From Limnohabitans sp. TEGF004 (GTDB lineage: Bacteria; Pseudomonadota; Gammaproteobacteria; Burkholderiales; Burkholderiaceae_C): a DNA stretch of 64,000 bases. Position numbers and translations under genes: made by a program. The stretch lies in the NCBI RefSeq assembly GCF_027924965.1, contig NZ_AP027056.1:1922001-1986000 (forward strand), read 5' to 3'. Below are positions 1-64,000 of this stretch, piece after piece. Below the pieces are notes generated by a model that made no database searches, was not told the origin of the DNA, and saw nothing but the letters and a program-made list of their open reading frames with translations. The number at the start of each line of letters is the position of its first letter. The stretch's first letter is position 1.

Positions 1-565
1 GGGGCACACCCAAAGTTCCAAACCATGGGCCGCCCCACCATGCAGCGGCAATCATGGACACGTTCAGCAACACAGGCGTGGCAGCTGGCACAGCAAAACG
101 CTTCCAAGTGTTGAGTACCCCTGCGGCCAAAGCCACCAACGACATAAAAGCGATGTACGGAAACATAAAGCGCGTCATCACCACCGCCACTTCAAAACCC
201 TCGGGCGACTGCTGCAAACCACTGGCCATGGCCCACACCAACCAAGGTGCAGCCAAAACGCCAAACACTGAAGTGATGAACAAGGCCCAAATCAGCAGGG
301 TGGCCACTTGGTTGATCAACACATGGGTGGCGTCATCACCATGCTGTTGGCGGCTGGCGGCCAACACGGGCACAAAGGCTTGGCTGAAGGCACCTTCGGC
401 AAACAGACGTCGGAACAAATTGGGGATGCGAAACGCCACATTGAAGGCGTCGGTCAGGGCGCTGGCCCCAAAGGTCGAGGCAATCAGCAGTTCGCGCATC
501 AGCCCAGTGATGCGGGAAACCAGGGTCAAGCCCGAGACAATGGAGGCAGATTTGAACAGTGACAC
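1..565 (-). CDS. murJ: Lipid II flippase MurJ (MviN), C-terminal part beyond window
   Basis: Only the first 188 codons are in the window; the gene runs off the left edge. MurJ is the inner-membrane MOP-superfamily flippase that moves lipid II outward for peptidoglycan synthesis. The translated start (SLFKSASIVSGLTLVSRITG) and the stretch RIPNLFRRLFAEGAFSQAF match the highly conserved MurJ N-terminus, whose arginines lie in the first transmembrane segments and line the cavity. Further hydrophobic segments follow. The start is a GTG at 565; no ATG in this frame precedes the conserved N-terminus, which is why a search limited to ATG starts would miss it. The gene is divergent from rpsT with about 70 bp between the two starts, a common betaproteobacterial arrangement. 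Identity is near certain; the exact start codon is less so. Confidence 0.93.
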   Translation of the reverse strand, partial: MSLFKSASIVSGLTLVSRITGLMRELLIASTFGASALTDAFNVAFRIPNLFRRLFAEGAFSQAFVPVLAASRQQHGDDATHVLINQVATLLIWALFITSVFGVLAAPWLVWAMASGLQQSPEGFEVAVVMTRFMFPYIAFMSLVALAAGVLNTWKRFAVPAATPVLLNVSMIAAAWWGGPWFGTLGVP

Positions 566-586
566 GTGATGAGTGTAGCGATTTGC

Positions 587-592
587 TACAAT
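587..592 (+). promoter_or_regulatory. Candidate -10 element of the rpsT promoter
   Basis: TACAAT lies 46 bp upstream of the rpsT start in the short murJ-rpsT intergenic region, a sensible position for a sigma-70 promoter. No good -35 hexamer is seen 17 bp upstream, so this is a tentative call. Confidence 0.35.
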
Positions 593-637
593 CGCAGGCT
601 TTGCTGACATCATCCTCAGACACATAAGGAAACTATC

Positions 638-937
638 ATGGCTTCAGCCAAACCCAAGAAAAAGAACCCACGCCTGGCATCAGGCCGTAAACGCGTCCGT
701 CAGGACATCAAAATCAACGCTGCCAACACATCGTTGCGCTCGAAGTACCGCACTGCGGTGAAGAACGTCGAAAAAGCTGTCATCGCTGGCGACAAAACCA
801 AAGCTACCGAACTGTTTGCCAAGATGCAAGCGGTTGTGGACACGATTGCTGACAAAGGCATCTTCCACAAAAACAAAGCAGCTCGCGATAAGAGCCGCTT
901 GTCTACCAAGGTGAAAGCCTTGGCACTCGCCGCCTAA
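638..937 (+). CDS. rpsT: 30S ribosomal protein S20
   Basis: S20 is a primary 16S rRNA-binding protein of the small subunit body. The 99-residue product is Lys/Arg/Ala-rich with the typical start [20 protein letters not shown] and a C-terminal half that reads [21 protein letters not shown], matching the S20 core. The length is slightly above the usual 85-90 residues because of the C-terminal tail. An AAGGAAACT sequence just before the ATG serves as ribosome binding site. It is a single-gene unit, divergent from murJ and closed by a strong hairpin terminator about 75 bp after the stop. Confidence 0.98.
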
Positions 938-956
938 TTTATTAGGCAACCAGCCC

Positions 957-974
957 GGGCTGAACGTTCAGCCC
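957..974. repeat. Perfect 18-bp palindrome downstream of rpsT
   Basis: GGGCTGAACGTTCAGCCC is self-complementary and lies between the rpsT stop and its terminator. It could fold as an extra 3' hairpin of the transcript; no function can be assigned. Confidence 0.5.
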
Positions 975-1012
975 GCCGTTTGTAACGGGTGCGCTGTCAG
1001 CAAAGAAAAAGC

Positions 1013-1039
1013 AAAAACCCGCTCTTGAGCGGGTTTTTT
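1013..1039. terminator. Intrinsic terminator after rpsT
   Basis: The stem ACCCGCT/AGCGGGT with a CTTG tip is flanked by an A run on the left and six T on the right. The near symmetry would let it also stop transcription of the convergent DUF3579 gene. Confidence 0.85.
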
Positions 1040-1082
1040 GTTGCCTATTCGTTTTTGAAGGCCTGGCCATTGGGCCAGAGAC

Positions 1083-1403
1083 TTAAACCGCAGGTGGGTG
1101 CTCAGGCAGCAAACAAGCCTCAACAACTTGCAAATTGTTATCACGGGCAAAGTTCATCACGAAGTTCCAAGCCATGGGTTCTTCGTCGCGCAAGTCGGTG
1201 TGAACAATCACACATTTTTTGTTGTCCAGCGTGTTGGGCACACACCAAGGCGAATAGCTCAAATGGCTGCCAGGGGTGGCGCCGCCCGGGCGGAATTGGC
1301 TCATCACGCCCGCCAAACGCTCGGCCCAATCGCTGGGGCGAAACGTGCGTCCATCTTGGGTGATACCCAGAATAAAAACTTCTTTGGCGGAGTGTGAAAC
1401 CAT
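1083..1403 (-). CDS. DUF3579 domain-containing protein
   Basis: The 106-residue soluble protein matches the DUF3579 family, a small family confined mostly to Betaproteobacteria and typically found beside argD as it is here. Visible family features are EVFILGITQDGRTFRPSDWAERLAG near the start, then FGP-like loop RPGGATPGSHLSYSPWCVP and the C-terminal MAWNFVMNFARDNNL. No signal peptide or membrane segment is seen. The biochemical role of the family is not known to me. It is divergent from argD, and a perfect TCTTATATAAGA palindrome lies in the shared intergenic region, so the two genes may share a regulator. Family call is firm; function is unknown. Confidence 0.85.
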   Translation of the reverse strand: MVSHSAKEVFILGITQDGRTFRPSDWAERLAGVMSQFRPGGATPGSHLSYSPWCVPNTLDNKKCVIVHTDLRDEEPMAWNFVMNFARDNNLQVVEACLLPEHPPAV

Positions 1404-1475
1404 CGGGTAGAGGCTGAAAACAGTTGCGTGGCGAACGGGGGATCTCCCTCAGTCGCTAGGGTGACTAGTATTCTA

Positions 1476-1487
1476 TCTTATATAAGA
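1476..1487. promoter_or_regulatory. Palindromic operator candidate TCTTATATAAGA
   Basis: This perfect 12-bp palindrome lies between the divergent DUF3579 gene and argD, 115 bp before the argD start. A near copy (TCTTATAGAAGA) lies in front of the GntR regulator gene at 13154-13165. The size and symmetry suit a GntR-type dimer, but binding is inferred. Confidence 0.45.
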
Positions 1488-1601
1488 CTTGTGGCATTTT
1501 CATGACCTCTGATTTGCCTCTGTTTTGTCACAGCTCTGCCTCTAAAATCTCGTTTCAACGGCTCAACCTTCGTTGGGTCGTTTTCTTTTTGGAGTACCTA
1601 C

Positions 1602-2810
1602 ATGTCATCCGCTACACGCACTGTGCCTACCGAACCTCATGTCATGCCGACTTTTGGGCGCTTGCCCATCGCCATTGCACGCGGTCAAGGCTGCCGCGTG
1701 TGGGACACAGAAGGTCGCGCTTACTTAGACGCCTTGGCTGGCATTGCGGTCAACACCTTGGGCCACAACCACGCTGAGTTTGTGGCCGCTTTGCAGCAAC
1801 AAATGACAGAAGTCATTCACTGCTGCAATTACTACTACACACCCAATGCCGAAAAGCTGGCTGCCAAGCTGACCGAGTTCTCAGGCATGACCAATGTGTT
1901 CTATTGCAACAGCGGCTTGGAAGCCAACGAAGCCGCCATCAAACTGGCACGTAAATACGGCCACGACAAAGGCATCAGCAACCCACAAATCGTGGTCTAC
2001 GAAAAAGCCTTCCACGGTCGCAGCATTGCCACACTCAGCGCCACGGGCAACCCCAAAATTCAAAAAGGCTTTGAGCCTTTGCTCGAAGGCTTCATCCGTG
2101 TGCCCGTGAACAACATCGACGCACTCAAGCAAGCCACTGAAGGCAACTCCAATGTGGTGGCTGTGTTCTTGGAGACCATCCAAGGCGAAGGTGGCGTCAA
2201 CCCCATGCACATGGACTACCTGCGTGACGTGCGCGCCCTGTGCGACCAACACGATTGGTTGATGATGGTCGACGAAGTGCAAAGCGGCATGGGCCGCACA
2301 GGCAAATGGTTTGCCCACCAATGGGCAGGCGTGGTGCCTGATGTGATGCCACTGGCCAAAGGCTTGGCTTCAGGCGTGCCAATTGGCGCGGTGGTCGCTG
2401 GGCCCAAAGCAGCAGGCGTATTAACTGCGGGCACCCACGGCTCCACATTCGGCGGCAACCCGCTGGCCGTGCGCGCGGGTTTAGAAACCATCCGCATCAT
2501 GGAAAAAGACGACCTCATGGGCAATGCGGCTCGCATGGGTGAGTACCTGACCAACGCATTCGAGCGTGAGCTTGCCAATGAAGCGGGCGTGAAAGACATT
2601 CGCGGCCAAGGCTTGATGATTGGCATTGAACTCGACCGCGCTTGCGGTGCCATCATGCAGCGTGCTTTGGATGCAGGCCTGATGCTCAGCGTCACGGCTG
2701 ACACCGTGGTGCGTTTGTTGCCACCACTCATCATCACCCAAGCTGAGTGTGATGAATTGATTTCCATCTTGGTGCCTCTGATCAAAACCTTCTTGGCAGA
2801 AAAAGCATGA
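1602..2810 (+). CDS. argD: Acetylornithine aminotransferase (class III PLP enzyme)
   Basis: This is a 402-residue class III aminotransferase that most likely converts N-acetylglutamate semialdehyde to N2-acetylornithine in arginine synthesis, possibly also acting in the lysine pathway. The ArgD signature is clear: VWDTEGRAYLDALAGIAVNTLGH near residue 30, FYCNSGLEANEAAIKLAR around 95-115, AFHGRS, the LETIQGEGG loop, VDEVQSGMGRTGKWFAHQW and the PLP lysine in MPLAKGLASGVPIGA near residue 250. The start chosen has a GGAG ribosome site (TTTTTGGAGTACCTAC). Its stop overlaps the argF start by four bases (ATGA), so translation is probably coupled. Since the family includes close omega-aminotransferases, the argF neighbour is what fixes the name. 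Confidence 0.94.
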   Translation: MSSATRTVPTEPHVMPTFGRLPIAIARGQGCRVWDTEGRAYLDALAGIAVNTLGHNHAEFVAALQQQMTEVIHCCNYYYTPNAEKLAAKLTEFSGMTNVFYCNSGLEANEAAIKLARKYGHDKGISNPQIVVYEKAFHGRSIATLSATGNPKIQKGFEPLLEGFIRVPVNNIDALKQATEGNSNVVAVFLETIQGEGGVNPMHMDYLRDVRALCDQHDWLMMVDEVQSGMGRTGKWFAHQWAGVVPDVMPLAKGLASGVPIGAVVAGPKAAGVLTAGTHGSTFGGNPLAVRAGLETIRIMEKDDLMGNAARMGEYLTNAFERELANEAGVKDIRGQGLMIGIELDRACGAIMQRALDAGLMLSVTADTVVRLLPPLIITQAECDELISILVPLIKTFLAEKA

Positions 2811-3742
2811 CGATCAAACATTACCTGCAGTTCACCTCCCTCACGGCGGATGAATACGCATACGTGTTCCAACGTGCAGCGCTGATCAAGAAGAAATTCA
2901 AAGCCTACGAAAAACACCACACGCTGGCTGACCGCACGCTGGCCATGATTTTCGAGAAGGCCTCCACGCGCACACGCGTGAGCTTTGAGGCTGGCATGTA
3001 TCAGCTGGGCGGCTCGGTGGTTCACTTGACCACGGGCGACAGTCAACTGGGCCGATCAGAGCCGATTGAAGACAGCGCCAAAGTCATCAGCCGCATGACT
3101 GACTTGGTAATGATTCGCACCTACGGCCAAGACAAAATCAGCAGCTTTGCGGCCAACTCGCGCGTACCCGTGATCAACGGCTTGACCAACGAGTTTCACC
3201 CCTGCCAAATCATGGCGGACTTGTTCACCTTCATCGAGCACCGTGGTTTGACCGTGCACCCACTCGAATGCCTCAAAGGCAAAGTGGTGGCTTGGGTGGG
3301 TGACGGCAACAACATGGCCAACACCTGGCTGCAAGCGGCCGACATGCTGGGCTTCACAGTGCACGTCAGCACGCCCAGCGGCTACGAGGTGAACCCTGCC
3401 ATTGCAGGCCTGAGCAACAGCGATTGCTACAAAGTATTTACCAACCCCATGCAAGCCTGCGAAGGCGCAGACCTGGTCACCACCGACGTGTGGACCAGCA
3501 TGGGCTATGAAGCTGAAAACGAAGCGCGCAAAAAAGCATTCGCCGATTGGTGCGTGGACAACGAGATGATGGCCGTGGCCAAACCTAATGCCCTCTTCAT
3601 GCACTGCCTGCCCGCCCACCGTGGCGAAGAAGTGTCGGCAGACGTGATCGACGGGCCACAAAGCGTGGTGTGGGACGAAGCCGAAAACCGCATGCACGTG
3701 CAAAAAGCACTCATGGAGTACCTGCTACTCGGACGTCAATAA
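2807..3742 (+). CDS. argF: Ornithine carbamoyltransferase
   Basis: The enzyme joins carbamoyl phosphate to ornithine to give citrulline in cytoplasmic arginine synthesis. At 311 residues it has normal length for the anabolic enzyme. The carbamoyl-phosphate loop is FEKASTRTRVSFE at about 50-62, the HPCQIMADL motif is near 132-140, the ornithine-side DxxxSMG loop appears as VWTSMGYE, and the catalytic-loop MHCLPAHRGEEV sits near 267-278. It overlaps argD by four bases and is followed three bases after its stop by the YkgJ-type gene, so the three form one operon. Confidence 0.97.
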   Translation: MTIKHYLQFTSLTADEYAYVFQRAALIKKKFKAYEKHHTLADRTLAMIFEKASTRTRVSFEAGMYQLGGSVVHLTTGDSQLGRSEPIEDSAKVISRMTDLVMIRTYGQDKISSFAANSRVPVINGLTNEFHPCQIMADLFTFIEHRGLTVHPLECLKGKVVAWVGDGNNMANTWLQAADMLGFTVHVSTPSGYEVNPAIAGLSNSDCYKVFTNPMQACEGADLVTTDVWTSMGYEAENEARKKAFADWCVDNEMMAVAKPNALFMHCLPAHRGEEVSADVIDGPQSVVWDEAENRMHVQKALMEYLLLGRQ

Positions 3743-3744
3743 GC

Positions 3745-4050
3745 ATGTCGGCCTGCACCAGCTGCGGCGCTTGCTGCGCCAGTTTTCGGGTGGATTTCAG
3801 CGTGGAAGAAATGGACACGCACGGCGGCTGTGTACCTACAGGCTTGGGCCAAGAACTCACCGCCACGATGTGCCGCATGCGCGGCACCGATTACTCGCCA
3901 CCACGCTGCGCAGCGCTGAGTGGCAAAGTGGGCGAGAAAGCTACCTGCGGCATTTACGAATGGCGTCCCTCCCCTTGCCGAGAGTTTGAAGAAGGCAGTG
4001 ATGCTTGCCAACGTGCACGCATGCGCCAAGGCTTGTCGGCGCTCGACTAA
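3745..4050 (+). CDS. YkgJ-family zinc/iron-chelating cysteine-cluster protein
   Basis: The 101-residue protein starts at the ATG two bases after the argF stop. It carries the cysteine spacing of the YkgJ / CxxCxxCC family: CTSCGACCASF at residues 4-14, then C at TATMCRM, RCAAL, ATCGIYEWRPSPCREF and a last DACQRAR. These cysteines are thought to hold Zn or an Fe-S centre; the function is not established. The position behind argF looks like operon hitch-hiking. Its stop is six bases from the stop of the convergent monooxygenase gene. Confidence 0.85.
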   Translation: MSACTSCGACCASFRVDFSVEEMDTHGGCVPTGLGQELTATMCRMRGTDYSPPRCAALSGKVGEKATCGIYEWRPSPCREFEEGSDACQRARMRQGLSALD

Positions 4051-4056
4051 GCCCGC

Positions 4057-5277
4057 TTAGCTGCGGCCATAGCCGTACAGCCACGGCACATCCATCAAAC
4101 GCGCGCCCATCAGGCGCAAGCCCATGTCACGCCCCACGCGCATCGGCCCTTGCGCATGAAAAATTTGGCCATTGCGCACCGCCCTTTCTTGTACACGTGC
4201 ATTGCGCTCCCAGCGGGCTTGGGCAAACGCTTGCAATCGCTGCGGCACACCTTCTGCGGCGACTTGGCCCAACTGCACAGCCAGTTCAGAGGCGTCCTCG
4301 ATCGCCATGCCCGCACCTTGAGCCAAGTACGGCAGCATGGGGTGCGCGGCATCACCCACCAAAGCGATACGCCCTTGCACATGTTCGTGCGCACCTTGCA
4401 TAGCGGGTCTGCCGCACAAGGGCCACAAACGCCAATCGCTGCAAGCCGCCATCAAATCAGTCAACGGCGCACAGGCGCCGCGCAAGGCATGGTGCAACTC
4501 GGCCAACGTTTGCGCCTCTGACTTCTGCGCATTCCATGTTTGTAAGGCTGTGAGATTGTTGGCATCGTGGTCCAACAAACGGCCTTCAGCCAAACACACG
4601 ATGTTCAGGTATTCACCGCCGCGCACAGGGTAGCTCACCACATGGGCTTTTTCGCCCATCCATACCGACACATCTTGGCTGCGCAAATGCACAGGCAAGT
4701 CGGCTTGCGCCACCAATGTGCGGTAAGCCACATGACCTGTGAAAGCGGGCAAGCCATCGCCCAGCAACTGTTGGCGCAAGGGACTCCACACGCCATCGGC
4801 GACCACCGCCATGGCAGCGTGATGGTGTTGAAGCTGCGCGTGTTGCATTACATCCAACATGACGGCATCAGGCGTTTGGTCGACGCGTTGCACCGCCGCG
4901 TCACGGTGCACTTGCACGCCTTCGCGCACAGCCGCCTGCAACAACAAACCATGCAAATCAGCGCGATGGAGGGTGACGTACGGTGCGCCGTAAGTGCTCA
5001 CCGCGTCTTTCAAAGGCAAGATCGCGAGTACCTCACCCGTGTTCATGCTGCGGGCCTGCAAGCCCGCAGGAAATGCGGCGACGTGTTTGAGTGCGTCACC
5101 CAAACCCCACGCTTGCAAAATGCGCGTCACGTTGGGTCCCAGCTGCACGCCAGCCCCGACCTCTGAGAACTCAGGCGCACGCTCAATTACTGCAGCTTGT
5201 CCTCCTGCACGGGCTAGCGCAAAGCCTGTGGCCATGCCTGCAATACCGCCCCCTGCAATCAACACATTTCGATTCAT
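4057..5277 (-). CDS. FAD-dependent aromatic-ring monooxygenase (salicylate-hydroxylase-like)
   Basis: A 406-residue class A flavoprotein monooxygenase. The N-terminal Rossmann motif is VLIAGGGIAGMATGFALARAG, followed by the acidic end of beta 2 (VIERAP). The second FAD motif GRIALVGDAAHPMLPYLAQGAGMAIEDA is at about 300-327, and the DG-like VVADGVWSPLR is near 158-168. Family members hydroxylate salicylate, 3- or 6-hydroxybenzoates or related rings with NAD(P)H and O2; the substrate here cannot be read from sequence. It is divergent from a Bug solute-binding protein gene, which could import the substrate (inference). Confidence 0.85.
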   Translation of the reverse strand: MNRNVLIAGGGIAGMATGFALARAGGQAAVIERAPEFSEVGAGVQLGPNVTRILQAWGLGDALKHVAAFPAGLQARSMNTGEVLAILPLKDAVSTYGAPYVTLHRADLHGLLLQAAVREGVQVHRDAAVQRVDQTPDAVMLDVMQHAQLQHHHAAMAVVADGVWSPLRQQLLGDGLPAFTGHVAYRTLVAQADLPVHLRSQDVSVWMGEKAHVVSYPVRGGEYLNIVCLAEGRLLDHDANNLTALQTWNAQKSEAQTLAELHHALRGACAPLTDLMAACSDWRLWPLCGRPAMQGAHEHVQGRIALVGDAAHPMLPYLAQGAGMAIEDASELAVQLGQVAAEGVPQRLQAFAQARWERNARVQERAVRNGQIFHAQGPMRVGRDMGLRLMGARLMDVPWLYGYGRS

Positions 5278-5366
5278 ATACGTGATTGTGCTATGTCTGC
5301 ATCACCTCAATACGGCGCGGGTCCGCCTATGATGAATGAAATCTTTAATACCAAGGAGACTTCGAC

Positions 5367-6338
5367 ATGCAACGTCGTCAATTGCTAAAAGCGACAGCGG
5401 GCTTAGGCCTTGTATCTACATCCGTCTTGGCTCAAGATAAATACCCGAGCAAAACCATCACTTGGATCTGCCCCTATGCGGCAGGCGGCAACGCCGACAG
5501 CCGCTCACGCCAAGTGGCCAAAGCCATGGGCACCCTCTTGGGCCAGCCCATCATCATTGACAATAAGGCGGGCGCTGGCGGCAACATTGGCACCGAAGCC
5601 ATTGCTCGCGGCAAGCCCGATGGCTACACCTTGGGCATGGGCAACTTCGCGCCCTTGGCTGTCAACCAGGCCTTGTTCAAAAAGCTCAACTTCGACCCGC
5701 TGAACGACCTCACCCCCATTTGCCTGATTGAGCGCGGTCCCCTCATCTTGATGGTGCGCAACGACTCGCCGTACAAGACGGTCAAAGACCTCGTGGCCGC
5801 CGCCAAAGCATCGCCCGGCAAACTCAGCTACGGCTCGGGCGGCATTGGTGGCTCGCACCATTTGAGCGGTGCTTTGTTTGAGCACGCGGCCGGCATCGAC
5901 ATGATTCATGCCCCCTACAAAAGCGGCTCTGCAGCGGCCACCGATTTGATGGGCGGCCAAGTTCACATGATGTTTGAACAGATGTATGCCGCCATGCCCT
6001 CCATCCAAGGTGGCCGCATGCGCGCATTGGCCATCACCAGCAAAAAACGCTCGCCCTTGTTGCCCAACTTGCCGACGATGGCCGAACAAGGCTTCCCTGA
6101 AGTTGAAGTACTCAACTGGCAAGGCCTGATTGGCCCCAAAGGGATGTCCCCCGAACTGGTCAAACAGCTCAACACGGTGTGCAACCAAGCACTACAAACC
6201 GCTGAGGTGAAAGAAAAAATCTTGAGCCAAGGCAATGAAGTGGGTGGCGGCACGCCCGAGCAATTTGCGGCACTCATCAAAGCAGAAGCCCCACGTTGGG
6301 CAAAAGTCGTGCGGGATGCGAAAATCGACCCTGAATGA
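5367..6338 (+). CDS. Bug-family tripartite tricarboxylate transporter substrate-binding protein
   Basis: The 323-residue periplasmic binding protein has an N-terminal export signal MQRRQLLKATAGLGLVSTSVLAQ with a twin-Arg-like start. The Bug/TctC core follows: YPSKTITWICPYAAGGNADSRSR, the LGQPIIIDNKAGAGGNIGTEA segment, KPDGYTLGMGN and APYKSGSAAATDLMGGQVHMMF. Such proteins bind carboxylates or other small organics and usually feed TctAB permeases, but no tctA/tctB is next to it. AAGGAGAC upstream is a good ribosome site. The adjacent divergent monooxygenase may act on the imported compound. Confidence 0.9.
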   Translation: MQRRQLLKATAGLGLVSTSVLAQDKYPSKTITWICPYAAGGNADSRSRQVAKAMGTLLGQPIIIDNKAGAGGNIGTEAIARGKPDGYTLGMGNFAPLAVNQALFKKLNFDPLNDLTPICLIERGPLILMVRNDSPYKTVKDLVAAAKASPGKLSYGSGGIGGSHHLSGALFEHAAGIDMIHAPYKSGSAAATDLMGGQVHMMFEQMYAAMPSIQGGRMRALAITSKKRSPLLPNLPTMAEQGFPEVEVLNWQGLIGPKGMSPELVKQLNTVCNQALQTAEVKEKILSQGNEVGGGTPEQFAALIKAEAPRWAKVVRDAKIDPE

Positions 6339-6370
6339 TTTTTTAGCTGCCCTGTAAGCAGCACACCTCT

Positions 6371-7738
6371 ATGACCACACTCAAAGCCCCCGAGCTCCTG
6401 TTGCCTGCAGGTTCGCTCGACAAAATGCGAGCCGCTTATGACTTCGGCGCTGATGCCGTGTATGCCGGCCAACCCCGTTACAGCTTGCGCGCGCGCAACA
6501 ACGAGTTCCGCTTGGAACAAATTGGTATCGGCATTGCCGAAGCCCATGCACGTGGCAAAAAATTCTTTTTGACCAGCAACTTGCTGCCGCACAACGACAA
6601 GGTGCGCACCTATATACGTGACATCGAACCCATCATCGCGATGAAGCCCGACGCCCTCATCATGGCCGACCCTGGCCTCATCATGATGGTGCGCGAAAAG
6701 TGGCCCGAGGTGGACATTCACCTCTCGGTACAAGCCAACACCGTCAACTGGGCGGCTGTGAAGTTTTGGCAAAACGTGGGCGTGAAGCGCATCATCTTGT
6801 CGCGCGAGCTTAGCTTTGATGAGATTGAAAAAATCCGCCAAGAGTGCCCTGACATGGAACTCGAAGTGTTCGTGCACGGCGCGTTGTGCATTGCCTACTC
6901 AGGGCGCTGCTTGCTGTCGGGCTATTTCAACCGCCGCGACCCCAACCAAGGCACTTGCACTAACGCCTGTCGCTGGGAGTACGGCACACAAGCCAGCGCC
7001 ACCGACCCCAACACCGGCGAAGCCATGGCTGTTGCTATGCAAGGCGACTTTGACTTTGCCAAGTCACAGCAAGAAGCAGAGTCCAGCTTTTCTTCGTGCG
7101 GCAATGGTGAACGCCACCCCGCCGCCGACAACATTTACTTGCTCGAAGAAAAAGGCCGTCCCGGTCAGCTCATGCCCATCATGGAAGACGAGCACGGCAC
7201 CTACATCATGAACAGCAAAGACTTGCGTGCTGTGGAATACGTGGAGCGCCTAACCAAAATCGGCGTGGACTCACTCAAGATTGAGGGCCGCACCAAGAGC
7301 TTGTACTACGTGAGCCGCACCGCACAGGTGTACCGCCGCGCGATTGACGATGCCGTGGCGGGCCGCCCGTTCAACCCCGAGCTCATCACCGAACTCGAAG
7401 GCTTGGCCAACCGCGGCTACACCGCAGGCTTGATGGACCGCCGCCCTGCCAACGACTACCAAAACTACGAAACCGGTCACTCCATCGCTCACCGCAGCCA
7501 GTTTGTGGGCGAGGTGCGTGCTGTGGCTGACGGCTGGGCTGAAATCGAAACCAAAAACAAATTCTCAGTCGGCGACACCATCGAAATCATTCACCCCAGC
7601 GGCAACCGCAAGGTGAAGCTTGAGCAGATGAAAGACAAAAACGGTGCGTCGATTGACGTGGCTGCAGGCAGCCCCACGCACGTGTGGATTCCTGTCGATG
7701 GTCCTGTTGAAGGTGGTTTGTTGGCTCGCATGTTCTAA
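6371..7738 (+). CDS. trhP: U32-family tRNA hydroxylation protein TrhP (YegQ)
   Basis: The 455-residue protein belongs to peptidase family U32, whose YegQ/TrhP branch works in prephenate-dependent formation of 5-hydroxyuridine at the tRNA wobble position. Visible features are ELLLPAGSLDKMRAAYDFGADAVYAG at the start of a TIM-barrel-like domain, LSVQANTVNW, and the U32 signature EVFVHGALCIAYSGRCLLSGYF near residues 168-190, with the conserved cysteines continuing in NQGTCTNACRWEY. The C-terminal region from about 380 forms the small beta domain (FVGEVRAVADGWAEIETKNKF). True protease activity is doubtful for this branch. A strong bidirectional terminator separates it from the convergent acnB. Confidence 0.9.
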   Translation: MTTLKAPELLLPAGSLDKMRAAYDFGADAVYAGQPRYSLRARNNEFRLEQIGIGIAEAHARGKKFFLTSNLLPHNDKVRTYIRDIEPIIAMKPDALIMADPGLIMMVREKWPEVDIHLSVQANTVNWAAVKFWQNVGVKRIILSRELSFDEIEKIRQECPDMELEVFVHGALCIAYSGRCLLSGYFNRRDPNQGTCTNACRWEYGTQASATDPNTGEAMAVAMQGDFDFAKSQQEAESSFSSCGNGERHPAADNIYLLEEKGRPGQLMPIMEDEHGTYIMNSKDLRAVEYVERLTKIGVDSLKIEGRTKSLYYVSRTAQVYRRAIDDAVAGRPFNPELITELEGLANRGYTAGLMDRRPANDYQNYETGHSIAHRSQFVGEVRAVADGWAEIETKNKFSVGDTIEIIHPSGNRKVKLEQMKDKNGASIDVAAGSPTHVWIPVDGPVEGGLLARMF

Positions 7739-7751
7739 GCCGCATCTGCTC

Positions 7752-7798
7752 AAAAACTAAACCCCGCAAGGCTCGCGAGCTTTGCGGGGTTTAGTTTT
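7752..7798. terminator. Bidirectional terminator between trhP and acnB
   Basis: A long stem (AAAACTAAACCCCGCAA paired with TTGCGGGGTTTAGTTTT) is capped by GCTC/GAGC. A and T runs on opposite sides suit both convergent genes. Confidence 0.9.
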
Positions 7799-7839
7799 GT
7801 AACCCAAGCACCGAAGTGCTGGGTGAAGACGCAGGCAGC

Positions 7840-10431
7840 TTACGCTGTCACGCCCTTGGCAGTTTCAACGTACTCGTCGATCTGGTTGAAGTTCAAGTAC
7901 TTGTAGATGGCTGCGCCGTCGCTGTTCACCACGCCCATTGCAGCGTGGTATTCGGCCACGGTTGGGAACTTACCCATCTTCGAGGTGATGGCAGCCAACT
8001 CGGCAGAAGCCAAGTACACGTTGGTGTTCTTACCCAAACGGTTGGGGAAGTTACGTGTGGAGGTAGACACCACAGTCGCGCCTTCACGCACTTGCGCTTG
8101 GTTACCCATGCACAACGAGCAGCCTGGCATTTCAGTGCGTGCGCCGGCTGTGCCGAATGCAGCGTAGTGACCTTCTTTGATCAGCTCGCTCTCGTCCATC
8201 TTCGTTGGAGGTGCCACCCACAACTTGACAGGGATGTCACGTTGGCCGCCGAGCAACTTGGCAGCTGCGCGGAAGTGACCGATGTTGGTCATGCAAGAAC
8301 CGATGAAGGCTTCGTCGATGTGAGTGCCAGCAACTTCAGACAAGAACTTGGCGTCATCTGGGTCGTTCGGACAGCACACGATGGGCTCTTTGATGTCGGC
8401 CAAATCGATTTCGATGATGTGTGCGTACTCAGCATCTTTGTCGGCTTCGAGCAGAGTTGGCGCAGCCAACCATGCTTCAACCTTCTCAATGCGACGAGCC
8501 AAAGTGCGTGCGTCAGCGTAGCCATCAGCAATCATGTTCTTCATCAGAACCACGTTGGACTTGAGGTACTCAGCCACTGGCTCTTTGTTGAGTTTGATCG
8601 AGCAACCAGCAGCAGAACGCTCGGCAGACGCGTCAGACAATTCAAACGCTTGTTCCACTTTGAGGTTTGGTAAGCCTTCGATTTCCAAGATGCGACCAGA
8701 GAATTCGTTGATCTTGCCAGCCTTGGCAACAGTCAACAAACCTTGCTTGATCGCATACAAAGGAATGGCGTGTACCAAGTCGCGCAATGTCACGCCTGGT
8801 TGCATTTCGCCTTTGAAGCGAACCAAAATGGACTCAGGCATATCCAAAGGCATCACGCCTGTGGCCGCACCGAAAGCCACCAAGCCAGAACCAGCCGGGA
8901 AGCTGATACCGATGGGGAAACGTGTGTGAGAGTCACCACCAGTACCGACGGTGTCAGGCAACAACAAACGGTTCAACCAAGAGTGAATCACACCGTCGCC
9001 TGGACGCAAAGCCACGCCGCCACGGTTGCTGATGAACGCTGGCAATTCGCGGTGTGTTTTGACGTCCACTGACTTGGGGTAAGCCGCTGTGTGGCAGAAC
9101 GATTGCATGACCATGTCAGCAGAGAAGCCCAAGCAGGCCAAGTCTTTCAACTCGTCGCGTGTCATCGGGCCTGTGGTGTCTTGTGAACCCACGGTCGTCA
9201 TCTTGGGTTCGCAATATGTGCCGGGGCGAACGCCTTGGCCTTCTGGCAAACCAACCGCACGACCGACCATCTTCTGAGCCAATGTGAAACCGGCTTTGGT
9301 CGCGATAGGCGCTGTGGGCAAACGGAACAAGGTAGAGGCTGGCAAGTTCAAGAACTCGCGAGCCTTGGCAGTCAAGCTGCGACCGATGATCAAGTTGATA
9401 CGGCCACCGGCGCGCACTTCGTCAAACAACACATCGCTCTTGAGTTTGAACTCAGTCACGGTAGCGCCGTTTTTCACGATCTTGCCGTCGTAGGGCAAGA
9501 TGTCGATAACGTCACCCATTTCGAGTTGGGTCACGTCCACTTCGATAGGCAATGCGCCAGAGTCTTCTTGGGTATTGAAGAAGATGGGGGCAATTTTGCC
9601 GCCCAAAGTCACACCGCCGAAACGCTTGTTTGGCACGAATGGGATGTCTTGGCCTGTCGCCCAGATCACGCTGTTGGTGGCCGACTTACGGCTAGAACCT
9701 GTACCCACCACGTCGCCCACGTAGGCAACCAAATGGCCTTTTTTCTTCAGGTCTTCAACAAATTGCATAGGGCCGCGCTTGCCATCTTCTTCAGGCTTGA
9801 ACGCTGCGCCTTCGCGGGTGTTTTTCAACATTGCCAAGTAGTGCAATGGAATGTCTGGACGGCTCCATGCGTCAGGCGCTGGAGACAAGTCGTCGGTGTT
9901 GGTCTCGCCGGGCACCTTGAACACGGTGACGGTGATTTTCTTTTCGACTTCAGGACGTGTGGTGAACCACTCGCCATCGGCCCAGCTTTGCATGACTTCT
10001 TTGGCTTTGGCGTTACCGGCCTTGGCTTTTTCAGCGACGTCGTTGAAGAAGTCAAACATCAACAATGTTTTCTTCAAAGCTTCAGCGGACACAGCGGCAA
10101 CTTCAGCGTCGTCGAGCAATTCGATAAGGGGGTGCACGTTGTAGCCACCCACCATGGTGCCCAACAGCTCGGTGGCTTTGGACTTGGAGATCAAGCCAAC
10201 CTTGACTTCACCGTGAGCCACAGCAGCCAAGAATGAAGCTTTGACTTTGGCAGCATCGTCCACACCTGGTGGCACGCGGTGCGTCAACAAGTCCATCAAA
10301 AACGCTTCTTCGCCTGCAGCGGGGGCTTTGATCAACTCGATCAATTCAGCCGTTTGCTTAGCGTCCAATGGCAAGGGAGGGATACCCAGCGCTGCGCGCT
10401 CGGCTACGTGTTCACGGTAGGCTTTCAACAT
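7840..10431 (-). CDS. acnB: Aconitate hydratase B (bifunctional with 2-methylisocitrate dehydratase)
   Basis: AcnB isomerises citrate to isocitrate through a [4Fe-4S] cluster. The 863-residue length and domain order are those of AcnB rather than AcnA: an N-terminal HEAT-like domain (residues 1-160), the swivelling domain with [21 protein letters not shown] and [19 protein letters not shown], then the catalytic domains. Cluster ligands are visible in [13 protein letters not shown] near 710 and [14 protein letters not shown] near 770, with the first cysteine in the region around [21 protein letters not shown] is the substrate-binding signature. It is the last gene of the minus-strand block mdh - lyase - secreted protein - acnB. 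Confidence 0.97.
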
Positions 10432-10468
10432 GGTTTTCTCCGGTCTATCAAATCAAAAATTAAAAGGG

Positions 10469-11074
10469 TTATTTCTTGGCAAGGGTGGACGCATCCAGCA
10501 AGCTAGGCGGCGGGTCTAGCTTCATGCGATGTGCAACAACTGTTTGGTGATCGCTTTGGCACTCATCGGCCATACGCTGACCCAACTTGCTGTTCATCAA
10601 CATCGACTTGTTGGGCAGCTGCAGCCACATTGCGCCAGCTTGCGCATCTTCTAATCGCACGGCGCCGGTGGTGGTTTCCACGGGCGTCATGTAGTACGTG
10701 TTTTTCTTCATCTGCACGATGAAGCGCGAGGCAAGTTGCGGGTCTGGCGTGACGGTGACCGAGTTACCCAACTCACACATCATGCGCCCCGTGTGGACCT
10801 CGCCCACTTCAGGCGTAGCCGTTTGCACTTGGGGGGCAGCAACAGGTGCAGCCGCCGCGGCAATCGGCAACGCAACCAAAGGCGTCGCTCTGACGTAATA
10901 GTATTTAGGCGCTGCTGGCTTAGCCTTGACTGCGGCTTGTTTCACTGCAGCGGGCTTGGCGGGTTGAGCTTTGACCGGCGATTTAACAGGCGCACTCGCT
11001 TGAGCCTTGGCAGGCTCTGCAGCCCAAGACGTGCTTGCCAAAGCAAAAGCCAACATTGCAATCATCTTGTGCAT
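10469..11074 (-). CDS. Small secreted Ala/Lys/Pro-rich protein of unknown function
   Basis: The 201-residue product starts MHKMIAMLAFALASTSWA, a clear Sec signal peptide. The ATG at 11074 was chosen because the GGAG site ends six bases before it, whereas the ATG at 11080 abuts the site directly. Residues about 20-90 are a low-complexity Ala/Pro/Lys/Val linker. The globular part begins near EVGEVHTGRMMCELGNSVTVTPD and ends at DECQSDHQT; two cysteines could form a disulfide. I do not recognise the family. It sits between acnB and a CoA-ester lyase gene on the same strand. Confidence 0.75.
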   Translation of the reverse strand: MHKMIAMLAFALASTSWAAEPAKAQASAPVKSPVKAQPAKPAAVKQAAVKAKPAAPKYYYVRATPLVALPIAAAAAPVAAPQVQTATPEVGEVHTGRMMCELGNSVTVTPDPQLASRFIVQMKKNTYYMTPVETTTGAVRLEDAQAGAMWLQLPNKSMLMNSKLGQRMADECQSDHQTVVAHRMKLDPPPSLLDASTLAKK

Positions 11075-11086
11075 AGCCATCTCCTG

Positions 11087-12067
11087 TTAATCCTTGAAGA
11101 ATAACTGGACTTCAGCTGGAAGGCTACAGCCCGTGCTGTGCGCGCGTTCCAACACTTGCCAAAAGAAGCGGTAACTCGCGCGGTCATGCAACTGACCTTT
11201 GTGGCTGATGGGCGCCCACTGAGCAGCACGCGCAGCCAACACAATTTCGCTGGCCACTTCAATGGCGGCGGCATCTGGGGCCATGGCCTCAAGAATGGGG
11301 CGAATTTGCGCGGGGTGAATGCTCCACATGCGGGTGTAGCCAAATTCGTGCGCAGCACGCTGGGCTGCAGCGCGCATGGCGGCGGTGTCGTTGAATTCGG
11401 TCACCACACAGTGCGAGGGCACTTTGCCGTGGGCATGGCAGGCACTGGCAATCTCCAGCTTGGCACGCACCACCAGCGGGTGGGTGAATTGACCTTGTGC
11501 CCCCATACCGTGTGCAGGAATCGCACCACCGTGAGCCGACACAAAGTCCATCAAACCAAAACTGAGCGACTGCACGCGCGGATGCGCGGCAATGTCAAAC
11601 GCGCGGTGCACCGCAGCGGGAGACTCAATCAACCCATGCAAGGCCAAATTCTTGGCGCCCGCTTGAGCCAAGGCTTGTTCGGCCAGTTGCACATCGGCCA
11701 CTGACTCAACCTTGGGCACCATGATGTGCGTCAAGCGGTGGGCAGCTTGTGCCCCAATGGTGGCCATGTCTGCTTGAAAACTGGGGTGATCCACGGGGTG
11801 CACACGCACAGCCACACGGGCTTCGGGTGCGGCACTCAATGCCAACTCGGTGACCAGCGCGGCATGCTCTGCCTCGCCGCCCACGGGGGCACCGTCTTCA
11901 CAATCAAGGGTCACATCAAAGACGCAGGTTCCAAACTCTTGCGTCATTTCGGCTTGCAGCTGCAAGCTTTTGCGCATCCGCGCTTCGACACCGCTGTAGT
12001 GGTCACAAACGGGTAGCTGAACGCTACCTGCTTGCGAACCCAACAGAACGTCGCGCGGATGGCTCAC
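11087..12067 (-). CDS. HpcH/HpaI aldolase / CitE-family CoA-ester lyase
   Basis: The 326-residue protein is of the citrate-lyase-beta/malyl-CoA-lyase family, which cleaves or forms bonds in CoA esters such as malyl-CoA or citramalyl-CoA with Mg2+. Supporting motifs are FDVTLDCEDGAPVGGEAEH around 49-67 (acidic metal-site region), VAVRVHPVDHP, HIMVPKVESV, ALHGLIESPAAVHRAFDIA and LSFGLMDFVSAHGG, and the C-terminal RMWSIHPAQIRPIL. The substrate cannot be fixed. Placement between mdh and acnB suggests a link to malate, glyoxylate or acetyl-CoA metabolism, but this is inference. Confidence 0.85.
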   Translation of the reverse strand: MSHPRDVLLGSQAGSVQLPVCDHYSGVEARMRKSLQLQAEMTQEFGTCVFDVTLDCEDGAPVGGEAEHAALVTELALSAAPEARVAVRVHPVDHPSFQADMATIGAQAAHRLTHIMVPKVESVADVQLAEQALAQAGAKNLALHGLIESPAAVHRAFDIAAHPRVQSLSFGLMDFVSAHGGAIPAHGMGAQGQFTHPLVVRAKLEIASACHAHGKVPSHCVVTEFNDTAAMRAAAQRAAHEFGYTRMWSIHPAQIRPILEAMAPDAAAIEVASEIVLAARAAQWAPISHKGQLHDRASYRFFWQVLERAHSTGCSLPAEVQLFFKD

Positions 12068-12086
12068 TCTAGTTCTCTGTTGAGAA

Positions 12087-13073
12087 TTAGATCAAGTGGG
12101 CAACGCCAGCTTGCTCGTCAGTCAACTCTTTCAGAGTCTTGTCGATGCAAGATTGGCTGAATGCGTCGATTTCCAAACCTTCGACCACTTTGTATTGGCC
12201 GTTTTCGCAGGTCACGGGGAAACCGAACATGACGTCTTTTGGAATGCCGTACCAGCCTTGTGATGGAATACCCATGGTCACCCACTTGCCGTTGGTACCC
12301 AGAGCCCAATCGCGCATGTGGTCGATGGCAGCGTTGGCAGCAGAAGCAGCAGAAGACAAACCGCGTGCATCAATGATGGCGGCGCCGCGCTTGCCAACGG
12401 TTGGCAAGAACACGTTGGCGTTCCACTCTTGGTCGTTGATCATGGTCTTGACAGACTCGCCCTTGATGGTGGCGAAGCGGTAGTCAGCGTACATCGTTGG
12501 AGAGTGGTTGCCCCACACGCACAATTTTTCGATGTCGGCCACTGCTTTGCCAGTCTTGGCAGCGATTTGAGACGCAGCACGGTTGTGGTCCAAACGCAGC
12601 ATGGCAGTGAAGTTGCCTGGCTTGAGGTCAGGCGCTGCCTTCATGGCGATGTAAGCGTTGGTGTTGGCGGGGTTGCCGACCACCAAAACTTTCACGTCGC
12701 GAGAAGCCACAGCGTTCAAAGCCTTGCCTTGAGCCGTGAAGATCGCGCCGTTGATGGCGAGCAATTCAGCGCGCTCCATGCCTGGGCCACGTGGACGTGA
12801 ACCGACCAACAAAGCGTAGTCGACGTCTTTGAATGCAGTCATTGGGTCGCCGTGAGCTTCCATTCCGACCAACAGAGGGAACGCGCAATCTTCGAGTTCC
12901 ATCATCACGCCGCGCAGGGCTTTTTGTGGGCCTTCAACAGGCACTTCCAACAATTGCAAGATGACGGGTTGGTCTTTGCCCAACATTTCGCCAGAGGCGA
13001 TACGGAACAACAGTGCGTAACCAATTTGACCAGCTGCACCAGTGACGGCAACGCGAACAGGCTTCTTGCTCAT
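12087..13073 (-). CDS. mdh: Malate dehydrogenase
   Basis: A 328-residue NAD-dependent malate dehydrogenase of the cytosolic-type branch used by Burkholderiales. The NAD-binding loop [20 protein letters not shown] is at residues 11-30 and the mobile active-site loop with substrate arginines reads [15 protein letters not shown] near 90-104. [15 protein letters not shown] is the cofactor-side strand, and the catalytic His is in [15 protein letters not shown] near 187. It oxidises malate to oxaloacetate, the partner substrate of gltA located across the divergent promoter region. A GGAG site sits close before the start. Confidence 0.97.
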
Positions 13074-13153
13074 GGGGAAAACTCCAAGTAGTGATTAAAA
13101 AAAGATTATGGGCAGAGTTTACCCGCGAAATCGGGCAAACCGTCTGTCTTATG

Positions 13154-13165
13154 TCTTATAGAAGA
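13154..13165. promoter_or_regulatory. Near-palindromic operator candidate TCTTATAGAAGA
   Basis: The element lies in the mdh/gntR intergenic region, 53 bp before the gntR start, and is an imperfect copy of the palindrome at 1476-1487. A further half site (GTCTTATG) is directly upstream. An autoregulatory site for the adjacent GntR protein is the simplest reading. Confidence 0.45.
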
Positions 13166-13217
13166 TATGATACGAGCTTGACAAAGAACTGACGCACACG
13201 CGCCAAACCAATAAAAA

Positions 13218-14027
13218 ATGGCCACCAACTCCGCGCCCACTTTTGCAACCATCGCCAACCCGCCGTATGCGGGCAGCGATGCTTTGGGCGCGCCCGGCCT
13301 CACACCCGCCTTCAGCCCGCTGTATCAGCAAATCAAAGGATTGATTTTGCAAAGCCTGCAGTCGGGCGAGTGGAAGCCAGGCGAAGCCATCCCCAGCGAG
13401 ATGGACCTAGCAGCCCGCTTTCGCGTCAGCCAAGGCACGGTGCGCAAAGCCATTGATGAGTTGGCTGCCGAAAACCTGGTGGTGCGCCGCCAAGGCAAAG
13501 GCACCTTCGTGGCCACCCATGCCGAGCAGCATGTGCAATACCGCTTCTTAAAGCTTCAGCCCGACAACGGTGACACCCAGAGCGAAGGCCCAGCCGAACG
13601 CACCATCATCGACTGCAAGCGCCTGCGCGCCAGTGCCGACGTGGCCCGCGCGCTCAGCCTACGCAGCGGCGACCCCGTGCTGCAAGTGCGTCGCGTGCTG
13701 GCTTATGCGGGCGTGCCCACCATTTTGGAAGAGCTGTGGCTGCCTGGCGCACCGTTCAAAGGACTCACCGCCGAACGCTTAAGTAATTACAGCGGCCCGA
13801 TGTATGCGCTGTTTGAAACCGAGTTTGGCGTGCGCATGGTGCGCGCCGATGAAAACATCCGCGCTGTCAACCCTGATGCCGAGCAAGCCGAACTGCTCAA
13901 GGTTGACGCAGCCACGCCGCTTCTGAGCGTGGAGCGCGTGGCTTACACCTACAACGACACCCCCATGGAACTGCGCCGCGGCCTTTACCGAACTGACACG
14001 CATCACTACCGTAATGCTTTGAGCTGA
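13218..14027 (+). CDS. GntR-family (HutC/UTRA type) transcriptional regulator
   Basis: The 269-residue protein has a winged helix-turn-helix at about 33-98 (SPLYQQIKGLILQSLQSGEW, AIPSEMDLAARFRVSQGTVR, RRQGKGTFVA) and a UTRA effector domain from about 115 to the end, ending with the signature YNDTPMELRRGLYRTDTHHY. An Ala/Pro-rich leader of about 30 residues precedes the DNA-binding domain, and no strong ribosome site is seen at this ATG, so the start is uncertain. It is divergent from mdh and 90 bp upstream of sdhC, so it is well placed to control the citric-acid-cycle genes on both sides. The effector is unknown. Confidence 0.88.
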   Translation: MATNSAPTFATIANPPYAGSDALGAPGLTPAFSPLYQQIKGLILQSLQSGEWKPGEAIPSEMDLAARFRVSQGTVRKAIDELAAENLVVRRQGKGTFVATHAEQHVQYRFLKLQPDNGDTQSEGPAERTIIDCKRLRASADVARALSLRSGDPVLQVRRVLAYAGVPTILEELWLPGAPFKGLTAERLSNYSGPMYALFETEFGVRMVRADENIRAVNPDAEQAELLKVDAATPLLSVERVAYTYNDTPMELRRGLYRTDTHHYRNALS

Positions 14028-14116
14028 CAGGCGTGAAACCCTCATGTCAGTTTGGTGAAGTGAAATAGAATTTAAAGTTGCTTTGACATACAGATAAACC
14101 CGAAGAAAGAGCCCAC

Positions 14117-14548
14117 ATGACCCAGCTTGCCAAAAAGCGGCCTGAGTTCCGCAACATCAACGCCTTGACCGACCTGCCTTCGTACCGCCTTCCAGCGGCT
14201 GGCATCGTATCGATCTTGCACCGCATCAGCGGTTTGATCATGTTTTTGTTGTTACCACTCCTCGTTTGGATGTTTGACACTTCGGTGTCGTCTGAAATTT
14301 CCTTTGCCAAATTCAGCGCCGCGTTCAACGTCGGTCTGGGCTTTGTGCCTGCTGTGTTGGTCAAGGTTGTGGTGCTGGGCCTGATCTGGGCTTATTTGCA
14401 TCACGCGATCGCAGGTGTGCGCCACGTCTACATGGACGTTTGCCACGCTGTGAGCAAAGAGTTCGGCAAGTCTTCAGCCATCGCCACTCTGGTCTTGAGC
14501 TTGAGCCTGACCGCAGCCTTGGGCGCCAAGCTGTTTGGCCTTTACTGA
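14117..14548 (+). CDS. sdhC: Succinate dehydrogenase cytochrome b556 subunit
   Basis: SdhC anchors complex II in the membrane and binds heme b and quinone with SdhD. The 143-residue protein has RPEFRNINALTDLPSYRLP at the N-terminus, the quinone-site signature SILHRISGLIMFLLLPLLVW around 33-52, and three hydrophobic segments. The probable heme-ligand His lies in HHAIAGVRHVYMD near 93-105. It is the first gene of sdhCDAB, with 18 bp to sdhD. Confidence 0.95.
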   Translation: MTQLAKKRPEFRNINALTDLPSYRLPAAGIVSILHRISGLIMFLLLPLLVWMFDTSVSSEISFAKFSAAFNVGLGFVPAVLVKVVVLGLIWAYLHHAIAGVRHVYMDVCHAVSKEFGKSSAIATLVLSLSLTAALGAKLFGLY

Positions 14549-14566
14549 TTTTCTAGGAGCTTCAAC

Positions 14567-14932
14567 ATGTCCGTGAATTACGGTTCCAAACGCGTCGTCG
14601 TGGGCGCGCACTATGGTCTACGCGACTGGCTCGCTCAGCGCGTCACCGCTGTCTTGATGGTTTTATTCACCTTGGCCGTCTTAGGCCAAGTGTTGTTGAC
14701 CAGCGGCGACATCAGCTATGACAAATGGGCTGCCATTTTCAGTGGTCAGTTCATGAAGGCCTTGACCTTCTCAGTCTTCATCGCCTTGTCCCTGCACGTG
14801 TGGGTCGGCATGCGCGACATTTGGATGGACTACGTCAAACCCGTGGGTTTGCGTTTGGTTCTGCAAGTATTCACTTTGGTCTGGCTGGTGTCTTGCCTCG
14901 GCTGGGCCATTCAGGTTCTCTGGAGGCTCTAA
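14567..14932 (+). CDS. sdhD: Succinate dehydrogenase membrane anchor subunit
   Basis: The 121-residue second membrane anchor of complex II has three transmembrane segments. Conserved GLRDWLAQRVTAVLMVLF near the N-terminus lies at the quinone site, and LSLHVWVGMRDIWMDYV near 82-98 carries the heme-side His. A TAGGAGC ribosome site is six bases before the ATG. Three bases separate its stop from the sdhA start. Confidence 0.94.
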   Translation: MSVNYGSKRVVVGAHYGLRDWLAQRVTAVLMVLFTLAVLGQVLLTSGDISYDKWAAIFSGQFMKALTFSVFIALSLHVWVGMRDIWMDYVKPVGLRLVLQVFTLVWLVSCLGWAIQVLWRL

Positions 14933-14935
14933 GTC

Positions 14936-16732
14936 ATGACAGTTAAAAGCTCTATCCCACGTCGTAAATTTGATGTGGTCATCGTCGGAGCCGGCGGCTC
15001 TGGCATGCGCGCATCGTTGCAACTTGCTCGCGCAGGTTTGAACGTGGCCGTGTTGTCCAAAGTGTTCCCCACACGTTCACACACCGTGGCTGCTCAAGGC
15101 GGCATTGGCGCGTCTTTGGGCAACATGAACGAAGACAACTGGCACTACCACTTCTATGACACCGTCAAAGGCTCCGACTGGCTCGGCGACCAAGACGCGA
15201 TTGAATACATGTGCCGTGAAGCCCCCAAAGTCGTTTACGACTTGGAACACATGGGCATGCCTTTCGACCGCAACCCAGACGGCACCATTTACCAACGCCC
15301 CTTCGGCGGCCACACCGCCAACTACGGCGAAAAGGCTGTGGAGCGCGCTTGTGCTGCGGCTGACCGTACCGGTCACGCCATGTTGCACACGCTGTACCAA
15401 CAAAACGTCAAAGCCAAAACCAGCTTCTTCGTGGAGTGGATGGCCCTCGACCTGATCCGCGATGACGCAGGTGATGTGGTCGGCGTGACCGCCCTCGAGA
15501 TGGAAACTGGCGAGCTCTACATCATGGAAGCAAAAACCGTGTTGTTGGCCACCGGTGGTGCAGGCCGCATTTTTGCTGCTTCGACCAACGCGTTCATCAA
15601 CACCGGCGACGGCCTCGGCATGGCAGCACGCGCTGGCATCCCACTCGAAGACATGGAATTCTGGCAATTCCACCCCACTGGCGTGGCCGGTGCTGGCGTG
15701 TTGTTGACCGAAGGCTGCCGTGGCGAAGGCGCGATTTTGCGCAACTGCAATGGCGAGCGCTTCATGGAGCGTTATGCCCCCGCCTACAAAGACTTGGCCC
15801 CACGCGACTACGTGTCACGCTGCATGGACCAAGAGATCAAAGAAGGTCGCGGCTGCGGTCCCAACAAGGACTACATCAACCTCGACATGACCCACTTGGG
15901 TGCTGACACCATCATGAAGCGTTTGCCTTCGGTGTTCGAAATTGGCCACAACTTTGCCAACGTCGACATCACCAAAGAGCCAATCCCAGTGATCCCCACC
16001 ATCCATTACCAAATGGGCGGCATCCCCACCAACATCAACGGCCAAGTTGTGACGCAAAACGCCAACAACGAAAGCGTTGTGGTGAATGGTTTGTACGCTG
16101 TGGGTGAATGCTCTTGCGTGTCAGTGCACGGCGCTAACCGCTTGGGCACCAACTCCTTGCTCGACTTGTTGGTGTTCGGCCGCGCAGCTGGTAACCACAT
16201 TGTTGAATTCAACCAAAAGAACAAAGAGCACAAGCCTCTGCCAGCCAACGCGGCTGACGTGACCTTGGCTCGTTTGGCTCGTTTGGAAGCCAACCAAACT
16301 GGCGAATATGCACAAGACGTGGCCAACGACATCCGTGATGCCATGCAGTCACACGCCAGCGTGTTCCGCACACAGGCGTTGATGGACGAAGGCGTGAAGC
16401 AAATCGCAGCCCTGCGCGAGCGCGTAAACAACATTGGTTTGAAAGACAACTCCAAAGTTTTCAACACCGCACGCATCGAAGCCTTGGAAGTTGAAAACTT
16501 GATCGAAGCCGCACAAGCCACGATGGTTTCTGCTGCTGCTCGTCACGAAAGCCGCGGCGCTCACACAGTCAACGACTACGGCGACACGCCCGAGCATCCA
16601 AACGGCCGTAACGACCAAGACTGGCACAAGCACACCCTGTGGCACAAAGAAGGCAACAAGCTGACTTACAAGCCCGTGCAAATGAAGCCTTTGACTGTCG
16701 ACAGCATCCCGCTGCAGACCCGTACTTTCTGA
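14936..16732 (+). CDS. sdhA: Succinate dehydrogenase flavoprotein subunit
   Basis: This 598-residue catalytic subunit oxidises succinate to fumarate. The FAD-binding motif VVIVGAGGSGMRASLQLARAG is at about 14-34. The covalent flavin His is in RSHTVAAQGG near 45, the substrate-site segment is QFHPTGVAGAGVLLTEGCRGEG near 242-263, and HYQMGGIPTNINGQV and RLGTNSLLDLLVFGRAAG are further family signatures. The C-terminal helical domain ends at the usual position. It belongs to the sdhCDAB operon. Confidence 0.98.
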   Translation: MTVKSSIPRRKFDVVIVGAGGSGMRASLQLARAGLNVAVLSKVFPTRSHTVAAQGGIGASLGNMNEDNWHYHFYDTVKGSDWLGDQDAIEYMCREAPKVVYDLEHMGMPFDRNPDGTIYQRPFGGHTANYGEKAVERACAAADRTGHAMLHTLYQQNVKAKTSFFVEWMALDLIRDDAGDVVGVTALEMETGELYIMEAKTVLLATGGAGRIFAASTNAFINTGDGLGMAARAGIPLEDMEFWQFHPTGVAGAGVLLTEGCRGEGAILRNCNGERFMERYAPAYKDLAPRDYVSRCMDQEIKEGRGCGPNKDYINLDMTHLGADTIMKRLPSVFEIGHNFANVDITKEPIPVIPTIHYQMGGIPTNINGQVVTQNANNESVVVNGLYAVGECSCVSVHGANRLGTNSLLDLLVFGRAAGNHIVEFNQKNKEHKPLPANAADVTLARLARLEANQTGEYAQDVANDIRDAMQSHASVFRTQALMDEGVKQIAALRERVNNIGLKDNSKVFNTARIEALEVENLIEAAQATMVSAAARHESRGAHTVNDYGDTPEHPNGRNDQDWHKHTLWHKEGNKLTYKPVQMKPLTVDSIPLQTRTF

Positions 16733-16745
16733 TCAGGTAAACACC

Positions 16746-17450
16746 ATGACAAAACGCACGTTCCAAATCTATCGCTACGACCCAGACACCGACGCCAAGC
16801 CATACATGCAGACCATCGAGGTCGAATTGGATGGCAATGAGCGCATGCTCTTGGATGCTTTGATGAAGCTCAAAGCCGTCGACCCCACCATTTCGTTCCG
16901 TCGCTCATGCCGTGAAGGCGTGTGCGGTTCAGACGCAATGAACATCAACGGCAAAAACGGCTTGGCCTGCTTGACCAACATGCGCACCCTCCCCGGCGTG
17001 ATCGTGTTGAAGCCTCTGCCAGGTTTGCCTGTCATCCGCGACTTGATCGTGGATATGACCCAGTTCTTCAAGCAATACCACTCCATCAAGCCTTACTTGG
17101 TCAACGACACACAGGTGCCTGACAAAGAGCGCCTGCAGTCGCCCGAAGAGCGTGACGAGTTGAACGGTTTGTACGAGTGCATCTTGTGCGCCAGCTGCTC
17201 CACCAGCTGTCCCTCGTTCTGGTGGAACCCCGACAAGTTCGTGGGCCCCGCTGGTTTGTTGCAAGCTTATCGCTTCATTGCCGATAGCCGCGACCAAGAC
17301 ACCGCTGGTCGTTTGGACAACTTGGAAGACCCCTACCGTCTGTTCCGTTGCCACACCATCATGAACTGCGTCGACGTGTGCCCCAAGGGTTTGAACCCCA
17401 CCAAGGCCATCGGCAAGATCAAAGAATTGATGGTGCGTCGCGCCGTCTAA
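16746..17450 (+). CDS. sdhB: Succinate dehydrogenase iron-sulfur subunit
   Basis: The 234-residue electron-transfer subunit carries three clusters. The [2Fe-2S] ligands are in SCREGVCGSDAMNINGKNGLAC at about 57-78, the [4Fe-4S] set in CILCASCSTSCPSFWW near 147-162, and the [3Fe-4S] set in CHTIMNCVDVCPKGLNP near 204-220. Length and spacing are standard. The gene begins 13 bp after sdhA and is followed by sdhE. Confidence 0.98.
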   Translation: MTKRTFQIYRYDPDTDAKPYMQTIEVELDGNERMLLDALMKLKAVDPTISFRRSCREGVCGSDAMNINGKNGLACLTNMRTLPGVIVLKPLPGLPVIRDLIVDMTQFFKQYHSIKPYLVNDTQVPDKERLQSPEERDELNGLYECILCASCSTSCPSFWWNPDKFVGPAGLLQAYRFIADSRDQDTAGRLDNLEDPYRLFRCHTIMNCVDVCPKGLNPTKAIGKIKELMVRRAV

Positions 17451-17479
17451 GGCACGACCACATCACACGGAGCACCAAC

Positions 17480-17803
17480 ATGGACGTGGACGCACTATTT
17501 CGCGACACCTCTGTGGGTGATCCGACGCTGGATGGTTTAGACGGCAAGCAAGCGCTTGGCGAACGGGCCCTCAGCAAATTGCACTGGCGCAGCCGGCGCG
17601 GCCTACTCGAGAACGATTTGTTCATCAAAAAGTTCTTTGAGCGGCATGAATCTCGCTTAACGGTGGGCCATGCCAGAGGCATGTATGAGTTGATGGACTT
17701 GTCTGACAACGATTTGCTCGACATTTTTTTGAAACGCAAAGACTTGCCAGAAAAGCCCCTGACAGAAGAAGCACGTGAAGTGCTGAGTATGTTGAGAGAC
17801 TGA
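17480..17803 (+). CDS. sdhE: FAD assembly factor SdhE
   Basis: SdhE promotes covalent flavin attachment to SdhA. The start taken is ATG 17480, which follows a CACGGAG ribosome site and gives 107 residues. The RGLLEND core ([20 protein letters not shown], about residues 37-56) is the SdhE hallmark, with the LxxxD-type ending [20 protein letters not shown]. The N-terminal 30 residues extend beyond the E. coli form, as in other betaproteobacteria. The location between sdhB and gltA fits the role. Confidence 0.93.
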
Positions 17804-17840
17804 ACCGAACACCGCTTTAAAAAGACATTTAGGAAGAATC

Positions 17841-19154
<1,314 letters not shown>

Positions 19155-19190
19155 TTGCACCCAACCCAGTCGCGACTCGTGCGCGACAGC

Positions 19191-19218
19191 AAAAAGCCCT
19201 GCACTGCAGGGCTTTTTT
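19191..19218 (+). terminator. Intrinsic terminator after gltA
   Basis: The stem GCCCTG/CAGGGC with a five-base loop is preceded by five A and followed by six T; it closes the sdh-gltA unit. Confidence 0.9.
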
Positions 19219-19264
19219 GTTTTTGGAGCTTTCACACATCAACGCAGTGGTAGGCTCTGCCGCT

Positions 19265-19648
19265 ATGAGTTCTGTACCGTTTTTAAATACGCCCGAGGCC
19301 CTGCGCCAACTGGCCGACACACCCCACACGCCCTGCCAATGCAGCCTGCAACATTGCGCAGGCTGGGAGAGCGTGAGCGAAGCCGTGTGGCCCGCGCAGC
19401 AGATGACCCACGTCGCTACCCTGCGCGACCCCGATGTGTATGAACCTACGTTTGAAGAACAGCACCCGAATGGCACGCGCTACGAATCAGCCGATGCGCC
19501 TGTGGCCTTGAAGTTTTTCCCGTACAACCGTTGCGATGTGCATGCATGCGGCAAATGCCAGCAACACGCGCTGCGCTACACCGAGTTTGGTGGCTACTAC
19601 GTGGACCCACGCGCACGCCGCTTGAACGCTGAGCTGATTACAGACTGA
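19265..19648 (+). CDS. Conserved-looking Cys-containing protein of unknown function
   Basis: The 127-residue protein starts at ATG 19265; a longer reading would begin inside the gltA terminator and is rejected. Two cysteine groups are visible: CQCSLQHC at about 24-31 and CDVHACGKC near 91-99, with the latter followed by QQHALRYTEFGGYYVDPRARRL. The spacing could bind a metal, but no known zinc-ribbon or ferredoxin pattern is matched. There is no signal peptide or membrane segment. I do not recognise the family, and the ribosome site is weak. Confidence 0.65.
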   Translation: MSSVPFLNTPEALRQLADTPHTPCQCSLQHCAGWESVSEAVWPAQQMTHVATLRDPDVYEPTFEEQHPNGTRYESADAPVALKFFPYNRCDVHACGKCQQHALRYTEFGGYYVDPRARRLNAELITD

Positions 19649-19683
19649 AAAGCGCAACCACCCTCGCTTGCTTCAACGCGTTT

Positions 19684-19998
19684 TTAGCGCTTCGCCAGTG
19701 AGTGCTCGCAGTCTTCCCACGGCAATACTGGGCAGCCGCAATGCGGCATCTCTACGGCGGGTTTAGAAGCCACGGGTGGCTTAGTCTTCACCACCGCGGC
19801 CTTGGCGCTTGCTTTGGGGCTTGCAGGTGCTGCAGCCCCTGTATCTTTTGCGGCGTCGAGGTTAGGAATCCAACGCATGAACGGCGTCAGGTCATCAACG
19901 TCCACGATGTACCAGCACTTTTTGGTCGCGTCCCAACGCGCACCTAGCGCCTTGGCCGCGTCCTTCTCGGCAAATGGGGTGACAAGGTTAATTCGCAT
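19684..19998 (-). CDS. DUF5710-type small protein
   Basis: The first 45 residues (MRINLVTPFAEKDAAKALGA and then RWDATKKCWYI) match the DUF5710 module, a small domain also seen in primase-like and plasmid proteins and presumed to bind nucleic acid. An Ala/Lys/Pro linker follows, then a Cys-containing tail HCGCPVLPWEDCEHSLAKR. The ATG at 19998 is used; the preceding GTG adds one residue only. It begins 17 bases after the rdgC stop on the same strand, so the two are probably co-transcribed. Confidence 0.75.
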   Translation of the reverse strand: MRINLVTPFAEKDAAKALGARWDATKKCWYIVDVDDLTPFMRWIPNLDAAKDTGAAAPASPKASAKAAVVKTKPPVASKPAVEMPHCGCPVLPWEDCEHSLAKR

Positions 19999-20014
19999 CA
20001 CACACCGCTCGCGT

Positions 20015-20911
20015 TTAGCCCAGCGCCATCTCGCCGCCCAAAGCCTCTAACAAGTCGGGCAACAACTTGCTTAACTCGCCTGTGGCAATGGCCACGTCGG
20101 CATCAAAGCCTTCGTCTTTTTCGGTGGAGGTGGCTTCAAACACCACATCTAAGAAGGTCACCTTTTTGAGCTGCATCGCCTCGGTCAACGAGAACGACAC
20201 ACGTCCCTCCCACGTCAGAGCCAAACGCGTGGGCAGCTTGCCGCCTTCGACGTGCTGCTTCACCTCGTCGGTATCGAGCGGGTGGCGCACATAGCGCACC
20301 ACTGACTTCGACTCATCAGCGGCCTTTAGCTCGCACTCACGGTCCACGCTGAATGCAGCGGGCGACTCTTGCGTGATCAACCATGAAGCCATGGCCGACT
20401 GCGGTGACATTTGTGTGTTGATCAAGGTCAAGCTCAAACCGGCGAATGATTTGATGAGCATCGTCACCACCTCGTCCGCTTTGGCTTGGCTGCCAGCGTC
20501 CAGCACCATCAGGTGGGTGGCAGGGTCGATCCACACAAGGATCGACGACTCTTTGCTGAAGGCCATGGGCATCAAAGACATCTTCACGTCTTCTTTGATT
20601 TCCTTCATTTCCTTCTTGCCAGGCTTGCGGCCTTCAGTGGCTTCAATCACCGCGCTACGCTCTTTGGCTTTGCGTGTGACGATAGAGCCGGGAACGCCTT
20701 TGGTCTCGATCTTGAGCTTCAAAATGCGCTGGCCACTCACCGCCTCCACCAGCGGGCCATGTGCTTCGCCACGAGGCTCGACCCAGCCAATCTCTTTTTC
20801 TTGGCTTGCGCCGCAAGGCACAAAACGCTCGGCGTCTAACGCCTGTTCGATTTGCTCAAGGCTTGGGCTCCAGCCCTCACCGATTCGATACATCATCACA
20901 TTTTTGAACAC
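20015..20911 (-). CDS. rdgC: Recombination-associated protein RdgC
   Basis: RdgC is a nucleoid-associated ring-shaped DNA-binding protein that restrains RecA. The 298-residue product starts MFKNVMMYRIGEGWSPSLEQ, the family start, and contains the typical GWVEPRGEAHGPLVEAVSGQ and ILKLKIETKGVPGSIV segments, and a conserved basic KERSAVIEATEGRKPGKKEMKEIKED stretch near 80-107. Length agrees with E. coli RdgC (303). It is upstream of and same-strand with the DUF5710 gene. Confidence 0.95.
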   Translation of the reverse strand: MFKNVMMYRIGEGWSPSLEQIEQALDAERFVPCGASQEKEIGWVEPRGEAHGPLVEAVSGQRILKLKIETKGVPGSIVTRKAKERSAVIEATEGRKPGKKEMKEIKEDVKMSLMPMAFSKESSILVWIDPATHLMVLDAGSQAKADEVVTMLIKSFAGLSLTLINTQMSPQSAMASWLITQESPAAFSVDRECELKAADESKSVVRYVRHPLDTDEVKQHVEGGKLPTRLALTWEGRVSFSLTEAMQLKKVTFLDVVFEATSTEKDEGFDADVAIATGELSKLLPDLLEALGGEMALG

Positions 20912-20945
20912 GGGTTGCCTTTATGTTTTCTGCAACTGCAGAAAT

Positions 20946-20976
20946 AAAAAAACCAACTGCAATGAGTTGGTTTTTT
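20946..20976 (-). terminator. Terminator of tRNA-Ser
   Basis: The stem AACCAACT/AGTTGGTT with a six-base loop is followed on the minus strand by a T run; it ends the tRNA-Ser transcript just before rdgC. Confidence 0.8.
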
Positions 20977-20982
20977 AAAATT

Positions 20983-21072
20983 TGGCGGAAGCGGTGAGAT
21001 TCGAACTCACGGAGGGCTCACACCCTCGCCGGTTTTCAAGACCGGTGCATTCAACCGCTCTGCCACGCTTCC
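20983..21072 (-). tRNA. tRNA-Ser (anticodon TGA)
   Basis: Reading the minus strand, a 90-nt cloverleaf is seen with acceptor GGAAGCG/CGCTTCC, a long variable arm typical of class II tRNAs (GCGAGGGTGTGAGCCCTCCGT), T loop GTTCGAATC and encoded CCA. The anticodon loop CTTGAAA gives TGA, reading UCA/UCG serine codons. Confidence 0.95.
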
Positions 21073-21123
21073 TTGTTGAATTTCAGGCGAGATTGTAATG
21101 GCAGTTTGACCTGTTTTTCGGGT

Positions 21124-22338
21124 TCAGGCCTCTGGCAAAAACAAAGATTGCAAATCGCTCAAGAAATCAAAGCCGCGCTCGGTGGGCACCACGCGCTGAA
21201 AGTCGCGCGTGATGAAGCCTTTGGCTTCAGCCTCTGCAAGTGCAGCCTGAATGGCGGTCACGGGCAGGCCCGTGCGGTCGGTGAAGTCGGCCAACGAAAA
21301 ACCGTGGCGCAGGCGCAGGGCGTTGAGCATGAATTCAAACGGCAGCTCGGCACGCGCCACCTCGGTGCTTTGGGCCACGGCCCGGTCTGCGCGGCTGGTG
21401 TCTAGCGCGTGGTCCATGAACAGGCGCGGGTCGCGGTTGCGCACTTGGCGCAGCACGCGGTGGGCAAAGCTGAGTTTGCTGTGTGCGCCAGCGCCAATGC
21501 CTAGGTAGTCGCCAAACTGCCAGTAGTTGGTGTTGTGCCAGCAGCGGTGGTTGTCTTTGGCGTAGGCCGATACTTCGTAGCGGTGCAGGCCCACAGCGGC
21601 GGTGCGCTCGGTGATGCGGTCGAGCATGGCGTAGGCGTCGTCATCCTCCGGTATTTGCGGTGGGAACTTAGCAAACACAGTATTGGGCTCGATGGTGAGG
21701 TGGTACACCGACAAATGCGGAGGCGCGAGCGACAAAGCCATGTCAAGGTCTTCGTCCAACTGCGCCAGAGTTTGGCCGGGCAAGGCGTACATCAGGTCGA
21801 GGTTGAAGGTGTCAAAGGCTTCACGCGCTTCTTCTACTGCGGCAATGGCTTGGGCGCGATTGTGTACGCGGCCCAAAGCTTGCAAGTGTTGGTCGTTAAA
21901 GCTTTGCACGCCCACCGACAAGCGGGTCACACCTGCGGCGCGGAAGGCGCGGAAGCGGTCTTTTTCAAACGTGCCGGGATTGGCCTCTAGCGTGATTTCG
22001 CAATCGGCCTCAAGGCGCAAGCGCGCGCGCATGTCGCTGATGAGGCGCTCAATCGCAGCCGGCGAAAACAAGCTGGGCGTGCCGCCCCCAATGAAGATGC
22101 TGTGCACAGTGCGGCCCCAGATGAGAGGCAGGCTGTGTTCTAGGTCGGCGCACAAGGCATCAAGGTAGCGCTGCTCGGGCAGCTCGCCACCCACGCTGCT
22201 AGTGAGCTCGTGCGAGTTGAAGTCGCAGTATGGGCACTTCTTCAAGCACCACGGCAAATGCACATACAGCGAGAGCGGCGGCAAGCTGCTGAGCGACAGC
22301 GTACCGGGGCGCATGAGGTGTTGGATGTCTTGGGTCAT
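21124..22338 (-). CDS. hemW: Radical SAM heme chaperone HemW
   Basis: A 404-residue HemN-like radical SAM protein. HemW binds heme and delivers it to respiratory enzymes; it is not the coproporphyrinogen oxidase itself. The SAM cluster motif CLKKCPYCDF (CxxxCxxC) is near residues 31-40, followed by the GGGTPS box (SIFIGGGTPSLF) and TLEANPGTFEKDRF, VGVQSFNDQHL, LDLMYALPGQT. The DFNSHE after the cysteines, and a CxxxCxxCxF rather than a CxxxCxxC-C motif, fit HemW. The ATG at 22338 overlaps the rdgB stop by four bases; an upstream TTG would be an unlikely start. It forms an operon with rph and rdgB. Confidence 0.93.
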   Translation of the reverse strand: MTQDIQHLMRPGTLSLSSLPPLSLYVHLPWCLKKCPYCDFNSHELTSSVGGELPEQRYLDALCADLEHSLPLIWGRTVHSIFIGGGTPSLFSPAAIERLISDMRARLRLEADCEITLEANPGTFEKDRFRAFRAAGVTRLSVGVQSFNDQHLQALGRVHNRAQAIAAVEEAREAFDTFNLDLMYALPGQTLAQLDEDLDMALSLAPPHLSVYHLTIEPNTVFAKFPPQIPEDDDAYAMLDRITERTAAVGLHRYEVSAYAKDNHRCWHNTNYWQFGDYLGIGAGAHSKLSFAHRVLRQVRNRDPRLFMDHALDTSRADRAVAQSTEVARAELPFEFMLNALRLRHGFSLADFTDRTGLPVTAIQAALAEAEAKGFITRDFQRVVPTERGFDFLSDLQSLFLPEA

Positions 22339-22940
22339 GAAAACCAACGCTCACGCATGAGCGCCAACATTTGCTGCGCGGCTTGGCCACGGTGGCTGTT
22401 GGCGTTTTTCACCTCGATGGGCAGCTCGGCAAAGGTTTTTCCAAAGCGCGGAATGAACATGATGGGATCAAACCCAAAGCCATTGCTGCCCACAGGCGCA
22501 CGGGTAATTTCACCCACCGCTCGGCCCACGGCAATGAGTGGCTCGGGGTCGTCAGGGTGGCGCACGGCCACAAGGCTACTAACCAAAGCAGCGCGGCGGT
22601 TGTCCACGTTCGCCATTTGCTCTAGCAAGGCGCGCACGTTGTTGTCGTCGCTTTTCTCGTAGCCAAACTGCGTGGCGTAGTACGCGGTTTGTACGCCAGG
22701 CAGGCCGCCGAAAGCATCGACGCACAGACCAGCATCGTCGGCCACAGCGGGCAAGCCGCTTTCACGCGCGGCATGGCGGGCTTTGGCCAAGGCGTTTTCA
22801 ACAAAGGTGTGAAACGGCTCTTCGGCTTCGCCAATATGCAAATCGCCTTGGCGCACCAGCTCGACGCCCAGCGGCGCAAACATGGCTTGCAGCTCGGCAA
22901 GTTTGCCTTTGTTGTTAGAGGCCAGAACGATTCGCTTCAT
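22335..22940 (-). CDS. rdgB: XTP/dITP diphosphatase (RdgB/HAM1)
   Basis: The enzyme removes non-canonical purine nucleotides (XTP, dITP) by releasing pyrophosphate. The conserved start RIVLASNNKGKLAELQAMF, the central VADDAGLCVDAFGGLPGVQTA (metal-site acidic pair) and the PVGSNGFGFDPIMFIPRFGKTFAEL loop with HRGQA are all present. The start at 22940 gives 201 residues and aligns with the family; ATGs at 22952 and 22949 would add four residues and no good ribosome site distinguishes them. It lies between rph and hemW on the minus strand. Confidence 0.95.
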   Translation of the reverse strand: MKRIVLASNNKGKLAELQAMFAPLGVELVRQGDLHIGEAEEPFHTFVENALAKARHAARESGLPAVADDAGLCVDAFGGLPGVQTAYYATQFGYEKSDDNNVRALLEQMANVDNRRAALVSSLVAVRHPDDPEPLIAVGRAVGEITRAPVGSNGFGFDPIMFIPRFGKTFAELPIEVKNANSHRGQAAQQMLALMRERWFS

Positions 22941-22955
22941 GGTTTGCATCATGGT

Positions 22956-23690
22956 TTAAGAGGCAAGAGCTTCTTGCTGCATGGCGATGAGTTCGCGCAC
23001 GCCTTTTTCGGCCAAGGCCAGCAAGGCGTTCATTTGATCGCGGGTGAAAGGCAGCCCTTCGGCAGTGCCCTGCACTTCCACATAATGGCCAGCACTGGTC
23101 ATGACCACGTTCATGTCGGTGTCGCAGCCAGAGTCTTCGGTGTATTCCAAATCGAGCAAGGGCAAGTCGCCCAACATACCCACCGAAATAGCGGCAATGC
23201 CTTGGGTGATAGGGCTCTCAGAAATCTTGCCTGCGGCAATGAGCTTGTTAACCGCGTCTTGCGCGGCCACAAATGCGCCGGTGATGCTGGCGGTGCGCGT
23301 ACCGCCGTCGGCTTGCAACACGTCGCAGTCCAAATGGATGGTGCGTTCGCCCAGTTTCTTCAGGTCAAACACAGCGCGCATCGAGCGGCCAATGAGGCGC
23401 TGAATTTCTTGTGTGCGGCCCGATTGCTTGCCGCGTGCGGCTTCGCGGTCGCTGCGGGTGTGGGTTGCGCGGGGCAGCATGCCGTATTCGGCAGTGACCC
23501 AGCCTTCGCCCGAACCTTTTTTGTGGCCAGGCACTTTTTCTTCCACCGACGCGGTACACAGCACTTTGGTGTGGCCAAACTCAATGAGCACCGAGCCTTC
23601 GGCGTGCATGGTGTAGTTGCGGGTGATGCGCACAGGGCGCAATTGGTCAGCCGCACGGGTGTGGCGAGAGGCGGGCAAGGTGGTGGTCAT
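22956..23690 (-). CDS. rph: Ribonuclease PH
   Basis: RNase PH trims tRNA 3' ends phosphorolytically. The 244-residue product has [19 protein letters not shown] at the N-terminus, the [20 protein letters not shown] loop, [38 protein letters not shown], and the catalytic-region [19 protein letters not shown] near 183-201. All are diagnostic. It is the first gene of the rph-rdgB-hemW unit, divergent from yicC. Confidence 0.97.
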
Positions 23691-23816
23691 TTTTTAATGC
23701 TTCTAGCGGTTCGGTAAAAGACTAATTGTCGACCAATCCGAATACCCCACCCCTGCGTCAAAAAACTGAAACTGAGAGCCTGAGATAATCTAGCCTTTGA
23801 TACGAAACGCCACCCC

Positions 23817-24728
23817 ATGCCCATTTACAGCATGACCGGTTATGCCAGCGCGCAAACCGAGCTACCTTCAGACACCGCCAACAGCCCAGCCCTGCGCTTG
23901 GGGCTAGAGATTCGCTCGGTCAACAGCCGCTTTCTGGACCTGACGTTCAAGATGCCCGAAGAGCTGCGCCAGCACGAGGCAGCCATGCGCGAGCTGGTGA
24001 CCAAGCACCTCAAGCGCGGCAAAGTGGAAGTGCGCGCCAACATTGAAAGCACGGCTGACACCGGCTTTTCCGAACCCACCCCTGCCCTGCTGCAACGCCT
24101 GCTGGGCCTGCAAGAGCTGGTACACGCTCACTTACCAAAGGCCAACGGCCTGTCGGTGGCCGATGTGTTGCGCTTGGCCACGGCCCAATCTGCCGCGCCC
24201 GCCGACATTGGCCCTGCGTTGCTGAAGCTGGCCCAAACCACCCTGACCCAGCTGAGCGATGCCCGCGAACGCGAAGGCGCACGACTGGCCCAAACCCTGC
24301 GCGAGCGCATTGGCCAACTGCGCGTGCTGGCCACACAGGCCGCACCGCTGGTGCCCCAGCTGGTAGAGCAACAGCGCTTGAAGTTTTTAGAGCGCTGGCG
24401 CGAAGCCATGGCCTTGACCGAAGGCACTGCCCTGCCCGAAGCCGCACAAGACCGTGCTTTGACTGAGGCCACCTCGTTTGCCATTCGCATTGACGTGGCC
24501 GAAGAGCTGACCCGCTTGGTGTCGCACTTTGACGAGATGGACGACTTGCTGGCCAAAGGCGGCAAGGCCGAAGGTGTGGGCAAGCGTTTGGACTTCCTGA
24601 TCCAAGAGCTGCACCGCGAGGCCAACACCTTGGGCTCGAAGTCGGCCACCATGGAAATGACCCGTATTTCGGTGGACATGAAAGTGTTGATCGAACAACT
24701 CCGCGAACAAGTACAGAACATCGAATAA
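23817..24728 (+). CDS. yicC: YicC-family endoribonuclease
   Basis: The 303-residue protein shows the YicC N-terminus [15 protein letters not shown] and [20 protein letters not shown], and the C-terminal DUF1732 region with [25 protein letters not shown] followed by [18 protein letters not shown]. YicC-type proteins have been shown to be metal-dependent endoribonucleases linked to small-RNA decay. Its TAA overlaps the gmk ATG by one base, suggesting coupled translation; the yicC-gmk-rpoZ-spoT order is common in Proteobacteria. Confidence 0.95.
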
Positions 24729-25351
24729 TGGACAACTTCCCCGGCAACCTCTTTGTGGTCGCGGCCCCCAGCGGGGCTGGCAAATCGAGCCTCGTCAAAG
24801 CCTTGATGGAGCTAGACGCCAAAGTGCGCCCTTCCGTGTCGCACACCACGCGCCAACCACGTGGCCAAGAAAAGCATGGCCGCGAATACTTCTTTGTGTC
24901 ACCGCCCGAGTTTGACCAAATGGTTGAAGGCAACGCGTTTTTGGAATGGGCCAATGTGCACGGCCAACGCTACGGCACCTCGCGCAAAGCGATTGAAGAC
25001 CGCATTGCCCAAGGCGCAGACGTGATTTTAGAAATCGACTTCCAAGGTGCGATTCAAGTCAAAAAGCTGTTTACCAACGCAGTACTGATCTTCATCTTAC
25101 CGCCCAGCTGGGAAGAACTGAAGTCTCGCCTGCACAACCGCGGCGAAGACGCGCCTGACATCATTGACCTGCGCCTGCAAAACGCCGCAGACGAGATGGC
25201 ACAGGCCAAAGAATTTGACTACGTTATAATCAACGAATTGTTTGAGACGGCACTGTTCGACCTGAAAGCGATCGTTCATGCACAGCGCCTCAAATACCTG
25301 GCACAGCGCCGGGCTCGGGCTGAGATCTTTCAAGCCCTGAACATCACCTGA
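24728..25351 (+). CDS. gmk: Guanylate kinase
   Basis: Gmk phosphorylates GMP to GDP. The 207-residue protein carries the P-loop [16 protein letters not shown] at residues 11-26, the GMP-binding [21 protein letters not shown], and [16 protein letters not shown]. Lid and base-contact residues follow in the C-terminal half ([15 protein letters not shown]). Overlaps yicC by one base and is followed 16 bp later by rpoZ. Confidence 0.98.
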
Positions 25352-25367
25352 ATTCTGGAGTATCCAC

Positions 25368-25571
25368 ATGGCCCGCATCACTGTTGAAGATTGCCTCGAG
25401 CAAATCCCTAACCGCTTTCAATTGGTGCTGTGCGCCACTTACCGCGCTCGCATGCTCAGCCAAGGCCACACTGCCAAGGTCGAAAGCAAGAACAAGCCAG
25501 GCGTGACCGCCTTGCGCGAAATTGCTGCTGGCCAAATCGGCATCGAAATGCTCAAAAAAGTACCCGGCTAA
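25368..25571 (+). CDS. rpoZ: RNA polymerase omega subunit
   Basis: The 67-residue omega subunit aids assembly of the beta' subunit and ppGpp binding. The family start [21 protein letters not shown] and the [14 protein letters not shown] end are visible, with ALREIAAGQ between. A GGAG site lies six bases before the ATG. A hairpin terminator separates it from spoT. Confidence 0.97.
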
Positions 25572-25591
25572 ATCGGGGTAAGCCCCAAATG

Positions 25592-25618
25592 AAAAGCACC
25601 GCACTGCGGTGCTTTTTT
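25592..25618 (+). terminator. Terminator between rpoZ and spoT
   Basis: The stem GCACCGC/GCGGTGC with an ACT loop is followed by six T and preceded by four A. It ends 22 bp before the spoT start, so spoT may depend on read-through or a promoter inside this region. Confidence 0.85.
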
Positions 25619-25639
25619 ATTGCGGGTAAAGTCAGCCAC

Positions 25640-27904
25640 ATGAGCGTTACCCAATCCACGTTAAAGCCCCCTGCTTCCTTGTCTGGAAGCGCGGCTGCAG
25701 CAAATGCGGCAGCGGCCAGCTTTGCTGCGTTGACTGAAAAACTGAGCTACCTCAATGCTGAAGGCTTAGACATGGTGCGCCGCGCTTACCGCTATGCCGA
25801 CGAAGCCCATCTGGGCCAACTGCGCAACAGCGGCGAACCTTACATCACTCACCCCATTGCCGTGGCTGCGCAATGCGCAGATTGGAAACTCGATGCCCAA
25901 GCCCTGTCGGCCGCGCTGCTGCACGACGCGATGGAAGACTGCGGCATCACCAAAACCGACTTGATCGAGCGCTTTGGCATTCAAGTGGCCGATTTGGTGG
26001 ATGGCCTGACTAAGCTCGACAAGCTGGAGTTCAACACCCGCGAAGAGAACCAAGCTGAGTCGTTTCGCAAGATGCTGCTGGCCATGGCCCGCGATGTGCG
26101 CGTCATCCTCATCAAGCTGGCCGACCGTAGCCACAACATGCGCACCATGGGCGACATGCCCCGCGCCAAGTGGGGCCGCATCTCGAACGAAACACTGGAA
26201 ATTTACGCGCCCATCGCCCACCGTTTGGGCCTGAACCAAACCTACCGCGAACTGCAAGAACTGGCGTTTCAACACCTGTGGCCATGGCGCCATAAAGTGC
26301 TGAGCAAAGCCATTCAAAAAGCCCGCCACCGCCGCCGCGATTTGATGGAAAAAGTGGCGCAAGAAGTCGACGCCGCTTTTATCAAAGCAGGTCTCAAGGT
26401 GCACATCTCGGGCCGCGAAAAAACGCTGTATTCGATTTATAAAAAAATGGATGGCAAACACCTGAGCTTTGCGCAGGTGACTGACATTTACGGCTTCCGC
26501 TTGGTGCTGCCCGATGTGATTGACTGCTACACAGCCCTAGGCGTGTTGCACCAGATGTACAAGCCCGTACCTGGCAAGTTCAAAGACCACATTGCCATTG
26601 CCAAGCTCAACGGCTACCAATCGTTGCACACCACCATCGTCGGGCCATCTGGCTTGAACGTGGAGTTTCAAATGCGCACCGAGGCCATGCACTTGGTGGC
26701 CGAAACCGGCGTGGCTGCACACTGGCTCTACAAAGACAAAGGCTCCAACTCCGAAGCCAATGCCAACTTGGGCAACAAGTGGCTGCAGTCGTTGCTGGAC
26801 ATCCAAGACGAAACACGCGACGCTACCGAGTTTTGGGACCACGTCAAAGTCGACCTGTTCCCCGATGCGGTGTATGTGTTCACGCCGAAAAGTAAGATCA
26901 TGGCGATGCCGCGCGGCGCAACCATCGTCGACTTCGCTTATGCCGTGCACAGCGATGTGGGCGACCGCACCATGGCTGGAAAAATCAATGGCGAGCAAGT
27001 ACCACTGCGCACAGAGCTGCGCAATGGCGACATTGTGGAAGTGGTCACCTCTGCGGTGGCTTCGCCTAATCCGGCATGGTTGGGTTTTGTGCGTACGGGC
27101 CGTGCACGTTCAAAAATTCGCCACCACCTCAAGAGCATGGCTCACTCAGAGTCGGAAGGTTTGGGGAAAAAACTATTGGCCCAAGCGTTGCGGGCTGAAG
27201 GTATTGAAGCGTTGCCAGCACAAGACGAACAACATGCGCAAACTTGGGAAAAACTGTTGCACTTCACAGGCAGCAAAACAAAGGCAGAGTTGTTAACCGA
27301 CATCGGCCTGGGCAAACGCGTGGCGAGCATCGTGGCCAAACGCTTGGCGACCTTGTTGTCAGACATGGGCCACAAGCCCGATGCTCTGCTGTTGAGCCGC
27401 GAGCGCTTTACCGCGCACGAAAACGTGTCGCAAGGCGGCGTGACGGTCGACGGCAGCGAAAACGCTTCGGTGCAATACGCCACCTGCTGCCGCCCGGTGC
27501 CAGGCGATGCCATCGTGGGCTATCTGGGCCGCGGCGAAGGCTTGGTGGTGCACACTGACCAATGCGGCGTGGCACAACGCTTGAAATACAAAGACAGTGA
27601 ACGCTTCATCTCTGTGGAATGGGCCGAAGAACCGACACGCGCATTTGAAGTGGCTGTGGTGGTGACGGTCAGCAACGGCAAAGGCGTGCTGGCCCGCGTA
27701 GCCTCGGCTATAACCAGTGCCGAAGCAGACATCACCCACGTGTTGATGGCCGATGAGGTCAGCGGCCAAGAAGCCACCGACTTGCGCTTTCTCTTCACGG
27801 TGCGCGACAAGGCGCATTTGGAAACGGTGCTGGGGAATTTGCGCCGTGTACCGTCTGTGTTGCAAGCGCAACGCGTGGTATCCGGCGTGGGGCGAGAGGC
27901 GTAG
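25640..27904 (+). CDS. spoT: Bifunctional (p)ppGpp synthetase/hydrolase
   Basis: The start at ATG 25640 gives 754 residues; a longer in-frame reading would cross the rpoZ terminator. The HD hydrolase domain (HPIAVAAQCADWKLDAQALS then ALLHDAMEDCG near residues 85-100, ending DRSHNMRTM) looks intact, and the synthetase domain has REKTLYSIYKKM, DIYGFRLVLP and KLNGYQSLHTTIVGP near 250-340. A TGS domain (VFTPKSKIMAMPRGATIVDFAYA, about 415) and a C-terminal ACT domain (about 670-750) complete the SpoT architecture. It sets the stringent-response alarmone level and is the partner of omega, encoded just upstream. Confidence 0.95.
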   Translation: MSVTQSTLKPPASLSGSAAAANAAAASFAALTEKLSYLNAEGLDMVRRAYRYADEAHLGQLRNSGEPYITHPIAVAAQCADWKLDAQALSAALLHDAMEDCGITKTDLIERFGIQVADLVDGLTKLDKLEFNTREENQAESFRKMLLAMARDVRVILIKLADRSHNMRTMGDMPRAKWGRISNETLEIYAPIAHRLGLNQTYRELQELAFQHLWPWRHKVLSKAIQKARHRRRDLMEKVAQEVDAAFIKAGLKVHISGREKTLYSIYKKMDGKHLSFAQVTDIYGFRLVLPDVIDCYTALGVLHQMYKPVPGKFKDHIAIAKLNGYQSLHTTIVGPSGLNVEFQMRTEAMHLVAETGVAAHWLYKDKGSNSEANANLGNKWLQSLLDIQDETRDATEFWDHVKVDLFPDAVYVFTPKSKIMAMPRGATIVDFAYAVHSDVGDRTMAGKINGEQVPLRTELRNGDIVEVVTSAVASPNPAWLGFVRTGRARSKIRHHLKSMAHSESEGLGKKLLAQALRAEGIEALPAQDEQHAQTWEKLLHFTGSKTKAELLTDIGLGKRVASIVAKRLATLLSDMGHKPDALLLSRERFTAHENVSQGGVTVDGSENASVQYATCCRPVPGDAIVGYLGRGEGLVVHTDQCGVAQRLKYKDSERFISVEWAEEPTRAFEVAVVVTVSNGKGVLARVASAITSAEADITHVLMADEVSGQEATDLRFLFTVRDKAHLETVLGNLRRVPSVLQAQRVVSGVGREA

Positions 27905-27922
27905 CCGACCTATCGCCTTGGC

Positions 27923-28486
27923 CTAAGTCTTTTCAACCGCAGGTGCGGGATAGCGCACCTCGACCACTTCCACCTCTTGCACGCCCACGGGCGTGACCAA
28001 CTTCACCACATCGCCTTCGCGCGCTTTGAGCAAAGCGCGTGCAATCGGCGACACCCACGTGACCTGGCCTTTCAGGCTATCGGCCTCGTCAATGCCCATG
28101 ATGGTGACAGTGCGCTCGACATTGGCTTCGTCGACATAGGTAACGGTGCAACCAAAAAACACTTGATCCCTGCCGTGGTGCGCGCTGGGGTCGGTGACCT
28201 CGGCAATTTCTAGGCGTTTGGTCAGAAAGCGAATGCGTCGGTCAATCTCACGCAAACGCTTTTTGCCATACAGGTAGTCGCCGTTTTCAGATCGATCGCC
28301 ATTGCTGGCGGCCCAATGCACGATGTCAACAATGCGTGGGCGTTCGTTGTCAATCAACTCAAACAATTCATTACGAAGCGTGGCATAACCAAGTGGCGTG
28401 ATGTAATTTTTACTGCCCGCGGGCAAGTGTGGCAAGGCGAGGTCGTCGTCCTCGCCATCGGTCTCACGCGTGAAGGCTTTGCTCAT
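27923..28486 (-). CDS. greB: Transcription elongation factor GreB
   Basis: GreB stimulates RNA cleavage by backtracked RNA polymerase. The 187-residue protein has YITPLGYATLRNELFELIDNERP at the start of the coiled coil, ENGDYLYGKKRLREIDRRIRFLTKRLE (GreB-type) and the C-terminal FKBP-like domain with FFGCTVTYVDEANVERT and VSPIARALLKAREGDVV. An N-terminal extension of about 28 residues, rich in acidic residues, is absent from E. coli GreB. It is convergent with spoT; only 18 bp separate the stops. Confidence 0.95.
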   Translation of the reverse strand: MSKAFTRETDGEDDDLALPHLPAGSKNYITPLGYATLRNELFELIDNERPRIVDIVHWAASNGDRSENGDYLYGKKRLREIDRRIRFLTKRLEIAEVTDPSAHHGRDQVFFGCTVTYVDEANVERTVTIMGIDEADSLKGQVTWVSPIARALLKAREGDVVKLVTPVGVQEVEVVEVRYPAPAVEKT

Positions 28487-28504
28487 TGCCGCTCAATGAA
28501 TGGC

Positions 28505-28939
28505 TCAGTGCCAGCCAATGACTTGATAGCCGCGTTCAGCCAAACATTGCTGCACGAACTGGCGGTACAAGCCACTTCCTCCCACCGACTGGCCCGCGGC
28601 CGTAGCAGCAGCGCCACCTGCACCAATGGCTACAGCGCCAGCAGCAATATTTTTCAGATCTGGTTTGTGGCCACTGAGCAGTGAGCCCACAACACCTGCC
28701 GTACCCACACCTGCAGCACCTGCGGCGGCAGAACGTCCAGCATCGACCTTGTTAACAGCTGTTACCTGAGATTGCTGTGCAAGCTCAGCGCAATACTGAG
28801 CATCCGCATTGGCTTGAGCTGGGCCCATGCGTTGGTAATGCGCATTAGGATAAAACGCGGGTTTTGCCACAGGCGCGGCACAACCGATCAACAAAACAGC
28901 TGCGATTGCCGTCAAAAAAATAGCGAGATGATTTTTCAT
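28505..28939 (-). CDS. Glycine-zipper lipoprotein
   Basis: The 144-residue product starting at ATG 28939 has a lipoprotein signal (MKNHLAIFLTAIAAVLLIGC, lipobox LIGC). The middle is an Ala/Gly-rich hydrophobic stretch (AAAGAAGVGTAGVVGSLL and AAGAVAIGAGGAAATAAG) like the glycine-zipper segments of small outer-membrane lipoproteins, and the tail reads YRQFVQQCLAERGYQVIGW, with a cysteine pair (QYC and QQC). The exact role is unknown. The upstream Met at 28957 would lengthen the signal without need. It lies 18 bp upstream of greB on the same strand. Confidence 0.82.
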   Translation of the reverse strand: MKNHLAIFLTAIAAVLLIGCAAPVAKPAFYPNAHYQRMGPAQANADAQYCAELAQQSQVTAVNKVDAGRSAAAGAAGVGTAGVVGSLLSGHKPDLKNIAAGAVAIGAGGAAATAAGQSVGGSGLYRQFVQQCLAERGYQVIGWH

Positions 28940-28981
28940 AAGAGAAATTTTAGGCAAGTAGATGAATCAACGGGGCAAAAG

Positions 28982-29012
28982 AAAAAGGGTTTACATCCGA
29001 AGATGTAAACCC
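28982..29012 (-). terminator. Terminator of tRNA-Arg
   Basis: On the minus strand an 11-bp stem GGGTTTACATC/GATGTAAACCC with a TTCG tetraloop is followed by TTTTTC; a textbook terminator right after the tRNA. Confidence 0.95.
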
Positions 29013-29022
29013 TTGTTCAATT

Positions 29023-29099
29023 TGGTGCGGCTGGCAGGAATCGAACCCACGACCCCTTGGTTCGTAGCCAAGTACTCTATCCAGCTGAGCTACAGCCGC
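29023..29099 (-). tRNA. tRNA-Arg (anticodon ACG)
   Basis: The minus strand gives a 77-nt cloverleaf with acceptor GCGGCTG/CAGCCGC, D arm AGCTCAGCTGGATAGAGT, anticodon loop CTACGAA (ACG, read with inosine), T loop GTTCGATTC and encoded CCA. Confidence 0.96.
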
Positions 29100-29130
29100 T
29101 CTGGAAAACCGAAAGTATATCACAGATATT

Positions 29131-29176
29131 TGGTAGGGCGTGACAGACTTGAACTGTCGACCAAAGGATTATGAGT
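29131..29176 (-). pseudogene. Displaced 3' half of a CAT-anticodon tRNA (left attachment site of the island)
   Basis: Read on the minus strand, these 46 bases run from the anticodon loop through the T arm to the CCA end and match the 3' half of the intact tRNA at 36283-36359 at 42 of 46 positions. The first 18 (core GACCAAAGGATTATGAGT on the plus strand, 29159-29176) are identical. The four differences form two compensated T-stem pairs. To the right of 29176 the tRNA match stops abruptly. This is the pattern of an original tRNA cut by integration of an element that brought its own 3' half. Confidence 0.85.
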
Positions 29177-29427
29177 TTGATGGTCTGTCTTCTGGGTTTC
29201 CTAGACTACATAAGGGCTAGCAAAGGATTTGACTTTCTACCACTTCGAACTACTTTGACGAATTTATGCCGTTTTCGGGGGTGTTTCAAACAACTTTGTA
29301 GAAAGATGTAGTGCTTGGCATTGGAAATCCAAATGAAATCAAGGACAAAATTCTGGCTTGTGTTCAAAGCGAAAGATGAGCATAGCTCGTCTGCTCTACC
29401 AATTTTTATAGTGAAGGCCAGCCAAGA
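29177..29427. other. Gene-free left end of the island
   Basis: About 250 bp between the displaced tRNA half and the EamA gene hold no convincing gene. Seen here are TTTCTAC at 29234-29240 and TTTGTAGAAAG at 29295-29305, which recur as an inverted pair at the right end (36205-36224), and a 16-nt piece at 29387-29402 that resembles a tRNA D arm on the minus strand. No integrase remnant is readable on either strand. Confidence 0.6.
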
Positions 29428-30477
29428 ATGAACCGTGATGTTTTTTATGCACTGCTTGCAGCTGCTCTCTTTGGTGCGAGCACGCCGTTTGCAAAAGAGC
29501 TAATCGGTGATGATGCTCCGGTCATGTTGGCGGGTTTGCTTTACTTAGGCAGCGGGATAGGCCTTGTGCTAATTCGACTTATCCGCGACAAAGGTTGGAC
29601 TGTCCCAAATCTTGCGACTTCCGAATGGTCTTGGTTCTCAGGTGCGATCTTATTTGGTGGTGTTCTGGGACCTGTCGCTTTGCTATTTGGCTTAGAACAA
29701 ACGACTGGATCAACAGCCTCGCTACTACTCAACTTAGAGGCAGTGCTGACGGCACTAATTGCTTGGGTAGTTTTCCGTGAGAGTGCAGACAAGCGCATCG
29801 TGCTTGGCATGGTAGCTATCGTTCTCGGAGGAGGAGCATTGTCTTTTCAAACAATCGGCGAAATCGGCTTCAACTGGTCGGGGCCAATGCTGATTGCAGC
29901 AGCATGCCTTTGTTGGGCGATTGACAACAACCTTACCCGCAAAGTGTCGGCCTCAGATGCATTGTTCATTGCTGGAGTTAAGGGACTAATCGCAGGCTCG
30001 GTCAATTGCGCACTCGCATTGCTGATAGGCCTATCTTTGCCCACTGGCATCGCTACCATTTCGACCATGACACTTGGTCTGATTGGCTACGGTTTGAGTT
30101 TTGTGCTGTTTGTATTGGCGCTTCGTGGATTGGGAGCGGCTCGGACAGGCGCGTACTTCTCAACAGCTCCATTCATAGGGGCAACAATATCAGTTCTTTG
30201 GTTCGGTGAGCCAACAGGTGGCTTATTCTGGCTAGCAACTTTATTGATGGCAACTGGGGTCTGGATACACCTTACAGAACTCCATGAGCATGCGCATCAT
30301 CACGAGGCGCTGGATCATGAGCACAAACATGCGCACGATGAACACCATCAGCACATTCACAGCTTTGCGTGGGATGGCCATGAACCACATGTTCACAGAC
30401 ATGTCCACGCGGAAGTGACGCACAAGCACCCCCATTACCCAGACATTCACCATCAGCACACACTGAGGAATGCTTAG
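29428..30477 (+). CDS. EamA/DMT-family transporter with histidine-rich C-terminal tail
   Basis: The 349-residue protein has two EamA halves with about ten transmembrane segments in residues 1-285 (start MNRDVFYALLAAALFGASTP; second half from about 150). The cytoplasmic or periplasmic tail from about 288 holds some 24 histidines in 60 residues, with patterns HEHAHHH, HEHKHAHDEHHQHIH and THKHPHYPDIHHQH. DMT proteins are usually metabolite or drug exporters; the tail points to a metal ligand or sensor role, which fits the copper genes downstream. The substrate is unknown. The stop codon lies in the first of three tandem octamers. Confidence 0.88.
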   Translation: MNRDVFYALLAAALFGASTPFAKELIGDDAPVMLAGLLYLGSGIGLVLIRLIRDKGWTVPNLATSEWSWFSGAILFGGVLGPVALLFGLEQTTGSTASLLLNLEAVLTALIAWVVFRESADKRIVLGMVAIVLGGGALSFQTIGEIGFNWSGPMLIAAACLCWAIDNNLTRKVSASDALFIAGVKGLIAGSVNCALALLIGLSLPTGIATISTMTLGLIGYGLSFVLFVLALRGLGAARTGAYFSTAPFIGATISVLWFGEPTGGLFWLATLLMATGVWIHLTELHEHAHHHEALDHEHKHAHDEHHQHIHSFAWDGHEPHVHRHVHAEVTHKHPHYPDIHHQHTLRNA

Positions 30478-30496
30478 TCACTTAGTCACTTAGTCG
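30473..30496. repeat. Three tandem octamers CTTAGTCA/G
   Basis: CTTAGTCA, CTTAGTCA and CTTAGTCG follow each other exactly. The first contains the TAG stop of the EamA gene. It looks like a local slippage duplication. Confidence 0.7.
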
Positions 30497-30564
30497 GGCA
30501 CTTCTTACATTTGAATCCTCCTAGGGGCTTTGTCTCAATATAGAAACCATGCTAATATTGAATC

Positions 30565-30960
30565 GTGAAAACCGTGAGATTTTTAGTGATGTGTCTGCTT
30601 GCTCTTGCAATTCCATTGCAAGGGATGGCTTCGGTCACTCAAATGTTTTGTCATGGTGGCGGTGCGGCTTCTTCGGTCGTTCAAACAGCGGCTGATCACT
30701 CGCATCATCAAGCCGCTGATCATCATCACGACCAGACCCAGCCTTCGGATCATCAAGTATCCAAAGCTGAGACTGCTAAGAGCTTGAATCACAAATGCAG
30801 CACTTGCGCCCAATGCTGCTTTGGCACAGCTTTGTTGCCAGCGCCGATCAACTTGGTTTTCAGCCAAGAAGTCAGCACCTTTGTCGCGACCAGCGCCGTG
30901 CTCTTGGGTGAGTTTTCTCCCCACAACTTAGAGCGACCTCCGCGTTCCTTCCTCGCCTGA
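30565..30960 (+). CDS. CzcI-like periplasmic His/Cys-rich protein
   Basis: The 131-residue product begins at a GTG (VKTVRFLVMCLLALAIPLQG) and has a Sec signal ending near MASV. The mature part contains a histidine-rich stretch HSHHQAADHHHDQ near residues 47-59 and a cysteine motif KCSTCAQCCFG at about 79-89. Small proteins of this form stand in front of metal efflux genes in Burkholderiales and are grouped loosely with CzcI; they are assumed to bind the metal in the periplasm. No good ribosome site precedes the GTG, so the start is tentative. Confidence 0.7.
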   Translation: MKTVRFLVMCLLALAIPLQGMASVTQMFCHGGGAASSVVQTAADHSHHQAADHHHDQTQPSDHQVSKAETAKSLNHKCSTCAQCCFGTALLPAPINLVFSQEVSTFVATSAVLLGEFSPHNLERPPRSFLA

Positions 30961-31056
30961 GCAATTTAGCAACCTTGCGGTTGCGCGAATTGCAGCTCGT
31001 TCTCGTGATTGATCGACATCACGAGAGTCGATTGCTTCATGGTTAACGAGGAATCT

Positions 31057-31368
31057 ATGTATCCCAAATCTCCAAAGCCGCCACAGCTGACTGCAGCTGT
31101 ATTGCTTGCCTGCCTTCATTGGAGCAGTGCTTGGGCGCAGAATGACATCAAACTCGAAGTTCGGACTCCGGAGAAATCCGTTGAGTTGATCTACCAGTCT
31201 TCTTTTGAAAATTACCAGCGCTACTCTGCGTCCACTGTCCAATCTTGGAAGCAGAGCAATGACACTGTGAAAGACATTGGCGGGTGGCGTGCGTATGCCA
31301 AAGAGATCACGCAAGACACAGACGCTAAGCCGTCCACTCCGGCGCATATTCATGGAGGTCACCAATGA
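31057..31368 (+). CDS. Exported protein of unknown function in the copper cluster
   Basis: The start at ATG 31057 has a CGAGGAA site five bases upstream and gives 103 residues with a signal peptide ending at SSAWAQ. The mature protein has no cysteine and contains WKQSNDTVKDIGGWRAYAKE near 65-84, and it ends AHIHGGHQ, a possible metal-binding tail. I do not recognise a named family. Its stop overlaps the start of the outer-membrane efflux gene by four bases, so it is translationally coupled to it. Confidence 0.72.
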   Translation: MYPKSPKPPQLTAAVLLACLHWSSAWAQNDIKLEVRTPEKSVELIYQSSFENYQRYSASTVQSWKQSNDTVKDIGGWRAYAKEITQDTDAKPSTPAHIHGGHQ

Positions 31369-32783
31369 ACCTCAAATTCAAATCAATGGTGCTAACGGCA
31401 GTCGCTCTTGGGTTGTCCGGCTGTGCCAGCTACAACTTAGATCAAGGTATAGACAGAGCCAATCGTGAAGCCAGTGGCTTTACCCAAAACGAGTTGAACC
31501 TTGCAAAAACCAAGGAAGAACGTGACAAGCGTCTTGCTGCTACGAATCAACTTTTAGCCAAGCCCGTTGGACAAAAAGAAACCGTCCAGTTGCTGCTGGC
31601 CAACAGCCCTGCGTTCCAAGCCTTGCTGGCTCAAAACTGGGCCGAAGCAGCAAGTGCGGCGCAGTCGGGGCGAATCTCCAACCCCACCTTCGCTTTTGAA
31701 AGCGTGGTGACGGGCAGTGAGACTGAGCTGAATCGCTTCTTCTCGTTTGGCTTGTTGGACCTGATCACCTTGCCTCAACGTTCGGCGATAGCTAACCATC
31801 GCGTTGAACAAGCTCAAATTCGCATTACAGCGGAGGTGGTGGATCAAGTCACCCGCGTGCGTCAAGCATGGGTGCGTGCGGTTGCGGCAGAGCAGTCGTA
31901 CAAGTATGCAGGCCAAGTGTTAGCCAGCGCAGAAGCGAGTGCGGAGTTGGCCCGGCGGATGGAGTCTGTAGGTAACTTCAACAAACTCACGCGAGCAAGA
32001 CACCAAGCGTTTTATGCAGATGCTGCCACCCAATTGGCAACAGCCAAACAAACGGCTGTGTCACGCCAAGAGGAGCTGGTGAGGCTCTTGGGTTTGGATG
32101 AGGTGCAAGCCAAACAGCTCGTGCTTCCTGAGAGATTGCCTAATCTTCCAAAACAACCCATGTCACCTGAGGACGTAGCCAAACAAGTCAGCCAAGAACG
32201 CTTGGATGTCCAGCAAGCGAAAGCGGCGTTCAACGCAGCGGCCAAAGCGCAGGGCTTGAACAGGGTGACGAGTTTGACGGACATCGAGCTGTCTGTGCGA
32301 CGTGGCAGCGTATCAGACAGCAGCACATCGTCCTACAGCTCAAGACGTGGTTATGAGGTTGGCGTGAAGTTACCCATTTTTGATTGGGGCGATCTGCAAC
32401 GCGATGCCATGAACGCTCAAACCTTGGCCGCAGCCAATCAACTGGAAGCCACGATTCGTTCTGCTGGGTCGTCCCTACGTGAGAACTATGCGGCTTACCG
32501 CACAGCCTATGACATCTCTAGGCATTACAAAGATGAAGTTATTCCGCTTCGTAAGGTGATTTCAGAAGAGAACGTGCTGCGCTACAACGGCATGATCATT
32601 GGCGTTTTTGAGTTGCTGGCTGATTCGCGTGACCAAATTGGCACCGTCATTTCGGCCATCGCCGCAGAGCAACAGTTTTGGTTGGCTGATGCCGCCTTGC
32701 AAGCGACATTGATTGGTCGCCCAACTGCTATCGGTGTAGCTGCCATCAGCAGCACATCAAGTAATACGGCTGCTGGCCATTGA
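31365..32783 (+). CDS. TolC/CusC-type outer-membrane efflux lipoprotein
   Basis: This 472-residue outer-membrane factor has a lipoprotein signal (LTAVALGLSGC, lipobox LSGC near residue 20) and two outer-membrane-efflux repeats. The helical segments include ETVQLLLANSPAFQALLAQNW, IANHRVEQAQIRI and the second-half counterpart GYEVGVKLPIFDWGDLQRD near 325-343, a typical beta-strand-to-helix junction of the family. It would form the trimeric outer-membrane duct of a tripartite metal exporter, yet no membrane-fusion or RND gene is present in the window. ATGA-coupled to the preceding gene; 12 bp before the oxidase gene. Confidence 0.9.
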   Translation: MNLKFKSMVLTAVALGLSGCASYNLDQGIDRANREASGFTQNELNLAKTKEERDKRLAATNQLLAKPVGQKETVQLLLANSPAFQALLAQNWAEAASAAQSGRISNPTFAFESVVTGSETELNRFFSFGLLDLITLPQRSAIANHRVEQAQIRITAEVVDQVTRVRQAWVRAVAAEQSYKYAGQVLASAEASAELARRMESVGNFNKLTRARHQAFYADAATQLATAKQTAVSRQEELVRLLGLDEVQAKQLVLPERLPNLPKQPMSPEDVAKQVSQERLDVQQAKAAFNAAAKAQGLNRVTSLTDIELSVRRGSVSDSSTSSYSSRRGYEVGVKLPIFDWGDLQRDAMNAQTLAAANQLEATIRSAGSSLRENYAAYRTAYDISRHYKDEVIPLRKVISEENVLRYNGMIIGVFELLADSRDQIGTVISAIAAEQQFWLADAALQATLIGRPTAIGVAAISSTSSNTAAGH

Positions 32784-32795
32784 TCGGGGATCGAC

Positions 32796-34208
32796 ATGAC
32801 ATCAAGACGAGATTTTTTCAAAGCAGCAGGCATTGCGGGAGGCGCTGTCTCGGCAGCAGCTGTGGGTCGTTTCGCATTGGCTGGATTGCCAGAGCCTGTG
32901 ATTCAGTCCAAGCCTGACACCATGCCGCCTTTGGTCCCCAACACCGGACGCCCCTACAACCCCGTGGTCACACTCAATGGCTGGACTCTGCCTTGGCGCA
33001 TGAACCAAGGGGTCAAAGAGTTCCATTTGGTCGCCGAGCCTGTGGTGCGTGAGATGGCACCCGGCTTCAAAGCGCATCTTTGGGGCTACAACGGGCAAAG
33101 CCCCGGCCCAACCATCGAGGTGGTCGAAGGCGATCGCGTGCGTATTTTTGTGACCAACAAATTGCCAGAACACACCAGCGTGCATTGGCATGGTCAGCGT
33201 TTGCCCAATGGCATGGATGGTGTATCGGGCTTGACGCAACGGTCGATCAAACCGGGACAAACCTTTGTCTACGAGTTTGTGGCACGACGTCCGGGCAGTT
33301 TCATGTACCACCCACATGCCGATGAAATGACGCAGATGGCGATGGGCATGATGGGCCTGTGGATCACGCACCCTAAAGAAAAGCACCCCCTCATCGACGA
33401 GGTGAATCGCGACTTCTGTTTCTTGTTGAACGCCTTTGACATTGACCCGGGCAGTTACACGCCCAAAACAATGACGATGCTGGACTTCAACCTGTGGAGT
33501 TGGAACAGCCGCATCTTTCCGGGCATTGATTCGTTGAATGTCAGGCTCAATGACAAGGTGCGCATTCGCGTGGGTAACTTGACCATGACCAATCACCCGA
33601 TTCACTTGCATGGCCACGAGTTCACGGTCACGGGAACGGACGGTGGCCCCATTCCAAAAACAGCTCGTTGGCCAGAAGTCACGACCGATGTGGCAGTGGG
33701 GCAAATGCGGCAGATTGAGTTTGTGGCTGATGAAGAAGGTGACTGGGCATTTCATTGCCACAAGAGCCATCACACCATGAATGCCATGGGTCATGCTGTG
33801 CCTACCATGATTGGTGTGGACCATCGAGGTATTGGTAAGAAGATCAACAGCTTGATTCCCGATTACATGGTGATGGGTGAGCGCGGGATGGCCGATATGT
33901 CTGAAATGGAAATGCCCATCCCTGACAACACGATCCCGATGATGACGGGTGACGGGCCTTTCGGGTCTGTCGAAATGGGCGGCATGTTCAGTGTCCTGAA
34001 GGTCCGCAAAGACCAGAAACCGGGTGACTACGAAACCCTCGGTTGGTACAAACATCCGGCAGGAACGGTGGCTCAGCCCTACAGAGGTGCTGTGGCTAAA
34101 CCGGCTCGCAACAGTTCAGCAGGTGGGCAATCCATGCCAAGGTCTCAAAAGCCGCCCAAAGATTTTGAAGTGCAGATTCGCAAACCTACAGCACATGGTG
34201 AGCATTGA
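32796..34208 (+). CDS. Multicopper oxidase (copper-resistance type)
   Basis: The 470-residue periplasmic oxidase probably converts Cu(I) to the less toxic Cu(II). The N-terminal MTSRRDFFKAAGIAGGAV is a twin-arginine signal. All four copper-ligand motifs are seen: HWHG near 134, HPHADE near 172, HPIHLHGHEF near 270 and the HCHKSHHTM type near 327 with a Met-rich segment (MSEMEMPIPDNTIPMM) near 370-385. The third motif follows the second closely, so the protein looks like a compact two- to three-domain enzyme. It lies between the efflux protein and the cupredoxin gene on one strand. Confidence 0.93.
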   Translation: MTSRRDFFKAAGIAGGAVSAAAVGRFALAGLPEPVIQSKPDTMPPLVPNTGRPYNPVVTLNGWTLPWRMNQGVKEFHLVAEPVVREMAPGFKAHLWGYNGQSPGPTIEVVEGDRVRIFVTNKLPEHTSVHWHGQRLPNGMDGVSGLTQRSIKPGQTFVYEFVARRPGSFMYHPHADEMTQMAMGMMGLWITHPKEKHPLIDEVNRDFCFLLNAFDIDPGSYTPKTMTMLDFNLWSWNSRIFPGIDSLNVRLNDKVRIRVGNLTMTNHPIHLHGHEFTVTGTDGGPIPKTARWPEVTTDVAVGQMRQIEFVADEEGDWAFHCHKSHHTMNAMGHAVPTMIGVDHRGIGKKINSLIPDYMVMGERGMADMSEMEMPIPDNTIPMMTGDGPFGSVEMGGMFSVLKVRKDQKPGDYETLGWYKHPAGTVAQPYRGAVAKPARNSSAGGQSMPRSQKPPKDFEVQIRKPTAHGEH

Positions 34209-34235
34209 CTCGACAACTCGAAACGGAGAATTCAA

Positions 34236-34724
34236 ATGAAACGAACAAAAAGCCAAATCATGATCTTGTTAGCGGCACTTTTTCTATCTGGTGCGGCTAT
34301 AGCGGGCGGCGATCATCCAGCTGGTCACGGCCATGTAGAGCATGAGAGCGCGATCGGTAAGTCTGGTTCGGCAGGAAGCGTCAATCGGACGATCACTGTC
34401 AGCATGACTGACAACATGCGCTTTACTCCTTCCAATATTTCAGTCAAGCAGAGAGAAACCGTGCGGTTCATCATCAAAAACAATGGTCAAGTCAAGCACG
34501 AATTGAGTTTGGGCACTCAAAAGGAATTACTTGAACATTTGGAGTTGATGAAGAAGTTTCCCGACATGGAGCATGACGAACCAAACAAAGTCACCCTTGT
34601 CCCCGGGCAGCAGGGTGAAATTATTTGGCAGTTCACCAAAGCGGGCATCGTCAATTTCGCCTGCTTGATGCCCGGCCACTACGAAGCCGGAATGAAAGGC
34701 ACGATCAAAGTTGGCAAAAAGTAA
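34236..34724 (+). CDS. Periplasmic cupredoxin (plastocyanin-like)
   Basis: The 162-residue protein has a signal peptide ending at SGAAIAGGD and a His-rich mature start (HPAGHGHVEHE). The cupredoxin fold begins near ITVSMTDNMRFTPSNISVKQ. Type 1 copper ligands are visible as His in QVKHELSLG near 89 and Cys, His, Met in FACLMPGHYEAGMKG near 140-155. It likely shuttles copper or electrons with the neighbouring oxidase. A GGAG site precedes the ATG. Confidence 0.92.
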   Translation: MKRTKSQIMILLAALFLSGAAIAGGDHPAGHGHVEHESAIGKSGSAGSVNRTITVSMTDNMRFTPSNISVKQRETVRFIIKNNGQVKHELSLGTQKELLEHLELMKKFPDMEHDEPNKVTLVPGQQGEIIWQFTKAGIVNFACLMPGHYEAGMKGTIKVGKK

Positions 34725-34752
34725 TTTTTTACAGAGAAAAGGAGCACAAGCT

Positions 34753-35229
34753 ATGACCTCCCAAATTACCCCGCTGAATCTCACGAGGCGCTCAGTATTG
34801 TTGAGTCTGGTTGCGCTGAACGGCTCTTCAATTGCCGTCGCAGCAAGCCCGATTACTGTCCAAATCTGGAAGGACCCTAACTGCGGTTGCTGCAAAGACT
34901 GGATTGCGCATATGGAAAAAAACAACTTCGCAACGAAAGTCATGGACCAAGGCAACAGCGCCGCGCGTGCTCGGTTGGGGATGCCTCAAAAGTTTGCTTC
35001 CTGCCACACCGCACTCATCGAAGGCTATGTGATTGAGGGGCATGTGCCAGCCATAGATATTCAGCGACTGCTGAAAGAAAAGCCACAGGCTTTGGGTCTA
35101 GCTGTTTCCGGGATGCCGATCGGATCACCCGGTATGGATGGCCCAGCCTATGGCGGTAAGCATGACGCCTACCAAGTCTTATTGATCCAAAAAGACGGGT
35201 CATCCAAAGTTTTTCACTCTTACGCATGA
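34753..35229 (+). CDS. DUF411 metal-binding exported protein
   Basis: The ATG at 34753 has a strong AAAAGGAG site and yields 158 residues. An export signal with a twin-Arg-like start (TRRSVLLSLVALNGSS) is followed by the DUF411 core VQIWKDPNCGCCKDWIAHM with the CGCC motif near residues 43-46, CHTALIEGYVIEGHVPA and LAVSGMPIGSPGMDG. DUF411 proteins accompany copper and cadmium resistance genes; the CxCC pair and the Met-rich loop are probable metal sites. Biochemical role not established. Confidence 0.9.
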   Translation: MTSQITPLNLTRRSVLLSLVALNGSSIAVAASPITVQIWKDPNCGCCKDWIAHMEKNNFATKVMDQGNSAARARLGMPQKFASCHTALIEGYVIEGHVPAIDIQRLLKEKPQALGLAVSGMPIGSPGMDGPAYGGKHDAYQVLLIQKDGSSKVFHSYA

Positions 35230-35236
35230 GGTTTAC

Positions 35237-35536
35237 ATGAACACACTCAAAAAGACGCTCGCTTTATTCACGCTTGCAATGGGTATGGCTCTGCCGTTGA
35301 GCGGATTTGCTCAATCCCTGACGGATGGAGAAGTCAAGAAGGTAGACCTTGAGGCAGGCAAAGTCACGATCAAGCATGGCGAGATCAAACACTTGGAAAT
35401 GCCAAGCATGACCATGGTTTTCACAGCCAAAGACAAACGTTTGTTGACCAGCATCAAGCCGGGCGAAAAAATTAAGTTTATGGTTGTAAGCGAAGGCGGC
35501 AAGATGATCGTGACTGACATCCAGCCAGCCGATTAA
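35237..35536 (+). CDS. CusF-like periplasmic copper-binding protein
   Basis: This 99-residue protein has a signal peptide ending SGFAQ and the small OB-fold of CusF: VKKVDLEAGKVTIKHGEIKH, EMPSMTMVFTAKDKRLL and a C-terminal strand. E. coli CusF binds Cu(I) with one His, two Met and a capping Trp. Here the two Met (SMTM) and upstream His are kept, but the position of the Trp reads Met (EMPSMTM against the NWPEMTM type). It begins 8 bp after the DUF411 gene. Confidence 0.88.
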   Translation: MNTLKKTLALFTLAMGMALPLSGFAQSLTDGEVKKVDLEAGKVTIKHGEIKHLEMPSMTMVFTAKDKRLLTSIKPGEKIKFMVVSEGGKMIVTDIQPAD

Positions 35537-35622
35537 AAACACGTTGTATCGGCGTGCAGTGCTGCTCCAGCAACCTACGGGTTTGCGCAAGTAGCTGTTT
35601 TCAAACTTGTAAGGGAAAAATC

Positions 35623-36113
35623 ATGACAAACATTCGCAACTCACTCATTGGACTATGTGTCGCGGCAGCTTCGATGGGTTCTTTTGCCCAAAACGCCGAT
35701 GAACATAAAGATCACCATCCAGCGGGAACAACTGCGTCCGCTGCGACGACCAAAAAGACGCCTGTCAAATCCGTGAATGAAGACAAGATGGCCTCGATGG
35801 ATAAGCAAATGAAAGCTATGCAGGCGATGCACAAAAAAATGGCATCTGCCAAAACTCCAGAGGAGCGCCAAGCACTGATGGGTGAGCACATGAAGATGAT
35901 GCAAGACGGCATGGGCATGATGAAGCAAATGGGTGGTATGTCCAGCATGGGGGGGGCATGCAAGGTGGCAAGGACATGAGCGGCAACATGGCTGATCGTC
36001 AGCAGATGATGGAAAAACGCATGGAGATGATGGAGTCCATGATGCAAATGATGATGGAAGTGAGCGAACAGGTGTTATCTGCACCAACGCAAAAAGTGCG
36101 TGTAGCGTTGTAA
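35623..36113 (+). pseudogene. His/Met-rich periplasmic protein, interrupted at a run of eight G
   Basis: The reading frame starts at ATG 35623 with a signal peptide (MTNIRNSLIGLCVAAASMGS, cut near SFAQ) and a DEHKDHH motif, then runs into Met-rich helices (MDKQMKAMQAMHKKM; MKMMQDGMGMMKQM). At 35949-35956 eight G follow AT; in this frame translation stops at 35979 after 118 residues. One frame over, coding continues as MQGGKDMSGNMADRQQMMEK and further Met-rich sequence to a TAA at 36111-36113. Six or nine G would restore one protein of about 163 residues. It is either a disrupted gene, a phase-variable switch, or a sequencing error in a homopolymer. Confidence 0.75.
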
Positions 36114-36282
36114 AAAGCAATTTCATGCAGCTCCGTACAACATAGCGAATGCTGGGAGAAGTCGCCAAAAGTTGCGACCGTGCTCTCCCCCTCCCCCAAA
36201 GATTTTGTAGAAGAGTTTCTACAAGAGCGCCTCAGAAACAAGAAAGCCCGGCATGAAAGCCGGGCTAAGTCCTTGATTTGAT
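36114..36282. other. Right end of the island with inverted TTGTAGAA pair
   Basis: No gene is seen. The segment contains the inverted repeat TTGTAGAA-gagt-TTCTACAA (36205-36224), related to motifs at the left end, and the terminator of the minus-strand tRNA. Confidence 0.6.
36245..36266 (-). terminator. Terminator of the CAT-anticodon tRNA
   Basis: The stem AGCCCGGC/GCCGGGCT with a six-base loop is followed on the minus strand by TTTCTTG. It is 16 bp beyond the tRNA 3' end, so it came with the island side. Confidence 0.75.
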
Positions 36283-36359
36283 TGGTAGGGCGTCACGGAC
36301 TTGAACCGTGGACCAAAGGATTATGAGTCCTCTGCTCTAACCAACTGAGCTAACGCCCC
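36283..36359 (-). tRNA. tRNA with anticodon CAT (tRNA-Ile2 type or elongator tRNA-Met)
   Basis: The minus strand gives a complete 77-nt cloverleaf: acceptor GGGGCGT/ACGCCCT (G1-U72 wobble), D arm AGCTCAGTTGGTTAGAGC, anticodon loop CTCATAA, T loop TTCAAGT and encoded CCA. The segment GACTCATAATC and TTTGGTC around the anticodon and variable loop resembles tRNA-Ile2, whose C34 becomes lysidine, more than elongator Met; this assignment is tentative. Its 3' half was probably supplied by the adjacent island. Confidence 0.85.
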
Positions 36360-36477
36360 AACCGAAGGGGCAATTGTAGTTTGACCTGGCTGAGCGTTAT
36401 TCAAGTATTCAGATCTCAAGTCGAAACATCTGTGACGGCGCTAATTCCAGCGCCCTGACTGTTTTTGACTCACGCCC

Positions 36478-38274
36478 ATGACCTTCGAGATCCTCAGCTC
36501 TCTTAAGAGCCACATCATTCGCTGGCCACGCCATTTGCTGATGGCTGGCGGCCTTTGCTTGCTCGTCGCGTGTGGTGGCGGGGGCGGGGGCGGCTCGTCC
36601 AACACTGCTGCCACGACTTCAGCGCCAGGAGTCACATTCAGCCAAGTGAATGCCAATGCAACGGTCTATTCAGGCAACAAGATTCAATTAACCCCTAGCT
36701 ATAACTATGGCTCAGGAGTGATCACATGGACCGACGGCAACGGTCAAGCACAAACACGCCAAGTGGTTAATCCAGGTACGCCAATTGACGACTACCCAAC
36801 GGCTACGACCACTTACACACTCACAGTGAAGTACCAGGATCCAAGCTCCGTGCGTCCTAGCGAGCTAACCATCACAAAAAACGTAACCGTCACACTGACA
36901 GCCATTGACATCGTGACACCAACGCTCGCACTGGCTAGCAGTGCACCATCTGTGATTTCAGGCAATACGGTCACGATCACACCAACCGTCACTTACGACA
37001 GCAACAAGCTCAGTATTTCAAATTGCGTCATCACCACCACAACAACCACCACCATCACCACGGCCGCCTCTACCACCTGCCCAACGCTGACACCAACAAT
37101 TACCGCCAACACAACCTTCACGATGCAGGTGCAGTATGTGGACATTCGCGAAACACCTCACCGCACATTCCCAACGCTGCAAACAACAACCATCGTCAGT
37201 GTTTCCACAGACCCATTACCTTTGACAGCTGGTGGTGCACTGACGACGGGTCGAACAGAACAAATTGCAATTCTTCTACCGACAAACAAAGTGCTTGTCG
37301 CTGGTGGCACAAACAACGGCACGACGCCACTGAAAACGGCAGAGCTGTATGACCCCAGTACCAATACATGGACGACCACTGGCAGCATGGCGGTGGCTAG
37401 ACGTGGTCACACAGCGACCTTGCTGTTAGATGGCAAGATATTGGTGGCCGGGGGCTTCGACGGTGCAGTTGAATCTGTCACAACCGAAATCTACGATCCA
37501 GCAACGGGCATTTGGACAGCATCTGGTCCTATGACGCGCGGTCGAAAGTACCACACAGCATCGCGCTTGAGCGATGGAAAAGTTTTGATCGCAGGCGGCA
37601 TCGTTGCAACCAACGTAGGAGACGGACGAGTCGCTGAGATTTACGCCCCTCTCACGGGTACGTTCACATCCATGCCACTGACGCCATCCACAGCGTTGAT
37701 GTCCACGCCTCGTAGCAAACACACGGCCAGCGTATTAAGCGATGGCGTCACTGTGGTGTTAACCGGTGGGTTTGACCCCGCCGTGCAAACAACCACCGAA
37801 GTATTCACTTACAACGCGACCACGCCCACCAGTTCAACATGGGCAACAGGGCCTACCTTGACGCAAGGTCGTCATGACCACGCTGCCAGCATATTGGCTG
37901 GGACCAAAAAAATACTTTTAACTGGTGGCTATACAAACACAACTGAAATTTGTGACTTCACGACCTTCACTGCACCAGTTCCTAGTTGTTCAGCGAGTAC
38001 CTCTATGTCAACAACGCGAGCCCTGCACACCAGCACCAATCTGTCGAACGGGAAGGTGCTGATCATCGGAGGAACAGATGGCTCAGCCTTACTGAAATCG
38101 ATTGAGCTATTCACACCACTAGGAGCCAGCTGGGAAAACTACGCCAAAGTTTTACGAACAGCACGTGCAGGCCACTCGAGCACGCTACTCAGCAACGGCA
38201 AAGTTTTGATCAGTGGTGCTGACAATCAGGTATCAGGTGTCACAACACCGACCACTGAATTGTGGGAACCTTGA
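36478..38274 (+). CDS. Kelch-repeat lipoprotein
   Basis: The 598-residue protein has a lipoprotein signal with lipobox LVAC followed by seven Gly. Residues about 45-260 form two Ig-like beta modules rich in Thr, including a run of Thr near 190. From about 265 to the end six kelch-type repeats occur, each with the form HTATLLLDGKILVAGG followed by a variable loop and TEIYDPATGIW. This predicts a beta-propeller displayed at the cell surface or in the periplasm; glycan or protein binding is possible but not shown. It is beside the island but outside its repeats. An unrelated protein with a short barrel is encoded downstream. Confidence 0.85.
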   Translation: MTFEILSSLKSHIIRWPRHLLMAGGLCLLVACGGGGGGGSSNTAATTSAPGVTFSQVNANATVYSGNKIQLTPSYNYGSGVITWTDGNGQAQTRQVVNPGTPIDDYPTATTTYTLTVKYQDPSSVRPSELTITKNVTVTLTAIDIVTPTLALASSAPSVISGNTVTITPTVTYDSNKLSISNCVITTTTTTTITTAASTTCPTLTPTITANTTFTMQVQYVDIRETPHRTFPTLQTTTIVSVSTDPLPLTAGGALTTGRTEQIAILLPTNKVLVAGGTNNGTTPLKTAELYDPSTNTWTTTGSMAVARRGHTATLLLDGKILVAGGFDGAVESVTTEIYDPATGIWTASGPMTRGRKYHTASRLSDGKVLIAGGIVATNVGDGRVAEIYAPLTGTFTSMPLTPSTALMSTPRSKHTASVLSDGVTVVLTGGFDPAVQTTTEVFTYNATTPTSSTWATGPTLTQGRHDHAASILAGTKKILLTGGYTNTTEICDFTTFTAPVPSCSASTSMSTTRALHTSTNLSNGKVLIIGGTDGSALLKSIELFTPLGASWENYAKVLRTARAGHSSTLLSNGKVLISGADNQVSGVTTPTTELWEP

Positions 38275-38336
38275 TCAAGTTTTTGCATCACAAACCGATT
38301 CCTGCCTTAACGAACTTCTTTTAAAAAGGTGCTTTC

Positions 38337-38909
38337 ATGAAAAAACTCATCACGCTGGCTGCTCTCATCACATCAGCTTATGCAGCAATGGCACAACCGG
38401 CTAAGCCTACATACGCTTATTACGAAGGCGTGAACTTGAGCATGGGTCTCGCACAAAATGCAACCCAAGTGACGTCTTCATCGGGCGCAGTCACCAAGGG
38501 CAATACGGCCTTGGGCGTGGCCAAAGTAAATTACACATTCGCCTTGGCCTATCCTGGCAAATTAGGTGTATCAGCCACGTTTGATTTGAAAAATTCAAAA
38601 ATTACAAATAGCGAATATTTGGCAACAAACACTCCAACAGAAATTACCATCGAACCGGGTTTGCTGCTGCTCTCCAATTCTTTGCTGTACGTCAAGTTAG
38701 GAACATATTCCAGCCGCTACGAAAGCACTGTGAGCGCACGCAACCTCAGCGGCAAGAGCTTTGGCATTGGCATTAAGCACTACGTCTATGGTCAAAACTT
38801 CATCCAAGCCGAGTGGACCGAACGTCAAGCCGATAGCAACAACGCCGGTTTCAACGGCGACAAGTTCAAGCAAAGCTCTGCCGCTGTGTTGGTTGGCTTC
38901 AACTTCTAA
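38337..38909 (+). CDS. Outer-membrane beta-barrel-like protein of unknown function
   Basis: The 190-residue product has a Sec signal (MKKLITLAALITSAYAAMAQ). The mature part shows alternating polar and hydrophobic strands and ends with Phe (SSAAVLVGFNF), the usual signal for the outer-membrane assembly machinery. Segments such as VNYTFALAYPGKLGVSATFD and GIGIKHYVYGQNFIQAEWT support an eight-stranded barrel. I do not recognise a named family. AAAAAGG ribosome-like sequence precedes the ATG. Confidence 0.75.
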   Translation: MKKLITLAALITSAYAAMAQPAKPTYAYYEGVNLSMGLAQNATQVTSSSGAVTKGNTALGVAKVNYTFALAYPGKLGVSATFDLKNSKITNSEYLATNTPTEITIEPGLLLLSNSLLYVKLGTYSSRYESTVSARNLSGKSFGIGIKHYVYGQNFIQAEWTERQADSNNAGFNGDKFKQSSAAVLVGFNF

Positions 38910-38952
38910 ACCTGCTCAGGTTTAAGTCAGCGAGGGATTTATCATCCCTTGT

Positions 38953-39894
38953 ATGAAACTCTCTCCCAGAGCCCTCGGGCTCACCGCTGCGGTGGTCACG
39001 GTGCTCATTTGGTCATCGTTCATCGTGGTGGCACGCGCATCTGCTGCGCACAACCTGCTTCCCCTTGATATTGCTTTTCTGCGCATCATCGGCGCGGGCT
39101 GCGTGTTGCTGCCTTGGGGTTGGTGGCTCATGCGTTCACAACGTCAATCGGGTGAACAAATTGGCTCGTTGATGGGCTTGTCGCCCCTGCCCTTGCGCAT
39201 CACCGCCTTGGCTGGGCTTTTTGGCAGCATGCTTTACGCCATGCTGGCCTACTCGGGGTTTTTCTTTGCGCCCGCTGCGCACGCCTCCGTGCTGATGCCG
39301 GGCAGCTTGCCGTTGTGGACCTCGCTCTTGGCCATCGTGGTCTTACACGACCACATCAACCGTGCACGCGCCATGGGCCTCGCTTGTATTGTGTTGGGTG
39401 ACATGTTGGTGGGCGGTGCGAGCTTGCTCAAAGCATTTGATGGCGGCGAGGTTTGGAAAGGCGACGTGATGTTCATGTGCGCTGCCTTTTGTTGGGCCTG
39501 CTACAGCGTGCTGGTGCGTCGCCATGCGCTAGAACCTGTACGCGCCACCATCGCTATCACCGCGTTTTCGTGTGTGAGCTTTGTGCCCATCTATGGCTTG
39601 GCCGCTTTTGCTGGCTGGGTGCCTACGCACTTGGGCACCGCGCCAGCCGCAGAAATGTTGTTTCAAGCGGTTTACCAAGGCGTGGGCTCGGTCGTGATTT
39701 CAGGCATCACCTTCAACGTGATGATTCGTCACTTTGGCCCTGTACGCTCCACCATGATCACGGCATTGGTGCCGGGCCTTTCAGCTTTGGGGGCTGTGGT
39801 GTTCTTGAACGAACCCATGAGCCTCAACCTAGTGGGCGGTTTGGCCTTGGTAACTTGCGGTATTTTGTTTGGCGTGCGCTTGCCAAAAACCTAA
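38953..39894 (+). CDS. EamA/DMT-family transporter
   Basis: The 313-residue inner-membrane protein has ten predicted transmembrane segments in two EamA repeats (ALGLTAAVVTVLIWSSFIVV near the start; GDVMFMCAAFCWACYSVLV near 172-190). The typical end of repeat two, MITALVPGLSALGAVVFLNEP, is present. Such proteins export amino acids or other metabolites; the substrate is not known. It differs from the island EamA protein in sequence and lacks a His tail. It converges on hrcA with 19 bp between stops. Confidence 0.88.
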   Translation: MKLSPRALGLTAAVVTVLIWSSFIVVARASAAHNLLPLDIAFLRIIGAGCVLLPWGWWLMRSQRQSGEQIGSLMGLSPLPLRITALAGLFGSMLYAMLAYSGFFFAPAAHASVLMPGSLPLWTSLLAIVVLHDHINRARAMGLACIVLGDMLVGGASLLKAFDGGEVWKGDVMFMCAAFCWACYSVLVRRHALEPVRATIAITAFSCVSFVPIYGLAAFAGWVPTHLGTAPAAEMLFQAVYQGVGSVVISGITFNVMIRHFGPVRSTMITALVPGLSALGAVVFLNEPMSLNLVGGLALVTCGILFGVRLPKT

Positions 39895-39913
39895 AGCTGA
39901 TTGAGCGATCTGC

Positions 39914-40915
39914 TTACTTGTGGCTGAGTGCGTTGCTCACAAGCTTTGACGTGATGTCCACAATTTGAATCATGCGGTCATAGGCCATGCGCGTAGGGCC
40001 AATCACCCCCAGCGTGCCCACCACATGTCCGTCGATTTCGTAAGGGGCACTGACGACCGACAGCTCTTCCATCGGCACGATTTTGCTTTCGCCACCAATG
40101 TAAATGCGCACACCTTCGGCCTGCGCTGAACTGTCTAGCAAACGCACCAGCTGCGCTTTTTGCTCAAACAAGTCAAAGGCACGGCGCAGGTTGCCCATGT
40201 CGCTGGAGAAGTCACTCACCGACAGCAAGTTGCGCTCGCCGCTGATGATCACATCGTCTTGCACTTGTGTCAGCGCCTCGGTGCTCACCTGCACAGCCGC
40301 TTGCATGAGCGTGGCAATTTCTCCGCGCAGCGACTCCACCTCAGCCAACAGCTTTTCACGCACTTGCTCAATGGCCATGCCTGCGAAATGGTGGTTCAAG
40401 TAGTTCGACGCCTCCACCAGCTGCGAGGCGGTGTAGTCGGTTTCGGTGAACAGCACGCGGTTTTGCACATCACCTTCGGGCGACACGATGATCACCAACA
40501 AACGACGATCCGACAGACGTAAAAACTCAATATGGCGAAAGACCGAGCTGCGCTTGGGGGCAATCACGACACCTACAAAGTGCGACAAGTCCGACAGCAA
40601 ATGCGCTGCATTGGCAATCACCTTTTGCGGTTGATCAGGGGCCAGCGTTGGCGTTTGCATGTGACTGCGTTCAGCCGTCAGCATGGTGTCCACAAACAAG
40701 CGGTAGCCCAGCGCCGTGGGAATGCGGCCTGCCGAGGTGTGCGGGCTGGCAATGAGGCCGAGCTCCTCTAGGTCAGACATCACATTTCGAATGGTGGCGG
40801 GCGACAGTTCGATGCCGGTGGCACGAGACAACGTGCGCGAGCCGACGGGTTGCCCGTCAGCGATGTAGCGCTCTACCAGCGCTTTGAGCAATAACTTGGC
40901 GCGATCGTCTAGCAT
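39914..40915 (-). CDS. hrcA: Heat-inducible transcription repressor HrcA
   Basis: HrcA binds the CIRCE operator and represses chaperone genes. The ATG at 40915 is used because an AGGA site sits five bases upstream; this gives 333 residues and the family start [20 protein letters not shown]. The winged helix DNA-binding part includes [35 protein letters not shown] at about 21-55 and [20 protein letters not shown]. The C-terminal HrcA domain ends with [20 protein letters not shown] perfect CIRCE lies in front of rpoH in this window, while none is seen before hrcA itself. Confidence 0.96.
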
Positions 40916-40954
40916 GGTCATCCTGTTGTCGAATTTTAGTGATGTAATTTGCCC

Positions 40955-41848
40955 ATGAAATCGAAGTTTCGTCAGATCGCATTGTTGGGCAAGTATCACC
41001 AGTCTGTGGGCATTGCCAACGCCTCCTCCCGAGAGACCTTAGAGGGCATTGCTCAGTTCTTGCACACGCTTGGCTGTGATGTCGTCATTGAACACGACAC
41101 GGCAGCCGGTTCTGGCCTGAGCGGCTACACCGTGATGACCATCGAAGAGATTGGCAAATCCTGTGACTTGGCCATTGTGCTCGGTGGCGACGGCACGATG
41201 CTGGGCTATGCCCGCCAACTCGCCCCACACAACGTACCGCTGATTGGCATCAACCAAGGTCGATTGGGTTTCATCACCGATATTCCGCTGAGCGAAGTCA
41301 AAACCGCGCTCACCGCCATGTTGGGCGGTGCTTACGAAGAAGATCGTCGCGCCCTGATGCGCGCCAAGGTCTGGCGCGATGGCCATTGCGTGTTCAACGC
41401 ACTGGCTTTGAACGACGTGGTGGTCAACCGCGGTGCGACCAGTGGCATGCTGGAAGTGCGTGTGGCCATTGATGGCCGCTTTGTGGCGAACCAACGTGCC
41501 GACGGATTGATCATTGCAACGCCAACGGGGTCCACCGCTTACTCGCTCTCTGTGGGGGGGCCTTTGCTGCACACCTCTTTGCCTGCTTGGGTGCTAGCTC
41601 CGATTGCGCCACACACCTTGTCTAACCGACCCATCGTTTTGGCTGATACAGGTGAAGTAACGATTGACTTAGTAGCTGGCCGTGACGCCAGCGCCAACTT
41701 TGACATGCAGTCGCTCGCATCGCTCTTGATTGGCGACCGCATCACGGTGAAGCGCTCGAACTACCACGCCACCTTTTTGCACCCACGCGGCTGGAGCTAT
41801 TACGACACTCTTCGCCAAAAACTACACTGGAACGAGGGCGTGGCATGA
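40955..41848 (+). CDS. nadK: NAD kinase
   Basis: NadK makes NADP from NAD and ATP. ATG 40955 gives 297 residues. Key motifs are [19 protein letters not shown] (GGDG) near 70-88, the NxxRLGFLT-like [12 protein letters not shown], the LNDVVVNRG strand and [24 protein letters not shown] near 178-199. It is divergent from hrcA, with 39 bp between starts, and overlaps recN by four bases (ATGA). Confidence 0.96.
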
Positions 41849-43518
41849 GTTTGCAGCACATCGTTTTGCGCGATTTTGTGATCGTGCGCGAACTAGACCT
41901 CGACTTGTCGAGCGGCTTTTCTGCGCTCACCGGCGAGACCGGTGCTGGCAAATCGATTTTGATAGATGCCCTGCAACTGGTGCTGGGTGCACGTGCTGAA
42001 AGCAGCGTGGTGCGCGAAGGCGCAGCGCGTGCCGAAATTTGTGCCGAATTCGACACCACGCCCGAAATATTGACGTGGCTGGACGGCGAAGGCTTTGCCG
42101 ATATCACCGCCGACGACCATTTGTTGCTCAAACGCACGATTGACGCGCAAGGCAAAAGCCGCGCATGGATCAACGGCAGCCCCGCCACCGCCACTCAGCT
42201 GCGCGCCTTGGGCGATAGGGTGCTCGACATCCACGGCCAACACGCTTGGCAAAGCCTGACCCGCCCTGACGCAGTGCGCGGCTTGCTCGACGCCTATGCG
42301 GGTGTGAGCTTGCAAGGCCTGACCCAAACATGGACGCAATGGCGTCAAGCCACCCAAGCGCTGCACGAAGCACGCACCGCGCAAGCCACGCTGCAAGAAG
42401 AGCGCGAACGCTTGTTGTGGCAAATTGCAGAGGTCGACAAGCTCGCCCCCGCCGAAGACGAGTGGGACGAGCTCAACAGCCAGCACACCCGTCTGTCCAA
42501 CGCGCAAGCCTTGATGGATGCGGCACAAGCAGCCATCCAATCGCTTGAAGACGACGACAGCGGCGCACTGCGATTGTTAGCCAAAGCCCAAGACACGCTT
42601 CAAGACCAAACCGATGTGGAGCCCGAATTCACCGCGCTGGTGGATGTGCTGGCCTCTAGCCTCGCGCAAGCAGGCGATGTGGCGCATTCGCTCAACGCCT
42701 ATTTAGGCCGCACAGAACTCGACCCCGCACGCTTGCAAACACTGGATGACCGCATGTCGTTGTGGATGTCTTTGGCACGCCGCTTCAAGCGCACGCCACA
42801 AGAGTTACCAGCGTTGTACCAAGAGTGGAAAGCCCGTTTGACACAGCTAGACGCCGCGACTGACCTTGCAGCGCTTGAGGCTGCAGAAACCAAAGCCGCA
42901 GCCGTTTACCAAGCTGAAGCCCGCAAAGTTTCACAAGCCCGCACGCAAGCGGCGCCCAAACTGGCCACAGCCATCACCCAAGCCATGCAAGGCTTGGGCA
43001 TGCAAGGCGGCCGCTTTGAGGTACAGCTCGACAAAACCGAGCAGCCCACTGCCAGCGGCCTTGAGAGCATTACCTTCTTGGTGGCAGGCCACCCCGGCAG
43101 CACACCGCGCCCTGTGGGCAAAGTGGCTTCGGGTGGTGAGCTGTCGCGTATTGCCTTGGCCATTGCCGTGACCACCAGCGAACTAGGCACGGCGCAAACC
43201 CTGATCTTTGACGAGGTCGATTCAGGCGTCGGCGGTGCTGTGGCTGAAACCGTGGGCCGCTTGATGAAGCAACTAGGCATTGACCGCCAAGTGCTGGCCG
43301 TGACTCATTTGCCACAAGTTGCCGCATGTGCGGACCATCACTTGGTAGTATCCAAACACAGCGATGCGCAAGGCACATCGAGTCAAGTCAACGCCCTGAG
43401 TGTCGATGCAAGGGTGAACGAAATTGCACGCATGTTGGGTGGCGAAAAAGTATCAGACACCACCCTCGCCCATGCGCGCGAAATGCTTCAAACCTCTGCA
43501 AAGACTGGCAAACAATGA
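41845..43518 (+). CDS. recN: DNA repair protein RecN
   Basis: RecN is an SMC-like ATPase in double-strand-break repair. The 557-residue protein has Walker [24 protein letters not shown] at about 29-51, coiled-coil arms from about 155 to 380, and the C-terminal ABC signature region [17 protein letters not shown] with Walker [21 protein letters not shown] near 450-470 and the [14 protein letters not shown] switch. It overlaps both nadK and rapZ by four bases, so nadK-recN-rapZ is one coupled operon. Confidence 0.97.
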
Positions 43519-44393
43519 AACAAGAACTGGTGCTCATCACAGGCATGTCGGGCTCGGGAAAGTCCGTCGCGCTGAACGCGCTAGAGGACGCAGGCTACTA
43601 CTGCGTGGACAACCTGCCTCCTGAGTTGTTGCTGCCCTTCGTGCAACTGGAAGAGCAACAAAGCATCAGCAAAGTTGCCATTGCGATGGACGTGCGTAGC
43701 GCAAGTTCTTTGCCATTGGTACCTGCACAGTTGGCCCATTTGCGCCTAATGGACGTCGATGTGCGCTTGTTGTTCTTAGATGCCACCACCGAAATTTTGG
43801 TGCACCGCTTTTCAGAAACGCGCCGCCGTCACCCGCTGTCCCGCCAAGATGGGCAAGACGTGATTCGCGACCAACAGCGCGACTTGGTCGAAGCGATTGA
43901 GTTGGAACGTGAACTGCTGTCTGAACTGCGCGAAGAATCACACATCATCGACACCAGCTTGTTGCGCAGCAGCAAGCTGCAGGGATACATCAAGTCGCTC
44001 ATCTCGGCACCCGCCACTCAGCTGACTTTGATGTTTGAATCGTTCGCTTTCAAACGCGGCATCCCCGTGCATGCCGACTATGTGTTTGATGTGCGCATGC
44101 TGCCCAACCCGCACTACGAACCCGCCTTGCGCCCGCTGACTGGGCGCGATGCACCCGTGGCCGACTGGTTGGCCGAGCATGGCGCAGTCGAGAAGATGGC
44201 CAGCCAAATCACCGACTTCATGAACACGTGGTTGCCCGACCTCAACCAAGACCACCGCAGCTATGTGACCGTGGCCATTGGCTGCACCGGTGGGCAACAC
44301 CGGTCTGTGTATTTGGTGGAGTTGCTGTCCAAGCGTTTTGCTAAAGAGTGGGTCACGCTCAAGCGCCACCGCGAACTGGACGTTACGCCTTAA
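43515..44393 (+). CDS. rapZ: RNase adapter / nucleotide-binding protein RapZ
   Basis: RapZ guides RNase E to small RNAs in enterics and binds nucleotides. The start at ATG 43515 overlaps the recN stop and gives 292 residues. The P-loop [22 protein letters not shown] is at about 7-28, followed by [18 protein letters not shown], and the C-terminal [19 protein letters not shown] near 251-270. Here the gene is not next to ptsN/rpoN but behind recN. Its TAA shares bases with the stop of the convergent mutY. Confidence 0.95.
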
Positions 44394-45436
44394 TTCGCCA
44401 GCAGCTTACGAATAGGCGCTGGCAGCCCCAGCGCTGGCCAGTCGGCTTGCAGCACCCACTGGCCCTCACCCATCGCAGCGCCCAACTTCACAGCACTTGG
44501 CAAATTCAGCTGCACGGGATGTAAATGCAAATCTTTGTGCGTCAGCACATGCTTGAACACCGGGCCTTCATGCAACTGCGTGCGGTACTTGGCAGGCAAG
44601 GCAGCCAGCAAAGCATCAAAACTTTCAAACACAGGCAAGCAGTACAAGCCCGCCCACACGCCTGTTTGCGGGCGCTGCATCAGCCACACATCGCCATCGC
44701 GCGTGACAGCCTGCAACAGCCACAACTGCTCTGACGTGCGTTTGAGTTTGCGTGTTTTGACGGGATAAGTTTCAGGCTGGCCTTCGGCCTTGGCCACACA
44801 AACATCAGCCACGGGGCATTGCACGCATTGCGGTTTTTTAGGCGTGCACACGGTGGCACCCAAATCCATCACGCCTTGGGTGTAGCGCGGCATGGCGCTC
44901 TTCACATCACGCTGGGGCAACATAGTTTGCGCGATGGCCCACAGTTCTTTTTCTACTTTCGATGAAGCCAAATCGTCTTTAAAGCCTAAATACCGAGTGA
45001 GCACGCGTTTGACGTTGCCATCCAAGATGGCAATGGGTTCACCAAAGCACAGCGAGGCCACAGCCGCTGCGGTAGAACGACCAATGCCAGGCAAGGTTTG
45101 CAAAGTTTCAGAATCACGCGGAAACACGCCACCATGCAAAGCCACCACGTCTTGCGCGGCACGGTGCATGTTGCGAGCGCGGCTGTAGTAGCCCAAACCA
45201 CTCCACAAACCCAGCACCTCGTCTTGGTGCGCAGCGGCCAAATCAGCCACCGTGGGGAAGCGCGTCATGAAACGCGCAAAGTACTCGCGCACCGTGACCA
45301 CCTGCGTTTGCTGCAACATGATTTCCGACAGCCACACGGCATACGGGTCTTGTGTGTTTTGCCATGGCAGGTCATGACGGCCATGTTTTTTCTGCCACGC
45401 CACCAGGGTGTCGCCAAAGCTGTTTTTCTTCGTCAT
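44390..45436 (-). CDS. mutY: A/G-specific adenine DNA glycosylase
   Basis: MutY removes adenine mispaired with 8-oxoguanine. The ATG at 45436 overlaps the mutM stop by four bases and gives 348 residues. The helix-hairpin-helix with catalytic residues reads [13 protein letters not shown] near 32-44 (catalytic Glu) and [17 protein letters not shown] with [13 protein letters not shown] (catalytic Asp). The [4Fe-4S] loop [17 protein letters not shown] near 193-209 has the C-x6-C-x2-C-x5-C spacing, and a C-terminal NUDIX-like 8-oxoG reader domain follows. Pairing with mutM in one operon brings both steps of the 8-oxoG repair system together. Confidence 0.96.
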
Positions 45437-46248
45437 GGTTTTTGACATACGGGGCAGTAATAGGTGGAGCGCTGGCCTTGTTGGATGCGGCGAATGCTGG
45501 TGCCGCACACACGGCAAGGCTCACCCACGCGGTCGTACACATGGGCTTCGAGTTGAAAGTAACCGTTCTTGCCATCAGCGGCAGAGAAATCGCGCAAGGT
45601 GCTGCCGCCTTTTTTCACCGCACGTGCCAACACGTCCATCACAGCCAAGCGCAGCTTTTCAGCACGCGGGCGACTGATGCGGTCCGCACGTGTGGTGGGA
45701 CGAATGCCCGCCAAGAACAACGCCTCAGACGCATAAATATTACCCACACCTACAACTAGCTCACCGGCCAACAGCACTTGCTTGATGGCTGATTTGCGTT
45801 TGCGCAAACCGGCGTGAAAAGCGTCTAGCTCAAAACCACCGTTCAAAGGCTCTACGCCCAAGTGGCCTAACAGCTTCACGGCCTCGACACTTTGCTCACT
45901 AGGCGCAAACACCACGGCGCCAAAACGGCGTGGATCGTTCAGGCGCAGAAGGCCTTGGTTAGTGTCTAAATCGAAATGGTCATGGGCTTGTGGCGCACTG
46001 CGGTCTGGGCCAAACAACAAGCTGCCCGACATGCCCAAGTGCCACAGCAGCAAGCCCTCATCCAAATCCACCAGTAAATACTTGCCGCGACGGCGCACGC
46101 CCAACACGTGGCGGCCGATCAACGACTCGGGCTCACAGCCCAAAGGCCAACGCAAGGGCTTGCCCACACGCACCCCTGTCACGCTCGCGCCAGCAATGCG
46201 GTCAGCAAAGCTCAAACGGGTCACTTCGACTTCGGGTAATTCAGGCAT
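45433..46248 (-). CDS. mutM: Formamidopyrimidine-DNA glycosylase
   Basis: MutM excises 8-oxoguanine opposite cytosine. The 271-residue protein begins PELPEVEVT, in which the N-terminal Pro is the catalytic nucleophile. The H2TH region is [26 protein letters not shown] near 158-183, and the zinc finger [24 protein letters not shown] ends the protein. It is upstream of mutY and divergent from a TPR gene by 40 bp. Confidence 0.97.
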
Positions 46249-46288
46249 AGGCGGGGAAGAAAATTTAGTCAGCGATTATGATGCGAGG

Positions 46289-47932
46289 ATGAAATTCCCC
46301 TTGTCTGCTGCACGTCTTTGGGCCTTGCGCCTTGCGCTCTTAACGGCCGCGTCTTGCGCCGTTCCCGTCACAGGCCACGCCCAAGCAAGTGATGCCGACA
46401 AGACCGAAAACTCGGCCATGAGCGGCGAGTTGCTTTACGAAATTTTGTTGGGCGAGATGAACCTGCGCCAAGGCGAACCCGCCGCTGGTTTTTCACTCTT
46501 GCTCGATGCGGCTCGCAAATCCAACGATGTGCAGCTGTATGACCGCGCGGTTGAGATTGCGCTGCAAGCCCGTTCGGGTGACGGCGCGTTGATGGCGGCA
46601 CGCTCTTGGTCTCAGGCATGGCCGCAAGACCGCAAAGCCAACAACCAAGTGCTGCAAATTTTGTTAGCGCTGAACCAAGTGGCAGAGAGCTTGGAGCCGT
46701 TGAAAAAAGAAATCGCGCTCGCACCCGATGCCGAACGCGATGCCATCATCAACTTGATTCCCCGCCACTACGCCCGCGTCACCAACAAAAAACGTGCGGC
46801 AACTGTGGTGCAGCAAGCGCTGGAGCCTTATTTAAATAAAAACAACACCACAGGTGCTGTGGCGTGGACCAGTTTGGGACGCCTGCGTTTGGCAAGTGAC
46901 GATGCAGCAGGCGCACTTGAAGCGGTGAAAAAAGGCCAAGCAGCCGACATCAAGGCCCAAGGCCCCACCCTGTTGGCTATGGAGCTGATGGGGAAAAAAG
47001 TAGCCGAAGCCGAACCGCTAGTGCAACAAGGCTTGCGCAAACAAGACGGCACCGAAATGGCCATGAGCCATGTGCGTGTGCTGATTGAGCTGGAGCGTTA
47101 CACAGAAGCCACCGAACAACTGCAAGCCATCACACGCAAAGATTCAAAGCTAGCGGATGCATGGCTGGTGCTGGGCTCGTTGCAATTCGAGCAAGGCCAA
47201 GACAAAGAAGCCGAAGCCTCGCTGGCACGCTACGTCAGCCTTGCGACCCAAGCCCCAACAGACACCAGTACACGCGGTTTGAACCAAGCCCAAACACGTC
47301 GCGCTGCGCTGCTGGCTCGCCAAGGCAAGATGGGCGAAGCACGTGAATTGATTCATCAAATTCCTGCCAACAACGTAGACGAGCAACGCAGCCGCGTGCT
47401 GGCCGAGGTGCAGCTCTTGCGCGAGCATCGCCAATGGCAAGCCGCCTTTGATTTGCTGGCCGCCCACAGTGGCGACAACACAGATCTGATCTACGAACAA
47501 GCGATGCTGGCCGAAAAGCTCAACAAACTCGATGAGATGGAAAAGCTGCTGCGCCAAGTCATCGCCAAAAACCCCAGCTATTACAACGCCTACAACGCCT
47601 TGGGCTTCTCGCTGGCAGATCGCCACATTCGCCTGCCCGAAGCCAAGCAACTCATCGTCAAAGCCCTGACCTTTGCACCGGACGACCCCTTCATCACCGA
47701 TAGCCTAGGCTGGGTGGAGTTCCGTTTGGGCAATTTGGCCTCAGCCCTGAGCTACTTGCAAAAAGCCTACAAAGACCGTGCAGACGCTGAGATTGCAGCC
47801 CACTTGGGTGAAGTGTTGTGGCAGATGAAGCGCCAAGACGAAGCCATTCAAATTTGGCGTGAGGGCCTAAACACAGCGCCTAACAACGAGACCTTGCAAG
47901 AAACGCTGCAACGCCTCAAGCCTGCGCTGTAA
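46289..47932 (+). CDS. Exported tetratricopeptide-repeat protein
   Basis: The start at ATG 46289 gives 547 residues with a Sec signal (ALLTAASCAVPVTGHAQA). TPR-like helix pairs cover residues about 45-540; the clearest are LADAWLVLGSLQFEQGQDKEAEASL near 285-309 and PSYYNAYNALGFSLADRHIRLPEAKQLI with ADSLGWVEFRLGNLASAL-type repeats near 430-490. Such proteins precede lolB-ispE in many Burkholderiales and may support envelope assembly, but no defined partner is known to me. Three bases separate it from lolB, so they are co-transcribed. Confidence 0.88.
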   Translation: MKFPLSAARLWALRLALLTAASCAVPVTGHAQASDADKTENSAMSGELLYEILLGEMNLRQGEPAAGFSLLLDAARKSNDVQLYDRAVEIALQARSGDGALMAARSWSQAWPQDRKANNQVLQILLALNQVAESLEPLKKEIALAPDAERDAIINLIPRHYARVTNKKRAATVVQQALEPYLNKNNTTGAVAWTSLGRLRLASDDAAGALEAVKKGQAADIKAQGPTLLAMELMGKKVAEAEPLVQQGLRKQDGTEMAMSHVRVLIELERYTEATEQLQAITRKDSKLADAWLVLGSLQFEQGQDKEAEASLARYVSLATQAPTDTSTRGLNQAQTRRAALLARQGKMGEARELIHQIPANNVDEQRSRVLAEVQLLREHRQWQAAFDLLAAHSGDNTDLIYEQAMLAEKLNKLDEMEKLLRQVIAKNPSYYNAYNALGFSLADRHIRLPEAKQLIVKALTFAPDDPFITDSLGWVEFRLGNLASALSYLQKAYKDRADAEIAAHLGEVLWQMKRQDEAIQIWREGLNTAPNNETLQETLQRLKPAL

Positions 47933-47935
47933 ATC

Positions 47936-48445
47936 ATGCGCGCTTGGTGGCTTGCTTGTCTGATAGGGGTCTTGCTTGTGGGCTGTGCCACGCCTAGCCG
48001 CCCCTCAAAAGGGCTCAACGCTAGCTCGCCCACAAACCTACCAGCCCAACTGCCTGAATGGCAAGGCCGCATCAGCGTCCAAGTGCTGGGCGATGCACCG
48101 TCATCCATGAGCGCCAGCTTCTCGCTGCGCGGCGACGCCTACAACGGCGAGCTTGATTTGTATTCACCACTCGGCACCACACTTGGCGCTTTGCAATGGA
48201 CGCCGCAACTGGTGCAATTCAGCGACGGCGGCAAACACCAATACTTCAACTCACTGGCCGAGCTGACCGAAAAAGCCACAGGAGCCGCCCTGCCAGTCGA
48301 TGCCATTTTTGGCTGGCTACAAGGTCAACACGTGCAAGCGACCGGCTGGCAAGCTGATTTATCGGCCGTGTCGCAAGGCTCACTCATTGCACGTCGCACG
48401 GCGCCTTCGCCCGAAGTGACCTTACGCATCAAACTCGATCAGTAA
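47936..48445 (+). CDS. lolB: Outer-membrane lipoprotein insertion protein LolB
   Basis: LolB accepts lipoproteins from LolA and inserts them into the outer membrane. The 169-residue product has a lipoprotein signal with LLVGC near residue 17 and the weakly conserved LolB fold: LPEWQGRISVQVLGDAPSSMSASFSLRG, GELDLYSPLGTTLGALQW and PVDAIFGWLQGQHV. LolB is always hard to call by motif, but position directly before ispE supports it. Confidence 0.88.
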   Translation: MRAWWLACLIGVLLVGCATPSRPSKGLNASSPTNLPAQLPEWQGRISVQVLGDAPSSMSASFSLRGDAYNGELDLYSPLGTTLGALQWTPQLVQFSDGGKHQYFNSLAELTEKATGAALPVDAIFGWLQGQHVQATGWQADLSAVSQGSLIARRTAPSPEVTLRIKLDQ

Positions 48446-48448
48446 TTC

Positions 48449-49294
48449 ATGCGCTCGCTACACAACGTCTTAGCCCCCGCCAAGCTCAACCTGTTTTTAC
48501 ACATCACGGGGCGACGCGACGACGGCTACCACTTGCTGCAATCGGTCTTCATGCTGATCGACTGGTGCGACACCTTGCACTTTGACGTGCGCGACGATGG
48601 CGTGATTGAGCGCGAAGATGTCACGGTGGCACTCCCTGCCGATGACTTGGTCGTGCGTGCTGCGCAATCTTTGCAGCGTGCTAGCGGCACATCTTTGGGC
48701 GCGCACATCGCCATTGAAAAACACATCCCCGCACAAGCGGGCATGGGCGGCGGATCGTCGGATGCTGCGACTACCTTGCTGACACTCAACCGTTTATGGG
48801 GATTGCACTGGCCACTCTCCAAGCTCATGCCGTTGGGCCTGGCTTTGGGTGCAGATGTGCCGTTTTTCTTGGGTGGACACAATGCATGGGTGGAGGGCAT
48901 TGGCGAGAAAATGACGCCTATAGATTTACCCTCTGCCCGCTTTGCTGTGGTCAAACCCAATGCAGGTTTAGAGACTGCAAAAATTTTTCGCTCCCCGGAG
49001 CTGCAACGCGCTACAGAAACTGCTACAATGCCGGTCTTCGCTGTTAATCATTACGGTTTTGGTCGTAACGATTTGCAGCCAGTAGCTCAAGCCTTGTGCC
49101 CCGAAATGACCGAAGCCCTTCAGTGGTTGAGTTCTTTTGGATTAAGCCCTCGCATGACAGGCTCTGGCAGCGCAGTGTTTGCTCGGTTACATGACGGTGT
49201 GTTGATTGACTCAGCCCCGAACAACTGGCAAATGCGGATATGCAGCAATTTGGCAGTTCATCCACAAGCGGGATGGGCAGCCAGTGAAAGTTAA
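48449..49294 (+). CDS. ispE: 4-diphosphocytidyl-2-C-methyl-D-erythritol kinase
   Basis: IspE phosphorylates CDP-ME in the MEP isoprenoid pathway. The 281-residue GHMP kinase has APAKLNLFLHITGRRDDGYH at the N-terminus, the ATP loop HIPAQAGMGGGSSDAATTLL at about 91-110, and the C-terminal MTGSGSAVFARL motif near 236-247. It follows lolB by 3 bp and precedes tRNA-Gln, as is usual in the order Burkholderiales. Confidence 0.96.
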   Translation: MRSLHNVLAPAKLNLFLHITGRRDDGYHLLQSVFMLIDWCDTLHFDVRDDGVIEREDVTVALPADDLVVRAAQSLQRASGTSLGAHIAIEKHIPAQAGMGGGSSDAATTLLTLNRLWGLHWPLSKLMPLGLALGADVPFFLGGHNAWVEGIGEKMTPIDLPSARFAVVKPNAGLETAKIFRSPELQRATETATMPVFAVNHYGFGRNDLQPVAQALCPEMTEALQWLSSFGLSPRMTGSGSAVFARLHDGVLIDSAPNNWQMRICSNLAVHPQAGWAASES

Positions 49295-49326
49295 CGGTTG
49301 GTCGCTGCAAAGCGATTGACCTGTGT

Positions 49327-49403
49327 AGGGGATTCGCCAAGTTGGTTAAGGCACTGGATTTTGATTCCAGCATTCCGAGGTTCGAGTCCTCGATCCCCTG
49401 CCA
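49327..49403 (+). tRNA. tRNA-Gln (anticodon TTG)
   Basis: A 77-nt cloverleaf is seen with acceptor AGGGGAT/ATCCCCT, D arm CGCCAAGTTGGTTAAGGC, anticodon loop TTTTGAT (TTG), T loop GTTCGAGTC and encoded CCA with discriminator G. Confidence 0.96.
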
Positions 49404-49411
49404 AATGTTTC

Positions 49412-49435
49412 AAAAGCACACAGTGCTTAATTTTT
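49412..49435 (+). terminator. Weak terminator after tRNA-Gln
   Basis: A short stem AAGCAC/GTGCTT with a three-base loop is followed by AATTTTT. A second near-identical hairpin (AAGCAC-ATCA-GTGCTT) follows at 49438-49453 without a T run. Confidence 0.55.
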
Positions 49436-49511
49436 CAAAGCACATCAGTGCTTGGTTTGCAAGTGACTGCTTTTAGCGTCATTGGTCTTGAAGCGAAAGT
49501 CATACGTCATC

Positions 49512-50486
49512 ATGTCGAACCACACCCCCGACTTCATGGTCTTTACTGGCAATGCCAACCCCACTTTGGCTGCCGAAATCGCAACTCACCTCGGTATCGA
49601 AGTTGGCGCAGCCCATGTGGGCCGCTTCTCAGACGGCGAAGTCACTGTTGAAATCAACCAAAACGTGCGTGCCCGCGATGTGTTCGTGGTGCAAAGCACT
49701 TGCGCACCCACCAACGAAAGCTTGATGGAATTGCTGATCATGGTCGACGCCTTAAAGCGCGCCTCAGCAGAGCGCATCAGCGCGGTCATCCCCTACTTCG
49801 GCTACGCCCGTCAAGACCGCCGCCCACGTTCAAGCCGTGTGCCAATCTCCGCCAAACTGGTGGCTGATTTGCTGCAGACCGCTGGTGTGGCTCGCGTGTT
49901 GACCATGGACTTGCACGCTGACCAAATTCAAGGTTTCTTCGACATTCCTGTCGACAACATCTACGCATCTCCCGTTTTGTTGGGCGACTTGCGCACAAAA
50001 AATTACGAAGACCTGATCGTCGTGTCACCCGATGTGGGTGGTGTGGTGCGCGCCCGTGCTTTGGCCAAGCAACTCGGTTGCGATTTGGCCATCATCGACA
50101 AGCGCCGCCCCAAAGCCAACGTGTCTGAAGTGATGAACGTCATTGGCGACATTGAAGGCCGTAACTGCGTGATCATGGACGACATGATCGACACCGCAGG
50201 CACTTTGGTGAAAGCCGCTGAAGTTTTGAAAACGCGTGGTGCTAAGAAGGTTTACGCCTACTGCACACACCCCATCTTCTCTGGCCCTGCGATTGAACGC
50301 ATTGCCAAAGGCGATGCCCTCGACGAAGTTGTGGTGACCAACACCATTCCTTTGAGCGAAGCTGGTCGCGCCTGCAAAAAAATCCGCCAACTCACCGTGG
50401 CTCCGTTGATCGCCGAAACGATCCAACGCATTGCTAGCGGCGAGTCGGTCATGAGTTTGTTCTCCGACCAAGACCAGCTGTTCTAA
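49512..50486 (+). CDS. prs: Ribose-phosphate pyrophosphokinase
   Basis: Prs makes PRPP from ribose 5-phosphate and ATP. ATG 49512 gives 324 residues beginning [20 protein letters not shown]. Diagnostic segments are [46 protein letters not shown], the flexible [17 protein letters not shown] near 135-151, [16 protein letters not shown] and the PRPP loop [17 protein letters not shown] near 222-238. It is followed by rplY after a hairpin. Confidence 0.97.
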
Positions 50487-50521
50487 ACAGTCAGCGTCCA
50501 AGTCGTCGAACATCGACCCCG

Positions 50522-50547
50522 GGCTGCATTCATGCAGCCTATTTTTG
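50522..50547 (+). terminator. Hairpin between prs and rplY
   Basis: The stem GGCTGCAT/ATGCAGCC is followed by TATTTTTG. It may be a terminator or a partial attenuator between the two genes. Confidence 0.65.
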
Positions 50548-50593
50548 AAACTGGAGCCACACTGGTCGCGGTGGGTTCTCACTGGAGTTAATT

Positions 50594-51214
50594 ATGAATT
50601 TTGTCGCTTTTGAGCGCGCTAAGCAGGGAACGGGTGCGAGCCGCCGTCTGCGTATCACTGGTCGTACACCTGGCATCGTCTACGGTGGCGCGACTGAACC
50701 TTCATTGATCGAAATCGATCACAACGCCTTGTGGCACGCCTTGAAGAAAGAAGCGTTCCACGCTTCTGTCTTGCAAATGGAATTGAACGGCAAAACAACC
50801 GAAGTGTTGTTGCGCAACGTGCAATACCACCCCTTCAAACAGCTCGTTTTGCACATCGACTTCCAACGCATCGATGCCAACACAAAGATGAAGAAGAAAG
50901 TGCCTTTGCACTACTCTGGCGAAGAGAACTCACCAGCTTTCAAAGTTGACAAGTGCTTGATCAACCGCATCGCCACTGAATTGGAAATCTCTTGCATGCC
51001 AAAAGATCTGCCTGAGTTCATCGCTGTGGACTTGAGCAACTTGACCAAAGGTCACTCTTTGCACGCCAAAGACATCACCCTGCCCGCAGGCGTGACCGTT
51101 GTGGCTCCTGGCACTTCCAACCCCGTGTTGGTCGCCGTAGTGGCAACCAAGGCCGAAGAGCCAACACCTCAAGAAGCCGCAGCTGCTGCTGGCGACAACA
51201 AAAAGAAGAAGTAA
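50594..51214 (+). CDS. rplY: 50S ribosomal protein L25/general stress protein Ctc
   Basis: The 206-residue protein is the long (CTC/TL5) form that binds 5S rRNA with its N-terminal L25 domain (residues 1-95, with [19 protein letters not shown]) and carries a second beta domain (to about 185, with [20 protein letters not shown]). It ends in an Ala- and Lys-rich tail. AGTTAATT before the ATG leaves the ribosome site poor, although ACTGGAG is eight bases upstream. A terminator follows before pth. Confidence 0.96.
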
Positions 51215-51249
51215 TTTTTCTTTTCTGCAATCCTTCATTGATTGCTTTG

Positions 51250-51280
51250 AACGGCTCACCTCGGTGGGCCGTTTTGCTTT
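51250..51280 (+). terminator. Terminator between rplY and pth
   Basis: The imperfect stem AACGGCTCACC/GGTGGGCCGTT with a short loop is followed by TTTGCTTTT. It ends 16 bp before the pth start. Confidence 0.75.
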
Positions 51281-51295
51281 TGGAATAATCATCAC

Positions 51296-51970
51296 ATGAT
51301 CAAGCTCCTTGTTGGCCTGGGCAACCCCGGCACTGAATATGAAGCCACGCGTCACAACGCAGGCTTTTGGTGGATAGACACAGTGGCACGCGACCTCAAG
51401 GTCAGCCTTCAACCCGACCGCGCGTACCACGGCTTGGTGGCACGCACCTCGGTCAAGGGCGAGAACGTGTGGCTGTTAGAGCCGCAAACCTTCATGAACC
51501 TCTCAGGCAAATCGGTAGGTGCATTGGCGCGCTTCTTCAAAATTCAACCTCAAGAAATTTTGGTTGTGCACGACGAGTTGGACATCACGCCTGGCGAAGC
51601 CAAACTCAAACTCGGCGGCAGCCATGCTGGCCACAATGGCCTGCGCGACATCCATGCACAGCTCGGCACAGACCAATACTGGCGACTGCGCATTGGCATT
51701 GGCCACCCCGGTGTGAAATCAGAGGTTGCGAACTGGGTGCTGAAGAAACCAGCGCCCGACCAACGCACCGCCATTGAAGACTGCATCACACGCACCAGCT
51801 TGGCCCTGCCGCATTTGCTTGCGGGCGATATGGTGAAAGCCACGCAAATGATTCACACCGCCAAGCCGCCCCGGCCCAAACCACCTCGGCCGACTACGCT
51901 GCCTGGCACTGAGAAGACAGGGGCTGCAGATGCTGACAAAACACAAGCCAAAGGGGCTGAGAGCAACTAA
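51296..51970 (+). CDS. pth: Peptidyl-tRNA hydrolase
   Basis: Pth rescues peptidyl-tRNAs released from ribosomes. The 224-residue protein has [21 protein letters not shown] with the catalytic His near residue 21, [12 protein letters not shown], the [27 protein letters not shown] strand near 94-120 and [10 protein letters not shown]. After about residue 190 a Pro/Lys-rich tail ([13 protein letters not shown]) extends beyond the E. coli enzyme. The 3' end overlaps the next gene by 41 bp in another frame. Confidence 0.96.
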
Positions 51971-52430
51971 GTGTTTTGCTGCCTTACTAGGTATGGCGGC
52001 ACTCTTGAGCCATGCAACCTTGGCAGACACGGTGTACCGCTGCGGTGAAGCGTACAGCAGCTCTAGCCAGTGCGCCAATGGGGCTGCAACTGAAGTTAAA
52101 CCAAGCTCAGTGCTGCAAACCGAGGGGCCAGACAAAGGCCACGCGGCGACACGTGACTTGCGTGACGCACAAGCCTTAGAGAAACAACGCCTGCAGGCTG
52201 AACAACAAGCAGCTCAAGCAGCACCTATTCGACTCAGCACACCTAGCGCGCCGTCGACCAACCCATCATCTAGCAATGTCACCCAGACAGAGCCAATCTC
52301 CAAACAGGGCAAGCGCAAAGGTAAACAAGCCCGCAAACCAAACAACCCCTACTTCACAGCCGTAGATCCAACGGCAGCGCCCAAAAAGAAAAGCACCGCC
52401 AAAGCGGTGCCTGCTAGTTCTAACCCCTAA
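51930..52430 (+). CDS. Secreted DUF4124-like protein of unknown function
   Basis: The 166-residue product has a hydrophobic N-terminal export signal ([18 protein letters not shown]) and a short mature motif [16 protein letters not shown], which resembles the start of DUF4124 domains. A Gln/Ala-rich coiled segment ([16 protein letters not shown]) and a Ser/Lys/Pro-rich basic tail follow. The start at 51930 lies inside pth; a later Met near 51993 would leave too little signal peptide. Function unknown. Confidence 0.68.
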
Positions 52431-52460
52431 AACACAACGCGCTTCAAGGCGAGGGTTGAA

Positions 52461-52733
<273 letters not shown>

Positions 52734-52788
52734 CTAAATAAAAGAGCAATTATCCCAGCTCACCTGCTGTTACCCAAGGGCGCCACAC

Positions 52789-53511
52789 TTAGGCCACACC
52801 GTTGGCATGTGTTTGTGCAGCAAGTTGCTCACGCACTTCAAGCAAACGTTTTTGGCTATACACCGGTTGCTCAGGCAAATCCGCCAAATGCGCCGCATCG
52901 GCCCACAGCTGGATGTGCAGCCCACCATCGCGCCAAGCGACTTGATTGATGCCTGCGTTGGGAATGTCACATACGCGCGGGCCGCTGAGCGACAAAGCTT
53001 GCGCATGACGCCACACCATATCCAGCACGCCGCCATGCGTCACCACCACCACATACTCGCCCTCGTATTGCTGCGCTAAGTCTTGCAACGCGGCAATCAC
53101 GCGGTCATGAAACGCGCGGGTCGTCTCCGCGCCCTCCACCGCCAAGTCAGCATCAAACGCCAACCAACGTTGCCAGGCATCAGGGTGTTGCGCTTGAATA
53201 TCGGGACTGCACATGCCTTCAAACATGCCGTAGCACTGCTCGCGCAGGCCTGCATTCAAGATGCAGGTGTGGCCCAGCACCTCGGCCACAGGCTGGGCAG
53301 TTTGTTGGGCACGCAGCAAATCGCTGCTGATGAGTCGGGTGGGTACACGGCCCTGCGTTTGCCATTCGGCCAAAGCTTGCACCATGCGGGTTTTCAACCG
53401 CTGGGCTTGTTCAAAGCCCATCTCATTGAGCGGCACATCCAGCTGCCCCTGAAACCGTAGCTCGCGATTCCAAGCGGTTTCGCCGTGGCGGATGAGAAGA
53501 AAGTCCGTCAC
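52789..53511 (-). CDS. Histidine phosphatase family protein (phosphoglycerate-mutase-like)
   Basis: The 240-residue protein has the catalytic RHG motif LLIRHGETAWN at residues 5-15, with RFQGQLDVPLNEMGFEQA, then LISSDLLRAQQTAQP near 60-74, the acid residue in LREQCYGMFEGM, and the second catalytic His in VVVTHGGVLDMVWRHA near 157-172. The pattern fits a cofactor-independent phosphatase of broad type (GpmB/CobC-like). The substrate is unknown. Its start overlaps the coaD stop by four bases. Confidence 0.9.
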   Translation of the reverse strand: MTDFLLIRHGETAWNRELRFQGQLDVPLNEMGFEQAQRLKTRMVQALAEWQTQGRVPTRLISSDLLRAQQTAQPVAEVLGHTCILNAGLREQCYGMFEGMCSPDIQAQHPDAWQRWLAFDADLAVEGAETTRAFHDRVIAALQDLAQQYEGEYVVVVTHGGVLDMVWRHAQALSLSGPRVCDIPNAGINQVAWRDGGLHIQLWADAAHLADLPEQPVYSQKRLLEVREQLAAQTHANGVA

Positions 53512-54005
53512 TTCGCCGTGCGCTTGGCTAACAGCCGCTTGTACACACCTGCAGACACCAAGTCTTTGCCATCATCACCGGCCCCCAGCAAAGAGATTTC
53601 GCGCACAAAGGTGCTGGAGATGAATTGGTATTTGGCGCTGGGGGTGAGGAACACGGTTTCCACCTCAGGCATCAGCTCTCGGTTCATGCCGGCGAGTTGA
53701 AACTCGTAATCAAAGTCAGTCACGGTACGCACACCGCGCACCATCACGGTGGCGTTGTGGCTACGCACAAAGTCGCGCGCCAAGCCGGTGAAGGGCACCA
53801 CTTCGACTTGCGGGTGTGCGGCCATCGCCTCACGCGCCATGTCCATGCGCTCGTCCAAGGTGAACAAGGTTTTCTTGTGGTGGGCAGTGGCCACCGCCAA
53901 GATGACCTTGTCAAACATGGCCGCAGCGCGCAACACGATGTCTTCATGGCCCAAGCTGATGGGGTCAAAGGTGCCGGGGTAAATGGCAACAACTTGCTTG
54001 GACAT
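53508..54005 (-). CDS. coaD: Phosphopantetheine adenylyltransferase
   Basis: CoaD makes dephospho-CoA from phosphopantetheine and ATP. The 165-residue nucleotidyltransferase has the (T/H)xGH motif AIYPGTFDPISLGHEDIVLRA at 8-28, KKTLFTLDERMDMA, RGVRTVTDFDYEFQLAGMNRELMPEVETVFL and ISSTFVREISLLG near 128-140. It lies downstream of rsmD by 35 bp on the same strand, the usual rsmD-coaD pair. Confidence 0.97.
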   Translation of the reverse strand: MSKQVVAIYPGTFDPISLGHEDIVLRAAAMFDKVILAVATAHHKKTLFTLDERMDMAREAMAAHPQVEVVPFTGLARDFVRSHNATVMVRGVRTVTDFDYEFQLAGMNRELMPEVETVFLTPSAKYQFISSTFVREISLLGAGDDGKDLVSAGVYKRLLAKRTAK

Positions 54006-54040
54006 GGGCGCTCCTAAGTGTTTCTAAATATCAAAACTGA

Positions 54041-54664
54041 TTATGCAATTCGGCGCAACAAGTGCGCGTGCACCGCGCCGGCTTTGAGGTGGCGATACAG
54101 CGAGAGGCCCATAGGCTCGAGCTGCTCATCTGTCCAAGCCAGAGGCGCTTCGAGGTACACATAGCCATCAGCTTTCACGGCTTTGCCTGCAGCGAGTAGC
54201 GAGGGCTCAAACAAAGCGCCATCAAACGGCGGGTCAATGAAAATCAAATCCACACTTGATTCGCTGAGCTGCTTCAAGCAAGCCACGCCATCGGTGCGCA
54301 GCACATGCACATTGGTGGCCTTGAGGCGGTTGACTTGGGTGCTGAGCTGCGCCACCAAAGCGGGGTCGAGTTCACACACCTGCACATGGGCCGCACCGCG
54401 TGAGGCGGCTTCAAAGCCCAAGGCGCCTGTGCCCGCAAACGGATCGACACAGCGCCAGCCCAAGAGCGATTGACCCAGCCAGTTGAACAGGGTTTCGCGC
54501 ACGCGGTCTGGTGTGGGGCGCAGGCCGGGCTTCAAGGCCACGGGCAATTTGGTGCGGCGCCATTCGCCGCCGATGATGCGGACCTCGCCTGCCCCTTTGT
54601 GCCGTTTTTCGGCGACGGGTTTGACAGGGGTGGCGTTGAAAGATTTTGGTGTGCGGGTTTTCAT
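54041..54664 (-). CDS. rsmD: 16S rRNA (guanine(966)-N(2))-methyltransferase
   Basis: RsmD methylates G966 of 16S rRNA. The start taken at ATG 54664 gives 207 residues; longer readings would cross the divergent ftsY start. After a basic leader the protein reads VRIIGGEWRRTKLPV, RPTPDRVRETLFNWLGQ, the SAM site CVDPFAGTGALGFEAASRGA near 82-101 and the catalytic DPPFD near 159-163. It is divergent from ftsY by 30 bp, a common arrangement. Confidence 0.95.
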   Translation of the reverse strand: MKTRTPKSFNATPVKPVAEKRHKGAGEVRIIGGEWRRTKLPVALKPGLRPTPDRVRETLFNWLGQSLLGWRCVDPFAGTGALGFEAASRGAAHVQVCELDPALVAQLSTQVNRLKATNVHVLRTDGVACLKQLSESSVDLIFIDPPFDGALFEPSLLAAGKAVKADGYVYLEAPLAWTDEQLEPMGLSLYRHLKAGAVHAHLLRRIA

Positions 54665-54694
54665 AGAATGGACTGATTCTAGAAACACCCACAC

Positions 54695-55789
54695 ATGTTT
54701 AGCTTCTTCAAGAAAAAAATCACTGGTCAGCCTGCTACTGAGACGGCAAACAACGGCAACGCTGCCGTTTCTCCTGCGAACACGTCCGCTCACGCCGCCG
54801 CGTCTGAAGCGACATCAAGCACGTCAGTAACAGCGACAGCGACTGTGATGCCTGCCGAGCGCCCCCGCGCCAGCTGGATGGCACGCTTAGGCAATGGCCT
54901 GCGCCGCACGGGCCAAAGCATCAGTACCGTGTTCACAGGCACGAAGATTGATGACGACCTGTATGAAGAGCTCGAAACCGCCCTTCTCATGGCAGATGCC
55001 GGCGTGCAAGCCACCGAGTATTTGCTGAAAGACTTGAAGCAACGCGTCAAAGACACCTCCACCACCGAGCCCTCGGCCGTCAAAGCTTTGCTGGCCGCAT
55101 CCATTGCCGAGCTGCTCAAGCCTTTGGAAAAACCGCTCACCATCGGCGCACACAAACCGACCATCATCATGGTGGCTGGCGTGAACGGCGCGGGTAAAAC
55201 CACATCGATTGGCAAGCTCACCCGCCATTTGAGCGACAGCGGTGCTTCGGTGCTGCTGGCCGCGGCAGACACCTTCCGCGCAGCCGCCCGCGAGCAGCTC
55301 GCTGTTTGGGCCACCCGCAACACGGTAGAGATCGTCAGCCAAGAAGGCGGCGACCCTGCGTCTGTGAGCTTTGATGCCGTCACCGCAGGCCGCGCACGCG
55401 GCAAAGACGTGGTGTTGGTCGACACTGCAGGCCGTCTGCCAACGCAGCTGCACCTGATGGAAGAGTTGAAGAAGATCAAACGCGTGGTGCAAAAGGCCGA
55501 GCCAACTGGACCACACGAAGTATTGCTGGTGATTGACGGCAACACCGGCCAAAACGCGCTCGCCCAAGTGAAGGCATTTGATGAAACGCTGGGTTTAACC
55601 GGCCTGATCGTCACCAAGCTCGACGGCACAGCCAAAGGTGGCGTGTTGGCTGCCATTGCGCTGTGGGGACAAAGCCGTGCTGCTGCGGGTGGCTCGGTCG
55701 TGCCTGTTTATTTCATTGGCGTTGGTGAAGCCGTGGAAGACCTCGAAACCTTCAGCGCACAAGAGTTTGCTGACGCCCTGTTGGGCTAG
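54695..55789 (+). CDS. ftsY: Signal recognition particle receptor FtsY
   Basis: FtsY docks SRP-ribosome complexes at the membrane. The 364-residue protein has an Ala/Thr-rich N-terminal A region (residues 1-65), then the NG domain: GVNGAGKTTSIGKLTRHL (G1) near 165-182, DTFRAAAREQL, VLVDTAGRLPTQLHLMEEL (G3), TKLDGTAKGGVLAAI (G4) near 308-322 and the end PVYFIGVGEAVEDLETFSAQEFADALL. The A domain is shorter and less acidic than in E. coli. Confidence 0.97.
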   Translation: MFSFFKKKITGQPATETANNGNAAVSPANTSAHAAASEATSSTSVTATATVMPAERPRASWMARLGNGLRRTGQSISTVFTGTKIDDDLYEELETALLMADAGVQATEYLLKDLKQRVKDTSTTEPSAVKALLAASIAELLKPLEKPLTIGAHKPTIIMVAGVNGAGKTTSIGKLTRHLSDSGASVLLAAADTFRAAAREQLAVWATRNTVEIVSQEGGDPASVSFDAVTAGRARGKDVVLVDTAGRLPTQLHLMEELKKIKRVVQKAEPTGPHEVLLVIDGNTGQNALAQVKAFDETLGLTGLIVTKLDGTAKGGVLAAIALWGQSRAAAGGSVVPVYFIGVGEAVEDLETFSAQEFADALLG

Positions 55790-55814
55790 GTAAATAACTC
55801 TGGCCCATCCTCGG

Positions 55815-56042
55815 TCAATCGCGCTTCAACACCCCTTTAAGGCTCTCGCACCAGCGACCACAACGCTCATGAGCCTCCACCACGGGATAGCTGTCCATGC
55901 GGCCTTGCTTGCGTGTGAGCGGCGGTTGTATGTAATAGCCCAAGCCGCAACGCAGCTGGGTTTCAGATGAATCGGAATTGAGCACATGCGCGCAGCTCTT
56001 GCAGCACTGAACGGCAATTCGCTCCAAGGTCATGGGGGGCAT
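55815..56042 (-). CDS. Small Cys-rich protein of unknown function
   Basis: The 75-residue protein starts at ATG 56042 with a clear AAGGAG site seven bases upstream, which supports it as a real gene. Cysteines occur as CCKSC at about 13-17, RCGL near 32, and ERCGRWCESL near 59-68, a spacing that could hold zinc. Conserved-looking words are QPPLTRKQGRMDSYPVVEAH. No signal or membrane segment is seen and no family is recognised. It is divergent from rpoH. Confidence 0.65.
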   Translation of the reverse strand: MPPMTLERIAVQCCKSCAHVLNSDSSETQLRCGLGYYIQPPLTRKQGRMDSYPVVEAHERCGRWCESLKGVLKRD

Positions 56043-56144
56043 AACAGGCTCCTTAAATACTGTGATTAAATTCAGTATATGTTAAAAAGCACAGTATCTC
56101 AACACCTTCTCAATTCGCGGGTAAACCCCTAAAATTCGCAAGGT

Positions 56145-56171
56145 TTAGCACTCGAACCACATGAGTGCTAA
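56145..56171 (+). promoter_or_regulatory. CIRCE operator (HrcA binding site) in front of rpoH
   Basis: TTAGCACTC-GAACCACAT-GAGTGCTAA is a perfect match to the CIRCE consensus with the nine-base spacer, 33 bp before the rpoH start. A candidate promoter overlaps it (-10 TAATAT at 56169-56174; a TTTAGC or TTAGCA -35 region at the left arm), so bound HrcA would block RNA polymerase. Confidence 0.95.
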
Positions 56172-56204
56172 TATACGTTTTAGTTATCCGAAAGGACTAA
56201 TTCA

Positions 56205-57128
56205 ATGACCGCAATCACCCAACAGTCACACGCCATCACCAACCCTTGGGGTTTGGTGCCGTCGCTGGGCAACCTTGATGCCTACATCACAGCTGCCAAC
56301 CGCTTGCCCATGCTCACGCTTGAGCAAGAGCAAGAGTTTGCCCGTCAACTCAAAGACAACAACGACCTCGAAGCCGCTGGAAAGCTGGTGCTCTCGCACC
56401 TGCGTTTGGTGGTCTCGGTGTCACGCCAATACTTGGGTTACGGCCTGCCCCACGCAGACCTAATCCAAGAAGGCAACATCGGTTTGATGAAAGCCGTCAA
56501 ACGCTTCGACCCTGACCAAGGCGTACGTTTGGTGAGCTACGCCATGCACTGGATCAAGGCCGAGATTCATGAATACATCTTGAAAAACTGGCGCATGGTC
56601 AAAGTGGCCACCACCAAAGCACAGCGCAAATTGTTTTTCAACCTGCGCTCGATGAAGCAAGGCTTCAAGTCTGATGCGCTCGACAACACTCACCGCAACA
56701 CGCTCAACCCACACGAGGTGAATGCGGTGGCGACCAAGCTCAATGTCAAGCCAGAAGAAGTGCTTGAGATGGAAATGCGCATGTCCGGCGGCGATGTGTT
56801 GCTCGACCCTAGCCCCAACGAAGACAGCGACGAAGCCTTTGGCCCCATCGCCTACTTGACCGACACCAACCACGAGCCCACCGCCATGATGGCGGCGCAC
56901 CAGCGCGATGTATTGGCATCTGACGGCATCGCCGCTGCGCTGAACGTGCTCGATGAGCGCAGCCGCCGCATCGTGGAAGAGCGTTGGCTCAAAGTACAAG
57001 ACAACGGCTCGGGTGGCATGACGCTGCACGACTTGGCCGCTGAATACGGTGTGAGCGCTGAGCGCATTCGCCAAATCGAAGTCGCTGCCATGAAGAAGAT
57101 GAAAGCTGCTTTGGCTGAATACGCGTAA
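56205..57128 (+). CDS. rpoH: RNA polymerase heat-shock sigma factor RpoH (sigma-32)
   Basis: The 307-residue sigma factor has sigma region 2 with LRLVVSVSRQYLGYGLPHADLIQEGNIGLMKAV near 65-98 and RFDPDQGVRLVSYAMHWIKAEIHEYI, the RpoH box QRKLFFNLR near 143-151 and region 4 with LHDLAAEYGVSAERIRQIEVAAMKKM near 273-298. An AAAGGAC site precedes the ATG. A perfect CIRCE operator upstream predicts HrcA control in addition to the usual DnaK/FtsH control of the protein. A strong terminator follows. Confidence 0.97.
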   Translation: MTAITQQSHAITNPWGLVPSLGNLDAYITAANRLPMLTLEQEQEFARQLKDNNDLEAAGKLVLSHLRLVVSVSRQYLGYGLPHADLIQEGNIGLMKAVKRFDPDQGVRLVSYAMHWIKAEIHEYILKNWRMVKVATTKAQRKLFFNLRSMKQGFKSDALDNTHRNTLNPHEVNAVATKLNVKPEEVLEMEMRMSGGDVLLDPSPNEDSDEAFGPIAYLTDTNHEPTAMMAAHQRDVLASDGIAAALNVLDERSRRIVEERWLKVQDNGSGGMTLHDLAAEYGVSAERIRQIEVAAMKKMKAALAEYA

Positions 57129-57164
57129 AGCGCCAAGGCCTTGATAGGGCCAGACAAGCTAAAT

Positions 57165-57200
57165 CAAAAGGGCCGCCATGTTTTGCATGGCGGCCCTTTT
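57165..57200. terminator. Bidirectional terminator between rpoH and gcdH
   Basis: A 15-bp stem AAAAGGGCCGCCATG/CATGGCGGCCCTTTT with a TTTTG loop separates two convergent genes; A and T flanks suit both directions. Confidence 0.93.
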
Positions 57201-57232
57201 GCTTGAACGTCAAGACTTCACGATAAGTGGTC

Positions 57233-58414
57233 TTAATTGCTGAATGCTGGGATGCCCGTGATGGCACGTCCCAAGATCAGCGCATGCACATCGTGTGTGC
57301 CCTCGTAGGTGTTGACCACCTCCAAGTTCACCAAGTGGCGAGCCACGCCAAACTCATCTGAAATTCCATTGCCGCCCATCATGTCGCGGGCCATGCGTGC
57401 AATGTCCAAAGCCTTGCCGCAGCTGTTGCGCTTGAGGATGGAGGTGATGTCTACCGAAGCCGTGCCCTCGTCTTTCATACGGCCCAAGCGCAAGCAGCCT
57501 TGCAAGCCCAATGAAATCTCAGTCATCATGTCGGCCAACTTCTTTTGAATCAGTTGGTTGGCAGCCAAGGGGCGGCCAAACTGTTGACGGTCCATCACGT
57601 ATTGACGTGAACGGTGGAAGCAGTCTTCAGCCGCGCCCAATGCGCCCCACGCAATGCCATAACGCGCACTATTCAAACACGTGAACGGTCCCTTAAGCCC
57701 ACGCACATCAGGGAAGGCGTTTTCTTCTGGCACAAACACCTCGTCCATCACGATTTCGCCTGTGATGGAAGCACGCAAACCCACCTTGCCGTGAATGGCT
57801 GGGGCACTCAGGCCCTTCCAGCCTTTTTCCAAAATAAAGCCACGAATCGCGCCTGAGTCATCCTTGGCCCAAACGACAAATACATCAGCAATGGGGCTGT
57901 TGGTGATCCACATCTTGGCGCCTGAAAGCGAGTAACCGCCCGCTACCTTTTTGGCACGCGTGATCATGCTGCCGGGGTCTGAACCATAGTTGGGCTCGGT
58001 CAAACCAAAGCAACCAATCCACTCGCCTGTGGCGAGCTTGGGCAAGTACTTTTGCTTTTGCGCTTCAGAGCCAAACTCGTTGATGGGCACCATCACCAAA
58101 GACGATTGCACGCTCATCATTGAGCGATAGCCCGAGTCCACGCGTTCGACCTCACGCGCCACGAGGCCATAGCACACGTAGTTCAAGCCTGCGCCACCGT
58201 ATGCCTCAGGAATCGTGGCGCCCAAGAGGCCCAACTCACCCATTTCTCTAAAAATGGTGGCGTCCATTTTTTCGTGACGGAAAGCCTCTAAGACACGCGG
58301 GGCTAAACGTTCTTGGCAATAAGAAGCCGCAGCTTCTTTGACCTGACGTTCGTCGTCCGTCAATTGAGAATCAAGTTGGAAAGGGTCTTCCCAAGAAAAA
58401 CTAGCAGCACTCAT
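57233..58414 (-). CDS. gcdH: Glutaryl-CoA dehydrogenase
   Basis: The 393-residue acyl-CoA dehydrogenase oxidises and decarboxylates glutaryl-CoA to crotonyl-CoA. GcdH-type sequence is seen in [20 protein letters not shown] at the N-terminus, [30 protein letters not shown], the flavin-site [19 protein letters not shown] near 135-153, [16 protein letters not shown] and the catalytic Glu in [22 protein letters not shown] near 365-386. It is the last gene of the minus-strand cluster and probably closes a pathway that leads from longer dicarboxylates to crotonyl-CoA. Confidence 0.95.
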
Positions 58415-58454
58415 TGGATGGTTTCTTTGCTCAAAAAATTTCAGAAATGAATTA

Positions 58455-59450
58455 TCAATCCAGCTTAGCGCCAGACATCTTCACCACACGCTCCCAGACT
58501 GGGAACTCGCTTTTATACACAGCAGCAAACTGCTCGGGCGTGTTGCCCACAGGGATGAAGCCCATCTTGTTGATGCGATCTTGTGTTTCAGGCAACGCGA
58601 CGATGGCACGCACTTCAGCAGACACACGTTGCATCACATCATTGGGGGTCTTGGCAGGGGCTGCCATGGCAATCCAACCGGTCACACGGAAGATGTCGTC
58701 TTTGAAGCCTTGTTCACGCATGGTGGGGACGTTTGGCAACACGCTCATGCGTTGCTCACCCGTCACGGCGATGGAGCGCAACTTGCCACCATCAATGTAG
58801 GGCTTGGCCGTTTGCGCGCTGGCAAAGGCAAAGTCGATCTGACCGCCCACCAAGTCTTGCAACATGGGCGCCTCGCCTTTGTAGGCCGCATGGGTCATGT
58901 CCGCTGACATGCTTTGGCTCAGGTAAGCACCCGCCAAGTGTGCGTATGAGCCCATACCCCAAGAGCCATAAGACAACTTGCTTGGGTTTTTCTGAATATG
59001 CGCCCTCAAATCACTGGCGCTGTTGATGCCAGAGTTGGGGTTCACCAACAACGTGACAGGGGCCAATGCCAGTTGCGAAACGAGTGAGAAATCACGACCT
59101 GGGTTGTAGGGCAGCTTTTCATACAAGAACTGATTGATGAGCACGGTGGTACCCAGAGTCACCAAAAAGGTATAGCCATCAGGTGTTGCCTTCGCTGCGG
59201 CATCCGTACCTGTGACACCACCAGCGCCTGCACGGTTGTCGATCAACACGGGCTGTCCCAAACGGTCAGCCAATTTTTCAGCCAATGTGCGCGCAATGAT
59301 GTCAGTAGCACCACCTGGTGCATAAGGCACGATCAGCTTGATGGGTTTATTGGGATAAGCCTGTGCTTGTGCTTGCGTGCCAACACACAAAGCCATCAAG
59401 GCAACTGCAGCTGTGGCCACGACTTGGCGGCGTGATTTTTGATTCATCAT
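58455..59450 (-). CDS. Bug-family tricarboxylate-transporter-type substrate-binding protein
   Basis: The 331-residue periplasmic protein has a Sec signal ([20 protein letters not shown]) and the Bug core: [76 protein letters not shown] and [24 protein letters not shown] sits six bases before the ATG. The ligand is unknown; neighbours suggest a dicarboxylate. No TctA/TctB permease genes are adjacent. Confidence 0.92.
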
Positions 59451-59473
59451 TTTTGTCTCCTGTTATTTATTTA

Positions 59474-60472
59474 TCAATCGTTTGAAACACTTCTATCTCG
59501 AATCACCCGCCCCCATTTGGCGTAGTCATTCTGAACACGTTGACCCATTTGAACGGGCCCCTCAAAGTTGGCAATGCAACCGGCATCGCGTAATCGGTCT
59601 TGCACTTCCTTCTCAGACAAGATGGCTTGTATCTCACTGGCCAATTTATCCACGACAGCTTTGGGTGTGCCTTTGACAACCAGCAAACCGCCCCATGACA
59701 CCGCGTCATAGCCCTTGATGCCTTGCTCAGAAATGGTCTTCACATCGGGTACCACGCTCACGCGTTGGGGTGAACCAATGGCAATCGCTCGCAGCTTGCC
59801 CGACTTGATGTGTGGCAGCGCAGCCACCAAGTCTGAATACATCACGGGCACCACGCCACCAATCGTGTCGGTGATGGCGGGCACGCCGCCTTTGTAGGGC
59901 ACGTGTTGCATTTCAAACCCCGCCAACTGTTGCAACAACTCCATACTCAGGTGGCCAAAACTGCCCACGCCTGAGCTTGTGTAGTTCATGGGCTTCGGTT
60001 GCGCTTTGGCGTGCGCGATGAGCTTGGCCAAGTCGGTCACGTCTGGCAAAAGTGTGGTGTTGACCACAATGACGATGGGTAAGTCATACACAGTGGCCAC
60101 AGGCATGAAATCTTTGGTGGTGTCATAGCCTGCTGCTTTGTTGAAGTGAGGCGCCAGCATGGTGGGTGTGGCCAACATCATCAAGGTGTTGCCGTCTGGT
60201 GTGCTTTTGGCTACTTGTGCGGCTGCAATCGCACCCGATGCACCCGCACGGTTTTCTACCACCACGGTTTGTTTGAGGCGTTCCGCCAAGCGTTGGCCCA
60301 CGATGCGAGAGGCGGTGTCTGTAGGTCCACCTGCTGGAAATGGCACCACCAGTTTGATGGTTTTATCAGGCGCACTGCCCTGCTGCGCCTGCACACCAAT
60401 GGCATGCCCACTTAACAGAGCCCCCATCAAGACCCAGCGAAACATGCAACTCATCGAGTGTTTAGAAAACAT
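59474..60472 (-). CDS. Bug-family substrate-binding protein, second copy
   Basis: The ATG at 60472 is six bases from a TTGGAG site, and the earlier ATG at 60478 touches that site, so 60472 was chosen (332 residues). A signal peptide ends near GVQAQ. The Bug core reads IKLVVPFPAGGPTDTASRIV, QTVVVENRAGASGAIAAAQVA, YTSSGVGSFGHLSMELL and VPYKGGVPAITDTIGGVVPVMYSD. It shares only family-level similarity with the downstream copy, so the two probably bind different compounds. A gap of 12 bp separates it from the CoA-transferase gene. Confidence 0.92.
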   Translation of the reverse strand: MFSKHSMSCMFRWVLMGALLSGHAIGVQAQQGSAPDKTIKLVVPFPAGGPTDTASRIVGQRLAERLKQTVVVENRAGASGAIAAAQVAKSTPDGNTLMMLATPTMLAPHFNKAAGYDTTKDFMPVATVYDLPIVIVVNTTLLPDVTDLAKLIAHAKAQPKPMNYTSSGVGSFGHLSMELLQQLAGFEMQHVPYKGGVPAITDTIGGVVPVMYSDLVAALPHIKSGKLRAIAIGSPQRVSVVPDVKTISEQGIKGYDAVSWGGLLVVKGTPKAVVDKLASEIQAILSEKEVQDRLRDAGCIANFEGPVQMGQRVQNDYAKWGRVIRDRSVSND

Positions 60473-60496
60473 AGGCATCTCCAAAAAATGGGTTCA

Positions 60497-61732
60497 TCAG
60501 GTGTTTGGCAGCGTCAATACGCCTGCGGCCTGCAAGGCCTCAAGCTGACCATCGCTCATCGCCAAAAGCTCTTGCAGCACAGCGCGTGTACCTTCACCCA
60601 AGGTGGGTGGCGCGCTGCGTATCGGCAAGCGTTGGCCATCCAAACGGTAAGGTGGTGCAAACACGGGCGTGGTGCCCACCTCTGGATGCGGCATGTCTTG
60701 CACCATGCGGCCACGGCGTGAACGCTCGCTTGTCAGTGCCTCATGCAAGCCAGCCACTTTGCCGCAGGGAATACCAGCTGCCGTCAGGCGCTCTAACAAC
60801 ACCTCTCGCGGGAACGACTGAATCAAGGCTTTGAGCATGGGCCCCAACTCTTTGCGGTTTTTGGCCCGCTCGACGTTGGTGGCAAACAGCGGGTTCTCCA
60901 CGATGTCTGGACGCAAGATGACTTGGCGACAAAACTTATCGAACTGCGCGTTGTTGCCCACAGCAATGATCAGCGGGCCATCTGCTGCTTCGTACATGCC
61001 ATAGGGCACGATCGAGGGATGCGCGTTGCCATAGCGCTCAGGGTCGCGCCCGAGATGCAAGGCATCTAAGCCGTAATAGCCCGAGACAGACAAACCGCAG
61101 TCATACAAGGCCATCTCAATGAGTTGGCCTACACCACGACGTTCACGACGCAACAGTGCCGCCAAAATTGCTTGAGCCGAATACATGCCCGTCATCAAAT
61201 CGACCACAGCTACGCCAAACTTCAAGGGTGGCATATGCGCATCGCCATTGAGGGCCATTAAGCCAGCCTCGGCTTGAATCACTAAGTCGTAGCCGGGTCG
61301 ACGCGCTTCGGGGCCACTGGTGTCGTAACCGGCTACTGCGCAGTAAATCAAATCGGGCTTGATGGCTTTGAGCTGCTCGTAACCAATGCCAAGTTTTTCA
61401 GCCCCGCCTGTTTTGAAGTTGTGAATCACCACATCGCACTGCGGCAGCAAGGCATGGATGATTTTCAAACCTTCGGGGGATTGAAGATCCACAGTGATGG
61501 ACCGCTTGTTGCGGTTCATGCTGTTGTAGTAAGTCGTCTCGGTCTTGCCAATGCGAATACCCCAATCGCGCGTATCGTCGCCGCGACCTGGGTGCTCTAC
61601 CTTGATCACCTCCGCACCAAAGTCACCCAAGACCATGCCACACATGGGGCCAGCAAACACACGCGAGAGATCCAGCACACGAATGCCCGCTAAAGGCAAA
61701 TCGTGTTCTGGATGTGAAGTAGATGTGCTCAT
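60497..61732 (-). CDS. CaiB/BaiF-family (class III) CoA-transferase
   Basis: The 411-residue protein transfers CoA between acids. Family marks are LAGIRVLDLSRVFAGPMCGMVLGDFGAEVIKVE at 14-46, DTRDWG, YNSMNRNKRSITVDLQSPEG, DLIYCAVAGYDTSGPEARRPGYDLVIQAEAGLM near 131-163, and the active-site Asp in VAVVDLMTGMYSAQAI near 175-190. Beside gcdH a role as succinyl-CoA:glutarate or related dicarboxylate CoA-transferase is plausible, but this is inference. Overlaps the enoyl-CoA hydratase gene by four bases. Confidence 0.9.
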   Translation of the reverse strand: MSTSTSHPEHDLPLAGIRVLDLSRVFAGPMCGMVLGDFGAEVIKVEHPGRGDDTRDWGIRIGKTETTYYNSMNRNKRSITVDLQSPEGLKIIHALLPQCDVVIHNFKTGGAEKLGIGYEQLKAIKPDLIYCAVAGYDTSGPEARRPGYDLVIQAEAGLMALNGDAHMPPLKFGVAVVDLMTGMYSAQAILAALLRRERRGVGQLIEMALYDCGLSVSGYYGLDALHLGRDPERYGNAHPSIVPYGMYEAADGPLIIAVGNNAQFDKFCRQVILRPDIVENPLFATNVERAKNRKELGPMLKALIQSFPREVLLERLTAAGIPCGKVAGLHEALTSERSRRGRMVQDMPHPEVGTTPVFAPPYRLDGQRLPIRSAPPTLGEGTRAVLQELLAMSDGQLEALQAAGVLTLPNT

Positions 61733-62529
61733 TCGCTGACCTGACGTAATGGGGTGTAGTTGGGTGATCGCTTATTCAGAAAGGCGTTGATACCTTCCAA
61801 AGCCTCATCGCCACCCATGGCCTCGACCATGGACTGCGCTTCGAGCTCAAGCTGATCTTCTAAAGAATTACGCATGGCGTGGCGGCACAAGTTTTTGATG
61901 CGGCTCATCGCCTTTTGTGGACCTTTTGAAATGTCAGTCGCCAAAGCCGTAGCCGCTGCCAGGGCCTGGCCAGACTCCACCAGTCGATTGACAGCACCCA
62001 AGGCGTGCATCTGCTCACCACTGAGGGGGGCACCGGTCAAACACAACTCGGTCAAGACTTGACGAGACACAAACTCAGCCAAGAAAGCGGTTGCACCACC
62101 ATCAGGCGTGAGGCCCACCTTCACATAGGCCACGGTGAACTTCGCATCTTTGGCAACCACCAACATGTCGCATGCCATGGCCAACGAAAGCCCTGCTCCT
62201 GCGGCTGCACCTTCTACGGCTGCAACCACCGGCTTGGGGCAATCACGCACTGCACGAATCAAATCATGCAAGCCTTCAAGTCGCACACGACGCTCCTGCA
62301 GAGGCAACTCACGACGTTTGGCCAATTGACGCAAGTCCCCGCCAGAACAAAAGTGGCCGCCCTCGCCTGTGAGCACGATGGCCCCCACCGATGAGTCACT
62401 GGCTGCATCACGCAACGCATCGGTCACAGCGGTGTAGAACTCAAAGCTCAAGGCATTGCGAGCAGCCACGTTGTTATTGGATAAAACCAAAACAGCGCCT
62501 TCGCGACGGGTGACTAAAACTTGCGACAT
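61729..62529 (-). CDS. Enoyl-CoA hydratase/isomerase family protein
   Basis: The 266-residue crotonase-fold enzyme hydrates enoyl-CoA in beta-oxidation. Oxyanion-hole strands appear as GEGGHFCSGGDLRQLA near 54-69 and VEGAAAGAGLSLAMACDMLVV near 104-124; the downstream TPDGGATAFLAEFVSR contains an Asp where typical hydratases hold the second catalytic Glu/Asp region. It lies 12 bp downstream of the acyl-CoA dehydrogenase gene and overlaps the CoA-transferase gene, indicating one operon. Confidence 0.9.
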   Translation of the reverse strand: MSQVLVTRREGAVLVLSNNNVAARNALSFEFYTAVTDALRDAASDSSVGAIVLTGEGGHFCSGGDLRQLAKRRELPLQERRVRLEGLHDLIRAVRDCPKPVVAAVEGAAAGAGLSLAMACDMLVVAKDAKFTVAYVKVGLTPDGGATAFLAEFVSRQVLTELCLTGAPLSGEQMHALGAVNRLVESGQALAAATALATDISKGPQKAMSRIKNLCRHAMRNSLEDQLELEAQSMVEAMGGDEALEGINAFLNKRSPNYTPLRQVSE

Positions 62530-62541
62530 GGATTTCCTAAC

Positions 62542-63678
62542 TCAGTGTGTTTGGCTCAAAGCGATGAAACGCGCCAAGTGATGGTCCTCGTCACCAAACT
62601 CATGGTCAATCATCACCAATCGCTTGGCATAGTGGGACAGGGGTAATTCCCAAGTCATGCCAATGCCGCCGTGCAACTGAATGCTTTCCTCTGCCACCAG
62701 CGTGCCAATGCGACCAATGCTGTACTTCGCAGCAGATAAAGCTTTCTCTCGCATCACGCGACCATCCTCATCAATGGCGGCCGCTGCATTGATAACGGCC
62801 GAACGCGCTTGCTCCACCTCCAGCAGCACATCGACCATGCGGTGCTGTAAAGCCTGAAAGCTACCAATGGGCGCTCCAAACTGTTTGCGTGTGCGCAGGT
62901 ATTCCAAGGTTTGGTCTTTGGCCACATCCATAGCGCCCAAGGCTTCGGCGCACAAGGCGAGCAATGCATAGCCGCGCACACGTTCAAGCACTGCATAGCC
63001 TGCGCCCTCTGATCCCACCAATGCATCGGCAGGTACTTGAACATGATCAAACACCAACTCCGAAGCACGGCCGCCATCAATGCGGTTGAACGATCGGCGT
63101 GAGATGCCAGCCGTCTGACCCGACACGAGGAACAAGCTGATGCCTGCTTCACTGCCAGTCTCACCCGAGGTGCGCGCAGACACCAACAAGCAATCGGCCT
63201 TCTCCCCAAAACTCACCAAGCCCTTCACACCGTTGAGCACCCAATGCGTGCCCTCACGTTTGGCGGTGGTGGCCACATGGTTCAACTCATGGTGCGCGCC
63301 TGGTTCGTCATGCGCCAAAGCGGCAATGGCTGTGCCGTCCATCAAACTCTGCAGCTGTTCTTTTTGGGCATCACTGCCCGCCAGCATCAAGGCACGCCCC
63401 ACCAACAAAGCGCCCAACAAGGGTTCGGGCACGATGCCTCGGCCCAAGCATTCAAACACCACACTGATGTCAAAGCCTGCGCCCGCAAAGCCGCCCACCT
63501 CTTCTGGAAATAACGCGCCGATGGTTCCCAACTCGGCCAGCTGTGCGTACAACTTGGGGCTGTGCCCTTCAGCGCCATAGGCAATCTGGGTGCGTACGTC
63601 TGCGCCGTATTGCTCTGACACAAAACGGTTCAGGCTGTCCATCAGCATGCGGCGATCTTCGGTATGTTCAAAATTCAT
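62542..63678 (-). CDS. Acyl-CoA dehydrogenase, small-subunit type (pimeloyl-CoA dehydrogenase-like)
   Basis: The 378-residue flavoprotein has NFEHTEDRRMLMDSLNRFVSEQY at the start, EVGGFAGAGFDISVVFECLGRGIVPEPLLG near 57-86, and ends IQLHGGIGMTWELPLSHYAKRLVMIDHEFGD. The missing ExxA-type catalytic Glu and the pairing with a second dehydrogenase gene immediately upstream point to the alpha-beta heteromeric FadE type, as in PimC/PimD of dicarboxylate oxidation. The exact substrate is not readable. Confidence 0.88.
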   Translation of the reverse strand: MNFEHTEDRRMLMDSLNRFVSEQYGADVRTQIAYGAEGHSPKLYAQLAELGTIGALFPEEVGGFAGAGFDISVVFECLGRGIVPEPLLGALLVGRALMLAGSDAQKEQLQSLMDGTAIAALAHDEPGAHHELNHVATTAKREGTHWVLNGVKGLVSFGEKADCLLVSARTSGETGSEAGISLFLVSGQTAGISRRSFNRIDGGRASELVFDHVQVPADALVGSEGAGYAVLERVRGYALLALCAEALGAMDVAKDQTLEYLRTRKQFGAPIGSFQALQHRMVDVLLEVEQARSAVINAAAAIDEDGRVMREKALSAAKYSIGRIGTLVAEESIQLHGGIGMTWELPLSHYAKRLVMIDHEFGDEDHHLARFIALSQTH

Positions 63679-63708
63679 TTTGTTATTCCTTTCACACGCA
63701 GCCAGCCA

Positions 63709-64000
63709 TCAAAGGCCCAAGATCATTTTGGAAATGATGTTTTTCTGAATCTCATTCGAACCACCAAAGATCGACAACTTGCGGTTGTTGAAATAAGACG
63801 ATGCAGCCTTCGCTGAAGCCTCATCACCCAAAGGTGATTCAGCATCGGACACGTCTTGCAAATAAGGTGCGGCATAAGGCCCCATGGCACGACGCGTCAA
63901 CGACAAAATTTCTTGGCGAATCTCTGTACCTCGAATTTTTAGCATCGAGCTTTCAGCGCCTGGCGCCCCCCCACCCGCCACTGCCGCAATGACGCGCATG
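63709..64000 (-). CDS. Acyl-CoA dehydrogenase, large-subunit type, C-terminal part
   Basis: Only the last 96 codons are in the window; the gene begins beyond the right edge. The fragment shows SYFNNRKLSIFGGSNEIQKNIISKMILGL, the C-terminal FAD-contact region of acyl-CoA dehydrogenases of the PimC/large-subunit type. It precedes the small-subunit gene by 30 bp in the direction of transcription and probably forms a heteromer with it. Confidence 0.85.
   Translation of the reverse strand, partial: MRVIAAVAGGGAPGAESSMLKIRGTEIRQEILSLTRRAMGPYAAPYLQDVSDAESPLGDEASAKAASSYFNNRKLSIFGGSNEIQKNIISKMILGL

Follow-up and report, generated by a model that had tools for sequence, protein, structure and literature searches.

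The analysed DNA, called the window below, is a 64-kb stretch of the genome of the freshwater bacterium Limnohabitans sp. TEGF004, in which a set of copper-related genes lies between an intact tRNA gene and the 3' half of a second one. The features of this region, in window coordinates, are as follows.

29023-29099, minus strand: tRNA-Arg(ACG), left host flank (ARAGORN and Rfam)
29131-29176, minus strand: displaced 3' half of tRNA-Ile2, T-stem type GACAG, attR-like end; core at 29159-29176
29290-29310, minus strand: putative arm-type sites at the displaced end (CTACATCTTTCTACAAAG), found by eye
29428-30477, plus strand: EamA-family transporter with a His-rich tail (PF00892, 3e-30); the homolog adjoins the att site in genome G062
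30565-30960, plus strand: small His-rich protein with weak similarity to the CzcI and CopL families, below both cut-offs
31057-31368, plus strand: small protein without a family match
31365-32783, plus strand: outer membrane efflux protein (PF02321, 6e-14)
32796-34208, plus strand: multicopper oxidase (PF07732/PF07731; TIGR01480 at 146 bits, cut-off 479)
34236-34724, plus strand: CopI-like cupredoxin (PF00127; NF051440 at 117 bits, cut-off 280)
34753-35229, plus strand: DUF411 protein (PF04214)
35237-35536, plus strand: CusF-like periplasmic copper-binding protein (PF11604, 4e-26)
35623-35979, plus strand: His/Met-rich small protein, the frame of which stops early after a run of eight G
36201-36224, minus strand: putative integrase arm-type site or sites, inverted repeat TTGTAGAA-ACTC-TTCTACAA
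36283-36359, minus strand: intact tRNA-Ile2(CAU), rebuilt, attL-like end (ARAGORN; Rfam RF00005, 70.5 bits); core at 36311-36328

The tRNA pieces and the cargo of the window

A sequence-only reading of the window had proposed an intact tRNA with a copy of its 3' half in the same orientation, and ARAGORN, Rfam and BLAST confirmed both pieces: tRNA positions 32-77 match 29131-29176 on the same strand with 91.3% identity over 46 nt. The displaced half is located ∼30 nt from tRNA-Arg, at the place of the whole tRNA in relatives. The 18-nt core shared by the two pieces, ACTCATAATCCTTTGGTC, has only two copies in the 2.77-Mb genome at up to one mismatch, both at the island ends, and the reversed-pattern control gave 0 matches, so the core is not a chance repeat. 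All four mismatches between the tRNA and the displaced half fall within the T stem, where they make up two compensatory pairs (CACGG/CCGTG versus GACAG/CTGTC), and the probability that four random mismatches make two complete T-stem pairs is 6e-5. Thus, the displaced half derives from a functional tRNA of a different type and is no decayed duplicate. Among the 42 tRNA matches examined in the genome, three have the anticodon CAT; we read the one at 36283-36359 as tRNA-Ile2(CAU), the sole Ile2 of the genome, and the other two as elongator and initiator Met.

The cargo was found as it had been described from the letters, i.e. a His-tailed transporter plus a copper oxidase gene set, and the GC content of the island (0.512) is the minimum over all 7.1-kb stretches of the window (mean 0.556). 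Several cargo proteins are below curated family cut-offs, and the multicopper oxidase, which falls short of the CopA-type family TIGR01480, is assigned by Pfam only. No integrase was found in the window by the ORF list, by family searches or by tblastn with the integrase of genome G033; the best hit of the latter (E 8.0) also ruled out an integrase remnant. Moreover, the whole genome of the window strain has no match to the integrase family discussed below. Since no tyrosine integrase is near the tRNA, the window element was filed as a relic rather than an active element. Group I introns were absent from the window and from the genome of its strain.

Empty and occupied sites, and the origin of the island

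Thirty greB loci from 61 genomes were surveyed for the state of this site. In five genomes of the same genus (G016, G014, G024, G036 and G006), one tRNA-Ile(CAT) is located 29-52 nt from tRNA-Arg, beside greB; this is the single tRNA next to tRNA-Arg that the sequence-only reading had predicted for relatives lacking the cargo, and the test had been set in advance. The empty site of G016 aligns to both window ends up to the core, which supports site-specific integration at a tRNA gene. In G013 the two tRNAs are 525 nt apart, and the remaining loci are cut by contig ends, are without these tRNAs near greB, or have tRNA-Arg alone. The nearest relatives by GreB identity, G033 (91%) and G009 (89%), have unrelated DNA at the site: in G009 a 6.3-kb catabolic cluster, which from its ORFs appears to include a Rieske-type oxygenase and others, and where only TACCA of the displaced half remains; in G033 two elements in tandem, with another inserted gene before tRNA-Arg. 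G011 has a 9.7-kb element. The tRNA-Ile2(CAU) site is an integration hotspot in relatives.

The cargo itself was traced to another tRNA. The block 29424-36058 is conserved at 72-81% in G062, within a 33.8-kb stretch that has an intact tRNA-Asn and an integrase at its start and a displaced tRNA-Asn half at its end, in the order intact tRNA-Asn, integrase, RND pump, P-type ATPase, copper block, EamA, displaced half. The distance from the displaced half to the EamA start is 393 nt in G062 and 252 nt in the window. Since copper block, EamA and displaced half stand together at the distal end of the G062 element, the window resembles such a distal end from which integrase, RND pump and ATPase are missing. 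When nine other G062 element proteins were compared with the window (the integrase, the RND pump, its first OEP, the fusion protein, ATPase, TPM, LemA, methyltransferase and Crp), no match was obtained at E 0.001. The copper gene set is also found elsewhere in the genus. A close multicopper oxidase (at least 77% identity) is present in 15 of 84 genus genomes at 17 loci, the window strain and four of the five empty-site genomes being among the 15, and the 10 retrieved surroundings of this gene (8 genomes) contain no CAT tRNA. The cargo genes are not confined to islands.

The ends of the island carry a further signal. About 250 and 225 nt of non-cargo sequence separate the cargo homology from the tRNA pieces, and TTCTACA, which has five copies in the window, occurs three times within the 434 nt adjoining the two pieces, although this motif was picked after viewing relatives and two of the three end copies make up one inverted repeat. 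In addition, CTTCTACAAAATC is found at the corresponding position of the second G033 element (L218). These arm-like sites loosely tie the window to the integrase family of the hotspot.

We suppose, with a probability of about 0.8, that the 7.1-kb segment between the cores (29177-36310) is a relic, now lacking an integrase, of a tyrosine-integrase island at the sole tRNA-Ile2(CAU) gene. In this model, the island would have entered the anticodon loop, its incoming foreign 3' half (T stem CACGG) would have restored the tRNA, and the previous 3' half (T stem GACAG) would have been pushed to the far end beside tRNA-Arg. Both att-like ends would have been kept together with the cargo next to the far end (EamA and the copper oxidase block), and the integrase and the middle of the element would probably have been lost by deletion. 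At hand are both tRNA pieces, the empty sites, the alternative occupants, the foreign cargo and, in a relative, a whole element that carries this cargo at a different tRNA; we infer from them that the integrase family of the hotspot made the insertion, that a deletion followed and that the island is no longer self-mobile.

Other histories can be written for the same DNA. The displaced half could be the relic of an older element, with the copper block swapped in later by homologous or illegitimate recombination. The reuse of the site in relatives speaks for such layering, as seen in the tandem elements and the extra gene of G033 and in the different cargo of G009 with its remaining TACCA, and so does the lack of an integrase in the window; arm-like sites at both ends and the non-cargo sequence beside both tRNA pieces fit one element instead, and we regard layering as rather unlikely. 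Still less probable is a small element that was complete without ever encoding an integrase and that relied on integrases of this family for its mobilisation in trans. Both ends are indeed retained, and such integrases are common (39 of 84 genus genomes at E 0.001 or better, many of them distant), whereas the same cargo in G062 travels with its own integrase, and only this one copy of such a small element was observed.

A half tRNA beside other tRNA genes could also arise by tandem duplication and decay, the copper genes being unrelated to it. This is very improbable given that the half begins at the anticodon loop, that its changes are compensatory only, and that relatives have one tRNA at the site, i.e. 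the empty sites.

Replacement tRNA genes and group I introns in relatives

In the window the host tRNA is rebuilt in place and no relic 5' half lies upstream, so this element does not fall under tRNA-dependent integration. The elements of relatives are arranged in another way and carry a complete tRNA of the same isotype. In G033, G011 and G028, a host 5' half with CTCATAATC or CTCATAA at its end is followed, after ∼150 nt, by another 5' half, which is full, then by a ∼200-nt group I intron and the 3' half; in G033 and G011 the integrase follows ∼100 nt beyond the tRNA 3' half. The core shared by both ends is CTCATAATC (9 bp) in G011 and CTCATAA (7 bp) in G028. G082 and G105 have the same tRNA arrangement, and the host half is decayed in G105, which fits a replacement tRNA being needed after integration. 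The tyrosine integrases of relatives strike the same anticodon loop via a core of 7-9 bp; the host 5' half is left dead, and a whole tRNA-Ile(CAU) arrives as its replacement. Both the identity of the window tRNA as Ile2 and this unusual replacement-tRNA system at a hotspot go beyond the sequence-only reading.

For the distribution of this system, genome_contigs were scanned with an alignment of four such integrases, and only candidates with either of two short peptide patterns were kept. This gave 72 integrase loci from Limnohabitans, Polynucleobacter, Rhodoferax, Rugamonas, Oxalobacteraceae, Methylophilaceae and others. An intron at most 1.4 kb upstream was present at 22 of them (21 by motif, L183 by hand on a covariance-model match), and 14 of these 22 also have two tRNA 5' halves, i.e. 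a replacement tRNA split by a group I intron in 14/72 loci. Another ten loci carry a tRNA-Ile(CAT) without intron, accompanied at five of them by a truncated half, and ten have a tRNA-Lys; at the rest no tRNA was recognised within 1.2 kb, and six of the 72 have less than 600 nt upstream. Similar tandem arm-like sites between truncated half and replacement tRNA were seen by eye in 15 of 16 elements inspected. The G033 integrase is named by PHROGs and receives no name from Pfam, and searches by sequence found no solved structures for these integrases. A phage origin of the elements was considered and rejected, as no relative is encoded by any of the 112 sequences in viral_contigs that matched the pattern.

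Thirteen introns chosen by hand from 13 loci form three identity groups with two insertion points in the anticodon loop, after CAT or between T33 and C34. Type A introns are 74-98% identical among themselves, the Rugamonas intron is 53-60% identical to type A, and type B introns are 86-89% identical among themselves and 46-54% to type A. All 13 have U at -1 and a terminal G, and their removal gives a tRNA recognised by ARAGORN in every case. When RF00028 was searched on nine element loci, three were above the gathering score (L183, L239 and L230) and five were below it at E 0.001 or better; L217 matches only if searched alone (25.9 bits). Support from the covariance model is good for type A and the Rugamonas intron and weak for type B (26-34 bits), so type B is the weaker claim. 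The introns are probably self-splicing. A type A intron from an Oxalobacteraceae element shares 90% identity with the Limnohabitans B9-3 (G011) intron although the tRNA exons visibly differ, which fits horizontal spread. RF00028 at E 0.01 matched in 33 of 84 genus genomes (13 above the cut-off), mostly without an integrase in the short flanks seen, and the introns are not confined to elements.

Why are these replacement genes split? If the element breaks the only tRNA-Ile2 of its host and the cell comes to depend on the intron-bearing copy, the intron would need no homing endonuclease to spread. We tentatively propose, at slightly less than even odds, that tRNA-Ile(CAU) introns travel in this way on replacement tRNA genes of tyrosine-integrase elements, and that the split of the loop may hide the gene from the integrase, a role that an altered anticodon stem may take in intronless elements. 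Among the intron-split replacement genes, 0 of 17 have an anticodon stem that departs from attB, compared with 4 of 5 among the intronless ones (Fisher p 0.0007; with a rough hand grouping, about 0.02), where stems were compared partly by eye and the rows are related. Left out of this comparison were L192 (a partial upstream 5' half without core), L181 and L188 (core, with no half found), L178 (contig edge) and L218 (a tandem junction instead of a host half). Against shielding, L182 has no intron and yet its 5' stem strand is unchanged, CTCATAA is still present in 6 of the 17 intron-split genes, and a G033 element sits at the CTCATAA of an intron-bearing tRNA (L063:5205-5465). Shielding of the replacement tRNA by the intron may hence be regarded as one option only.

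Relation to known systems

The window island alone is of a known kind, copper cargo in a tRNA gene, and its mechanism is ordinary apart from the missing integrase. Islands catalogued by Islander are described with a rebuilt tRNA at one end and a displaced 3' fragment in the same orientation at the other (PMC4383910), as in the window; unlike them, the window island retains no integrase and has its crossover in the anticodon loop.

Closer to the elements of relatives is the tRNA-dependent lysogeny described for mycobacteriophages, with a short core, a host tRNA that is not rebuilt and a replacement tRNA of the same isotype (PMC10865867). The relatives' elements share these three features (the core criterion there being about 10 bp), whereas the window element, with its rebuilt tRNA, does not belong to this type. 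They differ in that they have no viral-contig match, that the replacement tRNA is at the attL end between truncated half and integrase, and that it often has an intron; in the main text of PMC10865867 the word intron appears once, in a reference title. A similar arrangement is described for Caldiarchaeum, in which a tRNA-Thr was disrupted by a mobile element, and its 5' fragment and an intron-containing tRNA flank a recombinase gene (PMC3293823), with archaeal introns there and bacterial group I introns and tyrosine integrases here. IStrons, described as group I introns hosting an IS transposase (PMC4227781), likewise link such an intron to a DNA mobility gene; here the intron is in a tRNA next to an integrase.

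In the open-licence literature, we found no earlier account of integrative elements whose replacement tRNA is split by an intron. Among bacterial tRNA genes with group I introns, the tRNA-Ile(CAU) of Azoarcus has one of about 200-250 nt in the anticodon loop. The introns of relatives share this site and tRNA, and the interrupted tRNA here is a replacement gene on an integrase-bearing element. The hotspot suggests that tRNA introns are carried by elements on whose tRNA the host comes to depend, and with such elements as vehicles these introns could spread sporadically. If replacement tRNAs work as proposed, this would explain how tRNA-Ile(CAU) introns reach scattered bacteria, as well as the large within-genus variation of the 3' half of an essential tRNA, and the dependence strategy, so far described for actinobacteriophages, would extend to elements without a viral-contig match. 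The new part is the integration system of relatives at the hotspot, which resembles the tRNA-dependent type with an intron added.

Neighbouring genes and other cargo at the tRNA-Ile2 site

The tRNA-Ile2(CAU) gene is adjoined by a Kelch-repeat protein gene (window 36478-38274), and a related gene occupies the equivalent position in Limnohabitans sp. Jir61 (L074:17716-19707). In the close relative G009, the cargo at the shared site is different: L064:3795-9919 holds oxygenase, reductase and aldolase-like ORFs together with a regulator ORF, and is probably a catabolic cluster.

Tandem elements and further genes in Jir61 and B9-3

In Jir61 (L063:5205-5465 and L063:15631-17064), one tRNA is occupied by two elements in tandem, whose introns include both type A and type B, two of the three group I intron groups of the replacement tRNA-Ile(CAU), and an intron-bearing tRNA has an element end at its CTCATAA. 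From the sequence alone, we read HsdR, HsdS and HsdM ORFs in the second Jir61 element (L063:8410-14442), which resemble a complete type I restriction-modification system. All three elements of Jir61 and Limnohabitans sp. B9-3 also encode a second, short protein (190-222 aa) that resembles a tyrosine recombinase catalytic domain; a Pfam match was tested for the first one listed only.

Short tyrosine recombinase-like proteins
L074:11659-12324
L063:14959-15627
L075:12111-12683

Homopolymer run and the tRNA-Asn array of G062

The only G or C run of at least 8 in the whole window (35949-35956) falls within the small Met/His-rich gene (35623-35979), where the reading frame ends early at the run; the homolog in G062, a relative with a homologous copper block, continues past that point. 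At the tRNA-Asn of G062 (L277-L280), displaced halves are arranged as an array, and an integrase comes after three of the four att copies.
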